A stretch of 64,000 nt of DNA from a virus, in the IMG/VR virus record IMGVR_UViG_3300017917_002937, positions 21,172 through 85,171 of that record; one strand, given 5' to 3'. A program made the position numbers and the translations under genes. The notes beneath the pieces were generated by a model. It was not told where the DNA came from. It saw only the letters and a program-made list of their open reading frames with translations, and did no database searches. Positions 1-64,000 of the stretch are shown here, piece by piece. Within the stretch, counting starts at the first letter, position 1; every line of letters starts with the position of its first letter.

Positions 1-645
1 ACTAGACATATTAACAGTGCGTTCAATGAAACTCTGTGTTTCCTTGTTCTCGCCCTGTGCATCATCCTGCGTTTTCTGTAATTTATTGTCAACATAAAAT
101 TTTAGTATGTTAGGTTTACGACCACGTTCAATCTTATAGTCTGTACCATTTACGTTAAAATCTAATGTAACTAACATACCTTTACTATTGGTACGATTTA
201 CAAGATTATCCTTACGTATATTATTTATTGGTACACCAAATAATGCATAACATAACCCTTGGATTAAGGTTGTGTTATGTGACAGTATTTCGTTAGTGTA
301 ATATCTATGGTCAGGTGAATCAACGGTAATATCGTACATGTTTTCTTCTCTAGTCGAAGAAGTAATTGTGTGTACCTTTTCAATTCCTGATGAAGTTAAT
401 ATATGTGATTTATAAGGAATTAAGTTTTTTACAAATATTTCTGTAGCATTATCAGTGAAAACAATATGATCGTCAGCACATTCTAGCTGTTTTCCTGTTT
501 CTGTTTCTATTGTCCAAACAGTATAAGGTATTGTTTTGTGTATTTTGGAAATTGGCTTCCAACCAGTATCAGTTTCTATTTCTAAATTATTTAAATTTAG
601 ACTTTCTATGAATTTTCTTTTTACTGATTCAGAAAGTTTATGCAT
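1..645 (-). CDS. 46: gp46 recombination endonuclease, C-terminal part with intein C-fragment (fractured gene, partial)
   Basis: This frame runs off the left edge; 215 codons are visible. The start is an ATG at 645, with AAGGA at 661-657 upstream as a ribosome site. Residues 1-124 are an intein C-fragment. It has a block-B-like CADDHIV (about residues 56-62), a block-F-like YDITVDSPDHRYY (104-116), and the terminal block G ending in Ser-His-Asn (122-124). The next residues, TTLIQGLCYALFG, complete the Walker A P-loop of gp46 and are the C-extein. Gp46 is the SbcC/Rad50-like ATPase partner of gp47 in phage recombination and DNA processing. The piece upstream on the same strand (1669-1938) supplies the first half, and protein trans-splicing would be needed to make a working ATPase. 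The start overlaps the end of the homing endonuclease gene in another frame. The call is sound on motifs; splicing activity is inferred. Confidence 0.9.
   Translation of the reverse strand, partial: MHKLSESVKRKFIESLNLNNLEIETDTGWKPISKIHKTIPYTVWTIETETGKQLECADDHIVFTDNATEIFVKNLIPYKSHILTSSGIEKVHTITSSTREENMYDITVDSPDHRYYTNEILSHNTTLIQGLCYALFGVPINNIRKDNLVNRTNSKGMLVTLDFNVNGTDYKIERGRKPNILKFYVDNKLQKTQDDAQGENKETQSFIERTVNMSS
274..645 (-). other. Split-intein C-fragment (124 aa, blocks B-F-G)
   Basis: The intein boundary is set by the C-terminal His-Asn followed by Thr at the +1 extein position; the junction lies between bases 274 and 273. Block B (threonine/aspartate-histidine type, ADDH) sits in this C-fragment rather than in the N-fragment, so the split point is much closer to the N-terminus than in ordinary split inteins. 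The first 20 or so residues (lysine/glutamate-rich) look like a leader before the intein fold. Confidence 0.85.
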
Positions 646-1709
646 TTGTTGATTATTCCTTGTTTGTCTTTTTTGTATTCCGACTCCCAGATTATTAATA
701 CAGTGTACCCATCATCATTAAGTAACTTTATTTTTTGACGGTCATGATCCCATATTTTTTCTGCGGTTGTTTTTTTTATGACATCTGTGGCTTTAAATTT
801 GTTAGGATTGGCATGCCAATAGTCACCATAGAACTCTATAATTTTTTTTTGTAGAACATCAATACAATCTATAGAGTATGACATATTGTTTATTCTTAAT
901 ACAACCTCATTATAACCAAACTTTATATTTGGGATATTGCATTTTATGGATTCAAACAACTCAAGTGATATTTTTGAAAATCCACCATGTAATCCCGATT
1001 TTTTTAAAGAAGACAGCCATTTAATTTGTCGTTCGCTCCAAATTTGTAATCCTTTTTCTTCTCCATATTTTTCAACACATTTTTTTTGTGAAAATAAAGT
1101 TTGAGCTTCTGTAACTTTGTTTGTTGCTTCTTCTTTTGAATAGCCTCGTAACATCCAATACTCAATAGTACGATGACTATGTGCTCTTATACGGTTAACA
1201 TTTCTGTTTTTTGATGCTTTCGCTCCCATGCTATTATTAAAGTTTTTTTGATTTTGTGCCAAAAATAAGGCGATTTCATCATCGTACCCTTTATTAATCC
1301 AATATTCTTTTCTTATAGGTCTTCTAGAATTTCTTTCAAACTCAGCCTCGGCGAATGTATATTTTTTTCCTGTTTTAGGATTAATTCTGTCTGTCCAAAA
1401 ATTAATAGAGTAAGTGCTTTTTCTTACTGTTTTACTATTAATGTCCTTCATACACATTTTAGCCTTAATTTCTGCTGACAGTTCGTCCCAACCCCTACTA
1501 AGCCAATATTTTTTTCCTCCCTTACCTACTCCAGGTAAGGTTAGCATATTTTGTCTTACAATGGCTTCACATTTTTTAACACTAGTTATGTCAACATGAC
1601 ATAACAATTTTTCTCTAATTGATGCCATGAGGTTAGGTTCTATGTTTTTAATAATTTCTATCAATGTTTTATCTATTATTTGGGTCAGTGTAAATTTTGG
1701 CTGCTTCAT
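621..1709 (-). CDS. Vsr/EDxHD-family homing endonuclease lying between the two halves of gp46
   Basis: The 362-residue protein ends in a Vsr-like nuclease domain (about residues 255-350). Candidate catalytic positions are E268, D281/D284, the GDYWHANP block (D296, H299) and D321/D323, followed by the conserved GYTVLIIWE strand. The N-terminal two thirds carry three divergent units of the form YW-(L/I/M)-x-(R/K)-G-(W/Y) followed by an acidic patch (near 68, 136 and 184), probably DNA-recognition modules. The start at 1709 has a strong ribosome site (GGGAG, 1720-1716), so the gene can be translated on its own. It overlaps the stop of the upstream gp46 half by 41 bases and the start of the downstream half by 25, each in a different frame. 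This arrangement matches the 'fractured gene' architecture known from marine phage metagenomes, where such enzymes cut intein-free alleles to spread the insertion. Confidence 0.85.
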   Translation of the reverse strand: MKQPKFTLTQIIDKTLIEIIKNIEPNLMASIREKLLCHVDITSVKKCEAIVRQNMLTLPGVGKGGKKYWLSRGWDELSAEIKAKMCMKDINSKTVRKSTYSINFWTDRINPKTGKKYTFAEAEFERNSRRPIRKEYWINKGYDDEIALFLAQNQKNFNNSMGAKASKNRNVNRIRAHSHRTIEYWMLRGYSKEEATNKVTEAQTLFSQKKCVEKYGEEKGLQIWSERQIKWLSSLKKSGLHGGFSKISLELFESIKCNIPNIKFGYNEVVLRINNMSYSIDCIDVLQKKIIEFYGDYWHANPNKFKATDVIKKTTAEKIWDHDRQKIKLLNDDGYTVLIIWESEYKKDKQGIINKCINFLNQ

Positions 1710-1938
1710 ATAATTCTCCCATAGTTATAGAGCATATCTCACCTGTGAGAGTGTTTCTTACTCTAACTATAGTATTTATCCCAACGCACTTACCAGTACC
1801 ATTACGTGCACCGTCACCACCTAAGTCTAAGTTCTCACCTAATATTAGTGTTAACTCTTTTCTATCAAAGTTTACTGCTTGTGTGACTTGTCCAATAGAC
1901 AAAAAATTACGCAAGGTTATATTTTTTAGTGTTATCAT
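1669..1938 (-). CDS. 46: gp46 recombination endonuclease, N-terminal part with intein N-fragment
   Basis: This 89-residue protein starts with the N-terminus of an SbcC/Rad50-type ATPase (LKNITLRNFLSIG) and reaches the Walker A motif GARNGTGK at residues 43-50. At residue 51 the reading changes to an intein block A (CVGINTIVRV, Cys as first residue), and the frame stops after only 39 intein residues. The ATG overlaps the gp47 stop (ATGA), so the two are translationally coupled. The remainder of the ATPase is encoded at 1-645. Without trans-splicing the product would have no intact P-loop. The P-loop lysine is the last N-extein residue and the following threonine is the first C-extein residue, a common intein insertion point in ATPases. 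Confidence 0.9.
   Translation of the reverse strand: MITLKNITLRNFLSIGQVTQAVNFDRKELTLILGENLDLGGDGARNGTGKCVGINTIVRVRNTLTGEICSITMGELYEAAKIYTDPNNR
1672..1788 (-). other. Split-intein N-fragment (39 aa, block A only)
   Basis: It begins with the Cys codon at 1788-1786 directly after the P-loop Gly-Lys and stops before any block B. Typical split inteins have roughly 90-100 residue N-fragments; this one resembles the rarer 'atypical' inteins with very short N-pieces. The final residues overlap the coding start of the endonuclease gene in another frame. Confidence 0.85.
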
Positions 1939-2948
1939 AGTGTGTTATAGATATCCAATAATAATTTTTTATCAAAACTATTACTTTCAATAGCGTTAAT
2001 CTGATCTACGATGATTTGGTCAACGCTTTCAAATTTCAGTCCCTCAAAATTACCTTGGTCAACATTTTCTAATTTCATTGGTATTAATGTCATTTCACGT
2101 AGTTTGTATTCGGGAATAAATGTTTCACGTAGAAAGTTAGCTTCTTCATAACTTATATCAATATCTAGGTGTACCCTAACATGGCTATCAATTAATAGCA
2201 AGCCCTGTGGATTATCTAATATATCGCTAAGTTTATGTACACGGTATACAGGTTGTCTTGGCCAACTATGAAAAACAGGGTCTTTACCCCATTCTAATAT
2301 CATCATACCACGTGCATCATCACCTGCGTCAGCATAATTATGCGGGAAAGCGTTACCTATATACCAAATATTTTTACGTGCTTGTCGTTTATGAAAATGT
2401 CCACTGAAAGCACTTTCAAAACCAACAAAATGTTCTTCATTAATTTCGCCATGATCTGGCATCTCTACCATAGCATTCATATAAAAATGAGGTAATTCTA
2501 AATGTCCAAACAAATATTTACCTGACATTTTTTTGATTTTCTTGTAGTCATCCTGTACTAACCATGGACAAATAACTACATCATCTTGTTTAAAAAAATC
2601 ATTAACAATGTGTACATTTGGTAAGTGATTAGCCCATTCTACACTATGAATGTCACGACGGTCACGATAATATAAGTCATGGTTGCCTGGAATAAAATAT
2701 ACTTGGCTAAAGTTTTGATTTAGTTTTTCTAATGCTTTTAATCCAAATTGTAATGTTTGGATGTTTATACTAGCACGATGATGATTATAGTCACCTAAAA
2801 AGAAACAAGTATCACATTGTTCCTTTTTAGCTTTATCTATGAACCAATCAACAAAGTTAGCACAATCAATATTGTGCTGTAAACTATTTGACTTTAAACC
2901 GAAATGCACGTCGGTAAAAATTGCTGCCTTTTTAAATAAATTACTCAT
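1935..2948 (-). CDS. 47: gp47-like recombination endonuclease subunit (Mre11/SbcD-type phosphoesterase)
   Basis: The 337-residue protein has the calcineurin-like metallophosphoesterase motif series in order: DVHFG (13-17), GDYNHH (52-57), GNHD (88-91) and GHFH (183-186), which bind the two catalytic metals. Length and motif spacing fit T4 gp47, the nuclease subunit of the gp46/gp47 complex that resects DNA ends for recombination-dependent replication. It lies immediately upstream of the gp46 N-terminal half and overlaps it by four bases (ATGA), as expected for subunits made in fixed ratio. The stretch upstream of its ATG contains a plausible sigma70-type promoter rather than a clear ribosome site. 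Confidence in the family is high. Confidence 0.95.
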   Translation of the reverse strand: MSNLFKKAAIFTDVHFGLKSNSLQHNIDCANFVDWFIDKAKKEQCDTCFFLGDYNHHRASINIQTLQFGLKALEKLNQNFSQVYFIPGNHDLYYRDRRDIHSVEWANHLPNVHIVNDFFKQDDVVICPWLVQDDYKKIKKMSGKYLFGHLELPHFYMNAMVEMPDHGEINEEHFVGFESAFSGHFHKRQARKNIWYIGNAFPHNYADAGDDARGMMILEWGKDPVFHSWPRQPVYRVHKLSDILDNPQGLLLIDSHVRVHLDIDISYEEANFLRETFIPEYKLREMTLIPMKLENVDQGNFEGLKFESVDQIIVDQINAIESNSFDKKLLLDIYNTL

Positions 2949-2954
2949 TTTATA

Positions 2955-2983
2955 AGTATAACTTTAATTTTTACACAATTCAA
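2955..2983 (-). promoter_or_regulatory. Candidate sigma70-type promoter for gp47
   Basis: On the minus strand, TTGAAT (2983-2978) is followed by a 17-base spacer and TATACT (2960-2955). Transcription would start about at the gp47 ATG, giving a leaderless or very short leader transcript. No convincing ribosome site is visible before that ATG, which is consistent with this but not proof. In AT-rich DNA such matches occur by chance. Confidence 0.35.
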
Positions 2984-2996
2984 AGTTATTGGTTAA

Positions 2997-3896
2997 TTAT
3001 TCTTCAAAGACTGGACCTATAGATCCAACTCCTTGTCTAGACCAAGAAGGATTTAATCCATTTATTTCTAAAATGTCATCACGTATGTTTTGATTTCGTT
3101 TTTCTGTGTTTAATACACGACAGAAACTATTTGTTATAGCGGCAGTGTAATAAGCAAATGGGTTAGCTGACTTCGCTTCATTGAATCGTAAACCCACATA
3201 TGTAAGTTGAAGTATTGCACTATTTTGCATTTCATCTCTGTAAGTATACCCACGCCAATTATATTTCATGGCATATTTTTCACACATCATAATATACATT
3301 CTAGCCAATTTATCTGTAATTGTACCGTGTTCCTTGCTAAATTTACCAGTCTTGATACCACCTGTCCAATGACTTTTACCTACACAATAAAAACTATCAT
3401 TTTCATCAATTTTGTAATGTTGAAAAGGTGGAAAATTTACTTTAACATGAACCATGTCGTCTACTTCATCTTTAGTAGTTGTATCTTCTAATTCAACAAA
3501 TATATCATCTTCATCGTCTTCAAATTCAAAAATATCAATAGCGGTTCTTTTTTTATTAGTTTTCCTAGGTTGTTTAGTAGATATAGGTATATGTTCCCAA
3601 GTCATTACCCTAAACACTAAATCTGTAGTAGGTATTGATTTTGGATCTACAAGGTCTTTAGCTCCTTTTTCTAATGATAATCTTAGTGCTCTATTTTCTT
3701 TAGCCTGTTTTATAATATCACGTTTTTTTGCATATTTAAAACATTCTTCAAGTGAACTTTGCGGCATGTCAATAATTAAATCATACATATGATATTCTTT
3801 TTTAGTAAAATAACAATATGATGATTTGCTTGTGTGTATTTCTTTTAATATGTCTTTATTGTTAAGGTAGTTAACCGGTTTTTTGGAGGTACTCAT
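2997..3896 (-). CDS. 55: gp55-like late-transcription sigma factor
   Basis: The 299-residue protein has a C-terminal region (about 200-285) with the pattern seen in T4-like gp55: a YTYRDEMQNSAILQL block, then ANPFAYYTAAITNSFCR and an asparagine/arginine-rich segment. This corresponds to a minimal sigma region 2 that binds RNA polymerase and recognises the late TATAAATA box. The N-terminal 190 residues include an acidic stretch (about residues 124-142) and are longer than in T4 gp55 (185 residues in total). It is the first gene of the minus-strand block and is divergently transcribed from the tail genes, many of which carry TAAATA boxes upstream. An AAAGGA ribosome site precedes the ATG. Confidence 0.85.
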   Translation of the reverse strand: MSTSKKPVNYLNNKDILKEIHTSKSSYCYFTKKEYHMYDLIIDMPQSSLEECFKYAKKRDIIKQAKENRALRLSLEKGAKDLVDPKSIPTTDLVFRVMTWEHIPISTKQPRKTNKKRTAIDIFEFEDDEDDIFVELEDTTTKDEVDDMVHVKVNFPPFQHYKIDENDSFYCVGKSHWTGGIKTGKFSKEHGTITDKLARMYIMMCEKYAMKYNWRGYTYRDEMQNSAILQLTYVGLRFNEAKSANPFAYYTAAITNSFCRVLNTEKRNQNIRDDILEINGLNPSWSRQGVGSIGPVFEE

Positions 3897-3915
3897 AAAA
3901 TCCTTTATTTTAATA

Positions 3916-3945
3916 ATTATATCATAGATGTTGTGGAGGGCACAA
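3916..3945 (-). promoter_or_regulatory. Candidate host-sigma promoter for the gp55-gp47-gp46 block
   Basis: On the minus strand, TTGTGC (3945-3940), an 18-base spacer and a perfect TATAAT (3921-3916) precede the gp55 start at 3896. Early or middle expression from a host-type promoter is what a late sigma factor gene needs. Assigned by pattern only. Confidence 0.45.
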
Positions 3946-3946
3946 C
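3930..3946. repeat. Inverted repeat in the divergent control region (possible operator)
   Basis: GTTGTG - 5 bases - CACAAC forms a perfect 6-bp inverted repeat. It covers the proposed -35 element of the gp55 promoter. It has no following T-run on either strand, so it is not a good terminator; an operator or RNA hairpin is possible. Confidence 0.4.
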
Positions 3947-3988
3947 AATTTAATTTGTATTTGGTAAAATGATGCTATATTTATTTAG

Positions 3989-3995
3989 CTAAATA
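3989..3995 (+). promoter_or_regulatory. T4-type late promoter box upstream of the tail block
   Basis: CTAAATA, similar to the T4 late box TATAAATA, lies 22 bases before the ATG at 4018, with AAGGA at 4001-4005. Equivalent boxes occur before gp25, gp6 and several later genes. Confidence 0.5.
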
Positions 3996-4017
3996 TATAT
4001 AAGGATAATAAGACGAC

Positions 4018-5550
4018 ATGCCACAATATACCAGTACAGTTACTTCATCACTGGGAGTGCTAACAGTAACAACAGTTATAAACACCGAGGCGAACACCCA
4101 AACAATAACTGTTACCACTTCAGGGGGTCAGACGGCAACCGCCACTCAAACTAGTTCATCTAGACCTAATAATTCAACATTAGATAGTCTAGGAACACAA
4201 TTAAGAGCAGCCGGCGCTAGAGATTTAAACACAACAGATTTAGGAGGTGCTGTTAGGTCTAGTTATAACAAGGCAACACAGGAAGCATCAAAAGCCCAAG
4301 CCACAGCAACAGCAACTAATACAAGTGTACCTGAAAACCCTAGTCCTCCGCCCCCTGTATCACCTCAAACTGATCCAACTGTTCCTGAATCGGTACCACT
4401 AACTAATTCACCTTTATCAGAGCCTCCTGGCGTACCAACAGATGAGTTTACAGGAGTAGAAGAAGTAATTGTAAGTAATGAAAATAGATTACAAGAACCA
4501 CCGCAGCTTACAGAAGAAGAAGGTGAACAAGCATTTAGAACTTTCAATGAAGAATTTATAGAAAATGAAGAACCACCTGTAATCGATATAAATGAAGAAC
4601 CATATCCTGTCGCTGATTTGGGGGAATTAGGAATTAATACTGATTTACCAACTGAAGCTGATTTAGGAGAATTAGGCATTAATACAGATCCTGCAGCAGG
4701 AGGAAGTTCTAGAGGATTAACAGGAGCTCAAATTAATGCTAGGACTGGAGCAACAGCACAGGATGAAGCTAATTTTAAACAACGTGAAGATTGGAGAGTT
4801 CGCTTAAGTTTAGCACCATCAGCAGATTATCTTTATAAATCAAAACAGGTACAAGGTATATTACAACCACTAGCAGCAACCGATGGTATTATATTTCCAT
4901 ACACACCATCTATTCAGTTAACTTATGCTGCAAGTTATACAACTACTGATTTAACGCATAGTAATTATAAAATTTTTCAATACAACTATAGTTCAATTGA
5001 TAACTTACAGATAACTGGTGATTTTACAGCACAAGATACATTTGAAGCTGATTATTTATTAGCTGTAATACATTTTTTAAGATCGGTAACCAAAATGTTT
5101 TATGGTCAGGATCAAAACCCTAAACCAGGAACACCTCCACCGTTATGTTATTTAAGTGGATTGGGTGCATTTCAATTTGATGCACATCCTTTAGCAGTAA
5201 CAAGTTTTACTTATTCTTTACCTAGTGATGTTGATTATATAAGAGCAGGTTCTACTACTACTCTAGCTGGGGTTAATAGAAGTTCAGGTAATACACCTAT
5301 TAATGATAATTCTATTACAAACAATCGATTGGTTGGTTTACAAAGTGGTGGACAACCTATAGGTCCACAATATCAAACCACACCAGGTGGTACAGTAGAG
5401 CCAACATATGTTCCTACAAAAATTCAAATTAGTATAGGTTGTGTACCAATTATAAGTAGAAATGACATAAGTAATCGCTTTAGTTTGAAAGATTATGCTT
5501 CAGGAAAATTATTACGTGGATCACAAAACAAACAAGCAGGGATATGGTAA
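4018..5550 (+). CDS. Virion structural protein, possibly a gp48-like tail-tube cap
   Basis: The 510-residue protein has a threonine/proline-rich, acidic N-terminal half (to about residue 250), including a proline run near residue 110 and an 11-residue duplication (ADLGELGINTD, residues 199-209 and 214-224). The C-terminal half (about 260-480) is compact and aromatic-rich, with GIIFPYTPSIQ, a YNYSSIDNLQITGDF segment and a YLLAVIHFLRSV helix. That half suggests a tail-tube/baseplate fold, and its position directly before gp53 and the gp5 spike fits the gp48/gp54 group of T4. I recognise the type as a marine T4-like virion protein but cannot prove the gp48 identity. First gene of the late tail operon; its stop overlaps the gp53 start. 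Confidence 0.55.
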   Translation: MPQYTSTVTSSLGVLTVTTVINTEANTQTITVTTSGGQTATATQTSSSRPNNSTLDSLGTQLRAAGARDLNTTDLGGAVRSSYNKATQEASKAQATATATNTSVPENPSPPPPVSPQTDPTVPESVPLTNSPLSEPPGVPTDEFTGVEEVIVSNENRLQEPPQLTEEEGEQAFRTFNEEFIENEEPPVIDINEEPYPVADLGELGINTDLPTEADLGELGINTDPAAGGSSRGLTGAQINARTGATAQDEANFKQREDWRVRLSLAPSADYLYKSKQVQGILQPLAATDGIIFPYTPSIQLTYAASYTTTDLTHSNYKIFQYNYSSIDNLQITGDFTAQDTFEADYLLAVIHFLRSVTKMFYGQDQNPKPGTPPPLCYLSGLGAFQFDAHPLAVTSFTYSLPSDVDYIRAGSTTTLAGVNRSSGNTPINDNSITNNRLVGLQSGGQPIGPQYQTTPGGTVEPTYVPTKIQISIGCVPIISRNDISNRFSLKDYASGKLLRGSQNKQAGIW

Positions 5551-5861
5551 TGGCAAATAACGATTTATACCCTAGAACAAGTCCTTATTATAATACAGGT
5601 ATTGAAAATGGTAAATTTTTAGATATAATGATTAATAGACCTATACCCATTGTAAGTAGTGATGTATATTGGAATATACAAAGAGTTTATGAATATAGAC
5701 CTGATTTGTTGGCATATGATTTGTATGCGGATAGTAGATTATGGTGGGTGTTTGCACAACGTAATCCTAATAGACTTAAAGACCCGTATTTTGATTTTGT
5801 AACAGGTTTAGGAATTTATATTCCAAAGTTAGATACTATTAAACAAGTATTAGGAATATAA
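5550..5861 (+). CDS. 53: gp53-like baseplate wedge protein
   Basis: The 103-residue product carries the gp53 family signature: a YEYRPDLLAYDLY segment, then LWWVFAQRNPN, DP and a final GLGIYIPKL strand resembling the LysM-like C-terminus of T4 gp53. In T4 this wedge protein joins neighbouring wedges during baseplate assembly. I placed the start at the ATG at 5550, which overlaps the previous TAA stop (TAATG), as is usual in this operon; an upstream ATG at 5544 adds only two residues. It is shorter than T4 gp53 (196 residues) but normal for marine relatives. Confidence 0.85.
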   Translation: MANNDLYPRTSPYYNTGIENGKFLDIMINRPIPIVSSDVYWNIQRVYEYRPDLLAYDLYADSRLWWVFAQRNPNRLKDPYFDFVTGLGIYIPKLDTIKQVLGI

Positions 5862-5938
5862 TGGCTATCATAAAAGAAAAACAAACTAACGGTATTTCAA
5901 ATAAGTTATACTTAATAATAGAGTTAATTAATGAGTAA
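5861..5938 (+). CDS. Micro-ORF, 25 aa, coupled at both ends
   Basis: ATG at 5861 shares a base with the gp53 stop (TAATG), and its TAA at 5936-5938 overlaps the start of the next structural gene (5931). The predicted peptide is lysine/isoleucine-rich with no motif I recognise. The clean stop-start coupling on both sides suggests it is translated, perhaps only to carry ribosomes to the next start; it could also be chance. Confidence 0.35.
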   Translation: MAIIKEKQTNGISNKLYLIIELINE

Positions 5939-8387
5939 TAATAATAATGTTGATGGTCAAACTTCAGGTGATCAAGACGGACCTGCTGTTGGTGGTCCAG
6001 CAAATGAAACTGAAGCACAGAACGAACAGTATATTAGTCAAGGTGGATCAGATGATGACAACGCAGGAGAAATGGATACTAGTGGTTTAGCACCACAACT
6101 TAATGACAACGCAGGAGAAATGGATACTAGTGGTTTAGCACCACAAATTAATACTACAAGTAAAAAGCAACCAAGTAATCCAAATCAACGAGTAGGAAAA
6201 CGCAAAGACAATCCATTAAGTAATTTAGCGAGTTATACCTATCAACTATCGTTATATATGGTTACTCCTGAATCTTATAATTCATTTGTCAACTCAGGCA
6301 GAAGAAATATATCTGCTTTAAATACTGCTTCAAGCACTGGCGGTGCATTTTTAATTGCACAAAGCGGTGGTATAAACAATCAATCAAGTAAAAGAGCTCC
6401 TGGGTTTAATTATGATTACTATATAGATAACTTAAAAATTAAAACAGCTACAGATAGTTCTGCAACACAAACGGCAAGTAATGTTACTACAATTACATTT
6501 ACTATTACTGAACCATATGGTTTTAGTTTTTTAAGTAATCTTAAAAGGGCAAATGAAGCATTGGGTAGAGGAAGTACAACTAAAAATGCAAATCAACAAA
6601 AAAATGCTTCTAGACAATTTTTTATTATTGGTATAAGATTTTTAGGATACGATATTAATGGAAAATTAATTACAGGTAAAGAATCGTTTGTAAGTAATGC
6701 CAATGATAATAGTGGAAATAGTGATGGTATTTTTGAACGTTATTATGATGTTTTTATAACAAATATAAAATTTAAAATAGATGGTAAAGCTGTTATTTAT
6801 AATATAGAAGCAAAAACGGCGGCACCAGACATTGCATTTGGAAACAAAAAAGGCAGAACTACAAAAGATTTACAAATTACTGCTGCTAATGTATTTGACG
6901 CCTTGGTGGGCGATGATGAAGATGGTACAATAATCGGCTTATTAACTAGTTTAAATCGTCAACAAAAACTTGAAGTTGCAGATAATGTAAGAGAATTGGC
7001 TAACACATATTCTGTTGTATTTAAAGGACAAGGAAACGAACTCATTCGTAATGCGTCAATTGCAGATGAAACACAAAAATCACAATGGCCTATGAAGGCT
7101 ACTAATAAACAAAAAGTAAATCCATATTTAGAAACCAAAGCAGTACCTAATAGTTTATTAAGGACATTAAAATTTAAAACCGATACAAGTATCATGCAAG
7201 CTATTGGTTTAATTATTTTGCAAAGTGATTATCTAAAACAAGCATTAACAAAACTTTATGATAGTGACCCAGAAGGTGAGGAAGATGATCCCAATAATCC
7301 TAGACCACCTAAAGGAGGAATCACATGGTATAACTTAAGTGCAGATGTTAGAGTAAATGGATATGATACAAAAGTAGGAGATTATGCATATGATATAACC
7401 TATATTATACAACCTTATCAAGCGCCTATTGTTATAAGTCCATATGTAAATGATGAAATTAATTATTATGGACCTGTAAAACGTTATGAATATTGGTATA
7501 CAGGACAAAATAATGCTATTATTAAGTATGAACAGGAACTTAACAATGCTTATTTTAATGTGACTTTAGATACACGTAGTGATGGTAAGGGTAATGATAA
7601 AGGAGGTGATGCAAGTATACCGTTAGAACCTAATAAAAATCAGCCTCAACCAAGTCAAGGTGATTTAAGTAAAGGATTATTCCCTCAAAATAGTGTGGTA
7701 ACATCACTTTATGATCCTGGTTCATACGCCCAAGCAAGAGTAACAATTTTAGGAGATCCTGACTTTTTAGTTATAGATAGTCCAGATACTATCAATAGCG
7801 TTTATAATAGATTTTATGGTAGTGATGGTTTTACTATAAATGCGAATGGTGGTCAAACTTTTATTGAAATAGATTTTAAAGAACCAGTTGACTATCTGAA
7901 TAGTTCAGGTTTATTAAGTATTAATGAGTCTATTGAATTTTTTAGATATCCTCCTAAAGTACCTAAAGTTAAAGGTGTTAGTTATAGAGTAGTTTGGGTA
8001 ACATCAACATTTAATAAGGGAGTTTTTACACAGGAACTTGAATTAAAATTAAACACATTTCCAAATAATAAAAGTAAAGCTGCTAATGACGGTGGTCGTA
8101 TACCTTCAGGTGAAAATGCAAGAGATGATTTATTATTAAGAGGTCAAGGGAATACTGCGAGCGAAAGTGAAAATGTACAACCTAAAGGTTTAAAAGACGA
8201 TCCTCCTGCACCTAACGCTACTGAATATATAGCAGATGATTTTAGAAGCGAAAATCAAGGCGACATAACTTCGCAACAAAATTCATCTCCAACTACAAGA
8301 GGTGGTTTTGTTCAGGATGGTGATAATACAGCAGATAATATTGTTTACATAGCAGATGATTTTAGATCAGAAGGTAGAGAGGTTTAA
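5931..8387 (+). CDS. Large virion structural protein, candidate baseplate hub component
   Basis: This 818-residue protein has an acidic, asparagine-rich N-terminus containing two nearly identical 16-residue units (residues 43-74). The folded core starts near residue 93 with NPLSNLASYTYQLSLYMVTP, a phrase I associate with large baseplate proteins of marine T4-like phages. The C-terminus is polar and disordered-looking, with two copies of YIADDFRSE. It sits between gp53 and the gp5-like spike, so a hub role comparable to gp27, which binds gp5 in T4, is reasonable, but I see no decisive gp27 motif. No membrane segment or signal peptide is evident. Confidence 0.6.
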   Translation: MSNNNNVDGQTSGDQDGPAVGGPANETEAQNEQYISQGGSDDDNAGEMDTSGLAPQLNDNAGEMDTSGLAPQINTTSKKQPSNPNQRVGKRKDNPLSNLASYTYQLSLYMVTPESYNSFVNSGRRNISALNTASSTGGAFLIAQSGGINNQSSKRAPGFNYDYYIDNLKIKTATDSSATQTASNVTTITFTITEPYGFSFLSNLKRANEALGRGSTTKNANQQKNASRQFFIIGIRFLGYDINGKLITGKESFVSNANDNSGNSDGIFERYYDVFITNIKFKIDGKAVIYNIEAKTAAPDIAFGNKKGRTTKDLQITAANVFDALVGDDEDGTIIGLLTSLNRQQKLEVADNVRELANTYSVVFKGQGNELIRNASIADETQKSQWPMKATNKQKVNPYLETKAVPNSLLRTLKFKTDTSIMQAIGLIILQSDYLKQALTKLYDSDPEGEEDDPNNPRPPKGGITWYNLSADVRVNGYDTKVGDYAYDITYIIQPYQAPIVISPYVNDEINYYGPVKRYEYWYTGQNNAIIKYEQELNNAYFNVTLDTRSDGKGNDKGGDASIPLEPNKNQPQPSQGDLSKGLFPQNSVVTSLYDPGSYAQARVTILGDPDFLVIDSPDTINSVYNRFYGSDGFTINANGGQTFIEIDFKEPVDYLNSSGLLSINESIEFFRYPPKVPKVKGVSYRVVWVTSTFNKGVFTQELELKLNTFPNNKSKAANDGGRIPSGENARDDLLLRGQGNTASESENVQPKGLKDDPPAPNATEYIADDFRSENQGDITSQQNSSPTTRGGFVQDGDNTADNIVYIADDFRSEGREV
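6057..6152 (+). repeat. Two tandem 48-bp repeats inside the structural gene
   Basis: Copies at 6057-6104 and 6105-6152 differ at a single base and encode a 16-residue unit beginning DNAGEMDTSGLAP. The near identity at the DNA level indicates a recent slippage or unequal-crossover duplication. Confidence 0.9.
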
Positions 8388-8389
8388 CA

Positions 8390-11300
8390 ATGCAAGATAA
8401 TTTTAAACCTTATGGTAGCACCGCTAGCGGTGAAGTAGGCGCAGGTAAAGGCAATTATAGAACTGTACCAGTAATAGGTGTTGTTAAAGATAATATTGAT
8501 CCTATAAGGTCGGGCAGATTGCAGGTATTTGTAGCTGATATAGGTGGCAGTGATCCTGATAATGCTGATAGTTGGATAACAGTAAATTATCTTACTCCGT
8601 TTTATGGTTATGTAGAACCAACGTCAAACAATACAGGTCCAGGAGATTTTGTAGGTAATCCAGCAAGTTATGGAATGTGGTTTAGTCCACCTGATATTGG
8701 TACTGAGGTTCTTTGTGTTTTTGTAAATGGTGATCCTAATTATGGTTTTTGGGTGGGTTGTATACCTAAGCCAGAAGCATTAAGAATGGTTCCTGCTATT
8801 GGAGCTAATTTTCCTAATGAAAATGTTGTGCCTAATAAAGGTGAAGGAAAATCATTGGGTGGTGCTGAAAGATTGCCTGTTACAAATATGAACACTAATG
8901 ATGCCAATCAAGAAGATAGTCCATTATTTTTAACTGCCCCTAAACCTGTACATAGTTATGTTGCATCTATTATGGCACAACAAGGTATAATTCGTGATCC
9001 AATAAGGGGTCCAATATCAAGTAGTAGCCAACGTGAGAGTCCAAGTCGTGTAGGATGGGGTGTAAGTACACCTGGTAGACCTATTTACGAAGGAGGTTAT
9101 ACAGACGATACAATATTAAGTTCACTTGAAGAATCTAACCAAGAAACCTTAAAGGTAATTAGCCGTAGAGGTGGACATAGTATTGTCATGGATGATGGTG
9201 ATATAGTTGGACAAGATCAATTAATTAGAATTAGAACAGCATTAGGACATCAAATATTATTAAGTGATAGTGGACAAGTCCTTTCTATATTGCATAGTAA
9301 TGGACAAAGTTATATTGAGTTAGGTAAAGAGGGTACAATTGATATGTACTCAACTAATTCAGTAAACATTAGAACACAAGGTGATTTAAATTTACATGCA
9401 GATAACAATGTTAACATTCATGCTAAAAAGAAATTACAAATTTTTGCAGAGGAATCAACTGTAAATATTGAAAAAGATTTATCAGTAAAAACAGGTAAAG
9501 ATTTTCAAGCTTATACAATGGGTAAGTTTACTCATTTGGTAGATGGTGCATACAGTATAAAATGCACTGGTGAAGCAAGTCTTAACAGCTCAAGTATTAC
9601 TTATATAAATGGCAGTAAAGTTAATTTAAATACTGGTGAAACAAGTGTAACACCTGAAAAAGTAAAAGATTTACCTATTGTCGCACATAGTGATACACTG
9701 TTTGATAGTGAAAAAGGATATGCAGCAGCTCCAGTTAAATTACAAAGTATTACATCAAGAGCACCTGCACACTATCCATGGTCAAGTGCAAATCAGGGGG
9801 TAGCCGTTGAAACATCAACTAATGCTAGTGAAAATTTACCTGCTAATCCAAGTTCCAGTGCTGATGCTGTAAATAATTTGGCAGATAATGCTGCTAATGA
9901 AGCAGAAGTAAGTGCAGCAGGTATAAGCACGGTACCACCAGTTGAAGCGGTTAGCCCTTCAATTGATAAAGCTACCACTACAGGACTTGTAAGTGCAGCA
10001 GCAACCTCAGCAGCAACAGGACCTTTAAAGGATGCAGTTGCAAAGGGTGCTGATATAGTAAAAACAGCTACAGGAAATATTGCAGCAGTTGGACCGTTAG
10101 CATTAAATCCAAAACAATTAGAAACAGCAGGATTCATTAAGCCAGGATCTAGTGCGACTGTAAATGCACTAATACAATCAGGTGCTAATATAACACAATC
10201 AATGTCTAATGCAATATTCACAGGTAAAGATGGTGTAAAATCTGTTGTTGATATGGCAACTAACTTACCAGCACAAGTTGGAGCGGCAGTTAGAAACTTG
10301 CAACAGGTACAAAGTGGGCTACAGGCAACAGGAATTATGTCAGGTAAAGAAGCTCCAACTGCCGTAGCAGGTATGGTCTTATCAGGTTTTAACAATGGTA
10401 TAACAAACACTGTAAATACAATAAAGAATGTAGCAACTACAGCATTAGGCGGTGTTACAAGTTTAGCTTCAAATACTATAAATTCATTAACTGGTTCAGC
10501 AAGTAAAGTTTTAGGTACTATCAACGCAGGAAACTTTGCAGCAGGCGCTATGAATAATGTAAGTGGAGCATTATCGGCAGTGCAAGGAAGTCTAAGCGCA
10601 CTACCAAAAATTACAGGTGTGTCAGGATTAATTGATGCTGCTAAAGGTGTAAGTGCAAGTGCTTTTACAGCAATTACTGATTCATTTAAGCCTTTACAAG
10701 CAGGGGTACCTCAAAATTTAATACAAATTGCAAAGGCTAATGCAGAAAAAATAGCAGCTAATGCAACTAATGAACTTCAAAATGTAGCAGGACAGTTTTC
10801 TAATTTAACAGGAGGACTAAGTAGTGCTGCTGGTTTACCAACTTCATTGGCAACAAATTTATTACCACAAGCTGGACAACTTTTACAAACTGGTTCACGA
10901 AGTATACAAAATCTTAACTCACAAATACCTGATATATTAAAAACAACAGGAATAAATCCAAGTATTCAAGGTCTCAGTCCTGTAAGTAGTATTGCAAGTG
11001 GTATAAGTGCATTACCTGGTGGACAGGCTGTACTTAATAATATAACTAATTTTGCTAATCCCTCAAATTTATCTGTACCCGGTGTAGATATAATTAAAAA
11101 TGCATCTCAATCTGTTATGACAGCAGCAACAAATGGTCTTAGTATACAAGATATTAATAAAAGTTTTGGTACAGTCACAAACTTATTACCACAAACTTCT
11201 AAATTATTAGAAGGTCTTGGAACAAATCCATTATCAAGTTTAGCAGGATCAGGATTACCTGCAGGTGCAGCAGCGCAATTGAATGCAGCAGTGTCAAGTT

Positions 11301-11671
11301 TAAGTAGTGGAAGTGAAATTCAAATTAAGCTTCCTGAAATAGGTTTAAACACTTTAAATAGAAAAGAAATTACTACTAATGTTCAACGAGTATTAGAAAA
11401 TCCTAAAATACCTGCCCCAGATTGGTTAAAAGTACAAAATGTTGAAGCAGATGCAATATTGAAAAATGAGTTTCAAAAACAATTAGAAGAGGATGAAAAA
11501 CGTAAAGAAAAATCAAAAAATTACGATGAACAATTTCTGATTACTAAAAAAGCAAAAGAAGAATTTTCTAATGCTTTAAATATTTTAGATGAGGGAGATT
11601 CACAAATTCCTATATTAAAAACAAAGTATATAGAAGAATATAAAAAGTTAATTGAAATAATAAAATCTTGA
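8390..11671 (+). CDS. 5: gp5-like baseplate hub/spike protein without an evident lysozyme domain
   Basis: The 1,093-residue protein starts with a gp5-type OB-fold domain (about residues 25-140: VVKDNIDPIRSGRLQVFV, then MWFSPPDIGTEVLCVFVNGD and GFWVGC). Residues about 255-417 are a run of short alternating strands (GHSIVMDDGD, GHQILLSDSG, then repeated N-(V/L)-x-I/H motifs), typical of the triple beta-helix needle of spike proteins. Between them I find no T4-lysozyme-like catalytic block. Residues about 470-1010 are a long Ala/Gly/Ser/Asn-rich, low-complexity stretch, and the last 80 residues are a charged coiled coil. T4 gp5 is 575 residues, so this protein carries a large C-terminal extension. 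It punctures the host envelope at the tail tip. Confidence 0.85.
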   Translation: MQDNFKPYGSTASGEVGAGKGNYRTVPVIGVVKDNIDPIRSGRLQVFVADIGGSDPDNADSWITVNYLTPFYGYVEPTSNNTGPGDFVGNPASYGMWFSPPDIGTEVLCVFVNGDPNYGFWVGCIPKPEALRMVPAIGANFPNENVVPNKGEGKSLGGAERLPVTNMNTNDANQEDSPLFLTAPKPVHSYVASIMAQQGIIRDPIRGPISSSSQRESPSRVGWGVSTPGRPIYEGGYTDDTILSSLEESNQETLKVISRRGGHSIVMDDGDIVGQDQLIRIRTALGHQILLSDSGQVLSILHSNGQSYIELGKEGTIDMYSTNSVNIRTQGDLNLHADNNVNIHAKKKLQIFAEESTVNIEKDLSVKTGKDFQAYTMGKFTHLVDGAYSIKCTGEASLNSSSITYINGSKVNLNTGETSVTPEKVKDLPIVAHSDTLFDSEKGYAAAPVKLQSITSRAPAHYPWSSANQGVAVETSTNASENLPANPSSSADAVNNLADNAANEAEVSAAGISTVPPVEAVSPSIDKATTTGLVSAAATSAATGPLKDAVAKGADIVKTATGNIAAVGPLALNPKQLETAGFIKPGSSATVNALIQSGANITQSMSNAIFTGKDGVKSVVDMATNLPAQVGAAVRNLQQVQSGLQATGIMSGKEAPTAVAGMVLSGFNNGITNTVNTIKNVATTALGGVTSLASNTINSLTGSASKVLGTINAGNFAAGAMNNVSGALSAVQGSLSALPKITGVSGLIDAAKGVSASAFTAITDSFKPLQAGVPQNLIQIAKANAEKIAANATNELQNVAGQFSNLTGGLSSAAGLPTSLATNLLPQAGQLLQTGSRSIQNLNSQIPDILKTTGINPSIQGLSPVSSIASGISALPGGQAVLNNITNFANPSNLSVPGVDIIKNASQSVMTAATNGLSIQDINKSFGTVTNLLPQTSKLLEGLGTNPLSSLAGSGLPAGAAAQLNAAVSSLSSGSEIQIKLPEIGLNTLNRKEITTNVQRVLENPKIPAPDWLKVQNVEADAILKNEFQKQLEEDEKRKEKSKNYDEQFLITKKAKEEFSNALNILDEGDSQIPILKTKYIEEYKKLIEIIKS

Positions 11672-11672
11672 T

Positions 11673-11680
11673 GATAAATA
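11673..11680 (+). promoter_or_regulatory. Late promoter box before gp25
   Basis: GATAAATA lies 18 bases before the gp25 ATG at 11699, with a purine-rich AAGG between them. Confidence 0.5.
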
Positions 11681-11698
11681 TTTTTATAAGGTTTAAAT

Positions 11699-12148
11699 AT
11701 GCCATATTATTTGGGTTTTAGTACAATAGGATCAAACTTGCCAATAACAACAAACGCACCTGGGGGTGTAGATGGTGGGTTTGGTGGTATCATGAAACCA
11801 ATTAATACTGGAAGAAAATATAAATTAGTTGATGAAAAACTTGTATTACAGGATTTCATAAATGCACTTAATATAAGACAAGGACAAAAGGTAGGACAAC
11901 CTGGTTATGGAACCACACTTTGGGATTTTGTGTTTGAACCAAATAATGCAGACACTCAATTTAAGTTAGAAACAGAAATTAGGCGTATAGGTAATCTTGA
12001 CCCTAGATTAGAGTTAAATTCTGTAAGAGCTTTCCCACAAGAACTTGGTATACTAATCGAAGTAGAAATGAGTGTAACACCATTCAATAACGCTAGAATT
12101 TTAAGCGTATTCTTTAATAATCAAACAAACAAAGCTATTTTACAGTGA
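11699..12148 (+). CDS. 25: gp25-like baseplate wedge protein
   Basis: The 149-residue protein matches the gp25/gpW-like wedge family: after a glycine-rich leader comes LVLQDFINALNIRQGQK (about 45-62), then PGYGTTLWDFVFEP (about 67-80), the EIRRIGNLDPRLEL helix, and a C-terminal pair of strands. The protein nucleates sheath polymerisation at the baseplate in contractile tails. T4 gp25 is 132 residues, so the length is ordinary. It lies between the spike gene and gp6, the usual order in marine T4-like phages. Late boxes both precede and follow it. Confidence 0.92.
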   Translation: MPYYLGFSTIGSNLPITTNAPGGVDGGFGGIMKPINTGRKYKLVDEKLVLQDFINALNIRQGQKVGQPGYGTTLWDFVFEPNNADTQFKLETEIRRIGNLDPRLELNSVRAFPQELGILIEVEMSVTPFNNARILSVFFNNQTNKAILQ

Positions 12149-12171
12149 TCAAATAGTTGGTTTTTAAGTAT

Positions 12172-12179
12172 GATAAATA
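12172..12179 (+). promoter_or_regulatory. Late promoter box before gp6; sets the gp6 start
   Basis: GATAAATA lies 16 bases before the ATG at 12196. Because it falls inside the longest open frame, it argues for the downstream ATG as the true gp6 start. Confidence 0.5.
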
Positions 12180-12195
12180 CTTTAAAGAGATACAT

Positions 12196-15100
12196 ATGGC
12201 TATAAGTTCTAGACAATCCGCACTTTTTGGTATCAATGATTGGAAAGCAATTTATCAAACTTTCCGTGAGGCTGATTTTCGTAGTTATGATTATGAAACC
12301 TTAAGAAAAAGTTTTATAGATTATTTAAAAATCTATTATCCAGAAACGTTTAACGATTATATTGAAAGTAGTGAATTTATTGCATTACTTGATGTAATGG
12401 CCTACATGGGTCAAGGTTTAGCATTTAGAAATGACTTGAATACTAGAGAAAATTTTATTGATACTGCTGAACGCAGAGATAGTGTCATAAAGTTAGCCAA
12501 TTTAGTAAGTTATACTCCTAAAAGAAATTTATGTGCTGAAGGGTATTTAAAGATTACAAGTATTCAAACTAGTCAAAACATAAGTGATATTAATGGTACA
12601 AATTTAAGTAACATACCTATACTATGGAACGACCCAGCCAATCCAAATTGGTTAGAACAATTTAATACGATCCTAAATGCTACATTAATTAGTAATCAAA
12701 GAATAGGTAGACCTGGTAATGTTTCTGATTTGTTAGGTGTTACAACAAGTGAATATTCTATGCAAATTCCTGTTAACACATTACCTATAGTTCCATTTAC
12801 AAGCACTGTTGATGGTATCAATATGGATTTTGAATTAGTAAGTAGCACCAGTTTAGATGCAGATTATATCTACGAATTACCTCCTGCTCCAACAGGCAAG
12901 TTTAATTTTTTGTATAGAAATGATAAATTAGGTTACGGGAGTCCTAATACAGGTTTTTTCTTTTATTTTAAACAAGGCGCACTAACAAACTTTGATTTTA
13001 ATTTAGAACAACAAATTAGTAACCAAAGCATATTGATTGACATTCAAGGTATTAATAATACTGATACTTGGTTATATCAATTAAATGTAAATAACGGTGG
13101 AAACGTATTATGGAATAAAGTAGAAAGTGTATATGCTGATGCATATCTACAGACACAAACAAGTAGTAGAGAAATTTTTAGTGTAACTTCAGGATTTAAT
13201 GATACTGTATCTTATGTGTTTGGTGATGGAGTTTTTAGTAAAATTCCAGTTGGATTATTTAGAGCATATGTTAGATCAAGTAATGGTTTAACATATACAA
13301 TTGATCCAAACGAAATACAAGGTTTAAGTGTAACATTCTCATATTTAAGTAGAGTAGGTAGATTAGAAACGCTTACTTTAGGTTTAACATTAACGATTCC
13401 TGTAAGTAATGCACAAGCAAGAGAAAGTTTAGCTAGTATTAAACAACGAGCACCTACTAGATACTATACACAAAATCGTATGGTTAACGGAGAAGATTAT
13501 AGTAATTTTCCATATACACTATACAGTTCAATAATTAAAAGTAAAGCAATTAATAGAAGTAGCATAGGTGTAAGTAAAAATTTAGACTTACTTGATCCGA
13601 CAGGAAAATATTCAAGTACCAATAGTTTTGGAAGTGACGGAGCATTATATCAAAATAGTGATAATGGTGTACTAACACTTACTATAACTAATACAGGGGA
13701 TATTATTACATTTTTAACTGGAGACCTAGCAGCAGCACTTGCTGCAAATAGGTCTACACAGTATTACTTGCAAAATTATCCAAGATACAACTTAGATAGT
13801 GCATCTGGTGATGGTGTTGTATATTGGAATAATTCAACAGTAAATGCTAATTCAGATACAGGTTATTTTTATAATTTAAATGTTACTTCAATCGTACCTA
13901 TACCCGTTGGTACTTTTTCAAGTTTAAATGCAAAATATATTACAAAAGGTGCATTAATCAAGGTTACAGCACCTACTGGATATTATTTTGATGAGAATAA
14001 TAGATTAATTTCAGGAATACCAACTCCTAGTAATCCAACTTATTTTTGGACTACAGTTTTAAATGTAGTCGGTGATGGTAATAATAATGGAGAAGGTAAT
14101 TTTACAAATGGTTTAGGTCCTATTACACTGAACGGATATGTTCCTTCTGGTGTAATAATTACTACTGTAATACCTAGTTTTGATAATACTTTGTCTAATA
14201 ATATTATTCAAGAAATAATCACAAAAATGGAATTAAACCAAAATTTTTCATTATTATTTAATAATTCATTGACAATAGGACAAGATCGGTGGGATATTGA
14301 TAATTATGATACTTCAGGTTGGTTTGTAAATTTTCTTTCAGACGGATCAAATCGTTATACTATTACATATAAATCATTGACTTATTATTTTGGTAGTGTA
14401 AGTGACACACGTTTTAGTTTTGATAGAGATAAACTTGTATATGATCCTTTTTCAGGAAAAATCTTACAAGATTTCATAAAAGTTTTAATAACAAATACTC
14501 AACCAACAAATAGTTATCCATTATCTAATCCAATTATTACAAATATAGTTGGACAAACTGTTGCGACAGATGGATACATAAATGATTTTGAAGTTGAAGT
14601 TGCAACTACAGATGTAAACAATAGAACATTAATTGTTAATCCAGACTTTTTCAACATCATTACAGGGTATACATCAGGTTCAAGTAACATTGGTATCTAT
14701 GTATTTTTTACATTAGTACAAGATGCAATAAATTTATCACGTTATCAACTATTACCCACAACCGATGTAGTTTATATCTACCCTACAAAAACTAGTATTG
14801 AAATTATAAAATATGAATATCCATTGGGACAGTTGTTTTATGCTTATACTGATAACAAATTTTATGTAACCATTCAAGATCAGACTGTTACAACTCCCTA
14901 CTATATTGTAACTGAACAACCTGAAGGTCAATATACTGTTTTACCAGGCAGACAAGGTCTACAATATCAATATAGACATAATAGTAATAATACCACTAGA
15001 ATTGATCCTGCTACAACAAATATTATTGATTTATATGTCGTAACACAAAGTTATTACACGCAATATCAAAATTATATTACAGACAGTACAAATACCATAC

Positions 15101-15573
15101 CCGAACCTGATAGACCCACTATAGCAGAACTATCATCTGAATATGGACTTGTAAATGATTATAAAATGTTAAGTGATAGTTTAGTGCTTAATAGTGTAAT
15201 TTTCAAACCATTATTTGGTCCTAAAGCTGCACCCGCTTTGAGAGCAACAATTAAAGTCATTAAATCTAGTTCTACAAATGCAAGTGATAGTGAAATCAGA
15301 AGTGCAGTATTAGGTTCAATGAATACTTATTTTAATATAAACAATTGGAGTTTTGGAGATACGTTCTATTTCAGTGAATTAGCAGCTTATTTACATAATG
15401 AATTGGGGGACTTAATAAGTTCAGCAGTATTAGTGCCAAATGATCCAACATTAAAGTTTGGTGATTTATATGAAATAAAATCTGGCCCATATGAAATTTT
15501 TGTAAATGGTGCCACTGCAAATGATGTTGTTATTATTAGTGCCCTTACACCGGCAGAACTACAGATAGGTTAA
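12196..15573 (+). CDS. 6: gp6-like baseplate wedge protein
   Basis: The 1,125-residue protein begins MAISSRQ and has the typical gp6 N-terminal region: SYDYETLRKSFIDYLKIYYP, then a SSEFIALLDVMAYMGQGLAFRNDLN block and a DSVIKLANLVSYTPKR block (to about residue 110). In T4, gp6 dimers form the inner iris of the baseplate and change conformation on contraction. T4 gp6 is 660 residues, so this version has large insertions, most likely in the middle beta-rich part; the conserved C-terminal region (LNSVIFKPLFGPK onwards) is present. I chose the ATG at 12196 over an upstream one at 12157 because of the AAAGAGA ribosome site and the late box between them. Only four bases separate it from the next gene. 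Confidence 0.9.
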   Translation: MAISSRQSALFGINDWKAIYQTFREADFRSYDYETLRKSFIDYLKIYYPETFNDYIESSEFIALLDVMAYMGQGLAFRNDLNTRENFIDTAERRDSVIKLANLVSYTPKRNLCAEGYLKITSIQTSQNISDINGTNLSNIPILWNDPANPNWLEQFNTILNATLISNQRIGRPGNVSDLLGVTTSEYSMQIPVNTLPIVPFTSTVDGINMDFELVSSTSLDADYIYELPPAPTGKFNFLYRNDKLGYGSPNTGFFFYFKQGALTNFDFNLEQQISNQSILIDIQGINNTDTWLYQLNVNNGGNVLWNKVESVYADAYLQTQTSSREIFSVTSGFNDTVSYVFGDGVFSKIPVGLFRAYVRSSNGLTYTIDPNEIQGLSVTFSYLSRVGRLETLTLGLTLTIPVSNAQARESLASIKQRAPTRYYTQNRMVNGEDYSNFPYTLYSSIIKSKAINRSSIGVSKNLDLLDPTGKYSSTNSFGSDGALYQNSDNGVLTLTITNTGDIITFLTGDLAAALAANRSTQYYLQNYPRYNLDSASGDGVVYWNNSTVNANSDTGYFYNLNVTSIVPIPVGTFSSLNAKYITKGALIKVTAPTGYYFDENNRLISGIPTPSNPTYFWTTVLNVVGDGNNNGEGNFTNGLGPITLNGYVPSGVIITTVIPSFDNTLSNNIIQEIITKMELNQNFSLLFNNSLTIGQDRWDIDNYDTSGWFVNFLSDGSNRYTITYKSLTYYFGSVSDTRFSFDRDKLVYDPFSGKILQDFIKVLITNTQPTNSYPLSNPIITNIVGQTVATDGYINDFEVEVATTDVNNRTLIVNPDFFNIITGYTSGSSNIGIYVFFTLVQDAINLSRYQLLPTTDVVYIYPTKTSIEIIKYEYPLGQLFYAYTDNKFYVTIQDQTVTTPYYIVTEQPEGQYTVLPGRQGLQYQYRHNSNNTTRIDPATTNIIDLYVVTQSYYTQYQNYITDSTNTIPEPDRPTIAELSSEYGLVNDYKMLSDSLVLNSVIFKPLFGPKAAPALRATIKVIKSSSTNASDSEIRSAVLGSMNTYFNINNWSFGDTFYFSELAAYLHNELGDLISSAVLVPNDPTLKFGDLYEIKSGPYEIFVNGATANDVVIISALTPAELQIG

Positions 15574-15577
15574 TTAA

Positions 15578-18500
15578 ATGGCTACACGTATAAGAACTTT
15601 AAATTTTTTACCTGAAATATTTCAAACTCCTACTAATTCACAATTTTTATCTGCTACTCTAGATCAAATTGTTAATCCACCTAATACTAATCGCATTCAA
15701 GGTTATGTTGGTAGTAAGTTTGGTTATGGTATAAATGCCAAAGACTATTACGTAACAGAACCAAGTAAAGAAAGAGTAGATTACCAATTAGAACCAGGTG
15801 TCGTTTTTACAAAAGATAATGAATCTACTGCATATGATTTTATAAGTTATCCAGGTATTGTGAATGGATTACAAAATCAAGGTGGTATTGTTAATAACAA
15901 TGATAGATTATTTGAAAGTCAGTTTTATAGCTGGGATTCATTTTCTAATTTAGATAAACTAATTAACTTTAATTATTATTATTGGTTACCTGAAGGTCCA
16001 CCAGCCGTAACAGTTAGTACAGAAACAGTTTTTACTACATTTTCATATGTTGTAGTGGATACGCCTTCTGGGTATTTAATATCTGGTAGTCAACAAGCTA
16101 CAGGTAGTGTGAATCCAACTATTACATTATTACGCGGTGGAACATATACTTTTACAGTCAATCAAGCAACCGATTTTTGGATACAAGGGGAACCAGGAGT
16201 TACTGGGTACAGTCCTACACAACCAAATTTAAATACACGAGAAATATTGGGTGTTACTAATAATGGTATTGATCAAGGTATACTTACCTTTAGTGTACCA
16301 CTTGCTGATGCACAAAGTAACTTAAATTTTCCAGGTAATAATTTAGTAGATGTTGTTAGTACAATACCATTTTCTCAATTAAATGGGCAACCTGTTGTTG
16401 GATTCGCCGGTGTTGATGGTATAACGTCATTAAACGGCTTAACTGTTATGTTTTATAATACAGGTGTTGTTAATGAATTGGGTTATGTTCAACAATTTTT
16501 TAACCAAAATAATTATGATGTTAATGGTAACCTAATTACACCGCTTACTATAGATATAACAAATACTAATAGTGTTGGGAACGTTATAACATGTAATTCA
16601 ACTGCTAATCTTACAGTTGGACAAACAATAACTTTTACTGGTACTGAATTTGGAAACTTAACATCATACACTGGTTTAACAAGTAGTGCCATATCAGCAG
16701 GTAGTTTTAATATAGGTCAAAAATATATAATTCAAACTAGTGGTACTACAGATTGGATATCAATCGGGTTAACAGAGACAGCAAATGTAACTGCATCAAT
16801 TAGTGGTACAGTTCTGACAGTAAGTGCAGTAAATACAAATCCTTTTAGTATTGGACAAACAATTACAGGTACTGGTGTAGCATCAGGTACGGTTGTAACA
16901 GACTACAATGAAATTAATGGTACTTATACAGTAAGTATTAGCCAAACTGTAAGTAGCACTACTATACTAGGTTATACAATTTTAGGGGGTTTATTTACTG
17001 CAACTGGTATAGGTTCAGGAACAGGAACTGCTTTACTTTATGATCCTGAAATATTTTATGTTACAAGTATTTTAAATGGTACGACTTTTACTATCGCAGC
17101 AGAAGAACCATATATTGACTATGGTGGCACATTAGTAATAGGACAAAAATATGTAATAACAAGTTTAGGATCAACTAATTTTATATTGTCTGGTGCTGCA
17201 TCAAATACAGTAGGTACTGTATTTACAGCTACAAATGTTGGTTTGGGTACTGGATCTGCAAGACAAGTTATAACAGCGGGAGCGTTTAATCCAGGATCCA
17301 CCTATACAATTACAAGTATTGGTACCACAGATTTTACTTTAATAGGGGCAAGCTCTAACACAATTGGATTAAGTTTTACAGCAACTGGAGTTGGTGCAGG
17401 TAATGGTACTGCATATTTAGGAAGTAATATTACACTTACAACAGCTACAGGGACAATGACAGGATACATTAATCAAGGTTTGTTGGAAGAAGGATATTAT
17501 ACAACTGTTGATGATTTATTTTATACTATTACATATATAGGAGATCCTGCAACTCCAACAATAAGTTTAGTACCATATAATTCGATACCAACAAATCAAA
17601 AAATTACAGCAAATTTTGGTACAACTTATAATGGCAGAAACTTTTATAAGAATACTGCAGGAACAATTATACTAATTCCTTACTTAAGTGCACCATTAAC
17701 AACATTGTATTATCAAGATGGTACTTTTGCCAATAAGGTAGGTATCATTAAAATTATTGAAAGCAATACAAGTAATCGTTTAAACATTTTGACTGAAATA
17801 CTTGGAAAAGACCAATATACAAGTAGTACAGGTATAGTTTTTACAAATGGATTAAAAGTAGAATTTCAGGGAGATATTTTTCCTTCAAGTTATTTAGAAG
17901 GAAGTTACTATGTTGAAGGTGTTGGAACAAGCATACAACTTATCAATACGAATGATTTAGTTGTACCTGAAGCGTTTACAGAAAATTTATTGTTGCCATG
18001 GGACACAGTGGGTTGGGATTTTGGAAACTGGGACGGTACATCAAATATACCAATAAAACAAGATTATATAACAATAAGTAGAAATAGTTTAAGTTTAAAT
18101 CCTTGGTCTAGAAGTAATCGTTGGTTTCATATTGACGTTATTAATGCAACAGCAACTTATAATAATAATCCAAACATTGTAACAGAGTATGCTACTGAAT
18201 CTGCAAAAGCAAAAAGACCTATTATTGAATTTTATCCAAATTTAAAACTTTTTGATTTTGGCACTTTTGGTAAAGCACCTGTTGATTTTGTTGATGAAAG
18301 AACTACAGATGCTTTCAGTGAAGTAGCTGGGCAGCAAAATTATTATCCCGATGTTATTGCATATACAGATTATACAGGAAGTATCGCAACAACTAACTAT
18401 ACAGTATCAAGAACTATATCAGCAACAACTACCCTGACAAATCATGTAACGGTTAGTAGTACTAATGGCTTTAGAGTTAATGATTTAATTGTTATTACAT

Positions 18501-21500
18501 CATTGTCTACGTTTGGTGGTTTAAGTTATAACACTGATTATTATGTTCAATCAATTGTTAATTCAACAACTTTAAAATTAAGTACAACAGTAAATGGAGA
18601 TCCAATTAATTTGACTACAGGTTCAGGTACAATGAATTTTGATTGGACTCCTAGAAGCACTGAAATTACTATTGCAGCAGATGACGTTACAGGCTTATTA
18701 ACAGAAGGTAACTATATTACCGACTCTACTAATTTATTACCAAATAACTCTTATATTGTAGAAATTACAGGTACTACTACATTTACAATTACAGTAAGTT
18801 GGCCAGAAAGTTCTAATCCATTTTTTACATCAACGAGTGTAGCATCATTTATTACTACAGATACTACTGTTGATAATTATGCACTGTTTGATGGAGCAAG
18901 AATTGTTTTTGCAAATGACACAAACTTAAATGTTAGAAATAAAATATACATTTCTAAATTTCAAAGTATTACAGGAACAAGCACACCAGTTATAACATTA
19001 ATCGAAGCACTAGATGGTACAGTATATGAAAACGATCAAACTGTAAGTAAGAGGGGTTATAACAACACAGGTATAGATTTTTATTTTGATGGAAATAATT
19101 GGATAAAAGGTCAACAAAAAACAGATATAAATCAAGCTCCATTATTTGATATATTTGATAATAACGGAATAAGTTTTGGAAATAGGGACATATATGTTGG
19201 TTCAAATTTTAATGGCTGTAAACTATTCAGTTATAGTATAGGAAACGGTATCGATGATATAGTATTAGGATTTCCTATAAAGTATAGTAATATTGATAAT
19301 ATCGGTGATATTTCTTTTGATGTGAATTTAAACAGTGACACATTTGATTATGTTACAGGGTCAACACCTATTAATCAAAATGTAAGTAAAGGTTATGTTT
19401 ATAATTATTTGACTAGAGAATTATATGAAAGAATGTTGGGTTGGCAAACAGCAAAATATCCAAGTGTGCAATATCAGCTTTTCCAGTTTAACTACGTATT
19501 AGGGGATGATAATTCATTTTTATGTGATGTGGCTGCTAATATTGTTGATAGTTGGCCTAACATTAGAGTTTTTATTAATAATAATTTAGTAGCAACTGAT
19601 AACTTTACAACATTAATTGGTAGTAATTCAACTACTGTTACTATTGATTCTATTTTACTTTTAGAAAATACAGTTATTCAAATTTTAATACTTAGTGATC
19701 AAGTTAGTTTAACAGCTTATTATACCACTCCTATTAACTTAAATAATAATCCGTTTAATGTAAACATAACTTCTGTTAATGTTGGTGAAATAAGAGGGCA
19801 ATATCAAAGTATATTTTATAATAATACTAATTTAACAGGTCAAGTTTTTGGATCAAATAATTTTAGAGACTTGGGTAATTTAGTACCATATGGTGACAGA
19901 ATAATACAAAATAGTGCCAGTCTTGTATTACCTGGAGTCTTTTTAAGAAAACAAGATTGTAATTTGTTTGACGCACTTTTGTTTAATAGTAAACAATATA
20001 TTTTATATAAAACTTTACTTGTTTATACTGTTAATAATTCAAATTATGAACAAAGATATAATCCTAGTGAAATTTTAGATGACGCTCTTGATCAAATAAG
20101 TGCATCAAAAACTGACAGTATGCCATTCTTTTGGAGTGATATGCTACCAGGTAAAGCAGCTTATATTATTAACAATTACACCTTTGCTAATAGTTTAAGT
20201 GTTTCAGTTTATCCACTGTCTAAGATTTATGATTTTACCTCTGCAAATTATAATGGATTGTTGGTATACTTACAAAGAACTGCAAATAACATTGTAAATA
20301 CGACACAACTTATTATCAATCAAGATTATACAGTAAGTGCTACAGCACCATCACTCACTATCACACTTCAATTACAACCTGGCGATACTATAATTGTAAA
20401 AGAATATAATCAAACATATGGAAGTTATGTACCAAACACTCCAACTAAATTAGGTCTATATCCTTCATTCATTCCTGAAGTTGTACTGGATACAACATAT
20501 TCTACCCCAACATATTTTATAAAAGGACATGATGGTTCATATACTAAATTATATGGCGATTATGATAGTACCAATAATTTACTTATTGATTTTCGTGATC
20601 AAGCTTTACTAGAATTTGAACGAAGAATTTATAATAATTTAAAAATTAATGATATAATACCTATACAATCTTACGAAATAACACCTGGCTTTTTTAGAGA
20701 TACAGGTTATAGTTATAATGAATGGTTAGAAATTTATAGTGTAAACTTTTTAAATTGGATAGGTCAAAATCGTTTAGATTATGAATCACAAATTTATAAT
20801 AAAAATAATCAATTCACATTTAATTATGACAATAGCGGAATTAAATTAAACAATAAACCAATTGAACAGGGTTATTGGAGAGGAGTCTATACTTATTTCT
20901 ATGACACTAGTACTCCTAATCTAACTCCTTGGGAAATGATTGGGTACAAAAATCAGCCTAATTGGTGGACCGATCGTTATGGTCCTGCACCATACACAAG
21001 TAATAATTTAATACTTTGGGAAGATATGGCTAATGGTATCGATTATAACAATGGTAATCCAATTGTCATAAACGAACTTAAGAGACCTGAGTTATTACAA
21101 GTTTTGCCAGTTGATTCTTATGGTAATTTATTAAGCCCATTTGATAGTATTGTAGGTAATTTCAACGAAAGACTATTTAAAAATGATTGGAAAGTTGGCG
21201 ACGACGGTCCTGTTGAATTTAGCTATAGAAGAAGTAGTACCTATCCATTTGATTTGATGAAAATTTTAGCATTGACTAAACCTGCTAAGTTTTTTAACTT
21301 AGGAGTTGATGTTGACAACTATAAGTACAACTTAGAATTTAATCAATATTTGGTCAATGATAGAAGTCATTTAATTATATCAGACATTGAAATATATGGA
21401 AATGGTACTGCAAAAACAAGTTATATTAATTGGATAGTTGATTATCAAAAACAAGTTGGCATTCCAGCAACTACAAATATTACAAACATTCTTAAAAATC

Positions 21501-24500
21501 TTGATGTTAGACTTATATATAGACTAGCTGGTTTTAGTGATAAAACTTTCTTAAAGTTTTTTGTAGAAAAAGGTAGCCCTAATAGTACAAATGCTTCTTT
21601 ACTAATTCCAGATGAAAGTTACAGCTTATTATTATACGATAATGTTCCATTTGACAAAATAATTTATAGTGGTATTATTGTTCAAATAGACCAAAGAGGT
21701 TTCACTGTATTTGGTAACTCACAAACACAAGCTTATTTTAACATTTTAAAACCTAAAAATAATGGAGTCTATGATCAATTAACTGTAGAAGATATTACAG
21801 TAAGAGTTCCTAGAAACTTTTTTACAACAACTGATATTGTACCTTATGGTCAAACATTTTATAGTATTCAAGAATTGTGTATTTTTATAAAATCATATGG
21901 TGCATATTTAGAAAGTAAAGGAATGAAATTTGATACAATTGAAAATGGATTAGAAATTAATTGGAATCAAATGATATTAGAATTCTTGTATTTTGTACAG
22001 AATGGTTGGGAAGTTGGTACACTCATTACTTTAAACCCTGCTGCTGTAAATTTACAAATCAATAGAGAAAATGCTATTGTTCAACCTTTAACTTATTATG
22101 AATCTAATTTTGTAGTTAATGAAAATTTATACCCTATAGCTTTGAAAGATTTAGCAATAACTAGGGAGGAAACATTTTTTAGTGTTCAAGCGTTAAATCA
22201 AGGAGATAGTATTGGTTATGGGCAATTTAATTTAAATAGTATTGAACATGGGATTGTGTTTGATAACATAACATTATTTAATGATACAATTTATAATGTA
22301 CCAACTGGTTTACGTCAGATAAGAATTTTCTGTAGAGGAACTAAAACAGCAGAATGGAATGGAACATTAACTCCTTCAGGATTTATATTAAATCAAGATA
22401 ACATACAAGAATGGAATTCAACTGTAACTTATACCAAAGGACAAATTGTAAAATATAAAACAAAATACTATACAGCTATAAAAATTGTACAACCTAAAAT
22501 AGTTTTTGACGAAACTGATTGGAAACGTACAGATTATGATGAAATTCAAAAAGGTTTGTTACCAAATTCAAGCACAAGAAGTGCAGAAAGTTTATTGTAT
22601 TATGATATCAACAATGCAAATTTAGAAAATGAGGCTGATTTATTAGCATTCTCACTTGTTGGATATAGACCAAGAAATTATCTAGCACTTGCTGACTTAA
22701 CCGATATAACACAAATTAATGTCTACCTTAATTTAATTAAAAACAAAGGTACAAGAAATGCTACCTATGCATTTAAAGGAGCAAACTTACCACAAGGTGG
22801 AATCGATTATGAAATTTATGAAAATTGGGCAATTAAATCAGGTGAATATGGTGGTGTTTTAAACAATAACTTTATTCAATTAAGATTACAAGAAAATGAT
22901 TTAAAGGGTAATCCTAGCACGTTAGGATTAACAAATGGTAATGTTTTTGATGATGTAGAACAAACAATACCATTAAACAAAATTTATAACTATGCAAGAC
23001 CTATTACTGATCCAAATATTTTAGCAACTATTCCGGTTGATACTCCAAATAAAGTTTTTCCTGACGCAGGATATGTAAATTTTAATGATGTTAAAATGAG
23101 TGCATTTTATGCTTCATTATTAAATGGCGCAGTAGATAAAAATGGATTGGTGGTACCATTATCTAGGGTTTATGTTAATGATTATATATGGTTGGCAAAA
23201 TATTTAAGTACTTGGCAAGTATATACTCCAGTAAGTAATGGACGTGTAGTTTTTGCGACAAATAATTTAAACGGGTCAGTAACACTAACTTTTAGTGAAC
23301 CACATAATTTAAATTTAAATCAACTTATAGCAATAATAAATTTTGATCCAACTATAAATGGATATTTTATTGTCAAAGCAATTGTAAACATTTATAAAAT
23401 TATAATTAATTTAACATTATCCCCTCAGACTACCACAGTGTCAGGGCAAGGAATTGTATTTAAGTTTCAAACCCAGCGTGTTTCTAAGCCTAGCGACATT
23501 AATGATTTGCCTTTGTTAAATTATGAGTTTGTAAAAAATAGAGTTTGGGTAGATCAAGGATCAAGTGGTAATTGGGAAGTTTACCAAAAGAGTGTTAATT
23601 ACAGTTTTGATACAGAAATTACTAAAACAAATACTGATACCTTTGGATCAGCAGTAGCATACACTGACAAATTAGGGTATTTAATAGGAGATCAAGATGC
23701 AGGTAAAGTTTATCGTTACACATATAATGATTTAACTCAATCATATGATCTAAATCAAACATTGACACAAACTGCAAGTTTTGGTGCAAGTATTTCTTAT
23801 AGTGATAATATTTTTGTTATAAGTCAACCGACAGGTACCAGCAGAGTTTATGTTTACGAGTTACCTGATTCTATTTTAACTGATGATTTAACACTTTATC
23901 AAACTGCAATTTCAGCATTAGGAGGCTCAAGTAACTGGGGTAGTTCAACTGCTATATCAGGTGATAAAAATTGGATTTATATAAGTGCAGTTGATTTAGC
24001 TAGAGTTTATGTATATAGAAAATCACAAGTTACTGATGAGTATGAATATATTACATATTTTAATGTAGGGGGTCTTACCTCAAGTGATAATTTTGGATAT
24101 TCACTTAGTACTGATTATTATGGTGACACTGTAATTGTAGGCGCTCCAAATGTAGATTATTCAGGTACTATTACAGATTGGGGCAAAACATATGTATTTA
24201 CCCGAAGTCTTCAAAACATAGAATCACAATTTAATAGTGATTCAAGTATTTCCCAAACACTTCAACTTGCTTGGACACCAACTACAATTACTTCAGCATG
24301 TAGTGCAACTGCTGTAACAACAAATCGTATAACCTGTACAGATACAACAGGCTTTGTAGTTGATATGCCTGTAATATTTTCAGGAACCATATATTCAGGA
24401 AGTGAAATATTACCTAATACAATTTATTATATTCATAGTATTGTTTCAGGGACACAGTTTACAATTAAAACAACGAGAGCAGGTATAACTTCTTTTGCAT

Positions 24501-27500
24501 TAGGAACGTCGTCAGGAACAGGAATGACAGTAAATGTTCAAAGCGAACCACTTTATGTTAGTGTTAACGGAGAACTTGTTGAAGATTCAACTTATGGTGT
24601 AATTGGAAGTACATTAAATTATGTAGGTAATTTAACAGCAGGAGATATAATTACTGTAAGTGGTAGTAATTTTACATTAAATCAAACACTGACCTCAACA
24701 GACATTGATACAGTAGGAATTAGATTTGGTAATAGCGTCAGCACAACCACACATGCCACTGAAGTTATTGTTGGAAGTCCATTTATTATTAGTAACAACG
24801 TAGAAGGTGCTGTATATCGATTTACTAATGCAGGAGGTAGATTTGGAAGTGTAAGTAGCACAACAGAAGTCAATGTAACATCTGTAAGAAAATTATTAAT
24901 AAATGGTTATCTAGTTTTTATTCCTGTTGGGCTTGCTGAGGATGCGGCAGATGCAATTAATGCAAGTTTGATTACAAATGTTATTGCAAGTGCAGAAAAT
25001 AATTATTTGACAATTTCTATTGTTAATAGTGATCTTACTCAACCAAATGAAAAATTGATTTTAGCCAGTACAGATAGCTCAACATTTACTGAGTTGGGAA
25101 TAGATATTTATTCATTAACTCAAACTATAAATTGCCCACACCCACAAGGAAGATCACAGTTTGGCACAACCGTTAAATTTAATGAATTAGGAAGTTTTGT
25201 TGCTAGCGCCCCGGTTGGTACAAGATATACTTCAACAACTTTTGACTTTTCTGATGATGTTAATTTAGATAACGATACAGTATTTGATAATAATGCTACA
25301 CAATTTGTTGACAGTTTTCCTAATGCTGGTGCAGTTTATATGTTTGACTATATTCCAAATTATAATGAAACAATCAACAATGTTGGTCAATTTATTTACG
25401 CACAAAGTATAAACGATACAGATTTAACATATGGTAGTCAACCATATTATGGTACTGCGTTAGATTTTAATCAAAATCGTGTAATTGTTGGTACTCCTAA
25501 TTTTGAACCTAATATAACAAATGGAAAGGTAACAACATTTATTAATCAATTAGGTGTGCAAGATTGGTCAATATTAAGGCAAAGCCCTGCAATTGTTGAT
25601 ATTAATAAAGTTTACAATGTACAAATCTTCAGCGCACAAACAAATAATACGCTAATTAATTTAGATTATATTGACCCATTACAAGGTAAAATATTAGGGG
25701 CAGCAAGACAAAACATTGATGTAATTAGTAATGTTGATCCTGCCAATTATAATCGTGCAGATCAACAACGAGGTTTATTTTGGGGAAGTGATCATGAAGG
25801 TGATATTTGGTTAAACACAAGCAGTATGGCTTATGTAAATTATCATCAAAACGATGTAGTTTATGATTCAAAATATTGGGGTGAATTATTCCCTGGTAGC
25901 TTTGTTGGCGTATATAGTTGGATATCAAGTAATGTTCCTCCTATAGATTATCAAGGTCCAGGTGTTGTATATGATGTTGAAAAATTTTCAATTCAATATA
26001 TTTTGAATGCAAATAATCAAATACAGCCTATATATTTCTTTTGGGTACAAAACACTAATATTATTTTTTACAAACGTGGCAAAACTCTTGCAGATAGTAT
26101 TATTGCAAACTATATAAGAAATTCAAAAAATTCTGGTATAAGTTATTTTGCACCAATTAAGCAAAATGTTTATGCATTATATAATTCAGGTGAATATATA
26201 AATGCAAATGACAGTATTTTAAGTTTTTCTTATGCAACTGGCAATAATGACGAGGCTATTCATAACCAATATAACTTAATAAGATCAAACTTTGCTGATG
26301 ATTTTTTACCAGGGGTACCTAAATTTACAGGTGTTGTAAGCCCGAATCAGCAGGTTAATGGTACACAACTAAATAATAGTCCACAATACTTGTATGACAG
26401 ATACTTAGATAGTTTTTCAGGTGTTGATGAGGTAGGTGAAATTGTTCCTAATCCATATTTACCAAAAGCTGTACAGTTTGGAATACTAGCAAGACCTAGA
26501 CAAAGCTTTTTTATTGACAGATTATTAGCACTAAAAAATTATATTACATATGCAAATACAGTAATGTCACAATTTCCTATTGTTGAATTAAGGCCTAATT
26601 TAAGCTTTTTGTTCACAGAAGGGGCAATTAATCCAAGTGATAGTCCTAATTTATTTTTTAATACAACAGATTATTGGCAATACAAGAATTGGTGGGCTGT
26701 TGGATATAGTGACAGTACAAGATCAGCATTACAGGTACCATTGTTTGCAGACCTTTCCACACTTAATGTTAACGTAGGTACTATTGTTACAGTTAATACA
26801 AATAGCGAAGGTAGAAGTGAAACTTATATATTAAGTGATACTTTAATTTGGAACAGAATAGGATTACAAAATGGTACTATTGAAATAAAAGCAGAAATTT
26901 ATGATTACCAAGATGCAAGATTGGGTTGGGGAGATAATTTTTGGGACACTACTCCATATGATTATTATCCAAGTGAGGAAACACGTTATATTATAAGAGC
27001 ACTAAACGAACAAATTTATACAAATGAATTTTTAATTTTTAGAAATAAAAGTTTAATTTTAATGTTTGAATATATTCAAAGTGAATCATTAGAAAATCAA
27101 AATTATTTACCATGGTTAAATAAAACTTCATTAATTGATGTAAGTCATAAAATTAGAGAGTTAAGACCAATTGAAGTTTTTCAAAGTGACAATCAAGAAT
27201 TTTTATCTGCCTACTTAAATGAAGTAAAACCTTATCATGTAGTCATTAAGGACTTTTTATTTACCTATACAGGTAATGAAACATTTGAAGGAGATATTAC
27301 AGATTTTGATTTACCATCAAAATATAATAATACATTCAAACAGTTTATAACACCACAGATAGTATACCAAAGTCCTGATGCTAATAATGAGTATACACCA
27401 AATAATTCTATTTGGTTAGATCCAAGTTATAATCAATGGTATGAAAATTATGGTCTTTCAATCGTTGGTCAATTAAATTATGAAATTACTACACTACAAT

Positions 27501-30500
27501 CATATATTGGTTTATCAACAACATTTTTTGCTGTAGATAATGCATTTGGTTTCCCGATTAATGGATATATAAAAATTGGTAATGAAATTATAGGTTATAG
27601 TAATGTAGACAGAAACCTACAAGTCATCAGTGGTATAACAAGAGGTGTAAATGGTACACCAATTGAAACACATATACCTAATGAACTTATTTTTATTGAT
27701 TTACCTCCAGTTATAATTTTAAATGGAAGCAGAGGTTATACTGAACCACCAAAAGTAAGCGTTTACATTGATACAACGATTTATCCTGAGCCAAAAGAGG
27801 CTGCTGAATTAGAAGTAGTTATGGCATTAGATTCTGTAAGTTATATTAATGTAGTAAATCCTGGTATAGGATATGCTGTAACACCTGAAATTATTATCGA
27901 CCCTGCTATAACAATAACACTTACTGATCAAGAAGTTAATACAACAAATAATACAATCAGATCATTTAGCTCTTTCTTACAAACAGGGGACGAAATTCAA
28001 TACAAGGAGGTTGAAGGTAATCCAATACAAGGACTGCAAAATAACCAATGGTATTATGTTAATATTTTAGAAAATACTCCATTAATAATTTTAGCATTGT
28101 ATAGCAATTACGGGGATAGCTTAAAAGATGAAAATAGAATCAAATTTTATTCAAAAAGCATAGGTACATTCTCACTTAATTTAGGTGCTAAAGCATTTGC
28201 TGTTACAATATCAAGTCCAGTAAGAGAAAATAACATTACATTAAGATTTGATAGAACAACATATAATTCAGACTTAATAGATTGGAGAGCAGGTCAATAC
28301 TATGGATCGTATTATGCAGGATCATATAGTAATAGTGAAAGTGTATCTAGTTCAAGTATACAATTGGCTTCGACTAGCCCGCCTATTGAAAGTATTTTAG
28401 CAAGTGCTCAGGGAGTTGCTTTTGAAATTTTAAATGCAGAAAATATAAGAGTAATTGATTACACATCATTTATTCGTTATGTTTCTCAAACGCTAACGTC
28501 TAGTAATATAATTACACTTATTTTACAAGATGATGGGTCAGGTAATCCAAATGCATCGGGAGGTACATTAGGATTTTATATAGGAATGCCTATAAAATTT
28601 GTAGGAAATACAGGTACATCTAATATAGTTAATGAAACAACTTATTATATTGCTGAAATAGTTAGCCTAACAGAATTTAAAATAAGTGCTTCAGACTCAG
28701 GTTCACCTGTATTGGCTTTAGGAAACTTTACAGTTGGTCCAGCTGGTCTAAAATGTTATGTTGGGCAAATTATTGATACTGCAAAATTAACTGTTTATTA
28801 TCCAGGAATATTAACTGCAACAGCTACCTCAGAGGGTACAAATAAAATTACTGTCCCACTTAATTTAACAGGAACAGGTGGAACAAATAATTTTTATACA
28901 GGTATGACATTGTTTTTTACAGGAACAGTATTTGGTAATATTATTGAAAATGAAATTTATTATGTTACGACTGTTTGTGATAATCAAACATTCACAATAT
29001 CAAAAACAAATGATCCATTAAGATTAGATGTTTTAGAGACAATAGCAAGTACAGATTCAATAAGAGTAGATGGTACATACCAAACTTTGGCTGTCAATGA
29101 TCCTATCATATTTACTGACTTTTTGTTTACTGCTGGTGATTTTGTAATTGGACAAGAATATGTTATAGAATTTGTAGGTACAACTGATTTTACATTAATT
29201 GGTGCAACCTATAATACAGTTGGAACAAGATTTACTGCATCAGGCGTAGGTACAGGTACAGGTACAGCAAGTTCATTAGAGTTTGGTAATTTAGTTGCAG
29301 GAGATACTTATTATGTTATAAGTACGATTGGTAATGATGAATTTGTCGTTGCTACATCACTTAATGGATCAACTTTTACACTTATTGACAGTGTAGGTAC
29401 AGGATATGTAACAAGTCAAATTAATACAGTGGATTTAACAACAGATACAGGTTCTATGATTGTAAATGTTAATTTACCAGTAAGTCCAGGACAAGTAAAC
29501 GGTCAATTATTTACAATGTACCAAACAAGTGGACAATATACTGGTATTACTGGCTCTGAAACATCACTACTAGAAAGAGTAGTTAAAGCAACACTTGGTA
29601 ATAGAACAGGTAATCCTGGTGCAGAGGTAGACAGAGTATTGATAAGTCAAACTGGTGATGGTTTGGAAAACTTCTATATTAATATGCCTGTGCAATTTGA
29701 AGCAAGTATAGGTGGTTTGTCTGCAGGTGCACCGGGTTATTATGTAACAGATTATGGAACAACAAGTGTTACTGTTATAAGCACAAGTGCAAGTATTACA
29801 GCAGGAATAGTAACAGGTTCAATATCAAGCACAGTGCTTACTGTTACAGCAGTGACTTCAGGTGTTGTGGTGCCAGGAGCAATATTAAGTGGTACAGGAA
29901 TCACCACTGGGACTACTGTATTAGATTACATTGGTGGGTCAGGGGGAGTTGGTACTTATTTAATTACGCCATCACAGGCTGCAGGTAGTACAACTATAAA
30001 CGTTACTATAAGTGCATTAACATGTCAAAATTCTGATGATACGAATAAATTATATGTTGATATGCCAGTCTTATTCTCTGGTCAAAGTCTTGGTGGTATA
30101 GAAATAAACTTAGAATATTACGTAAGGTCAATTATTGACGATGTTAGATTCTCAATTTCTTCAAGTCCAGGAGACACAGCAACAACATTAACTAACGAAT
30201 CAGGTATAATGGTCGGTACGGGTGATCCATGGATACAAGTTAGTACGTCAATTGGTGGAGGTGTGGTTACACTTTCAGATGATACGAATTCGACTAATTT
30301 AACACAAACACCAACAAGTACACCTGTATTTGATGTAAGTTATATATTGGGTGGATATCGTGTTGTCTTAAATAATGCTGGAACTGGTTACGCAGTAGAT
30401 AATGTTATCACTATACCAGGTACACAATTAGGTGGCACAAGCCCAACGAATGATTTAGTGTTAACTGTAAACGCTATTGATGTTATTAGTTATGATCAAA

Positions 30501-33500
30501 TAAATGATATTTTAACAAGTAATGGTGAAATTACAAGTGTAATATGTAATGGTACACCGGTTGGGATAGAACAAAGTTATTATTTAAAAGTTACAGGTGA
30601 TAATACTTTTGAGGTTTATTCAAATTCATTAATGACTGTACCTGTTAGTGGACTAACGTTTCCTTATTCAGGAATTGTAAGTACAAATGTATTAAGCACT
30701 ACTGCAAGTAATGATATTGAATTGTTGGATGTTACTGATTTTAATTTATATGATAGAATAGTGTTTACAGGAGATGTGGTTGGTGGTCTGATAAGAGGAG
30801 CTGTATATTACATTTATAGTATTGACAGTATTAACAACTTAATTACAATTTCAACAGTACCAAATGATGTTTCAACGTTAGTTACAGTAACTAATACATC
30901 TACCGAATTTACAGTAGCAAAAGTTGGTGATTTTGCATTACTACCTGAACCATTCATATTTAATCAAAGTATTGTAAAATATAATAACAATGTTTATATT
31001 TGTATTATTAGTAACAATGATCCAACATTTGTTATCGGTAAATGGGAATTACTTACATCAGGTGATCGTAGATTAAATGCATTAGATAGAATAAATGGTT
31101 ATTATCGTCCAACTGTTAATATGCCAGGACTTGATTTAACACAATTGGTTGATGGAATAACATATCCTGGATCAACTTATCAAGGTAACGCATTTGAACC
31201 TGATCAACAATTTGCAGTTGACGTAATAATCCCTTCACAGCAGTTTTATCCAACAGAAATTACATTAAAAGCAATAGTATTTGGTGAAAATGATTATTAT
31301 GCACCACTTTATACACCTAACGAATTTGGACTTGCAGTTAGCGACGTAGGCAATAGTTGGACTATTGCAAAATTAGCAAATTCAACAATAGAAGCAACAG
31401 ATATAATTTATGCTAATGGATATTATTTAATCACAACAACTAATACTGCTACTCCAATATATAGAAGCAGCAATGGTTCTGTATGGACAACAAATGGGTT
31501 CTTTACTCCATATGGTGCTACTCCGTATGATCTTGAAAATTATGATATGACTAGTTTATCTATTGCAGCTATTAGATTAAATGGTGCAGCATATGGTTCC
31601 AACGTGTTTATAGCCGTAGGAGACAGCATTGTTAGAAGTACAGATACATATAGTTGGACTGAAGTTTTCACATTTACAGGAACAGCAGTAAGTCAATTCA
31701 ATGGTGTAACCTATGTAAATATTCCTAATTTTACAGGTTTTATAGCAGTAGGAAAAACACAAACAATAATTTCAAGTAACTATGTTGATATTAATTGTAT
31801 TGCATATTCTAATCCAAATGGTATATTTTATACTCAAACACCTGTAGTTACATATCAAATTTTTAATAGTATTGTAAGTAGTCCAACTGAAATAGTTGTA
31901 GTTGGTAATAATGGTTCTATTTATACAAGTTTAAATGGTATTAATTACACAGGCGTTACAGAAACTCAAGTCTTAAATACCAATGGCGCTACGAATGAAA
32001 TGGTATTATTAACAACCACGTCATTTACTGTTGGAGACGAAATACGATTTTTAGGGGAAGGTTTTGGTGGAGTATTGCTTAATACAAGTTATTGGGTCAA
32101 AACCATCTCTACCAGTACAAATTCTATTACATTAAGTGATGATTCAGGGTTAGTAAGTACCACTACTTTAACTACCGCGAGTCCTAGTAGATTAGTAATA
32201 ATATACAAATATGGGTTTGAAAATTTAAACAAGGTGATTTATGCAAATAGTTTTTATACTGCAATAGGAGATACAGGTACTATACTTACAAGTAATGATG
32301 GTTTAACTTGGACAACACAAACATCAGGTGTTTCTGAAAATCTATATGGTATAACCTATAATTCAACAACTGGTGATTTTATTGCAGTAGGAGATAATAA
32401 TACAATTATTATTAGTAGTGATAATTGTGTTACTTGGACAAGTACATCATTATTTGTACAACCTATTTCAACTTATACACTAGATGGTGGTGAGTTCTTG
32501 TCTGGTTTTGGCCCAGAAGAATTAGTTCCTGGTGTAGTAAGTGACAATTTAGCAATGATTGTTACTACACGACCAGGTACAAATTGGCCAGTAACTGAAT
32601 ATGCTCACGTTGGTTATAATGTTGTAAGTATTGAAGTAAGTCCAACTACAGGTATTCAAACAACATTTAGTTTTGAATATGTAGTTCAAACTCCTGCACA
32701 AATTGCTGTTTACCTAATGGATGCAACAAATCAATTATGTACAGCATTATATGAAAGTAATGGGGACTATACGATTGATTGGATAAATCTAACAGTTACA
32801 ATACCTAGCCCATTAAATCTTAATGAAAAATTAAGAATTGACGTATATGAAGTGGGAAATGGAGATCAATTAGTAAAAGCAAATACATTTACCGATCCTA
32901 TTAGAATTAATACTACAACAGGATTTAATGAAATTTTTGTGAATTGTGCCTATTCTGGTACAATATTTAGTGGTGGAGGTATAATACAACAAGGAACCGA
33001 ACCCAAAACAGTTACAGCATATGAGACAGATGATATATCAAATGCTATATTTTGTTTAGATGTAACTGATTTTATTCTAAACGATCCCATTACATTTCAA
33101 GGTGCAGTATTTGGTGGTTTAGCTGAAGATACTACATATTATGTTAAAACCATAAGTTATGTTTCAAAAACAATTACAGTATCAACAAGTATAACTGGTG
33201 GTTTAGCAGGACCTACATTTGATGTTAGTTCGGCTACAGGTACAATGACTGTTATTATTCAATTAGGTACAGGAGCTGCTTTTTATTCTACACCTATTAT
33301 ATATCATAATGGTAATAAATTACAACATGGAGTTACTGGTACAGTGACTAGAACCAACGGTGATGATATACTTGCAGCAAACTTAATTGCAGGAAAAGAA
33401 TATACAATAACCGATATCGGTACAACAGATTTTACATTGATAGGCGCAGCGTCAAATACAGTAGGTTTACTATTTACATGTTCTGGTCCAGGAACGGGCA

Positions 33501-35773
33501 CAGGGACTGCTGCAAAATATACAATACAAGTTAGCACAACAACTGGTTTAATTGTTAATGATCCTGTTGTTTTTAGTGATACAATGTTTGGACCAAATAT
33601 TACACCACAAACAGTTTATTATGTAAAAAATATTTGGGATATGAATGAATTTACTGTATCAACTACTCCTGGTGGCGCAATATTACCCTTGGATAGTTAC
33701 ACAGGTGGGGCAACTTATATTACAAATGATTATACATTTGGTATACAACCAAATGGTGTATCTGCTAAAATTATATTTACATCACAATATGATAATACAA
33801 TAGACTATATCACATACACATTATTTGGGCAAACTACTCCTGCACAATATGGTTATACGATACCTGAGACACAATTAATAACAGCAGACGGTACCGTAGG
33901 ACCATTTACTTTAAATAATTATGTTGGTGGAGATAATCCAGATAATGCAATCGTTGAAGTAAACGGATTACGTATTACACCCTCAGATTATACAATTAAT
34001 TTTAGTTTGAATGAAATCACATTTACCAGTGCACCAACTATAGGTGATAATATTGCTGTTACCAGTTATAATTTAACCGATCGACAATATTTTTATACCA
34101 TGTCAGGAGTAACTGGTAAAACAGTTTCCTTGATAGTAAATGTGCAGAATAGTTTAGCACCTTATATTGCAGTAGTACAAACAACTGCAACAACCACAGG
34201 TACAAACTACATAACCTGTTCATCAACAACAGACTTTGTTGTTGGACAAACTGTACAATACAAAGGTACTGGATTTGGAAACATATTAACAGATGGTACT
34301 GTTTATTATATAAGAGCAATTATAAGTCCAACACAATATACAATTGAAGACGAAAACGGTAATATAATTTCGTTAACCACTGCTACAGGTTTAATGTTGA
34401 CTTATGTAGGTGGACTTGAAGCTGTAAGAATTACAACTGCTCAAGCACATAACTTTGTTACAAATGATTTGGTAAGAATAGATGGAGTAGGAGGATCCAC
34501 GCAATTAAACGATAATATTTACTATGTTCATGTCATTAATAGTGTTCAGTTTGATTTATATGAATTTAATCCTAACAGTCCTAGTACTGATTATGATCCA
34601 GCAGCTGGTGCGGTAAATTATCCTATTACAACCGTTAGTTCATTTACGTCAGGTGGGTATGCATGGTTAAATCAAACATATATGTTAGATCAGTTTAACC
34701 CGACTGCTACAGACAGTACTGACAATAGTATAACTATATCATCAACTAGCGACTTAGTTATTAATAATCCTATAGTTTTTATGGAAGTTGGTAGTCAAAT
34801 AGGTGACACATTAATGGGAGGAATTGTTGCAGGAACAATATATTACATCAAAGAAGTTTTAAGTGTTACAAAGTTTACAATGAGCGAAGAAAGAGAAGGA
34901 ACAGAATTTGTATTAACAACTGATACTGGATCAATCATTATGAACATGTGGGAACAATTTAATGTTGATAGACTATGGGTAACGGTTGATGGTTATCGTG
35001 TTCCAAGTAGTAAATTAAGATTAAATCCAGGTAATCAAATTAGTATTCTAACCGAGATTACTTCTGCACAAGAAGTAATTATAACATCAATGGTTCCTTC
35101 TGCTACACCTAATGAATTAACATACTTATTAAAGGTAGATAGTTCAAATCAAGGTGTTGTTTACAGAGATAATACTAATTCTAGAACTTGGTTAACAGAA
35201 GATTTATATAATACAAGTGAAACAATAAATGTTGATGATGTTACAAAAATAACAGATGTATTAGTACAAAATAGTATTGCTTCTGCTGCTATAAATGGGT
35301 ATGTTTATGTTGGACTAATAGGAGATAAAAATTCTATTGTAAATGTCAGTGTTTATAACAATACACAAAATGCTATAATCAATTCTACTAATTATGAAAT
35401 TGTTATTGAATCATTAGCTCCTAAGTTAAAAATCACCTCAGGTGCATATATTAATACAGGAGATAGTTTAACAATAACCATTCTTGAGGGCAATTTAATA
35501 CTTATTAATGGAGAAGAAATTAAATTTACTACTGTTGATACTACAAATAATACAATAACTGGAATCAGTAGAGGTGTTAATGGTACTGGAATACAAACAC
35601 TTATTCCAAAATACTCGGAGGTTTATAGTGAATTATCTAGAAATGAAATGCCAATAGCAGACTATTCTATTACATGGAATCCTATTCCAGGTAATTTGAA
35701 TCCAACTTTAGGCGACCCTTTACAACTAGCCGATACATCATCTGCTATATTCCTTAGAGAGGATCAAACCTGA
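15578..35773 (+). CDS. Giant 6,731-residue modular tail/baseplate protein
   Basis: One uninterrupted 20.2-kb frame. The N-terminal region (residues 1-150: NFLPEIFQTPTNSQFLSATLDQI, then FESQFYSWDSF) and a long unique core (roughly 1,600-2,650, tryptophan- and tyrosine-rich) look like a baseplate-anchored structural body. The rest is modular: five copies of a ~45-residue GTTDFTLIGA unit (A), two copies of an SGTVLTVTAV unit (B), about a dozen copies of a ~75-85-residue unit (C: VGQTVTFTGT-like strand, then YYV, then a TATGTM-like end), seven FG-GAP-like blades (about 2,687-3,326), BNR/Asp-box-like blades (about 5,248-5,628), and a pair of RGVNGT units near 4,017 and 6,667. Position right after gp6 corresponds to gp7/gp8 in T4, so a wedge-anchored adhesin is my inference. 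No enzyme motif was seen. Confidence 0.75.
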   Translation: MATRIRTLNFLPEIFQTPTNSQFLSATLDQIVNPPNTNRIQGYVGSKFGYGINAKDYYVTEPSKERVDYQLEPGVVFTKDNESTAYDFISYPGIVNGLQNQGGIVNNNDRLFESQFYSWDSFSNLDKLINFNYYYWLPEGPPAVTVSTETVFTTFSYVVVDTPSGYLISGSQQATGSVNPTITLLRGGTYTFTVNQATDFWIQGEPGVTGYSPTQPNLNTREILGVTNNGIDQGILTFSVPLADAQSNLNFPGNNLVDVVSTIPFSQLNGQPVVGFAGVDGITSLNGLTVMFYNTGVVNELGYVQQFFNQNNYDVNGNLITPLTIDITNTNSVGNVITCNSTANLTVGQTITFTGTEFGNLTSYTGLTSSAISAGSFNIGQKYIIQTSGTTDWISIGLTETANVTASISGTVLTVSAVNTNPFSIGQTITGTGVASGTVVTDYNEINGTYTVSISQTVSSTTILGYTILGGLFTATGIGSGTGTALLYDPEIFYVTSILNGTTFTIAAEEPYIDYGGTLVIGQKYVITSLGSTNFILSGAASNTVGTVFTATNVGLGTGSARQVITAGAFNPGSTYTITSIGTTDFTLIGASSNTIGLSFTATGVGAGNGTAYLGSNITLTTATGTMTGYINQGLLEEGYYTTVDDLFYTITYIGDPATPTISLVPYNSIPTNQKITANFGTTYNGRNFYKNTAGTIILIPYLSAPLTTLYYQDGTFANKVGIIKIIESNTSNRLNILTEILGKDQYTSSTGIVFTNGLKVEFQGDIFPSSYLEGSYYVEGVGTSIQLINTNDLVVPEAFTENLLLPWDTVGWDFGNWDGTSNIPIKQDYITISRNSLSLNPWSRSNRWFHIDVINATATYNNNPNIVTEYATESAKAKRPIIEFYPNLKLFDFGTFGKAPVDFVDERTTDAFSEVAGQQNYYPDVIAYTDYTGSIATTNYTVSRTISATTTLTNHVTVSSTNGFRVNDLIVITSLSTFGGLSYNTDYYVQSIVNSTTLKLSTTVNGDPINLTTGSGTMNFDWTPRSTEITIAADDVTGLLTEGNYITDSTNLLPNNSYIVEITGTTTFTITVSWPESSNPFFTSTSVASFITTDTTVDNYALFDGARIVFANDTNLNVRNKIYISKFQSITGTSTPVITLIEALDGTVYENDQTVSKRGYNNTGIDFYFDGNNWIKGQQKTDINQAPLFDIFDNNGISFGNRDIYVGSNFNGCKLFSYSIGNGIDDIVLGFPIKYSNIDNIGDISFDVNLNSDTFDYVTGSTPINQNVSKGYVYNYLTRELYERMLGWQTAKYPSVQYQLFQFNYVLGDDNSFLCDVAANIVDSWPNIRVFINNNLVATDNFTTLIGSNSTTVTIDSILLLENTVIQILILSDQVSLTAYYTTPINLNNNPFNVNITSVNVGEIRGQYQSIFYNNTNLTGQVFGSNNFRDLGNLVPYGDRIIQNSASLVLPGVFLRKQDCNLFDALLFNSKQYILYKTLLVYTVNNSNYEQRYNPSEILDDALDQISASKTDSMPFFWSDMLPGKAAYIINNYTFANSLSVSVYPLSKIYDFTSANYNGLLVYLQRTANNIVNTTQLIINQDYTVSATAPSLTITLQLQPGDTIIVKEYNQTYGSYVPNTPTKLGLYPSFIPEVVLDTTYSTPTYFIKGHDGSYTKLYGDYDSTNNLLIDFRDQALLEFERRIYNNLKINDIIPIQSYEITPGFFRDTGYSYNEWLEIYSVNFLNWIGQNRLDYESQIYNKNNQFTFNYDNSGIKLNNKPIEQGYWRGVYTYFYDTSTPNLTPWEMIGYKNQPNWWTDRYGPAPYTSNNLILWEDMANGIDYNNGNPIVINELKRPELLQVLPVDSYGNLLSPFDSIVGNFNERLFKNDWKVGDDGPVEFSYRRSSTYPFDLMKILALTKPAKFFNLGVDVDNYKYNLEFNQYLVNDRSHLIISDIEIYGNGTAKTSYINWIVDYQKQVGIPATTNITNILKNLDVRLIYRLAGFSDKTFLKFFVEKGSPNSTNASLLIPDESYSLLLYDNVPFDKIIYSGIIVQIDQRGFTVFGNSQTQAYFNILKPKNNGVYDQLTVEDITVRVPRNFFTTTDIVPYGQTFYSIQELCIFIKSYGAYLESKGMKFDTIENGLEINWNQMILEFLYFVQNGWEVGTLITLNPAAVNLQINRENAIVQPLTYYESNFVVNENLYPIALKDLAITREETFFSVQALNQGDSIGYGQFNLNSIEHGIVFDNITLFNDTIYNVPTGLRQIRIFCRGTKTAEWNGTLTPSGFILNQDNIQEWNSTVTYTKGQIVKYKTKYYTAIKIVQPKIVFDETDWKRTDYDEIQKGLLPNSSTRSAESLLYYDINNANLENEADLLAFSLVGYRPRNYLALADLTDITQINVYLNLIKNKGTRNATYAFKGANLPQGGIDYEIYENWAIKSGEYGGVLNNNFIQLRLQENDLKGNPSTLGLTNGNVFDDVEQTIPLNKIYNYARPITDPNILATIPVDTPNKVFPDAGYVNFNDVKMSAFYASLLNGAVDKNGLVVPLSRVYVNDYIWLAKYLSTWQVYTPVSNGRVVFATNNLNGSVTLTFSEPHNLNLNQLIAIINFDPTINGYFIVKAIVNIYKIIINLTLSPQTTTVSGQGIVFKFQTQRVSKPSDINDLPLLNYEFVKNRVWVDQGSSGNWEVYQKSVNYSFDTEITKTNTDTFGSAVAYTDKLGYLIGDQDAGKVYRYTYNDLTQSYDLNQTLTQTASFGASISYSDNIFVISQPTGTSRVYVYELPDSILTDDLTLYQTAISALGGSSNWGSSTAISGDKNWIYISAVDLARVYVYRKSQVTDEYEYITYFNVGGLTSSDNFGYSLSTDYYGDTVIVGAPNVDYSGTITDWGKTYVFTRSLQNIESQFNSDSSISQTLQLAWTPTTITSACSATAVTTNRITCTDTTGFVVDMPVIFSGTIYSGSEILPNTIYYIHSIVSGTQFTIKTTRAGITSFALGTSSGTGMTVNVQSEPLYVSVNGELVEDSTYGVIGSTLNYVGNLTAGDIITVSGSNFTLNQTLTSTDIDTVGIRFGNSVSTTTHATEVIVGSPFIISNNVEGAVYRFTNAGGRFGSVSSTTEVNVTSVRKLLINGYLVFIPVGLAEDAADAINASLITNVIASAENNYLTISIVNSDLTQPNEKLILASTDSSTFTELGIDIYSLTQTINCPHPQGRSQFGTTVKFNELGSFVASAPVGTRYTSTTFDFSDDVNLDNDTVFDNNATQFVDSFPNAGAVYMFDYIPNYNETINNVGQFIYAQSINDTDLTYGSQPYYGTALDFNQNRVIVGTPNFEPNITNGKVTTFINQLGVQDWSILRQSPAIVDINKVYNVQIFSAQTNNTLINLDYIDPLQGKILGAARQNIDVISNVDPANYNRADQQRGLFWGSDHEGDIWLNTSSMAYVNYHQNDVVYDSKYWGELFPGSFVGVYSWISSNVPPIDYQGPGVVYDVEKFSIQYILNANNQIQPIYFFWVQNTNIIFYKRGKTLADSIIANYIRNSKNSGISYFAPIKQNVYALYNSGEYINANDSILSFSYATGNNDEAIHNQYNLIRSNFADDFLPGVPKFTGVVSPNQQVNGTQLNNSPQYLYDRYLDSFSGVDEVGEIVPNPYLPKAVQFGILARPRQSFFIDRLLALKNYITYANTVMSQFPIVELRPNLSFLFTEGAINPSDSPNLFFNTTDYWQYKNWWAVGYSDSTRSALQVPLFADLSTLNVNVGTIVTVNTNSEGRSETYILSDTLIWNRIGLQNGTIEIKAEIYDYQDARLGWGDNFWDTTPYDYYPSEETRYIIRALNEQIYTNEFLIFRNKSLILMFEYIQSESLENQNYLPWLNKTSLIDVSHKIRELRPIEVFQSDNQEFLSAYLNEVKPYHVVIKDFLFTYTGNETFEGDITDFDLPSKYNNTFKQFITPQIVYQSPDANNEYTPNNSIWLDPSYNQWYENYGLSIVGQLNYEITTLQSYIGLSTTFFAVDNAFGFPINGYIKIGNEIIGYSNVDRNLQVISGITRGVNGTPIETHIPNELIFIDLPPVIILNGSRGYTEPPKVSVYIDTTIYPEPKEAAELEVVMALDSVSYINVVNPGIGYAVTPEIIIDPAITITLTDQEVNTTNNTIRSFSSFLQTGDEIQYKEVEGNPIQGLQNNQWYYVNILENTPLIILALYSNYGDSLKDENRIKFYSKSIGTFSLNLGAKAFAVTISSPVRENNITLRFDRTTYNSDLIDWRAGQYYGSYYAGSYSNSESVSSSSIQLASTSPPIESILASAQGVAFEILNAENIRVIDYTSFIRYVSQTLTSSNIITLILQDDGSGNPNASGGTLGFYIGMPIKFVGNTGTSNIVNETTYYIAEIVSLTEFKISASDSGSPVLALGNFTVGPAGLKCYVGQIIDTAKLTVYYPGILTATATSEGTNKITVPLNLTGTGGTNNFYTGMTLFFTGTVFGNIIENEIYYVTTVCDNQTFTISKTNDPLRLDVLETIASTDSIRVDGTYQTLAVNDPIIFTDFLFTAGDFVIGQEYVIEFVGTTDFTLIGATYNTVGTRFTASGVGTGTGTASSLEFGNLVAGDTYYVISTIGNDEFVVATSLNGSTFTLIDSVGTGYVTSQINTVDLTTDTGSMIVNVNLPVSPGQVNGQLFTMYQTSGQYTGITGSETSLLERVVKATLGNRTGNPGAEVDRVLISQTGDGLENFYINMPVQFEASIGGLSAGAPGYYVTDYGTTSVTVISTSASITAGIVTGSISSTVLTVTAVTSGVVVPGAILSGTGITTGTTVLDYIGGSGGVGTYLITPSQAAGSTTINVTISALTCQNSDDTNKLYVDMPVLFSGQSLGGIEINLEYYVRSIIDDVRFSISSSPGDTATTLTNESGIMVGTGDPWIQVSTSIGGGVVTLSDDTNSTNLTQTPTSTPVFDVSYILGGYRVVLNNAGTGYAVDNVITIPGTQLGGTSPTNDLVLTVNAIDVISYDQINDILTSNGEITSVICNGTPVGIEQSYYLKVTGDNTFEVYSNSLMTVPVSGLTFPYSGIVSTNVLSTTASNDIELLDVTDFNLYDRIVFTGDVVGGLIRGAVYYIYSIDSINNLITISTVPNDVSTLVTVTNTSTEFTVAKVGDFALLPEPFIFNQSIVKYNNNVYICIISNNDPTFVIGKWELLTSGDRRLNALDRINGYYRPTVNMPGLDLTQLVDGITYPGSTYQGNAFEPDQQFAVDVIIPSQQFYPTEITLKAIVFGENDYYAPLYTPNEFGLAVSDVGNSWTIAKLANSTIEATDIIYANGYYLITTTNTATPIYRSSNGSVWTTNGFFTPYGATPYDLENYDMTSLSIAAIRLNGAAYGSNVFIAVGDSIVRSTDTYSWTEVFTFTGTAVSQFNGVTYVNIPNFTGFIAVGKTQTIISSNYVDINCIAYSNPNGIFYTQTPVVTYQIFNSIVSSPTEIVVVGNNGSIYTSLNGINYTGVTETQVLNTNGATNEMVLLTTTSFTVGDEIRFLGEGFGGVLLNTSYWVKTISTSTNSITLSDDSGLVSTTTLTTASPSRLVIIYKYGFENLNKVIYANSFYTAIGDTGTILTSNDGLTWTTQTSGVSENLYGITYNSTTGDFIAVGDNNTIIISSDNCVTWTSTSLFVQPISTYTLDGGEFLSGFGPEELVPGVVSDNLAMIVTTRPGTNWPVTEYAHVGYNVVSIEVSPTTGIQTTFSFEYVVQTPAQIAVYLMDATNQLCTALYESNGDYTIDWINLTVTIPSPLNLNEKLRIDVYEVGNGDQLVKANTFTDPIRINTTTGFNEIFVNCAYSGTIFSGGGIIQQGTEPKTVTAYETDDISNAIFCLDVTDFILNDPITFQGAVFGGLAEDTTYYVKTISYVSKTITVSTSITGGLAGPTFDVSSATGTMTVIIQLGTGAAFYSTPIIYHNGNKLQHGVTGTVTRTNGDDILAANLIAGKEYTITDIGTTDFTLIGAASNTVGLLFTCSGPGTGTGTAAKYTIQVSTTTGLIVNDPVVFSDTMFGPNITPQTVYYVKNIWDMNEFTVSTTPGGAILPLDSYTGGATYITNDYTFGIQPNGVSAKIIFTSQYDNTIDYITYTLFGQTTPAQYGYTIPETQLITADGTVGPFTLNNYVGGDNPDNAIVEVNGLRITPSDYTINFSLNEITFTSAPTIGDNIAVTSYNLTDRQYFYTMSGVTGKTVSLIVNVQNSLAPYIAVVQTTATTTGTNYITCSSTTDFVVGQTVQYKGTGFGNILTDGTVYYIRAIISPTQYTIEDENGNIISLTTATGLMLTYVGGLEAVRITTAQAHNFVTNDLVRIDGVGGSTQLNDNIYYVHVINSVQFDLYEFNPNSPSTDYDPAAGAVNYPITTVSSFTSGGYAWLNQTYMLDQFNPTATDSTDNSITISSTSDLVINNPIVFMEVGSQIGDTLMGGIVAGTIYYIKEVLSVTKFTMSEEREGTEFVLTTDTGSIIMNMWEQFNVDRLWVTVDGYRVPSSKLRLNPGNQISILTEITSAQEVIITSMVPSATPNELTYLLKVDSSNQGVVYRDNTNSRTWLTEDLYNTSETINVDDVTKITDVLVQNSIASAAINGYVYVGLIGDKNSIVNVSVYNNTQNAIINSTNYEIVIESLAPKLKITSGAYINTGDSLTITILEGNLILINGEEIKFTTVDTTNNTITGISRGVNGTGIQTLIPKYSEVYSELSRNEMPIADYSITWNPIPGNLNPTLGDPLQLADTSSAIFLREDQT
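16582..17470 (+). repeat. Nested repeat block (module C split by A, which is split by B, then two more A)
   Basis: In order: the first half of C (ITCNSTANLTVGQTITFTGT), the first half of A (SFNIGQKYIIQTSGTTDW), a complete B (SGTVLTVSAV to SQTVSSTTI), the second half of A (GLFTATGIGSGTGTA), the middle of C (FYVTSILNGTTFTI), two whole A units in tandem (17128-17266 and 17271-17423), and the C ending (LTTATGTMT). Further A copies lie near 29125-29275 and 33370-33522; a second B near 29810-30000. Confidence 0.75.
23635..25555 (+). other. FG-GAP-like seven-blade propeller region of the giant protein
   Basis: Seven blade-like segments of the type F-G-x-(S/A/T) ... (I/V)-(V/I)-G-(A/T)-P ... G-x-(V/T)-Y-x-(F/Y) start near 23640, 23790, 23930, 24085, 24711, 25150 and 25430. 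A C module (24298-24550) is inserted between blades 4 and 5, and another insert of about 100 residues lies between 5 and 6. FG-GAP propellers are best known from integrin alpha heads and bind ligands or glycans. Confidence 0.6.
28475..34950 (+). repeat. Cluster of divergent C modules in the giant protein
   Basis: Units begin near 28475, 28810, 29070, 29630, 30018, 30690, 31975, 33030, 33525, 34195 and 34700; earlier singles lie near 16582, 18423 and 24298. Shared features are a D-x-(I/V)-x-F strand, a YY(V/I) pair and a T-G-(T/S)-(M/I) end. Sequence identity between copies is low, so this is old amplification. Confidence 0.6.
31320..32460 (+). other. BNR/Asp-box-like propeller region of the giant protein
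   Basis: Repeated Asp-box-like turns (SSNGSVWTT, STDTYSWTE, SLNGINYTG, SNDGLTWTT, SSDNCVTWTS) alternate with (F/I)-I-A-V-G-D strands. A C module (about 31975-32200) interrupts the series. BNR propellers occur in sialidases and other glycan-binding proteins; no sialidase active-site set is seen. Confidence 0.5.
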
Positions 35774-35775
35774 AA

Positions 35776-35783
35776 GATAAATA
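35776..35783 (+). promoter_or_regulatory. Late-box-like sequence after the giant gene
   Basis: GATAAATA lies only four bases before the ATG of the 49-residue ORF at 35788, which leaves no room for a leader. It may drive the next gene (35937) instead, or be chance. Confidence 0.3.
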
Positions 35784-35787
35784 ATAT

Positions 35788-35937
35788 ATGATTAAAAATA
35801 ATGTAAAAGAAAATACAAATACCAAGCCTGTTGAAAAAAAACCTAACGAAAAATACGGTTTTTATTTCTCAAGTTCAGTTAAAATTTTTGATCCAATTAC
35901 TAAAGAAGTGTTTGTTCAAAAAAGAGGCGATAATTAA
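35788..35937 (+). CDS. Small conserved-looking protein, 49 aa, KIFDP motif
   Basis: This frame has a lysine/asparagine-rich N-terminus and a C-terminal YGFYFSSSVKIFDPITKEVF segment ending in GDN. Its stop overlaps the start of the next gene (TAATG). The same KIFDP ... FV-x-K pattern occurs at residues 13-25 of that next protein, suggesting that both use one structural element. Function unknown; its position suggests a minor virion part. Confidence 0.6.
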   Translation: MIKNNVKENTNTKPVEKKPNEKYGFYFSSSVKIFDPITKEVFVQKRGDN

Positions 35938-36557
35938 TGTCTGTTATTACTTTATCATATAAAATTGAAGGTTTTCTAAAAATCTTCGACCCTAATAATG
36001 GCGCAATATTTGTTGACAAAAAAAATGCTATTAACTATGAAAATATGAGTGAAGCAATTGCAGATACTTTAAGTAGTAGAGGTTACGGAGAAATATATCA
36101 AATGGCTTTTGGAAACGGTGGAGCTAGTGTAGATGCTACAGGAGTTATTACATATCTACCACCAAATGTGACAGGACAAAACGCAGCTCTATATAATCAA
36201 ACTTATGCAAAAATTGTAGATGACACCAGTGTTTTTAACTTAGATCCTACTAGAAATAAAATGACAGTTCTGCATACTACCGGTAAATTTTATACTGATA
36301 TATTAGTGCAATGTTTATTAGATTATGGTGAACCTTCAGGACAGGATGCATTTGATACAAGCACACAAACTGATTCTAGTTATATTTTTGATGAATTGGG
36401 TTTATTGGCAAATTATGGAACAGATAATGATGGTAATGTTATAACACGTTTACTAACTCATGTAATTTTTCATCCAGTACAAAAAAGCTTAAACAGACAG
36501 ATTCAAATAGATTACACAGTTAGAATTCAAAGCCTTACTAACTTAGTAACGATATAA
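35937..36557 (+). CDS. Virion structural protein, 206 aa
   Basis: The N-terminus reads GFLKIFDPNNGAIFVDKKNAIN followed by YENMSEAIADTLSSRGYGEIYQMAFGNGG, a pattern I recall from tail or baseplate-associated proteins of marine T4-like phages. The rest is mixed alpha/beta and ends in a strand-rich HPVQKSLNRQIQIDYTVRIQ. No catalytic motif is visible. It is coupled to the 49-residue ORF upstream and followed by a late box and a fibre-like gene. The specific role is not known to me. Confidence 0.6.
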   Translation: MSVITLSYKIEGFLKIFDPNNGAIFVDKKNAINYENMSEAIADTLSSRGYGEIYQMAFGNGGASVDATGVITYLPPNVTGQNAALYNQTYAKIVDDTSVFNLDPTRNKMTVLHTTGKFYTDILVQCLLDYGEPSGQDAFDTSTQTDSSYIFDELGLLANYGTDNDGNVITRLLTHVIFHPVQKSLNRQIQIDYTVRIQSLTNLVTI

Positions 36558-36565
36558 GATAAATA
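36558..36565 (+). promoter_or_regulatory. Late promoter box before the fibre-like gene
   Basis: GATAAATA lies 24 bases before the ATG at 36590, with GGAG at 36576-36579 as ribosome site. Confidence 0.5.
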
Positions 36566-36589
36566 AAATGATAGCGGAGTAAACTATAT

Positions 36590-37807
36590 ATGGCATATAC
36601 AATAGTTAAAAGTGATGGGACAGTTTTAACGACCATTGCCGATGGGACAATTAATACAACAAGTTCATCACTTGGACTTCCAGGACGAAATTACGCTGGT
36701 TACGGACAAACATTAGACACAAATTTTGTACATCAATTAGAGAATTTTGCAGATACAGACCCTCCCCCAAATCCTCTTAGAGGTCAACTTTGGTATAATA
36801 CAAATAACCAAACACTTTATGTGTGCCCAACAGATGGAGAAACAAACAGTGCTAACTGGTCAGCATTAACTTCAACAACAAGTGGTGGAACAACAACATT
36901 CGGTGCTGTAACTATTACAGGGAATTTATTAGCAAATAATGGTACATTTACTAATCAAGTCTCTGCAAATTTAGGAACATTTGCTTATTTGACTGTAACT
37001 TCAAATGCAAATATAGCAGATGCAAATATAACAACCTCAAACATTGGTAATTTAACAACACAGGTTATAACAACAGGTGCCAATACCACCGCAGGTACAA
37101 TAACAGGTACATGGACAGCTAACGGAGGCTTATCAGGAAATACTGTTATATTAACAAATGGCAATTTGTTTATTGGAAATTCAGGAGGTGCTAACCTTTA
37201 TGGTGTACGCACTGACAAATACATGTATGCAAATGGAACACCAATTTCATTTGCTGGAACTTATAGTAATAGCAACGTTGCTGGATATTTACCAACTTAT
37301 AACGGAGTGGTATTAGCAAGTAATGTGACTACTCCTATATTAACAACAGGGGCAAACACAACACCAGGAACTGTTACTGGTAACTGGACATTAAGTTCAG
37401 GTTCAAGATTTAATGCTACATACGCTGACTTGGCTGAAAGATTTGCATCTGATGCAATTTATGATGCAGGCACAGTTGTTGAATTGGGCGGTGACAAAGA
37501 AATTACCGCTGTAAAATATGAATTAAGTGAAGATGTGTTTGGAGTCATATCACATACTGCTGCATATTTGATGAATTCAGGTGCAGGTGATGACGAAACT
37601 CATCCTCCTGTGGCAGTTAGCGGTAGAGTAAAAGTTAAAGTAACAGGAAAAGTATCTAAAGGTCAACGCTTAGTAAGTGCTGGTAATGGCATTGCTAGGG
37701 CAGCTAATCCAGGTGAAGCAAATTCATTTAATACTATAGGTCGTTCTTTAGTAAATAAAACAACTGTTGGTGTTGGCACAGTTGAAGCTATAGTAATTAT
37801 CAGATAA
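36590..37807 (+). CDS. Tail-fibre-like structural protein
   Basis: The 405-residue protein has an N-terminal phrase (about 30-90: GRNYAGYGQTLDTNFVHQLENFA, then GQLWYNTNNQTLYV) often found in marine phage fibre proteins. A threonine/asparagine/glycine-rich repetitive shaft follows (about 95-265). The C-terminal domain (about 275-405) begins ATYADLAERF and continues GTVVELGG, VFGVISHTAAYLMN, VAVSGRVKVKVTGKVSKGQ, a terminal domain known from phage fibres and adhesins. It probably contributes to host recognition. It is followed closely by another structural gene. Confidence 0.7.
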   Translation: MAYTIVKSDGTVLTTIADGTINTTSSSLGLPGRNYAGYGQTLDTNFVHQLENFADTDPPPNPLRGQLWYNTNNQTLYVCPTDGETNSANWSALTSTTSGGTTTFGAVTITGNLLANNGTFTNQVSANLGTFAYLTVTSNANIADANITTSNIGNLTTQVITTGANTTAGTITGTWTANGGLSGNTVILTNGNLFIGNSGGANLYGVRTDKYMYANGTPISFAGTYSNSNVAGYLPTYNGVVLASNVTTPILTTGANTTPGTVTGNWTLSSGSRFNATYADLAERFASDAIYDAGTVVELGGDKEITAVKYELSEDVFGVISHTAAYLMNSGAGDDETHPPVAVSGRVKVKVTGKVSKGQRLVSAGNGIARAANPGEANSFNTIGRSLVNKTTVGVGTVEAIVIIR

Positions 37808-37816
37808 GGATTAACA

Positions 37817-38767
37817 ATGACTTATGCACAATTTGGATTAATACAGGCTACAGATTATAATGCGTTAGTAGGTGGTAATCCTACTACCTCAAGCGGTACA
37901 TTAAATGCAGTATGGGCTACTGGAGGTACAACAGCTGGTTATGGACAAACAGCAGAGGCTAATGTTTCAGTTGGAGATACGGTTACTTCTACAAAATGGG
38001 CAAATCTTGTCAACTTTACTGCCAATAGTGCAAGTCATCAGGGAACTTCTATTACGTCGGTTACTGCTCCTAGTTCAGGTGGAACTATAACATATTTAAG
38101 TGCTATACCAACAAATTTAACATCAATTTATACAAGTCGTTTAAATGCTGCAACACAAGGATCAACCTCATCAAATGCTGTGTCATACGGAAGTACTTGG
38201 ACAACTGCAATTACATTTACACATACTGTAACATTTGCTAATGGCGATGCTGCTAGATATTTCTTTAATTCAGGTGGACAACTTAAAATTACAACAAGTC
38301 ATGCTAACAGTACAGCGGGAATTAATTTACTAATGAACAATCTTTGTAGCAATATTGGAACAGTTGTTCTTAGTGCTCCTACTTCTGGTAGTGTAACGAT
38401 TGCATCAACAAGTTATAATGGTATTACAAAAGTTGGTGGTGGTGGAAACGCTCCTACAATAAGCACAAATAATGGGTATTTTGCATTAACAACATCAAAT
38501 GCAAACGTGTTCACTCAAACCGCTAGCACTGGGCCTGCAGGATATCTAAGTACTTTTATACGAGTTATTGTAAAATCTAATGGTACTCAAGGTTCGAATG
38601 GTGATGCTGGAAGTGTTATCACAATCTATACAGTTTGGGATGAAGTGCCAGATGGTCTAACTGTTGGAACAGGATCAACAACTACTTGTACAATAACACC
38701 CCCTGAAAATGTATATTTACCTACAGCAAGCTGGGGAACACCTACTGTAACAGGTACTGTTGCTTAA
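37817..38767 (+). CDS. Virion structural protein, fibre-associated, 316 aa
   Basis: The protein starts FGLIQATDYNALVGG, and its middle contains ARYFFNSGGQLKI, a recurrent motif of marine phage structural proteins. The composition (serine, threonine, asparagine, glycine) is that of extended beta structure. It lacks cysteine pairs, membrane segments or enzyme motifs. It is the last gene of the structural block; a late box and the accessory region follow. The exact role is unknown. Confidence 0.55.
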   Translation: MTYAQFGLIQATDYNALVGGNPTTSSGTLNAVWATGGTTAGYGQTAEANVSVGDTVTSTKWANLVNFTANSASHQGTSITSVTAPSSGGTITYLSAIPTNLTSIYTSRLNAATQGSTSSNAVSYGSTWTTAITFTHTVTFANGDAARYFFNSGGQLKITTSHANSTAGINLLMNNLCSNIGTVVLSAPTSGSVTIASTSYNGITKVGGGGNAPTISTNNGYFALTTSNANVFTQTASTGPAGYLSTFIRVIVKSNGTQGSNGDAGSVITIYTVWDEVPDGLTVGTGSTTTCTITPPENVYLPTASWGTPTVTGTVA

Positions 38768-38791
38768 TTTTTTAAAATCAAAATAATACCA

Positions 38792-38799
38792 TCTAAATA
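38792..38799 (+). promoter_or_regulatory. Late promoter box at the head of the accessory region
   Basis: TCTAAATA lies 16 bases before the ATG at 38816, with AGGAGA at 38805-38810 as a strong ribosome site. It suggests that the accessory operon is expressed late with the tail genes. Confidence 0.5.
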
Positions 38800-38815
38800 C
38801 TCTCAGGAGAGTAAG

Positions 38816-39121
38816 ATGGATACAAACGAACTTATTAATGATTTAAAAATTAGGTTTAATCATAATTCTGCCAAAGACTATCTTAAAAACAAATATGAAT
38901 CAAAGTTAATTGTAGCTGACCAAGGGGGATTATGGAAAGCTACTATAGAAATTATTAGTTTTTTAAGCACAAACAATCAAGAGCAAATAGTTTTAATGGA
39001 CAGCTTTAATAATCCTGTTAAAGTTGATAGGATACTTCTATTAAACAAACTTACAAACATTTATAATCAAGTAACAAATGAATGGTACACAGAATGGTCT
39101 GAACTTGAAAGGCAACGATGA
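38816..39121 (+). CDS. Conserved hypothetical phage protein, 101 aa
   Basis: A small, mostly helical protein with a central YESKLIVADQGGLWKATIEI segment that I recall from T4-like marine phages, always without assigned function. There are no cysteines, signal sequence or membrane segment. Its stop overlaps the start of the first glycosyltransferase-like gene (ATGA), so it heads the accessory operon. Confidence 0.6.
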   Translation: MDTNELINDLKIRFNHNSAKDYLKNKYESKLIVADQGGLWKATIEIISFLSTNNQEQIVLMDSFNNPVKVDRILLLNKLTNIYNQVTNEWYTEWSELERQR

Positions 39122-39921
39122 GTAAAGGCGTTTTATTATTTGCTTTTAATTCACCAAAATTTAATTATTTTGACATGGCAGTTCATACTGCTAAAAGAGT
39201 AAATTATTTTTTAGATTTACCTGTAACAGTTGTCACTGATTCACAATCAAAACCAAATAATGTCGAATATAATTTTGATCAAATTATTATAACTGATTCT
39301 GACAGTTCAAATAAAAGAGATTGGGGTATATGGTTAAATAAAGGTCGATACAAAGCATTTGAACTATCTCCTTACCATCATACAATTTTACTAGATACTG
39401 ATTATATGGTAAATTCACAAAAGTTATTAAAAACTTTTACTTTACCAACCGATTTTTGTTGTCATGACACTACCGAATTTTTAATGAATCCAAATGCAGT
39501 ACAGGAAGTGTTAAGTGTATATAGTTTTAAAACATTATGGGCAACGGTAATAACATTTAAAAAATCTAAACGATCCGAACAAATTTTTAATTGTTTAAAA
39601 ATGGTTCAAAAAAATTTTGAACATTTTGCATTAATACATGGTTTTATAGCTAATACATTTAGAAATGATTATGCATTAACAGTTGCTCTTAGAACAGTAA
39701 ACGGTCAAATGGCATTAAAGAGTGATATAATACCATGGAATTTGACACATATTGGTAAAAATACTAGTGTTTATGCTGATGATACAAGTTATAAAAACAC
39801 AAAGTTTAATGTTGTTTTTGACAGATGGCAAAGAGGTAAAGTTAAAAAAGAATATATTACTATAAAAGATTTCGACTTCCACGTCATGAACAAAGAAAAC
39901 TTTTTGGAGCTAATAAAATGA
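39118..39921 (+). CDS. Glycosyltransferase-like protein (GT-A, DxD)
   Basis: The 267-residue protein has an N-terminal strand (GVLLFAFNS), LDLPVTVVTD, and a metal-binding DxD motif in ILLDTDYM (about 90-97), the order seen in GT-A nucleotide-sugar transferases such as GT8-like enzymes. The C-terminal part (NDYALTVALR) resembles the acceptor-side region. The protein is soluble, with no membrane segment. It overlaps both neighbours by four bases (ATGA). It is related in layout to the next gene, suggesting a duplicated pair that adds successive sugars. Donor and acceptor are unknown. Confidence 0.6.
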   Translation: MSKGVLLFAFNSPKFNYFDMAVHTAKRVNYFLDLPVTVVTDSQSKPNNVEYNFDQIIITDSDSSNKRDWGIWLNKGRYKAFELSPYHHTILLDTDYMVNSQKLLKTFTLPTDFCCHDTTEFLMNPNAVQEVLSVYSFKTLWATVITFKKSKRSEQIFNCLKMVQKNFEHFALIHGFIANTFRNDYALTVALRTVNGQMALKSDIIPWNLTHIGKNTSVYADDTSYKNTKFNVVFDRWQRGKVKKEYITIKDFDFHVMNKENFLELIK

Positions 39922-40724
39922 ATAAAGGATATGTTATATTAGCACAAAACACGAAAGCAGTAAACTATGTAAAATGTGCAGAAGCACTTGCTTTGAGTAT
40001 ACACAACGTCATGCCAAACGCAAAGGTTTCACTAATTACTAATGAAAACGATGTAAACTTTTCTTTATTTGATAGTGTTATTCCATTGCCATATGGCGAT
40101 TTAGAACCTAACAGCGATTGGAAGCTAATCAATGATTGGCAAATTTATGAAGCAAGTCCATATGAATATACAATTAAATTAGAAGCTGATTTGTATATGA
40201 CAAAAGATATAAGTTATTGGTTCGATATTTTAGAACATAGAGATTTAGTAATTTGTACTACCATAAGAAACTTTAAACAAGAAATAAGTAAAGTCAGAGG
40301 TTATAGACGTTTTATTGACGATAATTATTTACCTGATGTTTATAATGCAATAACTTATTTTAAAAAATCAGATTTAGCCAATAAGTTTTTCAGTATTGTT
40401 AAAAATATTTTTGAAAATTGGAGTGAATATAGAAAACATTACAAATGTAAACCAGATGAACCAGTATCAACTGATTGGGCCTATGCAATTGCAGCATATT
40501 TGTTAGGTATCGAGAAAACTACAATGCCAGTCTTTACTGACATGAGTATGATACATATGAAAGAATTTATCAATGGAAATGCTACCGAAAATTGGACAGA
40601 TACATTTGTTTATGAAATTTTTAAAAATCAAATAAAAATACAAACAGTTCCGCAATTATATCCTTTACATTATCAAGTTAAAAGTTTTGCTAATAAATTA
40701 TTAGAGGTCCATAATGACAGATAA
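39918..40724 (+). CDS. Glycosyltransferase-like protein, relative of the preceding gene
   Basis: The 268-residue protein begins GYVILAQNTKAVNY, has an AKVSLITNE strand, and a metal-site-like KLEADLYM (about 87-94) where the previous protein has LDTDY. STDWAYAIAAY in the C-terminal half matches NDYALTVALR of its neighbour by position. It is probably a nucleotide-sugar transferase of GT-A fold. The E-x-D version of the motif could alter metal use. It overlaps the upstream gene by four bases and the downstream one by eleven. Confidence 0.55.
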   Translation: MNKGYVILAQNTKAVNYVKCAEALALSIHNVMPNAKVSLITNENDVNFSLFDSVIPLPYGDLEPNSDWKLINDWQIYEASPYEYTIKLEADLYMTKDISYWFDILEHRDLVICTTIRNFKQEISKVRGYRRFIDDNYLPDVYNAITYFKKSDLANKFFSIVKNIFENWSEYRKHYKCKPDEPVSTDWAYAIAAYLLGIEKTTMPVFTDMSMIHMKEFINGNATENWTDTFVYEIFKNQIKIQTVPQLYPLHYQVKSFANKLLEVHNDR

Positions 40725-41058
40725 TGAAGATAGAGTAATTATTTTTGAAGCCCCTAAAATTATTGCACCTGAGTTTCGCTTATATTATAATGATAAGGGA
40801 GAAGTTATCTGTTACACCTGTCAAAAACTAGAAGGTGATAACTTTATAATTATTGATGCACGAACTTATGCTGAAGCAAGACCAGATGTAAAAGTAATTG
40901 ATGGTAAAATTTCAAGAAAACAAGCAAATGCAGTTGTTTATAAATTGATGCCTTCATTAGAAGGTACTTTATGTGCAACTGATGATATTAGTGTAATTGT
41001 TGATGATAGATATCAAGGAAACACAACCAATTGGAAATTAACTATATATGAGTTATGA
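40714..41058 (+). CDS. Conserved hypothetical protein, 114 aa
   Basis: A small alpha/beta protein with the central pattern LYYNDKGEVICYTCQKLEG, then IIDARTYAEARPDVKVIDGK. I recall similar proteins in marine T4-like phages beside glycosyltransferase-like genes but know no function. It overlaps both neighbours by eleven bases, which implies tight translational coupling. Confidence 0.55.
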   Translation: MTDNEDRVIIFEAPKIIAPEFRLYYNDKGEVICYTCQKLEGDNFIIIDARTYAEARPDVKVIDGKISRKQANAVVYKLMPSLEGTLCATDDISVIVDDRYQGNTTNWKLTIYEL

Positions 41059-41998
41059 TATTGTTGATGTAGCAGATTTAGATATTATATACTTAAGTTA
41101 TGACGAGCCACAAAAAGAAGAATTTTGGCTTAAGATTAAAAACATGGTTCCATGGGCTAAACGTGTAGATGGTGTAAAAGGTAGTGATGCTGCACACAAG
41201 GCTGCTGGGTTAGCAAGCGACACAGAAAGATTCATACTAATTGATGGTGATAATATGCCTGATGAATCTTTCTTTAATATACAACTAGATTTTACAGACA
41301 AAGATCCTAAATATAAATTGGCGCAATTTAGATGGAAAGCTATCAATTCAATTAATGGGCTTAGATATGGTAACGGTGGAATGAGTTCTTGGACAAAAAG
41401 TTACGTTGCTAATATGAAAACCCATGAAGCACAAACAGAAGGTGATATAACAAGAATAGTAGATTTTTGTTTGGATAGTAATGATAATTTATATTGGGCT
41501 ATGCATGATTGTTATAGCACAACATATCCCAATTATACACCTTTTCAAGCTTGGCGAGCTGGTTTTCGTGAAGGTGTAAAAATGTGTTTAAATCGCGGGG
41601 CTGTGCCTACTGTTGATGAATTTAAAGAAACTGTAGCAGGTCGTAACTTAAATAACTTAACGATTTGGCATAATGTTGGTTTAGATGCAGAAAATGGTAT
41701 ATGGGCTATATATGGTTCTAGATTAGGTACCTATCAAACATTGTTAACAGAATGGGATCCAAAACATGTCCAATGGTTTGATAATTATATAGAAACATGG
41801 CAACATCATAAAGATTTAGATCCCGAATTAGAATCAAATAACATTGGATCAATTTTGGCTAGTAAATTAGGATTACCAATTTGTACTTTGAGTGCTGACC
41901 AAAGTAAATTTTTTAAAAGGCATTATAATGCTGATAAAAGAAACCTAGGTCCCCTTATTACTGAAATGGAAATTATAAGAAGCATAGAAGGTTGGTAA
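41048..41998 (+). CDS. GT2-type glycosyltransferase-like protein
   Basis: The 316-residue protein opens LDIIYLSYDEPQKEEFW, continues PWAKRVDGVKG and FILIDGDNMPD (about 64-74), an order matching the nucleotide-binding strand and DxD site of GT2-like transferases found in marine phages. The C-terminal half (TPFQAWRAGFREGVKM, RNLNNLTIWHNVGLD) is characteristic of this phage family. Substrate unknown. Its stop overlaps the start of the first radical-SAM gene (TAATG). Confidence 0.6.
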   Translation: MSYDIVDVADLDIIYLSYDEPQKEEFWLKIKNMVPWAKRVDGVKGSDAAHKAAGLASDTERFILIDGDNMPDESFFNIQLDFTDKDPKYKLAQFRWKAINSINGLRYGNGGMSSWTKSYVANMKTHEAQTEGDITRIVDFCLDSNDNLYWAMHDCYSTTYPNYTPFQAWRAGFREGVKMCLNRGAVPTVDEFKETVAGRNLNNLTIWHNVGLDAENGIWAIYGSRLGTYQTLLTEWDPKHVQWFDNYIETWQHHKDLDPELESNNIGSILASKLGLPICTLSADQSKFFKRHYNADKRNLGPLITEMEIIRSIEGW

Positions 41999-43404
41999 TG
42001 AGTGAAAATCACGAACAAAAAAGAATTAAAGAAATAAAGATTAAAGTTGAAAACGAAGTTGGTCCTACCTTTTGTCTTGCTAAATGGCATCATGTAACCA
42101 TGTATTTACAAAGTGGAGAAACACATAGTTGTTATCATCCACAGCCACATAAAATACCCTTACAAGAATTAGAAAATAACCCTTCTGCATTACATAATAC
42201 ACAACATAAAAAAGAAGAACGTAAATTAATGTTAGCGGGTGGTAAACCATCAGGATGCCAATACTGCTGGAATATAGAAGCTATGGGTCCTGATTATATC
42301 AGTGACAGACATATAAGAAATAGCAGTATATTTACTGAAGAACGTTATCAACAAACAGCTTATGGTCCATGGGATCAAAATATTAATCCTGAATATATTG
42401 AAATTAATTTTGGAAATGAATGTAATTTTAAATGCGGATATTGTCATCCAAAATACAGTACAAGTTTTTACAAAGAAATTGAAAAATTTGGACCAGTTAC
42501 TGCTGTTAAAAATCATCGTTGTGATATAGATTGGATGAAGTTATACCAACGTGAAGATGAAAATCCTTATGTAGATGCATTTTGGAATTGGTGGCCTGAC
42601 TTACGTAAAACGTTAAATATTATACGTATAACAGGAGGAGAACCAACACTACACAGTAGTACTTGGAAATTTTTAGATCAGGTAGATATTGATCCCATGC
42701 CATGGCTAGAAGTAAATGTTAATAGTAATTTAGGTACTAAAAATATTTTAATAGAACGTTTGGCAAATAAAGTTAAAAAATTAACTGATGAAAATAAAAT
42801 AAAAAGTTTTAAACTATTTACTAGTATGGATACTTGGGGAGCTAGGGCAGAATATATTCGTACAGGATTAGATTTAGAAATTTGGGAAAAAAACTTTCAT
42901 ACCTATCTACAAAATACAAACAGTCCTATAACATTTATGATAACTTTTAATATCTTTAGTGTTACTACATTTAAGAGTTTACTTGAAAAGTTTATTGAAT
43001 GGAGAAAAATATATGGATGGTATGACGATCCAATTAACCCACAACATCGAGTAAGATTTGACACACCATATTTACGTGATCCTATACAGTATGATATGAA
43101 TTTACTTCCTAAAGAACAATTCATGCCTTATATGTACGAAGCATTAGTTTATATGAAAAATAATTTGGATGATAAAAGACATGATGCGTTTACGTCTATT
43201 GAGTATGAAAAATTTAAACGTGTTGTAGATTATATGGCAGAAACTAATTATGCTGAAGAAAAACTTATTGAAGGACGTAGAGATTTTTACAATTGGTTCA
43301 ATGAACTTGATGAAAGACGAGAGTCGGATATGCTAAATGTATTTCCTGAGTTATTGGATTTTTATAGGTTATGTCAAGAAGCTAACCAGTTAAATCCAAT
43401 TTAA
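41998..43404 (+). CDS. Radical-SAM enzyme 1 with N-terminal SPASM/twitch-like domain
   Basis: The 468-residue protein has the radical-SAM cluster motif CNFKCGYC (C142, C146, C149) and a GGEP SAM-binding motif (213-216). Before it lies a cysteine domain (C26, C45, C87, C90) with the spacing of a SPASM/twitch auxiliary-cluster domain, which normally follows the radical-SAM core; here it precedes it. Such enzymes use a 5'-deoxyadenosyl radical to modify peptides, sugars or other substrates; the substrate is unknown. I chose the ATG at 41998, which overlaps the previous stop; an upstream TTG adds two residues. First of seven radical-SAM genes. Confidence 0.85.
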   Translation: MSENHEQKRIKEIKIKVENEVGPTFCLAKWHHVTMYLQSGETHSCYHPQPHKIPLQELENNPSALHNTQHKKEERKLMLAGGKPSGCQYCWNIEAMGPDYISDRHIRNSSIFTEERYQQTAYGPWDQNINPEYIEINFGNECNFKCGYCHPKYSTSFYKEIEKFGPVTAVKNHRCDIDWMKLYQREDENPYVDAFWNWWPDLRKTLNIIRITGGEPTLHSSTWKFLDQVDIDPMPWLEVNVNSNLGTKNILIERLANKVKKLTDENKIKSFKLFTSMDTWGARAEYIRTGLDLEIWEKNFHTYLQNTNSPITFMITFNIFSVTTFKSLLEKFIEWRKIYGWYDDPINPQHRVRFDTPYLRDPIQYDMNLLPKEQFMPYMYEALVYMKNNLDDKRHDAFTSIEYEKFKRVVDYMAETNYAEEKLIEGRRDFYNWFNELDERRESDMLNVFPELLDFYRLCQEANQLNPI

Positions 43405-43411
43405 CTAAATA
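43404..43411 (+). promoter_or_regulatory. Late-type box inside the accessory operon
   Basis: ACTAAATA overlaps the stop of the previous gene and lies 18 bases before the ATG at 43430. It falls at one of the few real gaps of the operon, which supports a true promoter. Confidence 0.45.
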
Positions 43412-43429
43412 CTTCCTGACAGCTATTAT

Positions 43430-45247
43430 ATGAAATCAGTATATTTTTTTCAATGTCAGGAAGCTTATGGCTCAAGCATTTATTTACCATATTCTGCAGG
43501 GATACTATGGTGTTATCTTAATCAATTTAATGAAATAAAAGATAATTACACACTTAAAAAAGTTTTTTTTGAAAAAATTCCTTATTCAAATCATTTAGAA
43601 AAAATTATTAATCCTGATATTTGTTTGTTTAGTAATTATGGATGGAATACTACATATCAATTACAAATAGCCAAAATTATCAAAGATTTATATCCAAATT
43701 GCCAAATAATTGTAGGTGGACCTAATAGTAGACAAGATGAAGATTATATTAGACAACATAGTTATGTTGATATTTGGATATGGGGTGAAGGAGAAGAAAC
43801 ATTAAGAGAGCTATTAACGAATAAACCGTTAGTTACAATTAATGGAATAGCATATTTACTCAATGATAATTATTACAAAAATCCTATTAGAGAAAGAAGA
43901 AAATATTTAGATGAAATACCTAGTCCTTACTTAACGGGATTTTTTGATAGCTTTTTTAATGATTATGATTATAATTTTTTACCAATTTGGGAAACAGATA
44001 GAGGTTGTCCATATGCCTGTACTTTTTGTGATCAAGGTTCAGAGTATTTTACTAAACTTTATCAATTTGATATTAATAGATTATATAAAGAAATAGATTG
44101 GTTCGCAAAGAAGAAAATTGAATATGTTGAGTTAACTGCTAGTAATTTTGGTATTTTTGAACGTGATTTAGATATAGTGAAATATATTAAAGAATTACAT
44201 GATAATACAGGGTATCCACAAAAAATTAATGCAACATGGGCAAAAAATAGTCCAGAACGTGTATTTAAAATGAGCAAAATATTAGAAAAAATAAATAGGG
44301 GAGGAGTTACTTTAGCACTTCAAAGTAGTAATCAAACAGCACTTGATAATATAAAACGTTTTAATATTGTTAATGATAAACTTGAAAAAATTACCAATCG
44401 TTATATAAATTCAGGAATATTAACTTATCATGATTTTATTATAGGACTACCTGGAGAAACCTTAGCAAGTTGGAAAGAAGGATTATTATATGTAATTGAC
44501 ATGAACCCAGAAGGATGGATATTTGGACATGCTATGGAAGCATTTTTTAACACAGAATTTAAAGATCCAAATTACATTAAAAAATATAAATTACAATTTG
44601 CACATGTACCTCAAGTAAGTTTTTATAATTTTAAAAAAGAAGGTATACCAGTTGAAATGGGTGATTATGTAATAGGTTCATATAGTATGACTACTGATGA
44701 TTTCATCGAAGCACTTGTATTCAAGTATTTTATCGTTACGTATTATTGTTTAGGATGGGTAAAACATATAGCGGATACTTTACACAAAGAAAACAATGTA
44801 AAGCGTAGCGATTTTTTTATTAAACTTTATGAATGGTCTAACCAAAATAACTGTATTATAAAAATTGAATGTGATATAGTAAGAAATAACGTTAAAAATG
44901 TTTTGAAAAATAAAGATTTTTGGGGAAGACAGGTACATGGATCAAACGATATTTATTGGGAATATGAAACAGGAAGTTCATGTTTTATAGAAAAAGATAG
45001 AAAAAACTTCTACATGCAATTAGAACAATTTTTAAGTAAAACCTTTCCATATTGTAAATCAAAAGAGTTAGTAAAATACGCTGATTTAAAACAAATAAGT
45101 TTCAGTAGAAAATATCCATGTGTTGTAGATAACTATAAACTTAATGCAATAAATTATGAAACTTTTGAAGAATTTTGTAAAAATGTATATTGGTATGGAA
45201 AAAAGAAACAAGGTTGGAAAGTAAATATACTGGAAATGAATGAATAG
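43430..45247 (+). CDS. Radical-SAM enzyme 2, B12-binding type
   Basis: In this 605-residue protein, residues 1-150 form a Rossmann-like domain with IIVGGPN (93-99) and a WGEGEETL loop, as in cobalamin-binding radical-SAM enzymes; the DxHxxG cobalamin-ligand motif is absent. The cluster motif RGCPYACTFCDQGS gives C193, C197 and C200. GLPGET near residue 344 is typical of this class. Members methylate or rearrange unreactive carbons in natural products and hopanoids. It is a close relative of the enzyme at 51858 in layout. The C-terminal 250 residues are of no known fold to me. Confidence 0.85.
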   Translation: MKSVYFFQCQEAYGSSIYLPYSAGILWCYLNQFNEIKDNYTLKKVFFEKIPYSNHLEKIINPDICLFSNYGWNTTYQLQIAKIIKDLYPNCQIIVGGPNSRQDEDYIRQHSYVDIWIWGEGEETLRELLTNKPLVTINGIAYLLNDNYYKNPIRERRKYLDEIPSPYLTGFFDSFFNDYDYNFLPIWETDRGCPYACTFCDQGSEYFTKLYQFDINRLYKEIDWFAKKKIEYVELTASNFGIFERDLDIVKYIKELHDNTGYPQKINATWAKNSPERVFKMSKILEKINRGGVTLALQSSNQTALDNIKRFNIVNDKLEKITNRYINSGILTYHDFIIGLPGETLASWKEGLLYVIDMNPEGWIFGHAMEAFFNTEFKDPNYIKKYKLQFAHVPQVSFYNFKKEGIPVEMGDYVIGSYSMTTDDFIEALVFKYFIVTYYCLGWVKHIADTLHKENNVKRSDFFIKLYEWSNQNNCIIKIECDIVRNNVKNVLKNKDFWGRQVHGSNDIYWEYETGSSCFIEKDRKNFYMQLEQFLSKTFPYCKSKELVKYADLKQISFSRKYPCVVDNYKLNAINYETFEEFCKNVYWYGKKKQGWKVNILEMNE

Positions 45248-46469
45248 AGAATTTTTATTAAATGAAAGTAAAACATTTTGTATGTTTCCATGGCTACATT
45301 TGAATGTTACCCCTAAAGGAGATATATACCCTTGTTGTAGTAATGATTATACAAAACCATATGGTAATACTAAAGAAATTACATTGAAACAGGCATTTAA
45401 TAGCGAAGGAATGAAAAAATTACGTTTAGATATGTTAAATGAACGTAAAAATGAAATGTGTAATTTTTGTTATAAACACGAAGAAGCAGGACCACATAGT
45501 TTTAGAAATTACAGTAAAGAACATTTTGGTAAACATTTTAATGAATTAGTCACCAGTACTAAACCTGACGGAACTGTAGATACATTTCGTATGCATTACT
45601 TTGATATTAGATTCAGTAATATTTGTAATTTCAAATGTAGAACATGCGGGAGTGAATTCAGCAGTCAATGGGGTCTAGAAATGAATAAAAATTATGACCC
45701 CAAACACCCTATATTAATTCATGCAGATGACAATCAAGGTAAATTATTAGAAGAAGTTTTAGAACATGTAGACCATATTGATCTTGCTTATTTTGCCGGC
45801 GGAGAACCTTTAATTACTGACGAGCATTATACAATATTAGAGGAAATGATACGTAAAAAAAGAACTAATGTTACACTACGTTATAATACAAATGCTAGCA
45901 ATATTAAATATAAAAACCATGATGTGTTATCATTATGGAAACATTTTAAACGTATTGAATTAAGTTGTAGTATTGATCATTATGGTGAACGTGCAGAATT
46001 GTTGCGTAAAGGCACTGACTGGGGTAAAGTAGAAAGTAATTTGCTTACGTTTAGGGAACTAGATTATGTAAGTTTTCAAATGAATACTGTTTTTAGTATT
46101 TTTAATTATTTAACTATTGGTGAATTTTATCAGTATTTAAAAGATAAAAATATTATACGCCGCGAAGATTGGTATCATAGTTTGTATCTTGCTGTTCATC
46201 CAAATTACTATTCTGCAAAAAGCTTACCCAAGTCACTTAAACCTTTAGCAGAAGAAAAAGCACTAAAATATGCAGAAAACAATATTAATGATGGTACGAG
46301 TTTGTCACGTTTAGTTAAGGATGCAGTGAATTTTGCAAATGATACTGATAGTTGGAGTGAGGTAAGACAAAAATTTTTAGGTCATACAAAATCATTAGAT
46401 AGAATACGCCAAGAAAGTTTTTGGAAAGTATTCCCAGAATTAAATAGATTACAGGATTTAATGGAATAA
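45240..46469 (+). CDS. Radical-SAM enzyme 3 with N-terminal SPASM/twitch-like domain
   Basis: The N-terminal cysteine domain (C14 in FCMFPWLH, C32/C33 in IYPCC, C74 and C77 in CNFC) looks like a SPASM/twitch domain placed before the core. The radical-SAM motif CNFKCRTC gives C129, C133 and C136, and AGGEPL is the SAM-binding strand. With 409 residues it has the usual length for phage members of this family. It overlaps the previous gene by eight bases and is followed two bases later by a paralogue. A role in modifying a protein or sugar is inferred from family only. Confidence 0.85.
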   Translation: MNREFLLNESKTFCMFPWLHLNVTPKGDIYPCCSNDYTKPYGNTKEITLKQAFNSEGMKKLRLDMLNERKNEMCNFCYKHEEAGPHSFRNYSKEHFGKHFNELVTSTKPDGTVDTFRMHYFDIRFSNICNFKCRTCGSEFSSQWGLEMNKNYDPKHPILIHADDNQGKLLEEVLEHVDHIDLAYFAGGEPLITDEHYTILEEMIRKKRTNVTLRYNTNASNIKYKNHDVLSLWKHFKRIELSCSIDHYGERAELLRKGTDWGKVESNLLTFRELDYVSFQMNTVFSIFNYLTIGEFYQYLKDKNIIRREDWYHSLYLAVHPNYYSAKSLPKSLKPLAEEKALKYAENNINDGTSLSRLVKDAVNFANDTDSWSEVRQKFLGHTKSLDRIRQESFWKVFPELNRLQDLME

Positions 46470-46471
46470 TA

Positions 46472-47743
46472 ATGAATACAATTCAAACTGAAAGTTTAGT
46501 AAAGCATGGTAAGTATTTTTGTGTTCTGCCATGGATTCACTTTCACTCATGGCCAGATGGTAGAGTAATGCCATGTTGTGTAGCAGATAGTAATATGCCT
46601 GTCGCAGACATGAAAGATGATGAATCTATAATTCAAATGATGAATAGTTCGGATTATAAAAAATTACGTGTTGCTATGATGAATGATGAACCAGTCGAAA
46701 CATGTAAACGTTGTTATGATTTAGAATTAATGGGTACTTGGACTATGCGTCAAAGTCACAATAAACGTAGAGGTCTTGAGTATGTAAATTATATAAGTGA
46801 AAATACTAATCCAGATGGAAGTTTAAAAAACTTTGAAATGAAGTACATGGATTTAAGATTTAGTAGTATTTGTAATATGAAATGCCGTAGTTGTGGTCCA
46901 GGTTGTAGCAGTCAATGGGCACAAGAGTTTGTTGACAGAATGGGTGTTGATGAATATGAAAAATATTTTAAAACTAGAAAAATTGTAGTTAATACCGCTG
47001 ATGAAATGGGTTTTATGAATAAATTAAAACCTTATTTAAAAGATGTTCTCGAGGTATATTTCGCGGGGGGTGAAATAATAATTACACCCGAGCATTATGA
47101 GTGTCTTGATTATTGGATAGAAAATGGATTAACGGATCAGGTTGAACTTACATATACAACAAATTTTAGTAGTTTAAAATACAAAAAAGATGTTGATTTA
47201 ATAAAATATTGGAAAAAATTTCCTAAATTAAAAATATGGGCTAGTTTAGATGCTCACGGAAAAGTAGCAGAGTGTATTCGTAAGGGCACAGATTGGAAAA
47301 AAATTGAAGAAAATATATTAATGTTAAAAGAAAATGTGCCACACGCAGAATTTCAAATAACACCTACGATTAGTATTTGGAATATATTTACATTTCCTGA
47401 TTTTTTTGATTATATGATTGAAAAGGGTTTTATTAATACAACAAGTAGTCCAAGATTTAATTTAGCTACGAACCCATGGTATGCAAATATTATGATATTA
47501 CCTAAAGATGTGAAGCATAGGTTAGCTGAATTATATAGAGTATATCAAAATAGACATCGTGATAATATAGATATACATAACGGATTTAAAATGATAATTT
47601 ATAATCTTACCGTTGGAGATGAAAACAAAGGTGGTATACAAGAATTCATACAATTCAATGAAGAATTAGATAGTGTAAGAAATGAAAAATTAATTGATGT
47701 TATTCCACAACTTAAAGAGGTGTTTGATTGGGCAAAAAGCTAA
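46472..47743 (+). CDS. Radical-SAM enzyme 4, paralogue with altered GGE motif
   Basis: The 423-residue protein has the same architecture as its upstream neighbour: N-terminal domain with C17, C35/C36, C78 and C81, then CNMKCRSC (C134, C138, C141). The SAM-contacting motif reads FAGGEIIIT (GGE 199-201), with isoleucine where the proline of GGEP is usual. The two genes look like a tandem duplication that then diverged, and may act as a pair on one substrate. The substrate is unknown. Confidence 0.85.
   Translation: MNTIQTESLVKHGKYFCVLPWIHFHSWPDGRVMPCCVADSNMPVADMKDDESIIQMMNSSDYKKLRVAMMNDEPVETCKRCYDLELMGTWTMRQSHNKRRGLEYVNYISENTNPDGSLKNFEMKYMDLRFSSICNMKCRSCGPGCSSQWAQEFVDRMGVDEYEKYFKTRKIVVNTADEMGFMNKLKPYLKDVLEVYFAGGEIIITPEHYECLDYWIENGLTDQVELTYTTNFSSLKYKKDVDLIKYWKKFPKLKIWASLDAHGKVAECIRKGTDWKKIEENILMLKENVPHAEFQITPTISIWNIFTFPDFFDYMIEKGFINTTSSPRFNLATNPWYANIMILPKDVKHRLAELYRVYQNRHRDNIDIHNGFKMIIYNLTVGDENKGGIQEFIQFNEELDSVRNEKLIDVIPQLKEVFDWAKS
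47716..47720 (+). promoter_or_regulatory. Ribosome site fixing a TTG start
   Basis: AGAGG lies seven bases before the TTG at 47728. No in-frame ATG occurs before the radical-SAM cysteines of the next protein, so TTG is the best start. Confidence 0.55.
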
Positions 47744-48726
47744 TTGCTATTGAAGCTCCTCAACCATATCTTGCTGTAACATGGCAAGTTAATAATTTTT
47801 GTAATTATAAATGTAGTTATTGCAATCCTGGTAACTGGGGAGGAACCGCACGTAATGAAGGAAATTTAGAAAAATATATTGAAAATTTAGAAACAATTAT
47901 CAATAGATATAAACAAATTGGTTATAAAAACTTTAAATTTTTCTTTAGCGGTGGTGAACCAACAGCATGGTCAAACTTTATTCCTATTTGCGAATGGATT
48001 TATAATACATTACCTAGAGCAACACTTGCAGTTAATACAAATTTAAGTAGACCTCTTGCATGGTGGCAAAAACATTATTATCTTTTTGATGATGTAGTAG
48101 CAAGTTTTCACATAGAATTTGCAGATAAAAAACGATACGAAGAAAACAGTATATTCTTATGCGATAAAGTAAATTACTTAAGTACAAAAATGTTGATGCA
48201 TGAAGAACGTTTTTGGGAAATAGTAGAATATGGCAATTATTTAAAAACTGTTATGCCAAATTATTTTTTAGAATGGACTCCATTATTTGATGAAATGAGT
48301 GCCACAACTGGACCATGGCATTATAAAGATTCTAATAAAGAACAGTGGTTACGAGAACACACCACAGAAATACAACAGATGAAACGAAAGCCAATGAAAC
48401 GAACCACTATGACTGTAAGTTATAACAAATATGATGATAATTCGTCTGAAGTTTGTAATAGCAACGAGGTTATAGTTGCGGGGAATAACTTTTTTAGTGG
48501 ATGGAATTGTAACGTAGGTGACTGTATTTTTATAAATCCAGTGGGTGAAATGAGTTTAGCAAGTTGCGGAATGGGTGGTTATGTTGGACACATATTAGAT
48601 GATATTAAAAGAGTTGGCCCTAAACAAATAATTTGTGAGAAGGAACATTGTCATTGTGGTACTGATATAATCATACCGAAATTTAATTCAGAGTTTATAA
48701 ATGAAACCTATCAAAATAGTATATAA
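47728..48726 (+). CDS. Radical-SAM enzyme 5, compact with C-terminal cysteine cluster
   Basis: The 332-residue protein has CNYKCSYC near the N-terminus (C25, C29, C32) and a SGGEPT motif, then a C-terminal cysteine set (CNVGDC, SCG, and C-x5-CHC) that should bind an auxiliary iron-sulphur cluster, as in SPASM enzymes. Here the order is the standard one, unlike the three twitch-type neighbours. The start is a TTG with a good ribosome site. It overlaps the preceding gene by 16 bases and the following one by 26. Family members act on peptides or sugars; substrate unknown. Confidence 0.8.
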   Translation: MGKKLIAIEAPQPYLAVTWQVNNFCNYKCSYCNPGNWGGTARNEGNLEKYIENLETIINRYKQIGYKNFKFFFSGGEPTAWSNFIPICEWIYNTLPRATLAVNTNLSRPLAWWQKHYYLFDDVVASFHIEFADKKRYEENSIFLCDKVNYLSTKMLMHEERFWEIVEYGNYLKTVMPNYFLEWTPLFDEMSATTGPWHYKDSNKEQWLREHTTEIQQMKRKPMKRTTMTVSYNKYDDNSSEVCNSNEVIVAGNNFFSGWNCNVGDCIFINPVGEMSLASCGMGGYVGHILDDIKRVGPKQIICEKEHCHCGTDIIIPKFNSEFINETYQNSI

Positions 48727-50020
48727 CTGGATTGGACCTAGAGGCCCATTATGGAATACCGAATTACCAAATGTTTTAAGTTTTGCATCATCGGCACCTA
48801 ACACTATTGTTAACAGTCATTTTTGGTTTGCTGACGATGCTTGGTATAGAGTGTTTAATCCATTAGGTAAGAAATTTGAATTAGCCTCTGTGTTTGGCAT
48901 AACACCAGAAGATACCTTTATATACCCATTATCTATTAATTGGCGAACACAATTTCAAAATTATTTTTATATACCAGACGGAATATTAGAGTTTTCTCAT
49001 ACTCAACAAAATATTATTCATGCTGTAAGATCAGGACAAGGGTATATTTATTTAGATATGAACGCAGAAGCTTGGGTAGAAGATGAACATTTACATTGCT
49101 TGCACGAATATTTTTCAGACTACCATAGAATACCGTTGTTTAAAATATTTTATATAACAGGTTGTATGAATGCATCTAAATTATATAAAAGTTTTTTATT
49201 ACGAAATAAATTTTCAACAGATCCTAGAGATATGATACAAATTATAGGATATCCAGGTTGTCAAAGTGTGTATGCCGATGAAATTAAAAAATGGACTATT
49301 CAAATACCAACATATGATATAAATTTTGTACCTGAAAAATTATTTTTAGTTTGGAATAGACGGTTTAAACCCCATAGAATAGGATTGAGTTTGGCACTTT
49401 CAAAATTAGGATTATTGGACCGATCATATTTAAGTATGTCTTATGTGCATCCTGAAATACCTAGAGAAACTATATTTAATCATTTAGATATTCATGCTTA
49501 TCCACAATTAGAAATTACTAACGAGGATGTTCAAACCTTTGTTAAAAAACTACCATTAGTTTTAGATGGAGAAACAAATACTGCAAAAATGTGTGCTGAT
49601 TTTGATTTAAAAACTAGAAAATTTTATAAAAACAGTTTAATTAGTATAGTAACAGAAACAAATTTTGAACAAAGAGCAATGTCATTTACAGAAAAATCAC
49701 TTAAACCTATGAAAGAAAAACATCCATTTATTATAGTGGGAGTCAATGGTATTTTACAAGTTTTACGTGATTTAGGATTCAAAACCTTTAGTGATTATTG
49801 GGATGAATCATATGATGAAATTGAAAACCCAAAAGCACGTATGTTTGAAATAATTAAAATTTGTAACGAAATTGGAAAATGGGATACGAATAAAATTTTA
49901 GAATTTAGAAAATCAGTAAAACCAATATTGGAACATAATTTTGAATTAATTAAACAAGATTTAGGTTTGCTTGTAACTGAAAACATTTATAATAATATAA
50001 GAGGTATGTATCCTGAATGA
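48701..50020 (+). CDS. Glycosyltransferase-like protein with TEK / FKTFSDYWDESYD C-terminus
   Basis: The 439-residue protein is not recognised by its N-terminal half. The C-terminal part (about 315-435) has VTETNF, FTEKSLKPM (328-336), HPFIIVG and FKTFSDYWDESYD (360-372). The same series recurs in the last 130 residues of the protein at 59462, so the two share a domain. A glutamate-lysine motif followed by such a block occurs in fucosyl/exostosin-type GT-B transferases, which is my best guess. No membrane segments are visible. It overlaps the epimerase gene by four bases. Confidence 0.5.
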   Translation: MKPIKIVYNWIGPRGPLWNTELPNVLSFASSAPNTIVNSHFWFADDAWYRVFNPLGKKFELASVFGITPEDTFIYPLSINWRTQFQNYFYIPDGILEFSHTQQNIIHAVRSGQGYIYLDMNAEAWVEDEHLHCLHEYFSDYHRIPLFKIFYITGCMNASKLYKSFLLRNKFSTDPRDMIQIIGYPGCQSVYADEIKKWTIQIPTYDINFVPEKLFLVWNRRFKPHRIGLSLALSKLGLLDRSYLSMSYVHPEIPRETIFNHLDIHAYPQLEITNEDVQTFVKKLPLVLDGETNTAKMCADFDLKTRKFYKNSLISIVTETNFEQRAMSFTEKSLKPMKEKHPFIIVGVNGILQVLRDLGFKTFSDYWDESYDEIENPKARMFEIIKICNEIGKWDTNKILEFRKSVKPILEHNFELIKQDLGLLVTENIYNNIRGMYPE

Positions 50021-50991
50021 AAAAAATATTGGTATGTGGCGCCGGCGGTTTTATAGGAAATCATTTAGTAAATTTTTTAAAACTTGATAAAAATAATTAT
50101 GTTATTGGTGTTGATTTAAAACTTCCAAAATATAATATTTCACAAGCTGATGAATTCTATATAATTGATTTACGTAATCAACAACAAATACATAAATTAT
50201 ATGAATATCGTTTTCATGAAATTTATCAATTAGCAGCAGATATGGGTGGCGCAGGGTATGTTTTTACAGGAACTAATGACGCAAACATTATGCATAATTC
50301 TATGCAAATTAATTTAAACATATTAAAGCTTATGGTAGATAAAAAGATACCAAAAGTTTTTTATAGTAGTAGTGCTTGCATGTATCCTGAAATAAATCAA
50401 GTTGACCCCGACAATCCAAACTGTGTTGAAAATAGTGCTTACCCCGCACAACCTGATAGTGAATATGGTTGGGAAAAATTGTTTAGTGAAAGATTATATT
50501 TAAATTTTGCAAAGAATTATAAATTAGATGTTAGAATTGCTAGATTTCATAACATATTTGGACCTAAAGGAAGTTGGAACAATGGCAAAGAAAAAGCTCC
50601 TGCTGCCTTATGTAGAAAAGTAATACAAAGTAATGGTATTGTAGAAGTATGGGGCACAGGAGAGCAAACTAGAAGTTTTTTATTTATTGATGAATGTATA
50701 GAAGGTATATATAAAATAATGCAATCGTCCTATACTAAACCAATTAATTTGGGTAGCACAAGAAAAATTTCAATTAATGAATTAGTTAAATTAATTGCAA
50801 AAATTAATAATAAATCTATTACACTAAAGCATATTGAAGGTCCAATTGGAGTAATGGGACGAGTAAGTGATAATAATTTAATACAAGAGGTAACTGGTTG
50901 GGTTCCTAAAGAAAACCTTGAATATGGATTACAACAAACTTATAATTGGATATTAGAACAAATAAATCATAATCAAAGTGATCATGAATAA
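50017..50991 (+). CDS. GDP-mannose 3,5-epimerase
   Basis: This extended short-chain dehydrogenase fold has GAGGFIG (8-14) for NAD and the catalytic YGWEK (Y150, K154). Diagnostic for GDP-mannose 3,5-epimerase are ADMGGAGYVF (74-83), SSSACMYPE with the acid/base cysteine C121, PDSEYGWEK, and FHNIFGPKGSW ending in KEKAPAA with K193. The enzyme converts GDP-mannose to GDP-L-galactose (or GDP-L-gulose). The length of 324 residues is slightly short of plant enzymes. Beside glycosyltransferases and a nucleotide-sugar dehydrogenase it should supply an uncommon sugar donor. Confidence in the assignment is high. Confidence 0.88.
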   Translation: MKKILVCGAGGFIGNHLVNFLKLDKNNYVIGVDLKLPKYNISQADEFYIIDLRNQQQIHKLYEYRFHEIYQLAADMGGAGYVFTGTNDANIMHNSMQINLNILKLMVDKKIPKVFYSSSACMYPEINQVDPDNPNCVENSAYPAQPDSEYGWEKLFSERLYLNFAKNYKLDVRIARFHNIFGPKGSWNNGKEKAPAALCRKVIQSNGIVEVWGTGEQTRSFLFIDECIEGIYKIMQSSYTKPINLGSTRKISINELVKLIAKINNKSITLKHIEGPIGVMGRVSDNNLIQEVTGWVPKENLEYGLQQTYNWILEQINHNQSDHE

Positions 50992-51868
50992 AATGAAGAA
51001 ATATATTATAGGATTGGGATGTAGTTGGACGCAAGGTGAAGGTGGATACCCTGAACAAGTATGGAAAGAACATAATGGAAGGGTTCAAGTTAGAGGTCGC
51101 AGTGATTATTACCTTAGAAAAATAGAGCATGAAAATAGTTGGGTAAATGTTTTATGTAGGGATCATTTTAATGATTACACTCCAATGAATTTAGGAGTAC
51201 GAGGTATTGGTAATATTGCAGCAGTCAACCAACTTTATTTTTGTGATAAAATTAATTGGCAAGAAAGTACAGGTATTATTATTTTAATGCTTAGTGGATT
51301 TGAAAGATTAGATACATTTCAACAATATCCATACACAGACGACCATGAAGATGATTTTTATTCAAATAATGAATATAGACACTACAAATATAGAACAGCA
51401 TGGCCTATTCCTAGCGAAAAAGATGGTGATAAGTTTTGGGATTGCTATAGTAGAGAATTATGGTCAGAACAGTTTGTTTGTAGTAATCAGATAATCTCCT
51501 TATTAAATTTGCAAACTTTTGCAAAAGCAAATAATTATAAAGTTGTATTAGCCAATGCATTTAATCAAAGACGTGAAGGTATTTATAATTACTTTAAAAG
51601 CAATACAGGATCTTTGGTAGATAAATTTGACTGGTCAACATATGTACATAATAGTACAGATTATACTTGTTTTGTAGAAAAACTTGTACATATGGATGGT
51701 TTGATGCCACCTGATCATTGGGGAGGCTTTCATCAATTTTACCATAAAAGAGATTGGCCAGCTAAATATCTTACAAACTGTGAAGGGGCGCATCCTACTT
51801 TAGAAGGTTACAAAGTTATAGCTGCCGAACTAGCAAGATTTATGAAAGCAAAGGAGTATGTCAATTAG
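50984..51868 (+). CDS. SGNH/GDSL-like hydrolase 1
   Basis: The roughly 294-residue protein starts with a block-I-like GLGCSWTQGEG (serine 14) and ends with a block-V-like GAHPTLEGY containing a histidine (about 268-276). NLGVRGIGN fits block II and its glycine. This is the serine-esterase fold often used for acyl or acetyl removal or transfer on glycans. Start choice is uncertain: ATG at 50984 or 50993 are both possible; a GTG at 50978 is less likely. It overlaps both neighbours slightly. Substrate unknown. Confidence 0.6.
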   Translation: MNKMKKYIIGLGCSWTQGEGGYPEQVWKEHNGRVQVRGRSDYYLRKIEHENSWVNVLCRDHFNDYTPMNLGVRGIGNIAAVNQLYFCDKINWQESTGIIILMLSGFERLDTFQQYPYTDDHEDDFYSNNEYRHYKYRTAWPIPSEKDGDKFWDCYSRELWSEQFVCSNQIISLLNLQTFAKANNYKVVLANAFNQRREGIYNYFKSNTGSLVDKFDWSTYVHNSTDYTCFVEKLVHMDGLMPPDHWGGFHQFYHKRDWPAKYLTNCEGAHPTLEGYKVIAAELARFMKAKEYVN

Positions 51869-53792
51869 AAAAAAAGTAATAAGCTTTGTAAGTCCGAATT
51901 TTCAACAAGGACCAAAAGAATTTAATGCTTATTACTTACCATACTCTCCTGGAATACTTTGGAGCTATGTAAACCAATTTCATGAAATAAACTCACATTA
52001 TAAACTTGGGGAATTTATTTGGCGTCGTGAATTAATAGACGATGCTGTAGAAATACTTAAGTACAGTGATATAGTTGGTTTTAGTATGTATATTTGGAAT
52101 CGAAGTTATTGTCAAGTACTAGGTAAAGCATTACGTCAAGCTAACCCAAATATATTTTTAATAGGTGGCGGTCCTGAATTTCCAATTGAAAAAGAAGATT
52201 TATTTGTTCGTTATGATTTTTGTGATATTGTTGTAAAGCTGGAAGGGGAAAAAAGTTTTAAACGTGTATTAGAAGAATTTATAAAACCAAATCCAAACTA
52301 TAAATCTATTACAGGGTTACTTATTAATGAAAATAATATACCATTTAATACTGGTGATAGTGTAAGAATAGATGATTTAGATACTATTCCTAGTCCGTAC
52401 CTTACAGGGGTTTTTGATGATCTTATACAAAAACATCCTGAAGTTAGATGGAATGTAACTTTAGAAACGAATAGAGGTTGTCCTTATGCATGTACGTTTT
52501 GTGATTGGGGATCTTTAACTTATAATAAAGTTAAAATCTTTAATTTAGAACGTGTATTTGAAGAACTTGAATGGACAGGAAAAAGCGGACTAGATTTTAT
52601 AAGTTTTACTGATGCAAATTTTGGAATATTTGCAGAGCGTGATACTTTAATTGCAGATAAATTAATTGAAGTTCAAAAGAAATATAATAACCCCAAAGCT
52701 TATACCATAGCTTGGGCAAAAAATCAAAAACGTGAGGTTGTTGATATTGTTCGTAAACTTATATACGAAGGTGGTGCCAAGATTGGATTAAATTTATCAG
52801 TTCAAACAATGGATGAAAATACACTTGATATTATAAAACGTAAAAATTTAGACACTAATAAGATTGAAGAAGTATTTATAATGTGTGAAGAACACAATAT
52901 TCCATTATATACTGAGTTAATTTTAGGTCTTCCTGGCGAAACTCTAGAGTCTTGGAAACAAAATTTTTATAGATTATACAAAGCAGGAAATCATACTGGT
53001 ATAACTATATATCAAGCACAACTATTAGAGAATGCCGAAATGAATCTTTCACAGAAAAAGATTTATAAGTTAGAAGGTAGGGTAGTTTATGATTATTTAG
53101 TTGGGACATATAATGAACATGAACTTAAAGAGGGAATAGAAGTTGTTGTTTCTACACGAGATTTACCAAGACCAAAAATGCTAGAAGCACAATTATTTGG
53201 TTGGTTCCAAAACACTTTCCATATTAATGGTATTACCAATTATATAGCAAGAATTCTTTACAATAAGTACAATGTTGATTATGTAAATTTTTATGAAAAG
53301 TTATATGAGTTTGTAAAATCAGACCAATGGTTTAACAATGAAATACAAAGAATTACTGAACATTATGATAATTGGGCTAAGTATGGTAGAATTGAACATG
53401 ATCCAATACAAGGAATGGAAATACACGGTTGGAATTTAGTGCATAGCACAGTAATCAATATACATAGTGAAGATAAACATACACATATTTTTAACCTTGT
53501 TGAACAATTTGTGCAAAAAAATTATAATTTAGAAAATAACCTATTTAAGGACTTAATGATTTTTCAAAAAAACTTTTTAATAAACTATAATGATATTAAA
53601 AATTATGATAAATTTTTATCATTTGATAATGATATCATTGGTTATTTGCAAGGTCAGAACCAATTAGAAAATAAAGTTACATATAAATTTGAATTTCCTG
53701 AAGATAAAACTATGAGTTTAGAAAGATTCTGTGAACAGATATTTTTTGCTAGGAGAAGAAATTTTGGTAAGGCTTGGGTGACTAAATTATGA
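51858..53792 (+). CDS. Radical-SAM enzyme 6, B12-binding type
   Basis: The 644-residue protein has an N-terminal Rossmann-like domain (IVGFSMYIW near 72-80, LIGGGPEFP near 101-109) and the cluster motif NRGCPYACTFCDWGS (C208, C212, C215), with LGLPGE further on. It parallels the enzyme at 43430 in order and wording (PYSPGILWSYVNQF against PYSAGILWCYLNQF), so the two are paralogues. No DxHxxG cobalamin motif. Members carry out methylations and other radical reactions. It has a GGAG ribosome-like site just before the ATG. A four-base overlap couples it to the next gene. Confidence 0.85.
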   Translation: MSIRKKVISFVSPNFQQGPKEFNAYYLPYSPGILWSYVNQFHEINSHYKLGEFIWRRELIDDAVEILKYSDIVGFSMYIWNRSYCQVLGKALRQANPNIFLIGGGPEFPIEKEDLFVRYDFCDIVVKLEGEKSFKRVLEEFIKPNPNYKSITGLLINENNIPFNTGDSVRIDDLDTIPSPYLTGVFDDLIQKHPEVRWNVTLETNRGCPYACTFCDWGSLTYNKVKIFNLERVFEELEWTGKSGLDFISFTDANFGIFAERDTLIADKLIEVQKKYNNPKAYTIAWAKNQKREVVDIVRKLIYEGGAKIGLNLSVQTMDENTLDIIKRKNLDTNKIEEVFIMCEEHNIPLYTELILGLPGETLESWKQNFYRLYKAGNHTGITIYQAQLLENAEMNLSQKKIYKLEGRVVYDYLVGTYNEHELKEGIEVVVSTRDLPRPKMLEAQLFGWFQNTFHINGITNYIARILYNKYNVDYVNFYEKLYEFVKSDQWFNNEIQRITEHYDNWAKYGRIEHDPIQGMEIHGWNLVHSTVINIHSEDKHTHIFNLVEQFVQKNYNLENNLFKDLMIFQKNFLINYNDIKNYDKFLSFDNDIIGYLQGQNQLENKVTYKFEFPEDKTMSLERFCEQIFFARRRNFGKAWVTKL

Positions 53793-54457
53793 AATTAATT
53801 ACAAATGGTTGTAGTTTTACATGGGGAGGAGGATTTCATGATTATCCTGATTATCTCCGTGAAACAATGGTATGGCCTCATCATTTGGGTTCGTTATTAC
53901 AAGCAAAACAAATTGTGAATTTATCAGCAGGTTGTGGAAGTAATCAAAGAATATTTAGAACAACACTTAATTATATTTTATCTACACCTAAAAAAGATTT
54001 AGAAAATGCAATCGCAGTTATACAATTTACTGATAGCAGTCGTTATGAATTTTATTTACCAAGCAGTGTTGACAGATTTGAAAATATTGAAGAAAATTGG
54101 GCTAAAGCAAAGGTAGATGTTTTACTAATTCCTGTACATAAAAGGGATGATGAACTATATAGGTTGACTCAAGAACGAATAAGTATGCACACACCAATTG
54201 AAGGTTTATATCAAACAATAAGTATTGCTTTAAGTTTGCAATATATTTTTAACTTGTATAATATTAAACATTATTTTTGGACTATAGATTTAAAAGATTA
54301 TCCTAATAATTTAAATAACATTATTGATGAAATTAATTTTATAGACTATCATGACTGTATGGAATATGAAAGAATTAGTTTAGAAGATCCTCATCCTAGC
54401 ATCGTAGGCCATAAACAAATAGCAAATTATGTTTTTAAAGCTATAAAAAAATTATGA
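53789..54457 (+). CDS. SGNH/GDSL-like hydrolase 2
   Basis: The 222-residue protein has NGCSFTWGGG (serine 9) as block I, NLSAGCGSN as block II/III and DPHPSIVGH (about 201-209) as block V. The layout matches the 50984 protein, but the sequence is only distantly similar. Possible roles are esterase or acyl transfer on a surface glycan. ATGA overlaps on both sides place it firmly within the operon. Substrate unknown. Confidence 0.6.
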   Translation: MKLITNGCSFTWGGGFHDYPDYLRETMVWPHHLGSLLQAKQIVNLSAGCGSNQRIFRTTLNYILSTPKKDLENAIAVIQFTDSSRYEFYLPSSVDRFENIEENWAKAKVDVLLIPVHKRDDELYRLTQERISMHTPIEGLYQTISIALSLQYIFNLYNIKHYFWTIDLKDYPNNLNNIIDEINFIDYHDCMEYERISLEDPHPSIVGHKQIANYVFKAIKKL

Positions 54458-55635
54458 TTAAAAAGGTATCAATGATTGGTTGTGGTAAACTTGGTAAAGA
54501 ATGTGGAGAAGTTATGGCTCAATATTATAATGTTGTAGGTTATGATATTGATCAACAAATTGTACCTTCAAATTTTTTAATGGTAAATAACGTAAAAGAT
54601 GCAGTAGTTGATGCTGACTTTATTTTCATAGCTGTACCCACACCACATGATCAACAATATGGTGGAGAAAAACCCTCACATCAATTAGAGCCAAAAGATT
54701 TTGATTATAAAATATTACAAAATACAGTCAATGAAGTTATAAAATATATTAACGATCAACAAATTTTAGTAATAATTAGTACAGTTTTACCTGGCACAAT
54801 TAGAAATTTGTTTTCAGATATAATTGAAAAGTATCAATTAATATATAATCCGTATTTAATTGCCATGGGTACTGTAAAATATGATATGAGAAATCCTGAA
54901 ATGGTGATCATAGGTTCCAATCAACATTCAAAGATAGCAGTTGAAAAATTAGTTGATTTTTATAAATTAATTATACAAAATAACTGTAGGTATGAAATAG
55001 GCACGTTTGATGAAGCAGAATGTATAAAAATATTTTATAATACCTTCATATCAACTAAAATTGCACTTGTTAATATGATACAAGATGTTGCTCAAGTTAA
55101 TGGAAATATAAACGTAGATATTGTTACAAAAGCATTGGCAAATAGTACACAGCGAATTATGAGTCCAGCTTATATGACAGCAGGTATGGGTGATGGTGGT
55201 GCTTGTCATCCCAGAGATAATATTGCTTTAAGATATCTTGCAAAAAATTATAATTTAGGGTATGACTTGTTTCAATCAATTGTTGAAGCAAGAGATATGC
55301 AAGCAAAGAACCTAGCAAAATTTTGTTTGAATTATGGACATAGTGTTACGATTATCGGCAAAGCATATAAAAAAGGAACAAATTTGACTAACGGTAGTTA
55401 TAGTCTTTTAGTTGGTGACTATATAAAACAATTAGGTGCGACTGTAAGCTATTATGATCCAAACACAAACGATACAGAATTTATACACAATAATGTGATG
55501 TTAATAGCTTATTGGGACACGTTTGTTGAACATATTAAATTTCCGAATAATGTTACTATAATTGATCCATGGAGAAAATTAAATTTTAGTGATAGTTATA
55601 GAGTGATACATTATGGTAATAAAAGGAATATTTAA
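54454..55635 (+). CDS. UDP-glucose/GDP-mannose 6-dehydrogenase family protein
   Basis: The 393-residue protein begins with a dinucleotide-binding MIGCGKLGKECGEVMA and a following AVPTPHD loop, then RNPEMVIIGS, a helix with N-T-F-I-S-T-K (K202), and the catalytic-cysteine block GGACHPRDN (C251). The C-terminal third (GKAYKKGT, then SYYDP) is the UDP-binding domain of this family. These enzymes oxidise C6 of a nucleotide sugar in two NAD-dependent steps to give a uronic acid. Which donor it uses is not readable here; with a GDP-mannose epimerase nearby, either a GDP- or UDP-sugar is possible. Confidence 0.85.
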   Translation: MIKKVSMIGCGKLGKECGEVMAQYYNVVGYDIDQQIVPSNFLMVNNVKDAVVDADFIFIAVPTPHDQQYGGEKPSHQLEPKDFDYKILQNTVNEVIKYINDQQILVIISTVLPGTIRNLFSDIIEKYQLIYNPYLIAMGTVKYDMRNPEMVIIGSNQHSKIAVEKLVDFYKLIIQNNCRYEIGTFDEAECIKIFYNTFISTKIALVNMIQDVAQVNGNINVDIVTKALANSTQRIMSPAYMTAGMGDGGACHPRDNIALRYLAKNYNLGYDLFQSIVEARDMQAKNLAKFCLNYGHSVTIIGKAYKKGTNLTNGSYSLLVGDYIKQLGATVSYYDPNTNDTEFIHNNVMLIAYWDTFVEHIKFPNNVTIIDPWRKLNFSDSYRVIHYGNKRNI

Positions 55636-57899
55636 TGGATTTTACATTAAGAAACTTAGCCAAAAAAGCATTAACAATAGAAGAAAGACCAACAGAAGAT
55701 GTTTCAGACTTACGTCATAGAGTAATGATGGATGCAATTGCTAAGTATGCTAAACCTACTGAGCAAAAAAATCTCACCCCTGTTTATGTTAATTATAAAA
55801 CAAGAAAAACTAAATTAGTGCTAGTGCTTTGTCCCGAATGGAGCCCTTATATGCCGCCCTTTAGTTTAGCGAGACTAAGTGGTGTTGCTAAAAGTGCAGG
55901 ATATGAAACTAACATCATGGATTTAAATGTAAAAGCATATAATGCTTATCGTGATGATTGGCGACCAAATAAAAAAATTCCATTTAGGCTATGGGATCCT
56001 AGTGCAAGTTGGCATTGGTTGGGAGATACTTACATGAATGATATTCATCCATTGTTAGTAACTATTTTAGAACCTGCTGTCAATGATATAATTAATATGA
56101 ACCCAGATGTAGTTGGTTTCAGCGTGTATTACATTAGCGAGGAACCTACAAAATGGATGTGCCAAGAAATTAAACGTAGGGCTCCTCATATTAAAATTGC
56201 AGTAGGTGGACCAAACGTACATAAAAATTGGTTTACTATAGAACCATATTATGATTACGTTGTTGTAGGAGAGGGAGAACAAAATTTACTAGTCATGCTG
56301 GATGAAATCGAAGATGGTTTAACAGTTGAATATCCAAGAGTTTTAACACAACCTGAAGAACAACGTATTAACATTAATGGTTTACCTATGCCAGATTATG
56401 AAAGTATTGACTTTAGTTTATATGAATTACCAAACGGTGTTAATACTGAAATAAGCAGAGGTTGTACAGCTAAATGTACCTTTTGTGAAGAAACTCATTT
56501 TTGGAGATATCGTCAACGTCAAGCAGTTGATTTAATTACTGAATTAGAATGGCTTTACTATAATAAAGGTACAGATGTAGTTTGGTTTATTGATAGTTTA
56601 ATTAATGGTAATGTTAAGGAACTAAGAGCATTCGCATTAGCACTAAAGGCTAAAGATTTAAAGATACGTTGGACAGGGTATGCACGTTGTGATGGCCGTA
56701 TGGATCTTGAATACTTACAGGATTTAGCAGACGGTGGATGTTTAATGTTTAATTTTGGATGTGAGTCAGGTAGTCAAAAAGTTTTAGACGATATGGCTAA
56801 AGGTGTTACAATTAAAGAAATGGAACAAAATTTTATTGATTGTAAAAAAGTAGGTATATGGTGCGCTACAAATTGGATAGTTGGTTTTCCAACAGAAGAT
56901 TTCCAAGATTTTGCTGATACTATGACATTTATGTGGCGTATGCGAAATAATAATATGAATAATGCAGGTCTTGGAGTTGGATATGGGTTAGGACCTGAAA
57001 CTATTGTAGGACAAAATCCGCATAAGTTTAATGTAAGCTGGCACAAATATCAAAATCACTGGATAACAAATGATTTCACTAAAGGTGGGACACATGTTAT
57101 GACTAGAGTAAAAACAATACACATTTTCTTCGATTGCATGAAAGGTTGTACAGATGTACCAATAAGTTATCCAGTAAGATACGCTTTGAAAATTGATCAT
57201 TATAAAATTAATTTTAATAATTCTAATATTATTAAAGAAATTGATTATGAAAAATTTGATTATAATATTATAAAACCAAATTTAAATCCATTTGCCGACA
57301 CACTTGTTAATGAAATGTGGCCATTTTTTAGAATGTTATATAAATGCAGGGGAGGATACGAAGCTGAAATACGTTTTAATCCTGAAATAGACTTAAAAGA
57401 ATTTGGTAGTCAATATGGCCCAGGTATGTATGATGCAGTTTACAAGTTTAAAATTTCTGATGAGGGTATTTGGGAAGCTGATTTTGATATTAAATTCAAT
57501 CAAGTTGATAATCCTTATGATAATAGAGAACGTCCACCACTTGGTAGAAAAGGTCCTTTTTATGCACAAGATTATAGTAGATGGCAAAGTAATACAGTAA
57601 AACGAGCTAGAAAACTAGCTAAACCTAGTTGGAGTGCAACTGAGGGCAGAAGTGGTCAAGATTTTCAAGATTTACTTGATGAAGAAGAAGTATTAAACAA
57701 GACTATAGATTTTAGTTTTGAACTTAGATATATAGGATATGGAGATTGGAGTGATACAAAGAAATATGCGATAGAAGTAAGTAATGTAAAACGTGAAGAA
57801 TTACCAGAAAAAGAAGCTATGTTTGTACCAAGTGAAATGTCAATCAATTTAAGTTCAATTACAAGAAAGAAGCCCGATGTTACAAGTACAATTGTTTGA
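55635..57899 (+). CDS. Radical-SAM enzyme 7, B12-binding type
   Basis: The 754-residue protein has a long N-terminal extension (to 60), then a cobalamin-type domain (FSLARLSGVAKSAGY, VVGFSVYYISEE, IAVGGPNVH, YVVVGEGEQNL) and the motif SRGCTAKCTFCEETH (C277, C281, C284). NWIVGFPTE is present further on. The C-terminal 250 residues are charged and not recognised. Similar enzymes occur in marine T4-like phages. Its ATG shares a base with the preceding TAA. It differs from the other two B12-type enzymes and probably performs a separate step. Confidence 0.85.
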   Translation: MDFTLRNLAKKALTIEERPTEDVSDLRHRVMMDAIAKYAKPTEQKNLTPVYVNYKTRKTKLVLVLCPEWSPYMPPFSLARLSGVAKSAGYETNIMDLNVKAYNAYRDDWRPNKKIPFRLWDPSASWHWLGDTYMNDIHPLLVTILEPAVNDIINMNPDVVGFSVYYISEEPTKWMCQEIKRRAPHIKIAVGGPNVHKNWFTIEPYYDYVVVGEGEQNLLVMLDEIEDGLTVEYPRVLTQPEEQRININGLPMPDYESIDFSLYELPNGVNTEISRGCTAKCTFCEETHFWRYRQRQAVDLITELEWLYYNKGTDVVWFIDSLINGNVKELRAFALALKAKDLKIRWTGYARCDGRMDLEYLQDLADGGCLMFNFGCESGSQKVLDDMAKGVTIKEMEQNFIDCKKVGIWCATNWIVGFPTEDFQDFADTMTFMWRMRNNNMNNAGLGVGYGLGPETIVGQNPHKFNVSWHKYQNHWITNDFTKGGTHVMTRVKTIHIFFDCMKGCTDVPISYPVRYALKIDHYKINFNNSNIIKEIDYEKFDYNIIKPNLNPFADTLVNEMWPFFRMLYKCRGGYEAEIRFNPEIDLKEFGSQYGPGMYDAVYKFKISDEGIWEADFDIKFNQVDNPYDNRERPPLGRKGPFYAQDYSRWQSNTVKRARKLAKPSWSATEGRSGQDFQDLLDEEEVLNKTIDFSFELRYIGYGDWSDTKKYAIEVSNVKREELPEKEAMFVPSEMSINLSSITRKKPDVTSTIV

Positions 57900-58461
57900 A
57901 CAAACAATAGCAAATTATTATAATGCACCCTATGCAGTTGCTACTGACTGTTGTACACATGCGATTGAACTTTGTTTACGACTAATTAAACCAAAAAGTG
58001 TAACATGTCCTAACCATACTTATTTAAGTATACCAATGACCTTTGTTAAATTAAATTTAAATTGGAATTTTGTAGAAGAACAATGGGATAATTATTATTA
58101 CATTGGAAATACTAATATTATTGATGCTGCTGTTTATTTTAAAGAAAATAGTTATATACCAAATACTTTAATGTGTTTAAGTTTTCAATATAAAAAACAT
58201 TTAAATTTAGGTCGTGGGGGAATGATATTATGTGATAATTTGGAACATCAAAAATTACTTAAAAAATTTAGATACGATGGTAGATTAGAAGATATACCAT
58301 GGACAGATCAAAACATAGATTGTTTTGGATATCATTATTATATGACTCCTGAAACAGCAGAAATAGGTTTACAGAAATTTAATCAAGTAAAAAATAGTTT
58401 ACCTAAAAGTTGGAGTTATAAAGATTATCCTAATTTAAAAAATTTGAAAGTTTTTAATTAG
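57877..58461 (+). CDS. Compact DegT/DnrJ-type PLP protein
   Basis: The 194-residue protein carries the large-domain signatures of sugar aminotransferases: YNAPYAVATDCCTHAIEL near the N-terminus, IIDAA (D83 for the PLP pyridine nitrogen) and SFQYKKHLNLGRGG with K107 as the likely PLP lysine. The usual family length is 360-400 residues; here the spacers are shortened and the C-terminal small domain is missing. It is not obviously truncated by frameshift, as the motifs remain intact and a stop follows cleanly. It could be a minimal aminotransferase or a PLP-binding partner. It overlaps the radical-SAM gene by 23 bases. Confidence 0.7.
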   Translation: MLQVQLFEQTIANYYNAPYAVATDCCTHAIELCLRLIKPKSVTCPNHTYLSIPMTFVKLNLNWNFVEEQWDNYYYIGNTNIIDAAVYFKENSYIPNTLMCLSFQYKKHLNLGRGGMILCDNLEHQKLLKKFRYDGRLEDIPWTDQNIDCFGYHYYMTPETAEIGLQKFNQVKNSLPKSWSYKDYPNLKNLKVFN

Positions 58462-58491
58462 TAAAAATTTATATTTAAAAATATTAAAAAT

Positions 58492-59475
58492 ATGTTAAGT
58501 TCAAATGAATGGGATCCACTTAAAACCGTTATAATAGGTATAGCAGATGATGCTAAAGTTCCTAAAATTGACACTGGTGTTAGAACTGTAAATTATGCTG
58601 ATAAAATTGATGTAAGCAGCATAACGCCTGGTTTATATCCTAAACAAGTAATAGATGAAGCGAATGAAGATTTAGAAATTTTAGTAAATTTTCTTAAAAA
58701 GGAACATATTAAAGTTTATCGCCCTGATAAAAATCTTATTCCTAATTATTATAATTATTGTCCCAGAGACAGTGTTTTGGTTACAGATGAAGGTATACTT
58801 ACTACTCCAATGAGTTTAGAGGCACGAGAAAATGAATGGAGAGCAGTTTCACATGTACTTAATTATTATACATATAATTTAAATATTTCAAATGTAGCAA
58901 ATAGAGATTCGTTATATAATTTAAATTGTATAGGTAATCCTAATATTTTAGCATTAAATAACACTGTTCCGTGTTTTGATGCAGCAAATATTTTAAGAGC
59001 AAATGATGACCTTTACTACTTAGTAAGTAATACAGGAAATGAACTAGGAGCACAGTATTTACAGGAAGTTTTTCCAAATAAAAGAGTACATATTATAAAA
59101 GACATATATAGTTATATACACATTGATAGCACTATAGCATTTTTAAGAGAAGGATTAATGTTGCTTAATCCCAGTAGAGTAAAAAATATAGAACAATTAC
59201 CGAAATCATTACATAATTGGGACGTAATTTACTGTCCTAATCCATATGACATAGGATATTATCCTGGTTATTGCAATGCCAGTCCATGGATAAACATAAA
59301 TTTATTAAGTATTAATACTAATTTAGTTGTCTTAGAAGAAAATCAATATGATACTAGAAAAGTATTAGAAAAATACAACATAGAATGTGCTATGTTGCCC
59401 ATGCGGCATGCTAGAACGCTTGGTGGTTGTTTTCATTGTGTAAGCTTGGATATAGAACGAAATGAGTATTTTTAA
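58492..59475 (+). CDS. Amidinotransferase-family protein
   Basis: The 327-residue protein has CPRDS (90-94), FDAANILRANDDLYYLVSN with D163, YIHIDSTI with H210, and a C-terminal LGGCFHCVSLD with catalytic C316, the Asp-His-Cys set of the arginine:glycine/scyllo-inosamine amidinotransferases (AGAT/StrB). The enzyme would move an amidino group from arginine to an amine, giving a guanidino group. An amine made by the neighbouring PLP protein would be a natural acceptor. It is preceded by a 30-base AT-rich gap without a clear ribosome site. It overlaps the next gene by 14 bases. Confidence 0.8.
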   Translation: MLSSNEWDPLKTVIIGIADDAKVPKIDTGVRTVNYADKIDVSSITPGLYPKQVIDEANEDLEILVNFLKKEHIKVYRPDKNLIPNYYNYCPRDSVLVTDEGILTTPMSLEARENEWRAVSHVLNYYTYNLNISNVANRDSLYNLNCIGNPNILALNNTVPCFDAANILRANDDLYYLVSNTGNELGAQYLQEVFPNKRVHIIKDIYSYIHIDSTIAFLREGLMLLNPSRVKNIEQLPKSLHNWDVIYCPNPYDIGYYPGYCNASPWININLLSINTNLVVLEENQYDTRKVLEKYNIECAMLPMRHARTLGGCFHCVSLDIERNEYF

Positions 59476-61303
59476 TAAATTTAGTAGGGGTCATATTGGG
59501 AAATGGTGGGAAGCCAGTGATTATAAGAATTTAAATTATATAAAGCAACCAGTAACTGTTGAAGAAGAAAATGATTGGAAAAATAAAGGTTATGATTATG
59601 TAAAAAGTTTTACTGGCTGGATGTATGATAGTAGAAACCCAATGCCTAATTTTGTAAAAAGTTTTGAGAGTATTTTTCCACTTAAAGAATTAAGTTATAC
59701 GTTTTATAAAATGAAAACTTTGGAAATTATGCCAGAACATGTTGATCATTTTAGAACCTATATTAAATTAACAGGTGCTAATTATAAACAAATTAAACGA
59801 GTACTTATAATGCTCGAAAATTGGAAACCTGGACATTATTTAGAAATTGCCGGTAAAGGTATTACTGACTGGATAGCAGGTGATTATTTTATTTGGGATA
59901 GTGATGTACCACACGCTGCAAGCAATATAGGTGTTGAAGATAGATATACTTTACAAATAACTGGAATATATTTTACTGATGAACAGGTATATAAAAAATT
60001 ACATTGGTATAATATAAGTGATTTACCTAATAAAAAAGAATCAGACTTTTCTATACAAATGTTTCATATTAAGAAGCATTTACAAAATAACCATGGCAAA
60101 CCGTATATGGTTTACATGTATAATCAAAACATTCAAGAACTTGAAAATTTAATTCATAAAAATGAAGTAATTGATGATTTAAATAATCATGGATTAGATA
60201 TCTATTTGAATGAACCACTTTGTAGTTACTTTGAAAATGCACCAATATTATTTCCTCCTTTAGGTACAAAACATACGCTAGGGTTTTATTCTGAATTTGA
60301 TCAAATTATCTATGATGAAGCCACAAATAAATGCTTTGATAAAAAAAATATTGAAATTAATCTACGTGCAGATGAATTAGATAGTATTCTTAATTATGTA
60401 CAAAAAAATAATTTAAAAAATGTAAATGTTCATACGTGTGATTATAATGTAGAAAAATATTATGGTTATTATAAAAAGTTTTTTAATTTAAAGTGTAATG
60501 ATATTTTTTTAAATACGTTTGATTTAAAACAATTTGAACCTATTACAGAAATTTATGAATCTAATAAATTTTATAAAAGGTTTCTATGCTTAAATTTTAG
60601 GTATGCCCCTCATAGACAATTTATTACTGCATATTTAAATCACAGCCCTGAAATTTCAGAAACTTTGCATTGTACATGGTATTTTAGAGCAGGATTAGAA
60701 ACAGTTGCTAGAGAACCATGGATAGATTTATTTTTATATAATTGGTTAAATAGAGAAGTTTTTGATAAAATACTACATGGTGTCACACATTTAAACTTTA
60801 AATCTCCATTTAATATAGATTTAAATATTCAAGACGTAACAAGTATATTACATCCATATTTTAAAGATATGTATCCAAAGTTCACACTTGACAAGTATAA
60901 AAATGAAAAAAATAAAAATAATATTGACCTTTTAAAAGATTGTTATAAACATATTTTTGTAGATATTGTAAATGAATCAAGATTCGCACAACCTACTGCA
61001 AATTATAGCGAAAAGACACTTAGACCGATGTTTTACAAAAAACCTTTTATATTGGTAGCACCTCCTTTTACATTACAATATGTAAGGGAACAAGGATATA
61101 AAACTTTTAGTGATTTTTGGGATGAATCATATGACAGTGAAGTAAATCACGCAGATAGATTATTTAAAATCTTTGCAATAATTGATAACATTTATAGCAA
61201 ATCAATTGAAGAATTAAAAGAGATTTATAAAAATATGACTCCTATATTAGAACATAATAGGAACATACTACTTGAAAAGAATGGATATACATTAAGAATT
61301 TAG
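59462..61303 (+). CDS. 2OG-Fe(II) oxygenase fused to a glycosyltransferase-like domain
   Basis: The 613-residue protein has an N-terminal part (about 60-175) with a double-stranded beta-helix oxygenase: EHVDHFRTY (H93, D95), WIAGDYFIWDSDVPHAASN (H151) and RYTLQITG (R161) give the HxD...H iron triad and a 2OG-binding arginine, as in aspartyl/asparaginyl hydroxylases. The C-terminal part (about 490-610) repeats the domain seen at 48701 (YSEKTLRPM, 516-524; YKTFSDFWDESYD). The middle is not recognised. A single polypeptide combining hydroxylation and glycosyl transfer suggests that the new hydroxyl is the acceptor site; this is inference. It overlaps the amidinotransferase gene by 14 bases. Confidence 0.65.
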   Translation: MSIFNKFSRGHIGKWWEASDYKNLNYIKQPVTVEEENDWKNKGYDYVKSFTGWMYDSRNPMPNFVKSFESIFPLKELSYTFYKMKTLEIMPEHVDHFRTYIKLTGANYKQIKRVLIMLENWKPGHYLEIAGKGITDWIAGDYFIWDSDVPHAASNIGVEDRYTLQITGIYFTDEQVYKKLHWYNISDLPNKKESDFSIQMFHIKKHLQNNHGKPYMVYMYNQNIQELENLIHKNEVIDDLNNHGLDIYLNEPLCSYFENAPILFPPLGTKHTLGFYSEFDQIIYDEATNKCFDKKNIEINLRADELDSILNYVQKNNLKNVNVHTCDYNVEKYYGYYKKFFNLKCNDIFLNTFDLKQFEPITEIYESNKFYKRFLCLNFRYAPHRQFITAYLNHSPEISETLHCTWYFRAGLETVAREPWIDLFLYNWLNREVFDKILHGVTHLNFKSPFNIDLNIQDVTSILHPYFKDMYPKFTLDKYKNEKNKNNIDLLKDCYKHIFVDIVNESRFAQPTANYSEKTLRPMFYKKPFILVAPPFTLQYVREQGYKTFSDFWDESYDSEVNHADRLFKIFAIIDNIYSKSIEELKEIYKNMTPILEHNRNILLEKNGYTLRI

Positions 61304-61319
61304 TATCAATTTAAAACAT

Positions 61320-61327
61320 AATAAATA
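61320..61327 (+). promoter_or_regulatory. Late-type box before a small basic-protein gene
   Basis: AATAAATA lies in the short gap after the oxygenase fusion gene, 16 bases before the ATG at 61344; AAAGGA at 61332-61337 is the ribosome site. Confidence 0.5.
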
Positions 61328-61343
61328 ATTTAAAGGAATAATT

Positions 61344-61442
61344 ATGTTTTTAATAAAATGGATTAAAAATTTAATACGTGAAATTAAATATAGAAGACGT
61401 ATAAAAGAATTACGTAAACGTGACCCATTCATATATAAGTAG
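61344..61442 (+). CDS. Small basic phage protein, 32 aa
   Basis: This very short frame has a hydrophobic start (MFLIKWIKNLI) and a strongly basic middle (KYRRRIKELRKRDPF), preceded by AAAGGA at six bases' spacing and a late box. I recall similar short basic proteins in marine T4-like phages. It could bind nucleic acid or membrane, but no function is known. Its stop lies two bases before the carbamoyltransferase ATG. Confidence 0.65.
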   Translation: MFLIKWIKNLIREIKYRRRIKELRKRDPFIYK

Positions 61443-61444
61443 TT

Positions 61445-62923
61445 ATGAATTATATAGGGATAAGTAATGGATTCCATGATGCTGGAGTATCCATAATTGA
61501 TAACCATGGTACTATATTATTTGCAGGACATAGTGAGCGATATAGTAAATTAAAACATGACAGAGAATTAAATAATGATTTAATACTTGATAGTTTAAAC
61601 TATGTAACTGATAAATTACAATGTCATTATTACGAAAGACCATGGATAACATCATTAAGACAATTAAGAGCAGGACAACCTATAGATTTTCTTTCTAGTA
61701 AAGGGCGTATAGGTAAACATATTTTAGAATTAATAAATTGTAATAAAGTATTCAATCATGAACATCATTTAAGTCATGCAGCAGCTAGTTTCCAAACAAG
61801 TTCATTTGATAATGCTATTGTTGTTGTAATTGATGCGATTGGTGAATTTGATACAATAACTATATGGGACGCAAGATACGATGATAATGGAATAGCAAAA
61901 TACAAAAAAATATTTAGAAAAACATATCCTAACAGTATAGGAATGTTTTATAGTGCAATGACAAAACAAGTTGGTCTTGTACCACTAGATGAAGAATATA
62001 TTTTAATGGGTATGGCAGCTTATGGTAAACCCAAATATCTAGATAGAATGTACGATGAATTTATTGAAAATCAAAAAGAATTAACATTTAAACAAAATCT
62101 ACATATAGGTGCAGATGAAAATTTTTTAAAAAATGCAGATATAATGGATATTGCAAGTTCTGCTCAGGAGTTGTGTGAAAAACTTATATGTGAGGTTTTA
62201 AGTATTGCAAGAAATATAGGAAGTAGTACAAATTTAGTTTATGGTGGAGGGGTAGCATTAAATTGTTTGGCAAATAGGTTATTAGGAAATTATTTTAATA
62301 AAATATGGATTATGCCCAATCCAGGAGATTGTGGAAGCAGTTTAGGTGCTGCTGCATTGGGATATCGTAAAAAATTAAATTGGCAAAATGCTTATTTAGG
62401 TTATAACATAACTGGTGAATATCCAACTAATCAACTTATTGATATATTGTTGACAGATAAAATAGTAGGTGTGGCATCAGGTAGGGCAGAATTCGGTCCA
62501 AGAGCATTAGGTAATAGAAGTTTATTAGCAGACCCACGTGGTGACACTATAAAAGATAAAGTTAACGAAATTAAACGTAGACAAAAGTTTAGACCATTTG
62601 CCCCTGTTATATTAGAAGAATATGTACATAAATTTTTTGACATGCCTAAAAATTGGGATAACAGTCGTTATATGCAAGTTATTGCAAAATGTCGATACCC
62701 TGAGTTATTTCCTGCAATCGTTCATGCAGATGGTACTAGTAGAGTTCAAACTGTGCCACAAAATAATACAGGAATAAGAAAGTTATTAGAAAAATGGTAT
62801 ATTATTACTGAATGTCCAATGTTATTAAATACTTCACTCAATATTCGTGGTGAGCCAATGGTTAACACAATTAATGATGCAAAACGTTTTCAAGATTTAT
62901 ATAAAGTAAAGGTTCTCAGTTAA
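61445..62923 (+). CDS. Carbamoyltransferase (NodU/TobZ family)
   Basis: The 492-residue protein has the start NYIGISNGFHDAGVSI, HEHHLSHAAAS (from residue 105), YGGGVALNCLANR, and EFGPRALGNRSLLADPR (from residue 349), the signature series of NodU/TobZ-type O-carbamoyltransferases. These use carbamoyl phosphate and ATP to carbamoylate hydroxyls of sugars and antibiotics. It is shorter than the usual 570-610 residues. The protein should be cytosolic. It fits the nearby nucleotide-sugar enzymes as a late decoration step. Confidence 0.85.
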   Translation: MNYIGISNGFHDAGVSIIDNHGTILFAGHSERYSKLKHDRELNNDLILDSLNYVTDKLQCHYYERPWITSLRQLRAGQPIDFLSSKGRIGKHILELINCNKVFNHEHHLSHAAASFQTSSFDNAIVVVIDAIGEFDTITIWDARYDDNGIAKYKKIFRKTYPNSIGMFYSAMTKQVGLVPLDEEYILMGMAAYGKPKYLDRMYDEFIENQKELTFKQNLHIGADENFLKNADIMDIASSAQELCEKLICEVLSIARNIGSSTNLVYGGGVALNCLANRLLGNYFNKIWIMPNPGDCGSSLGAAALGYRKKLNWQNAYLGYNITGEYPTNQLIDILLTDKIVGVASGRAEFGPRALGNRSLLADPRGDTIKDKVNEIKRRQKFRPFAPVILEEYVHKFFDMPKNWDNSRYMQVIAKCRYPELFPAIVHADGTSRVQTVPQNNTGIRKLLEKWYIITECPMLLNTSLNIRGEPMVNTINDAKRFQDLYKVKVLS

Positions 62924-62924
62924 T

Positions 62925-64000
62925 ATGTTAAGAGATGTTTTTTATTATGGCATCAAGCCTAATGTACATCCTAGAGAAAAATTTGCAAAAAATTTAAAAG
63001 ATGCTAGAGATCAAGCAACCACTGAGTACTTTTGGATAATTAATGAATATTGCGATTATACAAATTTCGATTGGGATTTTGATTTTGATTTTTTACCAGA
63101 TGATGATGTATGGGCACAAGATCATAACAATGTTTGGCCTAGTCAACATCAAAAAGATAGTGGTACTTGGTTATGTCCCAAAAAAAATAGCGAAGTAATT
63201 ATATATAGGTCTGATGTTGATATTGTACGAAGAAAACCAATTAAAGAAAATTTTGTAATTTTACAAAAAGTAGATACAAGTAAATTTGATTTTAGTTGGC
63301 ATCCAGATCCAACTGACCCTCCTTATATATATTGTTGGGGTAATAAATTTTTTCCTCCGCAGTTTGGTCATGCTTTAGAATATCATGTAAAAAACGCAAC
63401 TGAAGTAAAATATATGTCAACAGTTGTTGAATTATTACCTAATTTAGATAATTATGAAGTTTTTGATGATATAGAATTTTTTGATTTTTCTTGGATACCT
63501 GACCCAGGGAGTCCACCTTATATATATGTTTGGGGAAATCAATGGAACAAACCAGAAGATAAAATTAGTATAAAATATGTTGTTGAAGGTGCAACAGAGT
63601 ACAAATACATGCGAGAGCGTGTTACTAGAAAACCAAACTTGGAAAATTGGGAACTACCAAAAAATATTAATAGTAACGGTTTTGACTTTAGTTGGGAACC
63701 AAGTCCTGCAGACCCTCCATATATTTATGAATTCGGTACGCAATGGCAAAAGACAGGTGGTCCTAGATATGTGGTAGCAGATGCGATAGAATTTAAATAC
63801 ATAGACTTTCAAAAAGTGATTGCATTGCCCTCTAAGGATCAATGGGTTATACCTAATAATATTGAAATTGATAATTTTGATTTTAGTTGGCATCCCGATA
63901 GCACAGATCCATCTTATATCTATCAATTCGGTACTCAATGGGCACTAAGTGGTGGTCCCAAATATGTTGTTGAAGGTGCAACCGAAATAAAATATGTTGA
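62925..64000 (+). CDS. FDFSW-repeat protein (partial, runs off the right edge)
   Basis: The open frame has 358 codons visible. After an N-terminal part (EYFWIINEYCDY, then an aspartate-rich FDWDFDFDFLPDDD) come repeats beginning with FDFSW near 63285, 63480, 63681 and 63876. Each is 65-67 residues long and contains PPYIY, a G-x-QW pair and an (R/K)YVV...ATE stretch. I have seen such repeats in hypothetical proteins of marine phages, but no function is known to me. The stop of the carbamoyltransferase lies one base before the ATG. The regular repeat argues for a binding or scaffold protein. Confidence 0.7.
   Translation, partial: MLRDVFYYGIKPNVHPREKFAKNLKDARDQATTEYFWIINEYCDYTNFDWDFDFDFLPDDDVWAQDHNNVWPSQHQKDSGTWLCPKKNSEVIIYRSDVDIVRRKPIKENFVILQKVDTSKFDFSWHPDPTDPPYIYCWGNKFFPPQFGHALEYHVKNATEVKYMSTVVELLPNLDNYEVFDDIEFFDFSWIPDPGSPPYIYVWGNQWNKPEDKISIKYVVEGATEYKYMRERVTRKPNLENWELPKNINSNGFDFSWEPSPADPPYIYEFGTQWQKTGGPRYVVADAIEFKYIDFQKVIALPSKDQWVIPNNIEIDNFDFSWHPDSTDPSYIYQFGTQWALSGGPKYVVEGATEIKYV
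63285..64000 (+). repeat. FDFSW repeats, 65-67 residues each
   Basis: Four units are visible, starting at 63285, 63480, 63681 and 63876 (periods 195, 201 and 195 bases); the last continues past the window. Protein identity is clear; DNA identity is moderate, indicating old duplications. Confidence 0.85.

Follow-up and report, generated by a model that had tools for sequence, protein, structure and literature searches.

Dassa and colleagues reportedly described, in 2009, "fractured genes" in which phage enzymes of DNA metabolism are broken by split inteins, with a free-standing Vsr-like endonuclease between the pieces. The inteins of these genes, gp41-1 and NrdJ-1, have the canonical late split. 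The atypically split inteins are a second group of close relatives. AceL-TerL and GOS-TerL sit in the terminase gene, TerL, and are both naturally split after helix 1, at the S2 site (PMC13014065). They have a short IntN (25 and 37 aa, the latter from PMC11766414) and a long IntC. Natural IntN fragments of the atypically split class are 15–37 aa (PMC13014065). VidaL is likewise atypically split, but one site earlier, at S1, with an IntN of 16 aa (PMC13014065). In addition, contiguous mini-inteins are present in TerL of the Ackermannviridae (Vibrio phages Kuja and BX-1/VAP7, and Kuttervirus). These are single open reading frames (ORFs) without an endonuclease.

The locus analyzed here is of a kind that is already known, as it joins a fractured gene with a Vsr-like nuclease to an atypically split intein. 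It shares with the fractured genes of 2009 the broken enzyme gene, the split-intein halves, and the Vsr-like nuclease between them, but its intein has the early S2 split rather than the late one. The broken gene is gp46. As a host of split inteins, this gene appears to be both new and surprisingly common. The two together were not found in the literature searched, the enzyme list of Dassa and colleagues lying outside that search.

The window is a stretch of 64,000 nucleotides from a virus record of 85,171 bp. On its minus strand, gp46 is broken immediately 3' of the Walker A lysine codon (Table 1). The 5' piece (1938–1669) has 89 codons, 50 for the extein and 39 for IntN, and then a stop. IntN opens with block A from Cys1 (CVGINTIVRV...PNNR; full reading, CVGINTIVRVRNTLTGEICSITMGELYEAAKIYTDPNNR) and contains the helix-1 region ITMGELYEAA. 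The nuclease gene overlaps both of its neighbors, with its ATG (1709) within IntN and its stop (621) within IntC. The motifs of IntC are CADDH (block B), ENMYDITVDSPDHRYYT (ENMYDITV...H; block F), and ILSHN (block G). The C-extein, 534 aa in total, is complete in the record and extends beyond the window to contig position 19840. It matches PHROG 77 (SbcC-like; E 4e-83) and carries CYTCGH, which resembles a zinc hook, and VLFIDELLD, which resembles a Walker B motif. When Thr+1 of TTLIQGLCYALFG is joined to K50, the Walker A motif GxxxxGKTT is rebuilt, and it is complete only when joined. Directly upstream, the stop codon of gp47 overlaps the start codon of the gp46 N-fragment (ATGA), and a late sigma factor gene lies farther upstream. 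Thus, the Walker A (after joining), zinc hook, Walker B, and gp47 neighbor of a gp46/SbcC-Rad50 gene are all present. Elsewhere in the window, a single ORF of 6731 aa (15578–35773) was identified as a PHROG virion structural protein. The same phage record also has a free-standing GIY-YIG-like ORF (L002:7224-8018; YKTTHTNGKYYIGRH).

Table 1. Features of the fractured gp46 locus, listed in the direction of the minus strand.
Feature	Position in window	Strand	Basis
gp47 (SbcD-like), directly upstream of gp46	1935..2948	-	PHROG 100, E 1.5e-62
gp46 N-extein, 50 aa, C-terminal end GARNGTGK	1789..1938	-	ORF; identity with intact gp46; dN/dS
IntN, 39 aa, and stop TAA (1671-1669)	1669..1788 (coding 1788-1672)	-	ORF; L005/L006
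GGGAGA, Shine-Dalgarno-like, 5 nt 5' of the nuclease ATG, within the IntN coding sequence	1715..1720	-	sequence inspection
Free-standing homing-endonuclease-like gene, 362 aa	621..1709	-	ORF in different frame; Pfam; dN/dS
AAGGA, putative weak Shine-Dalgarno-like, 11 nt 5' of the IntC ATG, within the nuclease gene	657..661	-	sequence inspection
IntC, 124 aa, own ATG at 645, blocks B, F, and G	274..645	-	Pfam; profile; AlphaFold2 and Foldseek
gp46 C-extein start (Thr+1, TTLIQGLCYALFG)	1..273, cut at window edge	-	PHROG 77

The C-terminal fragment was identified as an intein by several routes. IntC matches Pfam Intein_splicing (E 8e-6), and a profile of 33 relatives matches the PDB entries of gp41-1 (3.6e-11) and VidaL (2e-9), as well as the Cat, NrdJ-1, and PolB16 inteins. 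IntC was modeled with AlphaFold2 at a mean pLDDT of 92.4. In a Foldseek search of this model against the PDB, VidaL was best and gp41-1 next, with the engineered atypical intein Cat at rank 10. For L187, an uninterrupted relative in TerL, the predicted structure is a full mini-intein (pLDDT 90), again with VidaL as the best match. Its model has a helix at 23–33 followed by a low-confidence linker, and the break of the window's intein aligns to this linker. On these models, the break is the atypical S2 site, in the loop after helix 1, as in AceL-TerL and GOS-TerL. Those two were likened by published description, and the comparison with Cat and VidaL used their PDB entries. Among 68 IntC sequences, A57, H60, M103, D105, and S122 are conserved in all, and H123 and N124 in 67. 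The block B threonine is replaced by alanine in all 68, so that the block reads CADDH and not TxxH. Since this alanine is common to the whole family, it is presumably tolerated. Charge pairing between IntN and IntC was examined and gave no clear pattern.

The intein fold, blocks A, B, F, and G, the splice-site residues, and the break after helix 1 that mark an atypically split intein are all found in the window. The parts listed in the initial annotation were each read at the locus: the GTGK end, the block A with its Cys, the 39-residue IntN, the endonuclease gene, the new ATG, the 124-residue C-fragment, and the His-Asn-Thr junction. Its proposal of an atypical split in a P-loop intein is supported by the S2 loop, the IntC fold, the conserved blocks, purifying selection, and intein-free alleles. 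It went too far in calling the N-fragment very short and such splits rare. With 39 aa, IntN is not very short, because the published natural range is 15–37 aa and it lies just above this, even if the split itself is early. As for rarity, 49 split members of the family were found, with an IntN of 27–57 aa (median 38). The window's intein differs from AceL-TerL and GOS-TerL in its host, gp46 instead of TerL, although the family to which it belongs occurs in phage terminase genes too. It also differs from GOS-TerL in its splice-site residues, which are Cys1/Thr+1 here and Ser1/Cys+1 there (PMC11766414). The Ackermannviridae mini-inteins interrupt TerL at the same point after the Walker A lysine and are about 40–51% identical to the window's intein over IntC, whereas the latter is split, has a nuclease, and is in gp46.

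The preferred reading, at a probability of about 0.93, is that a T4-like phage here carries a fractured gp46 (SbcC/Rad50-like) gene whose product is trans-spliced, with the nuclease as homing enzyme. Trans-splicing of the gp46 halves is supported by their sequences. Two polypeptides, gp46(1-50)-IntN and IntC-gp46(51-584), would be made from the overlapping string of gp47, gp46N, nuclease, and gp46C. Since the ATGs overlap, translation of these four may be coupled. The short IntN would dock onto a largely folded IntC and complete the HINT fold. Cys1 would then form the N-terminal thioester, the chain would be transferred to Thr+1 as a branched ester, the terminal Asn would cyclize with the assistance of the penultimate His, and ligation of the exteins as GTGK-TT would restore the Walker A loop. 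Before splicing, the ATPase would be without a P-loop. The Vsr-like nuclease could carry the unit of IntN, nuclease, and IntC into intein-free gp46 alleles. We infer these splicing steps from intein chemistry, and the activity of the nuclease, its target site, and the dependence of the phage on the spliced product are to be read in the same way.

Relatives of the locus were found by a search of viral contigs with the C-fragment as query. The fractured locus is also present in L004 (99%), L005 (89%), and L006 (79%). The contig of L004 begins inside the nuclease gene, and there the end of the nuclease, IntC, and the C-extein agree. L005 and L006 have the full layout. In the window, L005, and L006, both intein halves are equal in length and all segments are open except for the L006 nuclease; the IntN stop is at the same position. 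The same layout was found in about 20 further gp46 genes, and in the distant ones (L033, L034, and others) it lies at the same lysine. More than 20 related phages have an uninterrupted gp46, in which the first 50 residues run directly into the C-extein. At these empty sites, the junctions are exact to the codon and the N- and C-fragments are colinear with the intact protein. The N-extein is 73–98% identical to the N-terminus of the uninterrupted gp46 in the intein-free relatives L007–L030. Thus, as in a fractured gene, the enzyme gene is in two, the nuclease is between the halves, and intein-free alleles exist in 20 or more relatives. No plasmid relatives of the locus were found when they were looked for. 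The initial annotation had pointed to a second, ungapped gp46 and to a sequencing error as the two ways in which its reading could fail. No second gp46 N-terminus was found across the 85,171-bp record, which may be a fragment. Sequencing or assembly frameshifts could in principle have split an intein that was contiguous and had its endonuclease domain in frame, and contiguous inteins of the same family are known in TerL (L039, L043, and L187). However, the stops, starts, and overlaps are identical in L005 and L006, L004 agrees over its extent, and the inteins of the other gp46 genes are split likewise, two of them without any nuclease. The nuclease has its own start, Shine-Dalgarno-like sequence, and stop, in a separate frame. 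Because the layout recurs in this way, a frameshift artefact is regarded as excluded, and the probability left to it is very small.

It is also conceivable that splicing has been lost, so that the fractured gp46 is decaying or its pieces act by non-covalent association. Split phage enzymes without inteins can function in this way, as reported for split NrdA and gene 43 (PMC2988022), and the case for gp46 splicing is itself built from sequence. However, in the window the P-loop is cut after the lysine and 39 and 124 extra residues lie at the break, so ATP binding would hardly be expected. Dozens of loci retain the splice-site residues Cys1, His, Asn, and Thr/Ser+1. Selection was measured as dN/dS by the Nei-Gojobori method among the window, L005, and L006. 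The values are 0.05–0.15 for the N-extein, about 0.10 for the C-extein, 0.11–0.13 for IntC, and 0.12–0.56 for IntN, the last being noisy since IntN is short. For the nuclease, dN/dS is 0.16 (window against L005). Purifying selection acts on the exteins and on the intein halves, and in this they are unlike a pseudogene or a useless half. Loss of splicing is an improbable reading, if the least improbable of those set against the preferred one. Homing endonucleases of phages are often carried by introns, and the interruption might therefore be at the RNA level, as a group I or II intron with intein-like halves that are coincidental. Rfam gave no match at E<=1 in positions 1–3000, for a group I or II intron core or otherwise, and the RNA intron was rejected. 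Both halves encode intein blocks that are conserved and subject to purifying selection, and the predicted fold of IntC is that of an intein, which makes the intron scarcely credible.

The history of the insertion can be followed through synonymous sites. Between the window and L006, dS is 0.35 for the intein and 1.7 for gp46. Between the window and L005, it is about 0.3 and 0.8, and between L133 and L134, it is 0.12 and 1.35. At fourfold sites, the contrast between intein and gp46 has p 6e-5 for the window and L006 and is borderline for the window and L005 (p 0.02 when only the halves are counted, 0.06 when the nuclease is included). The intein is younger than its host gene in several pairs. 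Because synonymous divergence is lower in the intein than in the surrounding gp46, the simplest reading is that the unit of IntN, nuclease, and IntC has spread horizontally, i.e., by homing. T4 gp46 and gp47 have been named among the proteins possibly used in homing (PMC2988022), which by analogy raises the thought that an element in gp46 may aid its own spread.

The nuclease itself appears to be homing-endonuclease-like, with a C-terminus of the PD-(D/E)XK type that places it near Vsr/DUF559/MTES_1575. Among eight nuclease members, Pfam found MTES_1575 in seven (best 2e-7), DUF559 in four, and Vsr in one (2e-3). The matches of the window's nuclease are all below the Pfam cut-offs. In the PDB, Vsr was the sole match to the nuclease profile, and a weak one (E 0.09–0.11). 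The L006 nuclease has two 1-nt changes, both in A-runs. As these may be sequencing errors, decay of this gene was set aside as evidence.

The wider family was surveyed by scanning the collected loci with the IntC alignment, and host genes were assigned by C-extein clustering. A total of 70 distinct related inteins were found, in TerL (38), gp46 (25, with L183), a DnaB-type helicase (5), and two further AAA proteins, one of them ClpX-like. All insertions for which both ends could be read have the junction GK|C, with T or S as the first residue of the C-extein. Most split members have a gap of nuclease size between their halves. Gaps of 33–134 nt are found in L133 and L190 (gp46), L157 and L159 (TerL), and L182 (ClpX-like). 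L133 and L157 keep both intein halves, with the nuclease reduced to C-terminal scraps; therefore, the split has outlived its endonuclease. In L190, the halves are 33 nt apart and the nuclease is absent, so the endonuclease is lost in two gp46 cases. Among annotated named phages, TerL is the usual host of this IntC family, and more distant members are found in UvsX of PA5oct-like phages. No gp46 is among the matches listed. In PP408249.1 (121001–122170) and its relatives, which are PA5oct-like Pseudomonas phages, a Vsr-like nuclease is directly 5' of a UvsX/RecA-like gene that begins with an IntC of the present family. From these sequences, a fractured uvsX is likely in isolated PA5oct-like phages. 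The gp46 of Salicola phage SCTP-2 (L041:2352-5117) has a different, contiguous intein that starts with Ala at the same Walker A lysine, with the junctions GIGK|A...THN|TT.

In the IntC tree, most gp46 inteins are grouped, yet some gp46 and TerL rows are joined. A single gp46 clade has an AU p of 0.18 and is retained, because the tree rests on 124 columns. Jumping between genes was dropped as a firm claim, as the tree is compatible with one gp46 clade. Of 59 split forms, 52 have Glu at position 24 of IntC, whereas all eight one-ORF forms lack it and six of them have Trp (Fisher p 1e-6, with rows counted without regard to relatedness). The search pattern, I[EW]TDTGW, favored Glu and Trp at this position, but not their link with form. 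The prevalence of Glu24 in the split forms points to adaptation to trans-splicing and not to recent breakage.

Several terminase loci show other arrangements. In L035 (1484–4516; nuclease 1830–2783) and L178 (nuclease 2942–3796), the TerL P-loop intein is a single ORF, and another frame of the same stretch encodes a Vsr-like nuclease. The intein frame has no stops over the nuclease, while shuffles of synonymous codons average 19.1 and 17.5 stops, respectively, and never reached zero in 20,000. An out-of-frame HNH is known from a non-intein insertion (PMC11855218), whereas the nuclease of L035 and L178 is inside the intein. L149 (303–1016) has a one-ORF TerL intein with a 228-nt linker that is a remnant of an out-of-frame nuclease, and 37 of 20,000 shuffles of this linker were stop-free. 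It is possible that this intein was re-fused after loss of the nuclease. In L036 (3385–7133), TerL is broken by two different split inteins, one with a Vsr-type region and one with a GIY-YIG/NUMOD3 nuclease. As its genes read, this TerL would be assembled from three polypeptides.

An important recombination ATPase that would bind ATP only after two proteins have been stitched together offers a clean natural test of trans-splicing in a phage. With the survey, the handful of characterized atypically split inteins grows to about 50 natural sequences that share a single split site. Such sequences are useful when pairs are sought that splice fast or independently of each other and whose short IntN can be synthesized. 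L133, L157, and L190, in which the split is kept and the endonuclease lost, inform how split inteins originate and persist. Forms of the family include uninterrupted ORFs, sometimes with an endonuclease encoded out of frame inside. More tentatively, and with the odds leaning somewhat against it, these inteins may be one lineage that targets the Walker A lysine in ATPases, passing between uninterrupted, fractured, and nuclease-free split forms with residues fitted to the split. If true, the lineage would record the stepwise origin and maintenance of natural split inteins.
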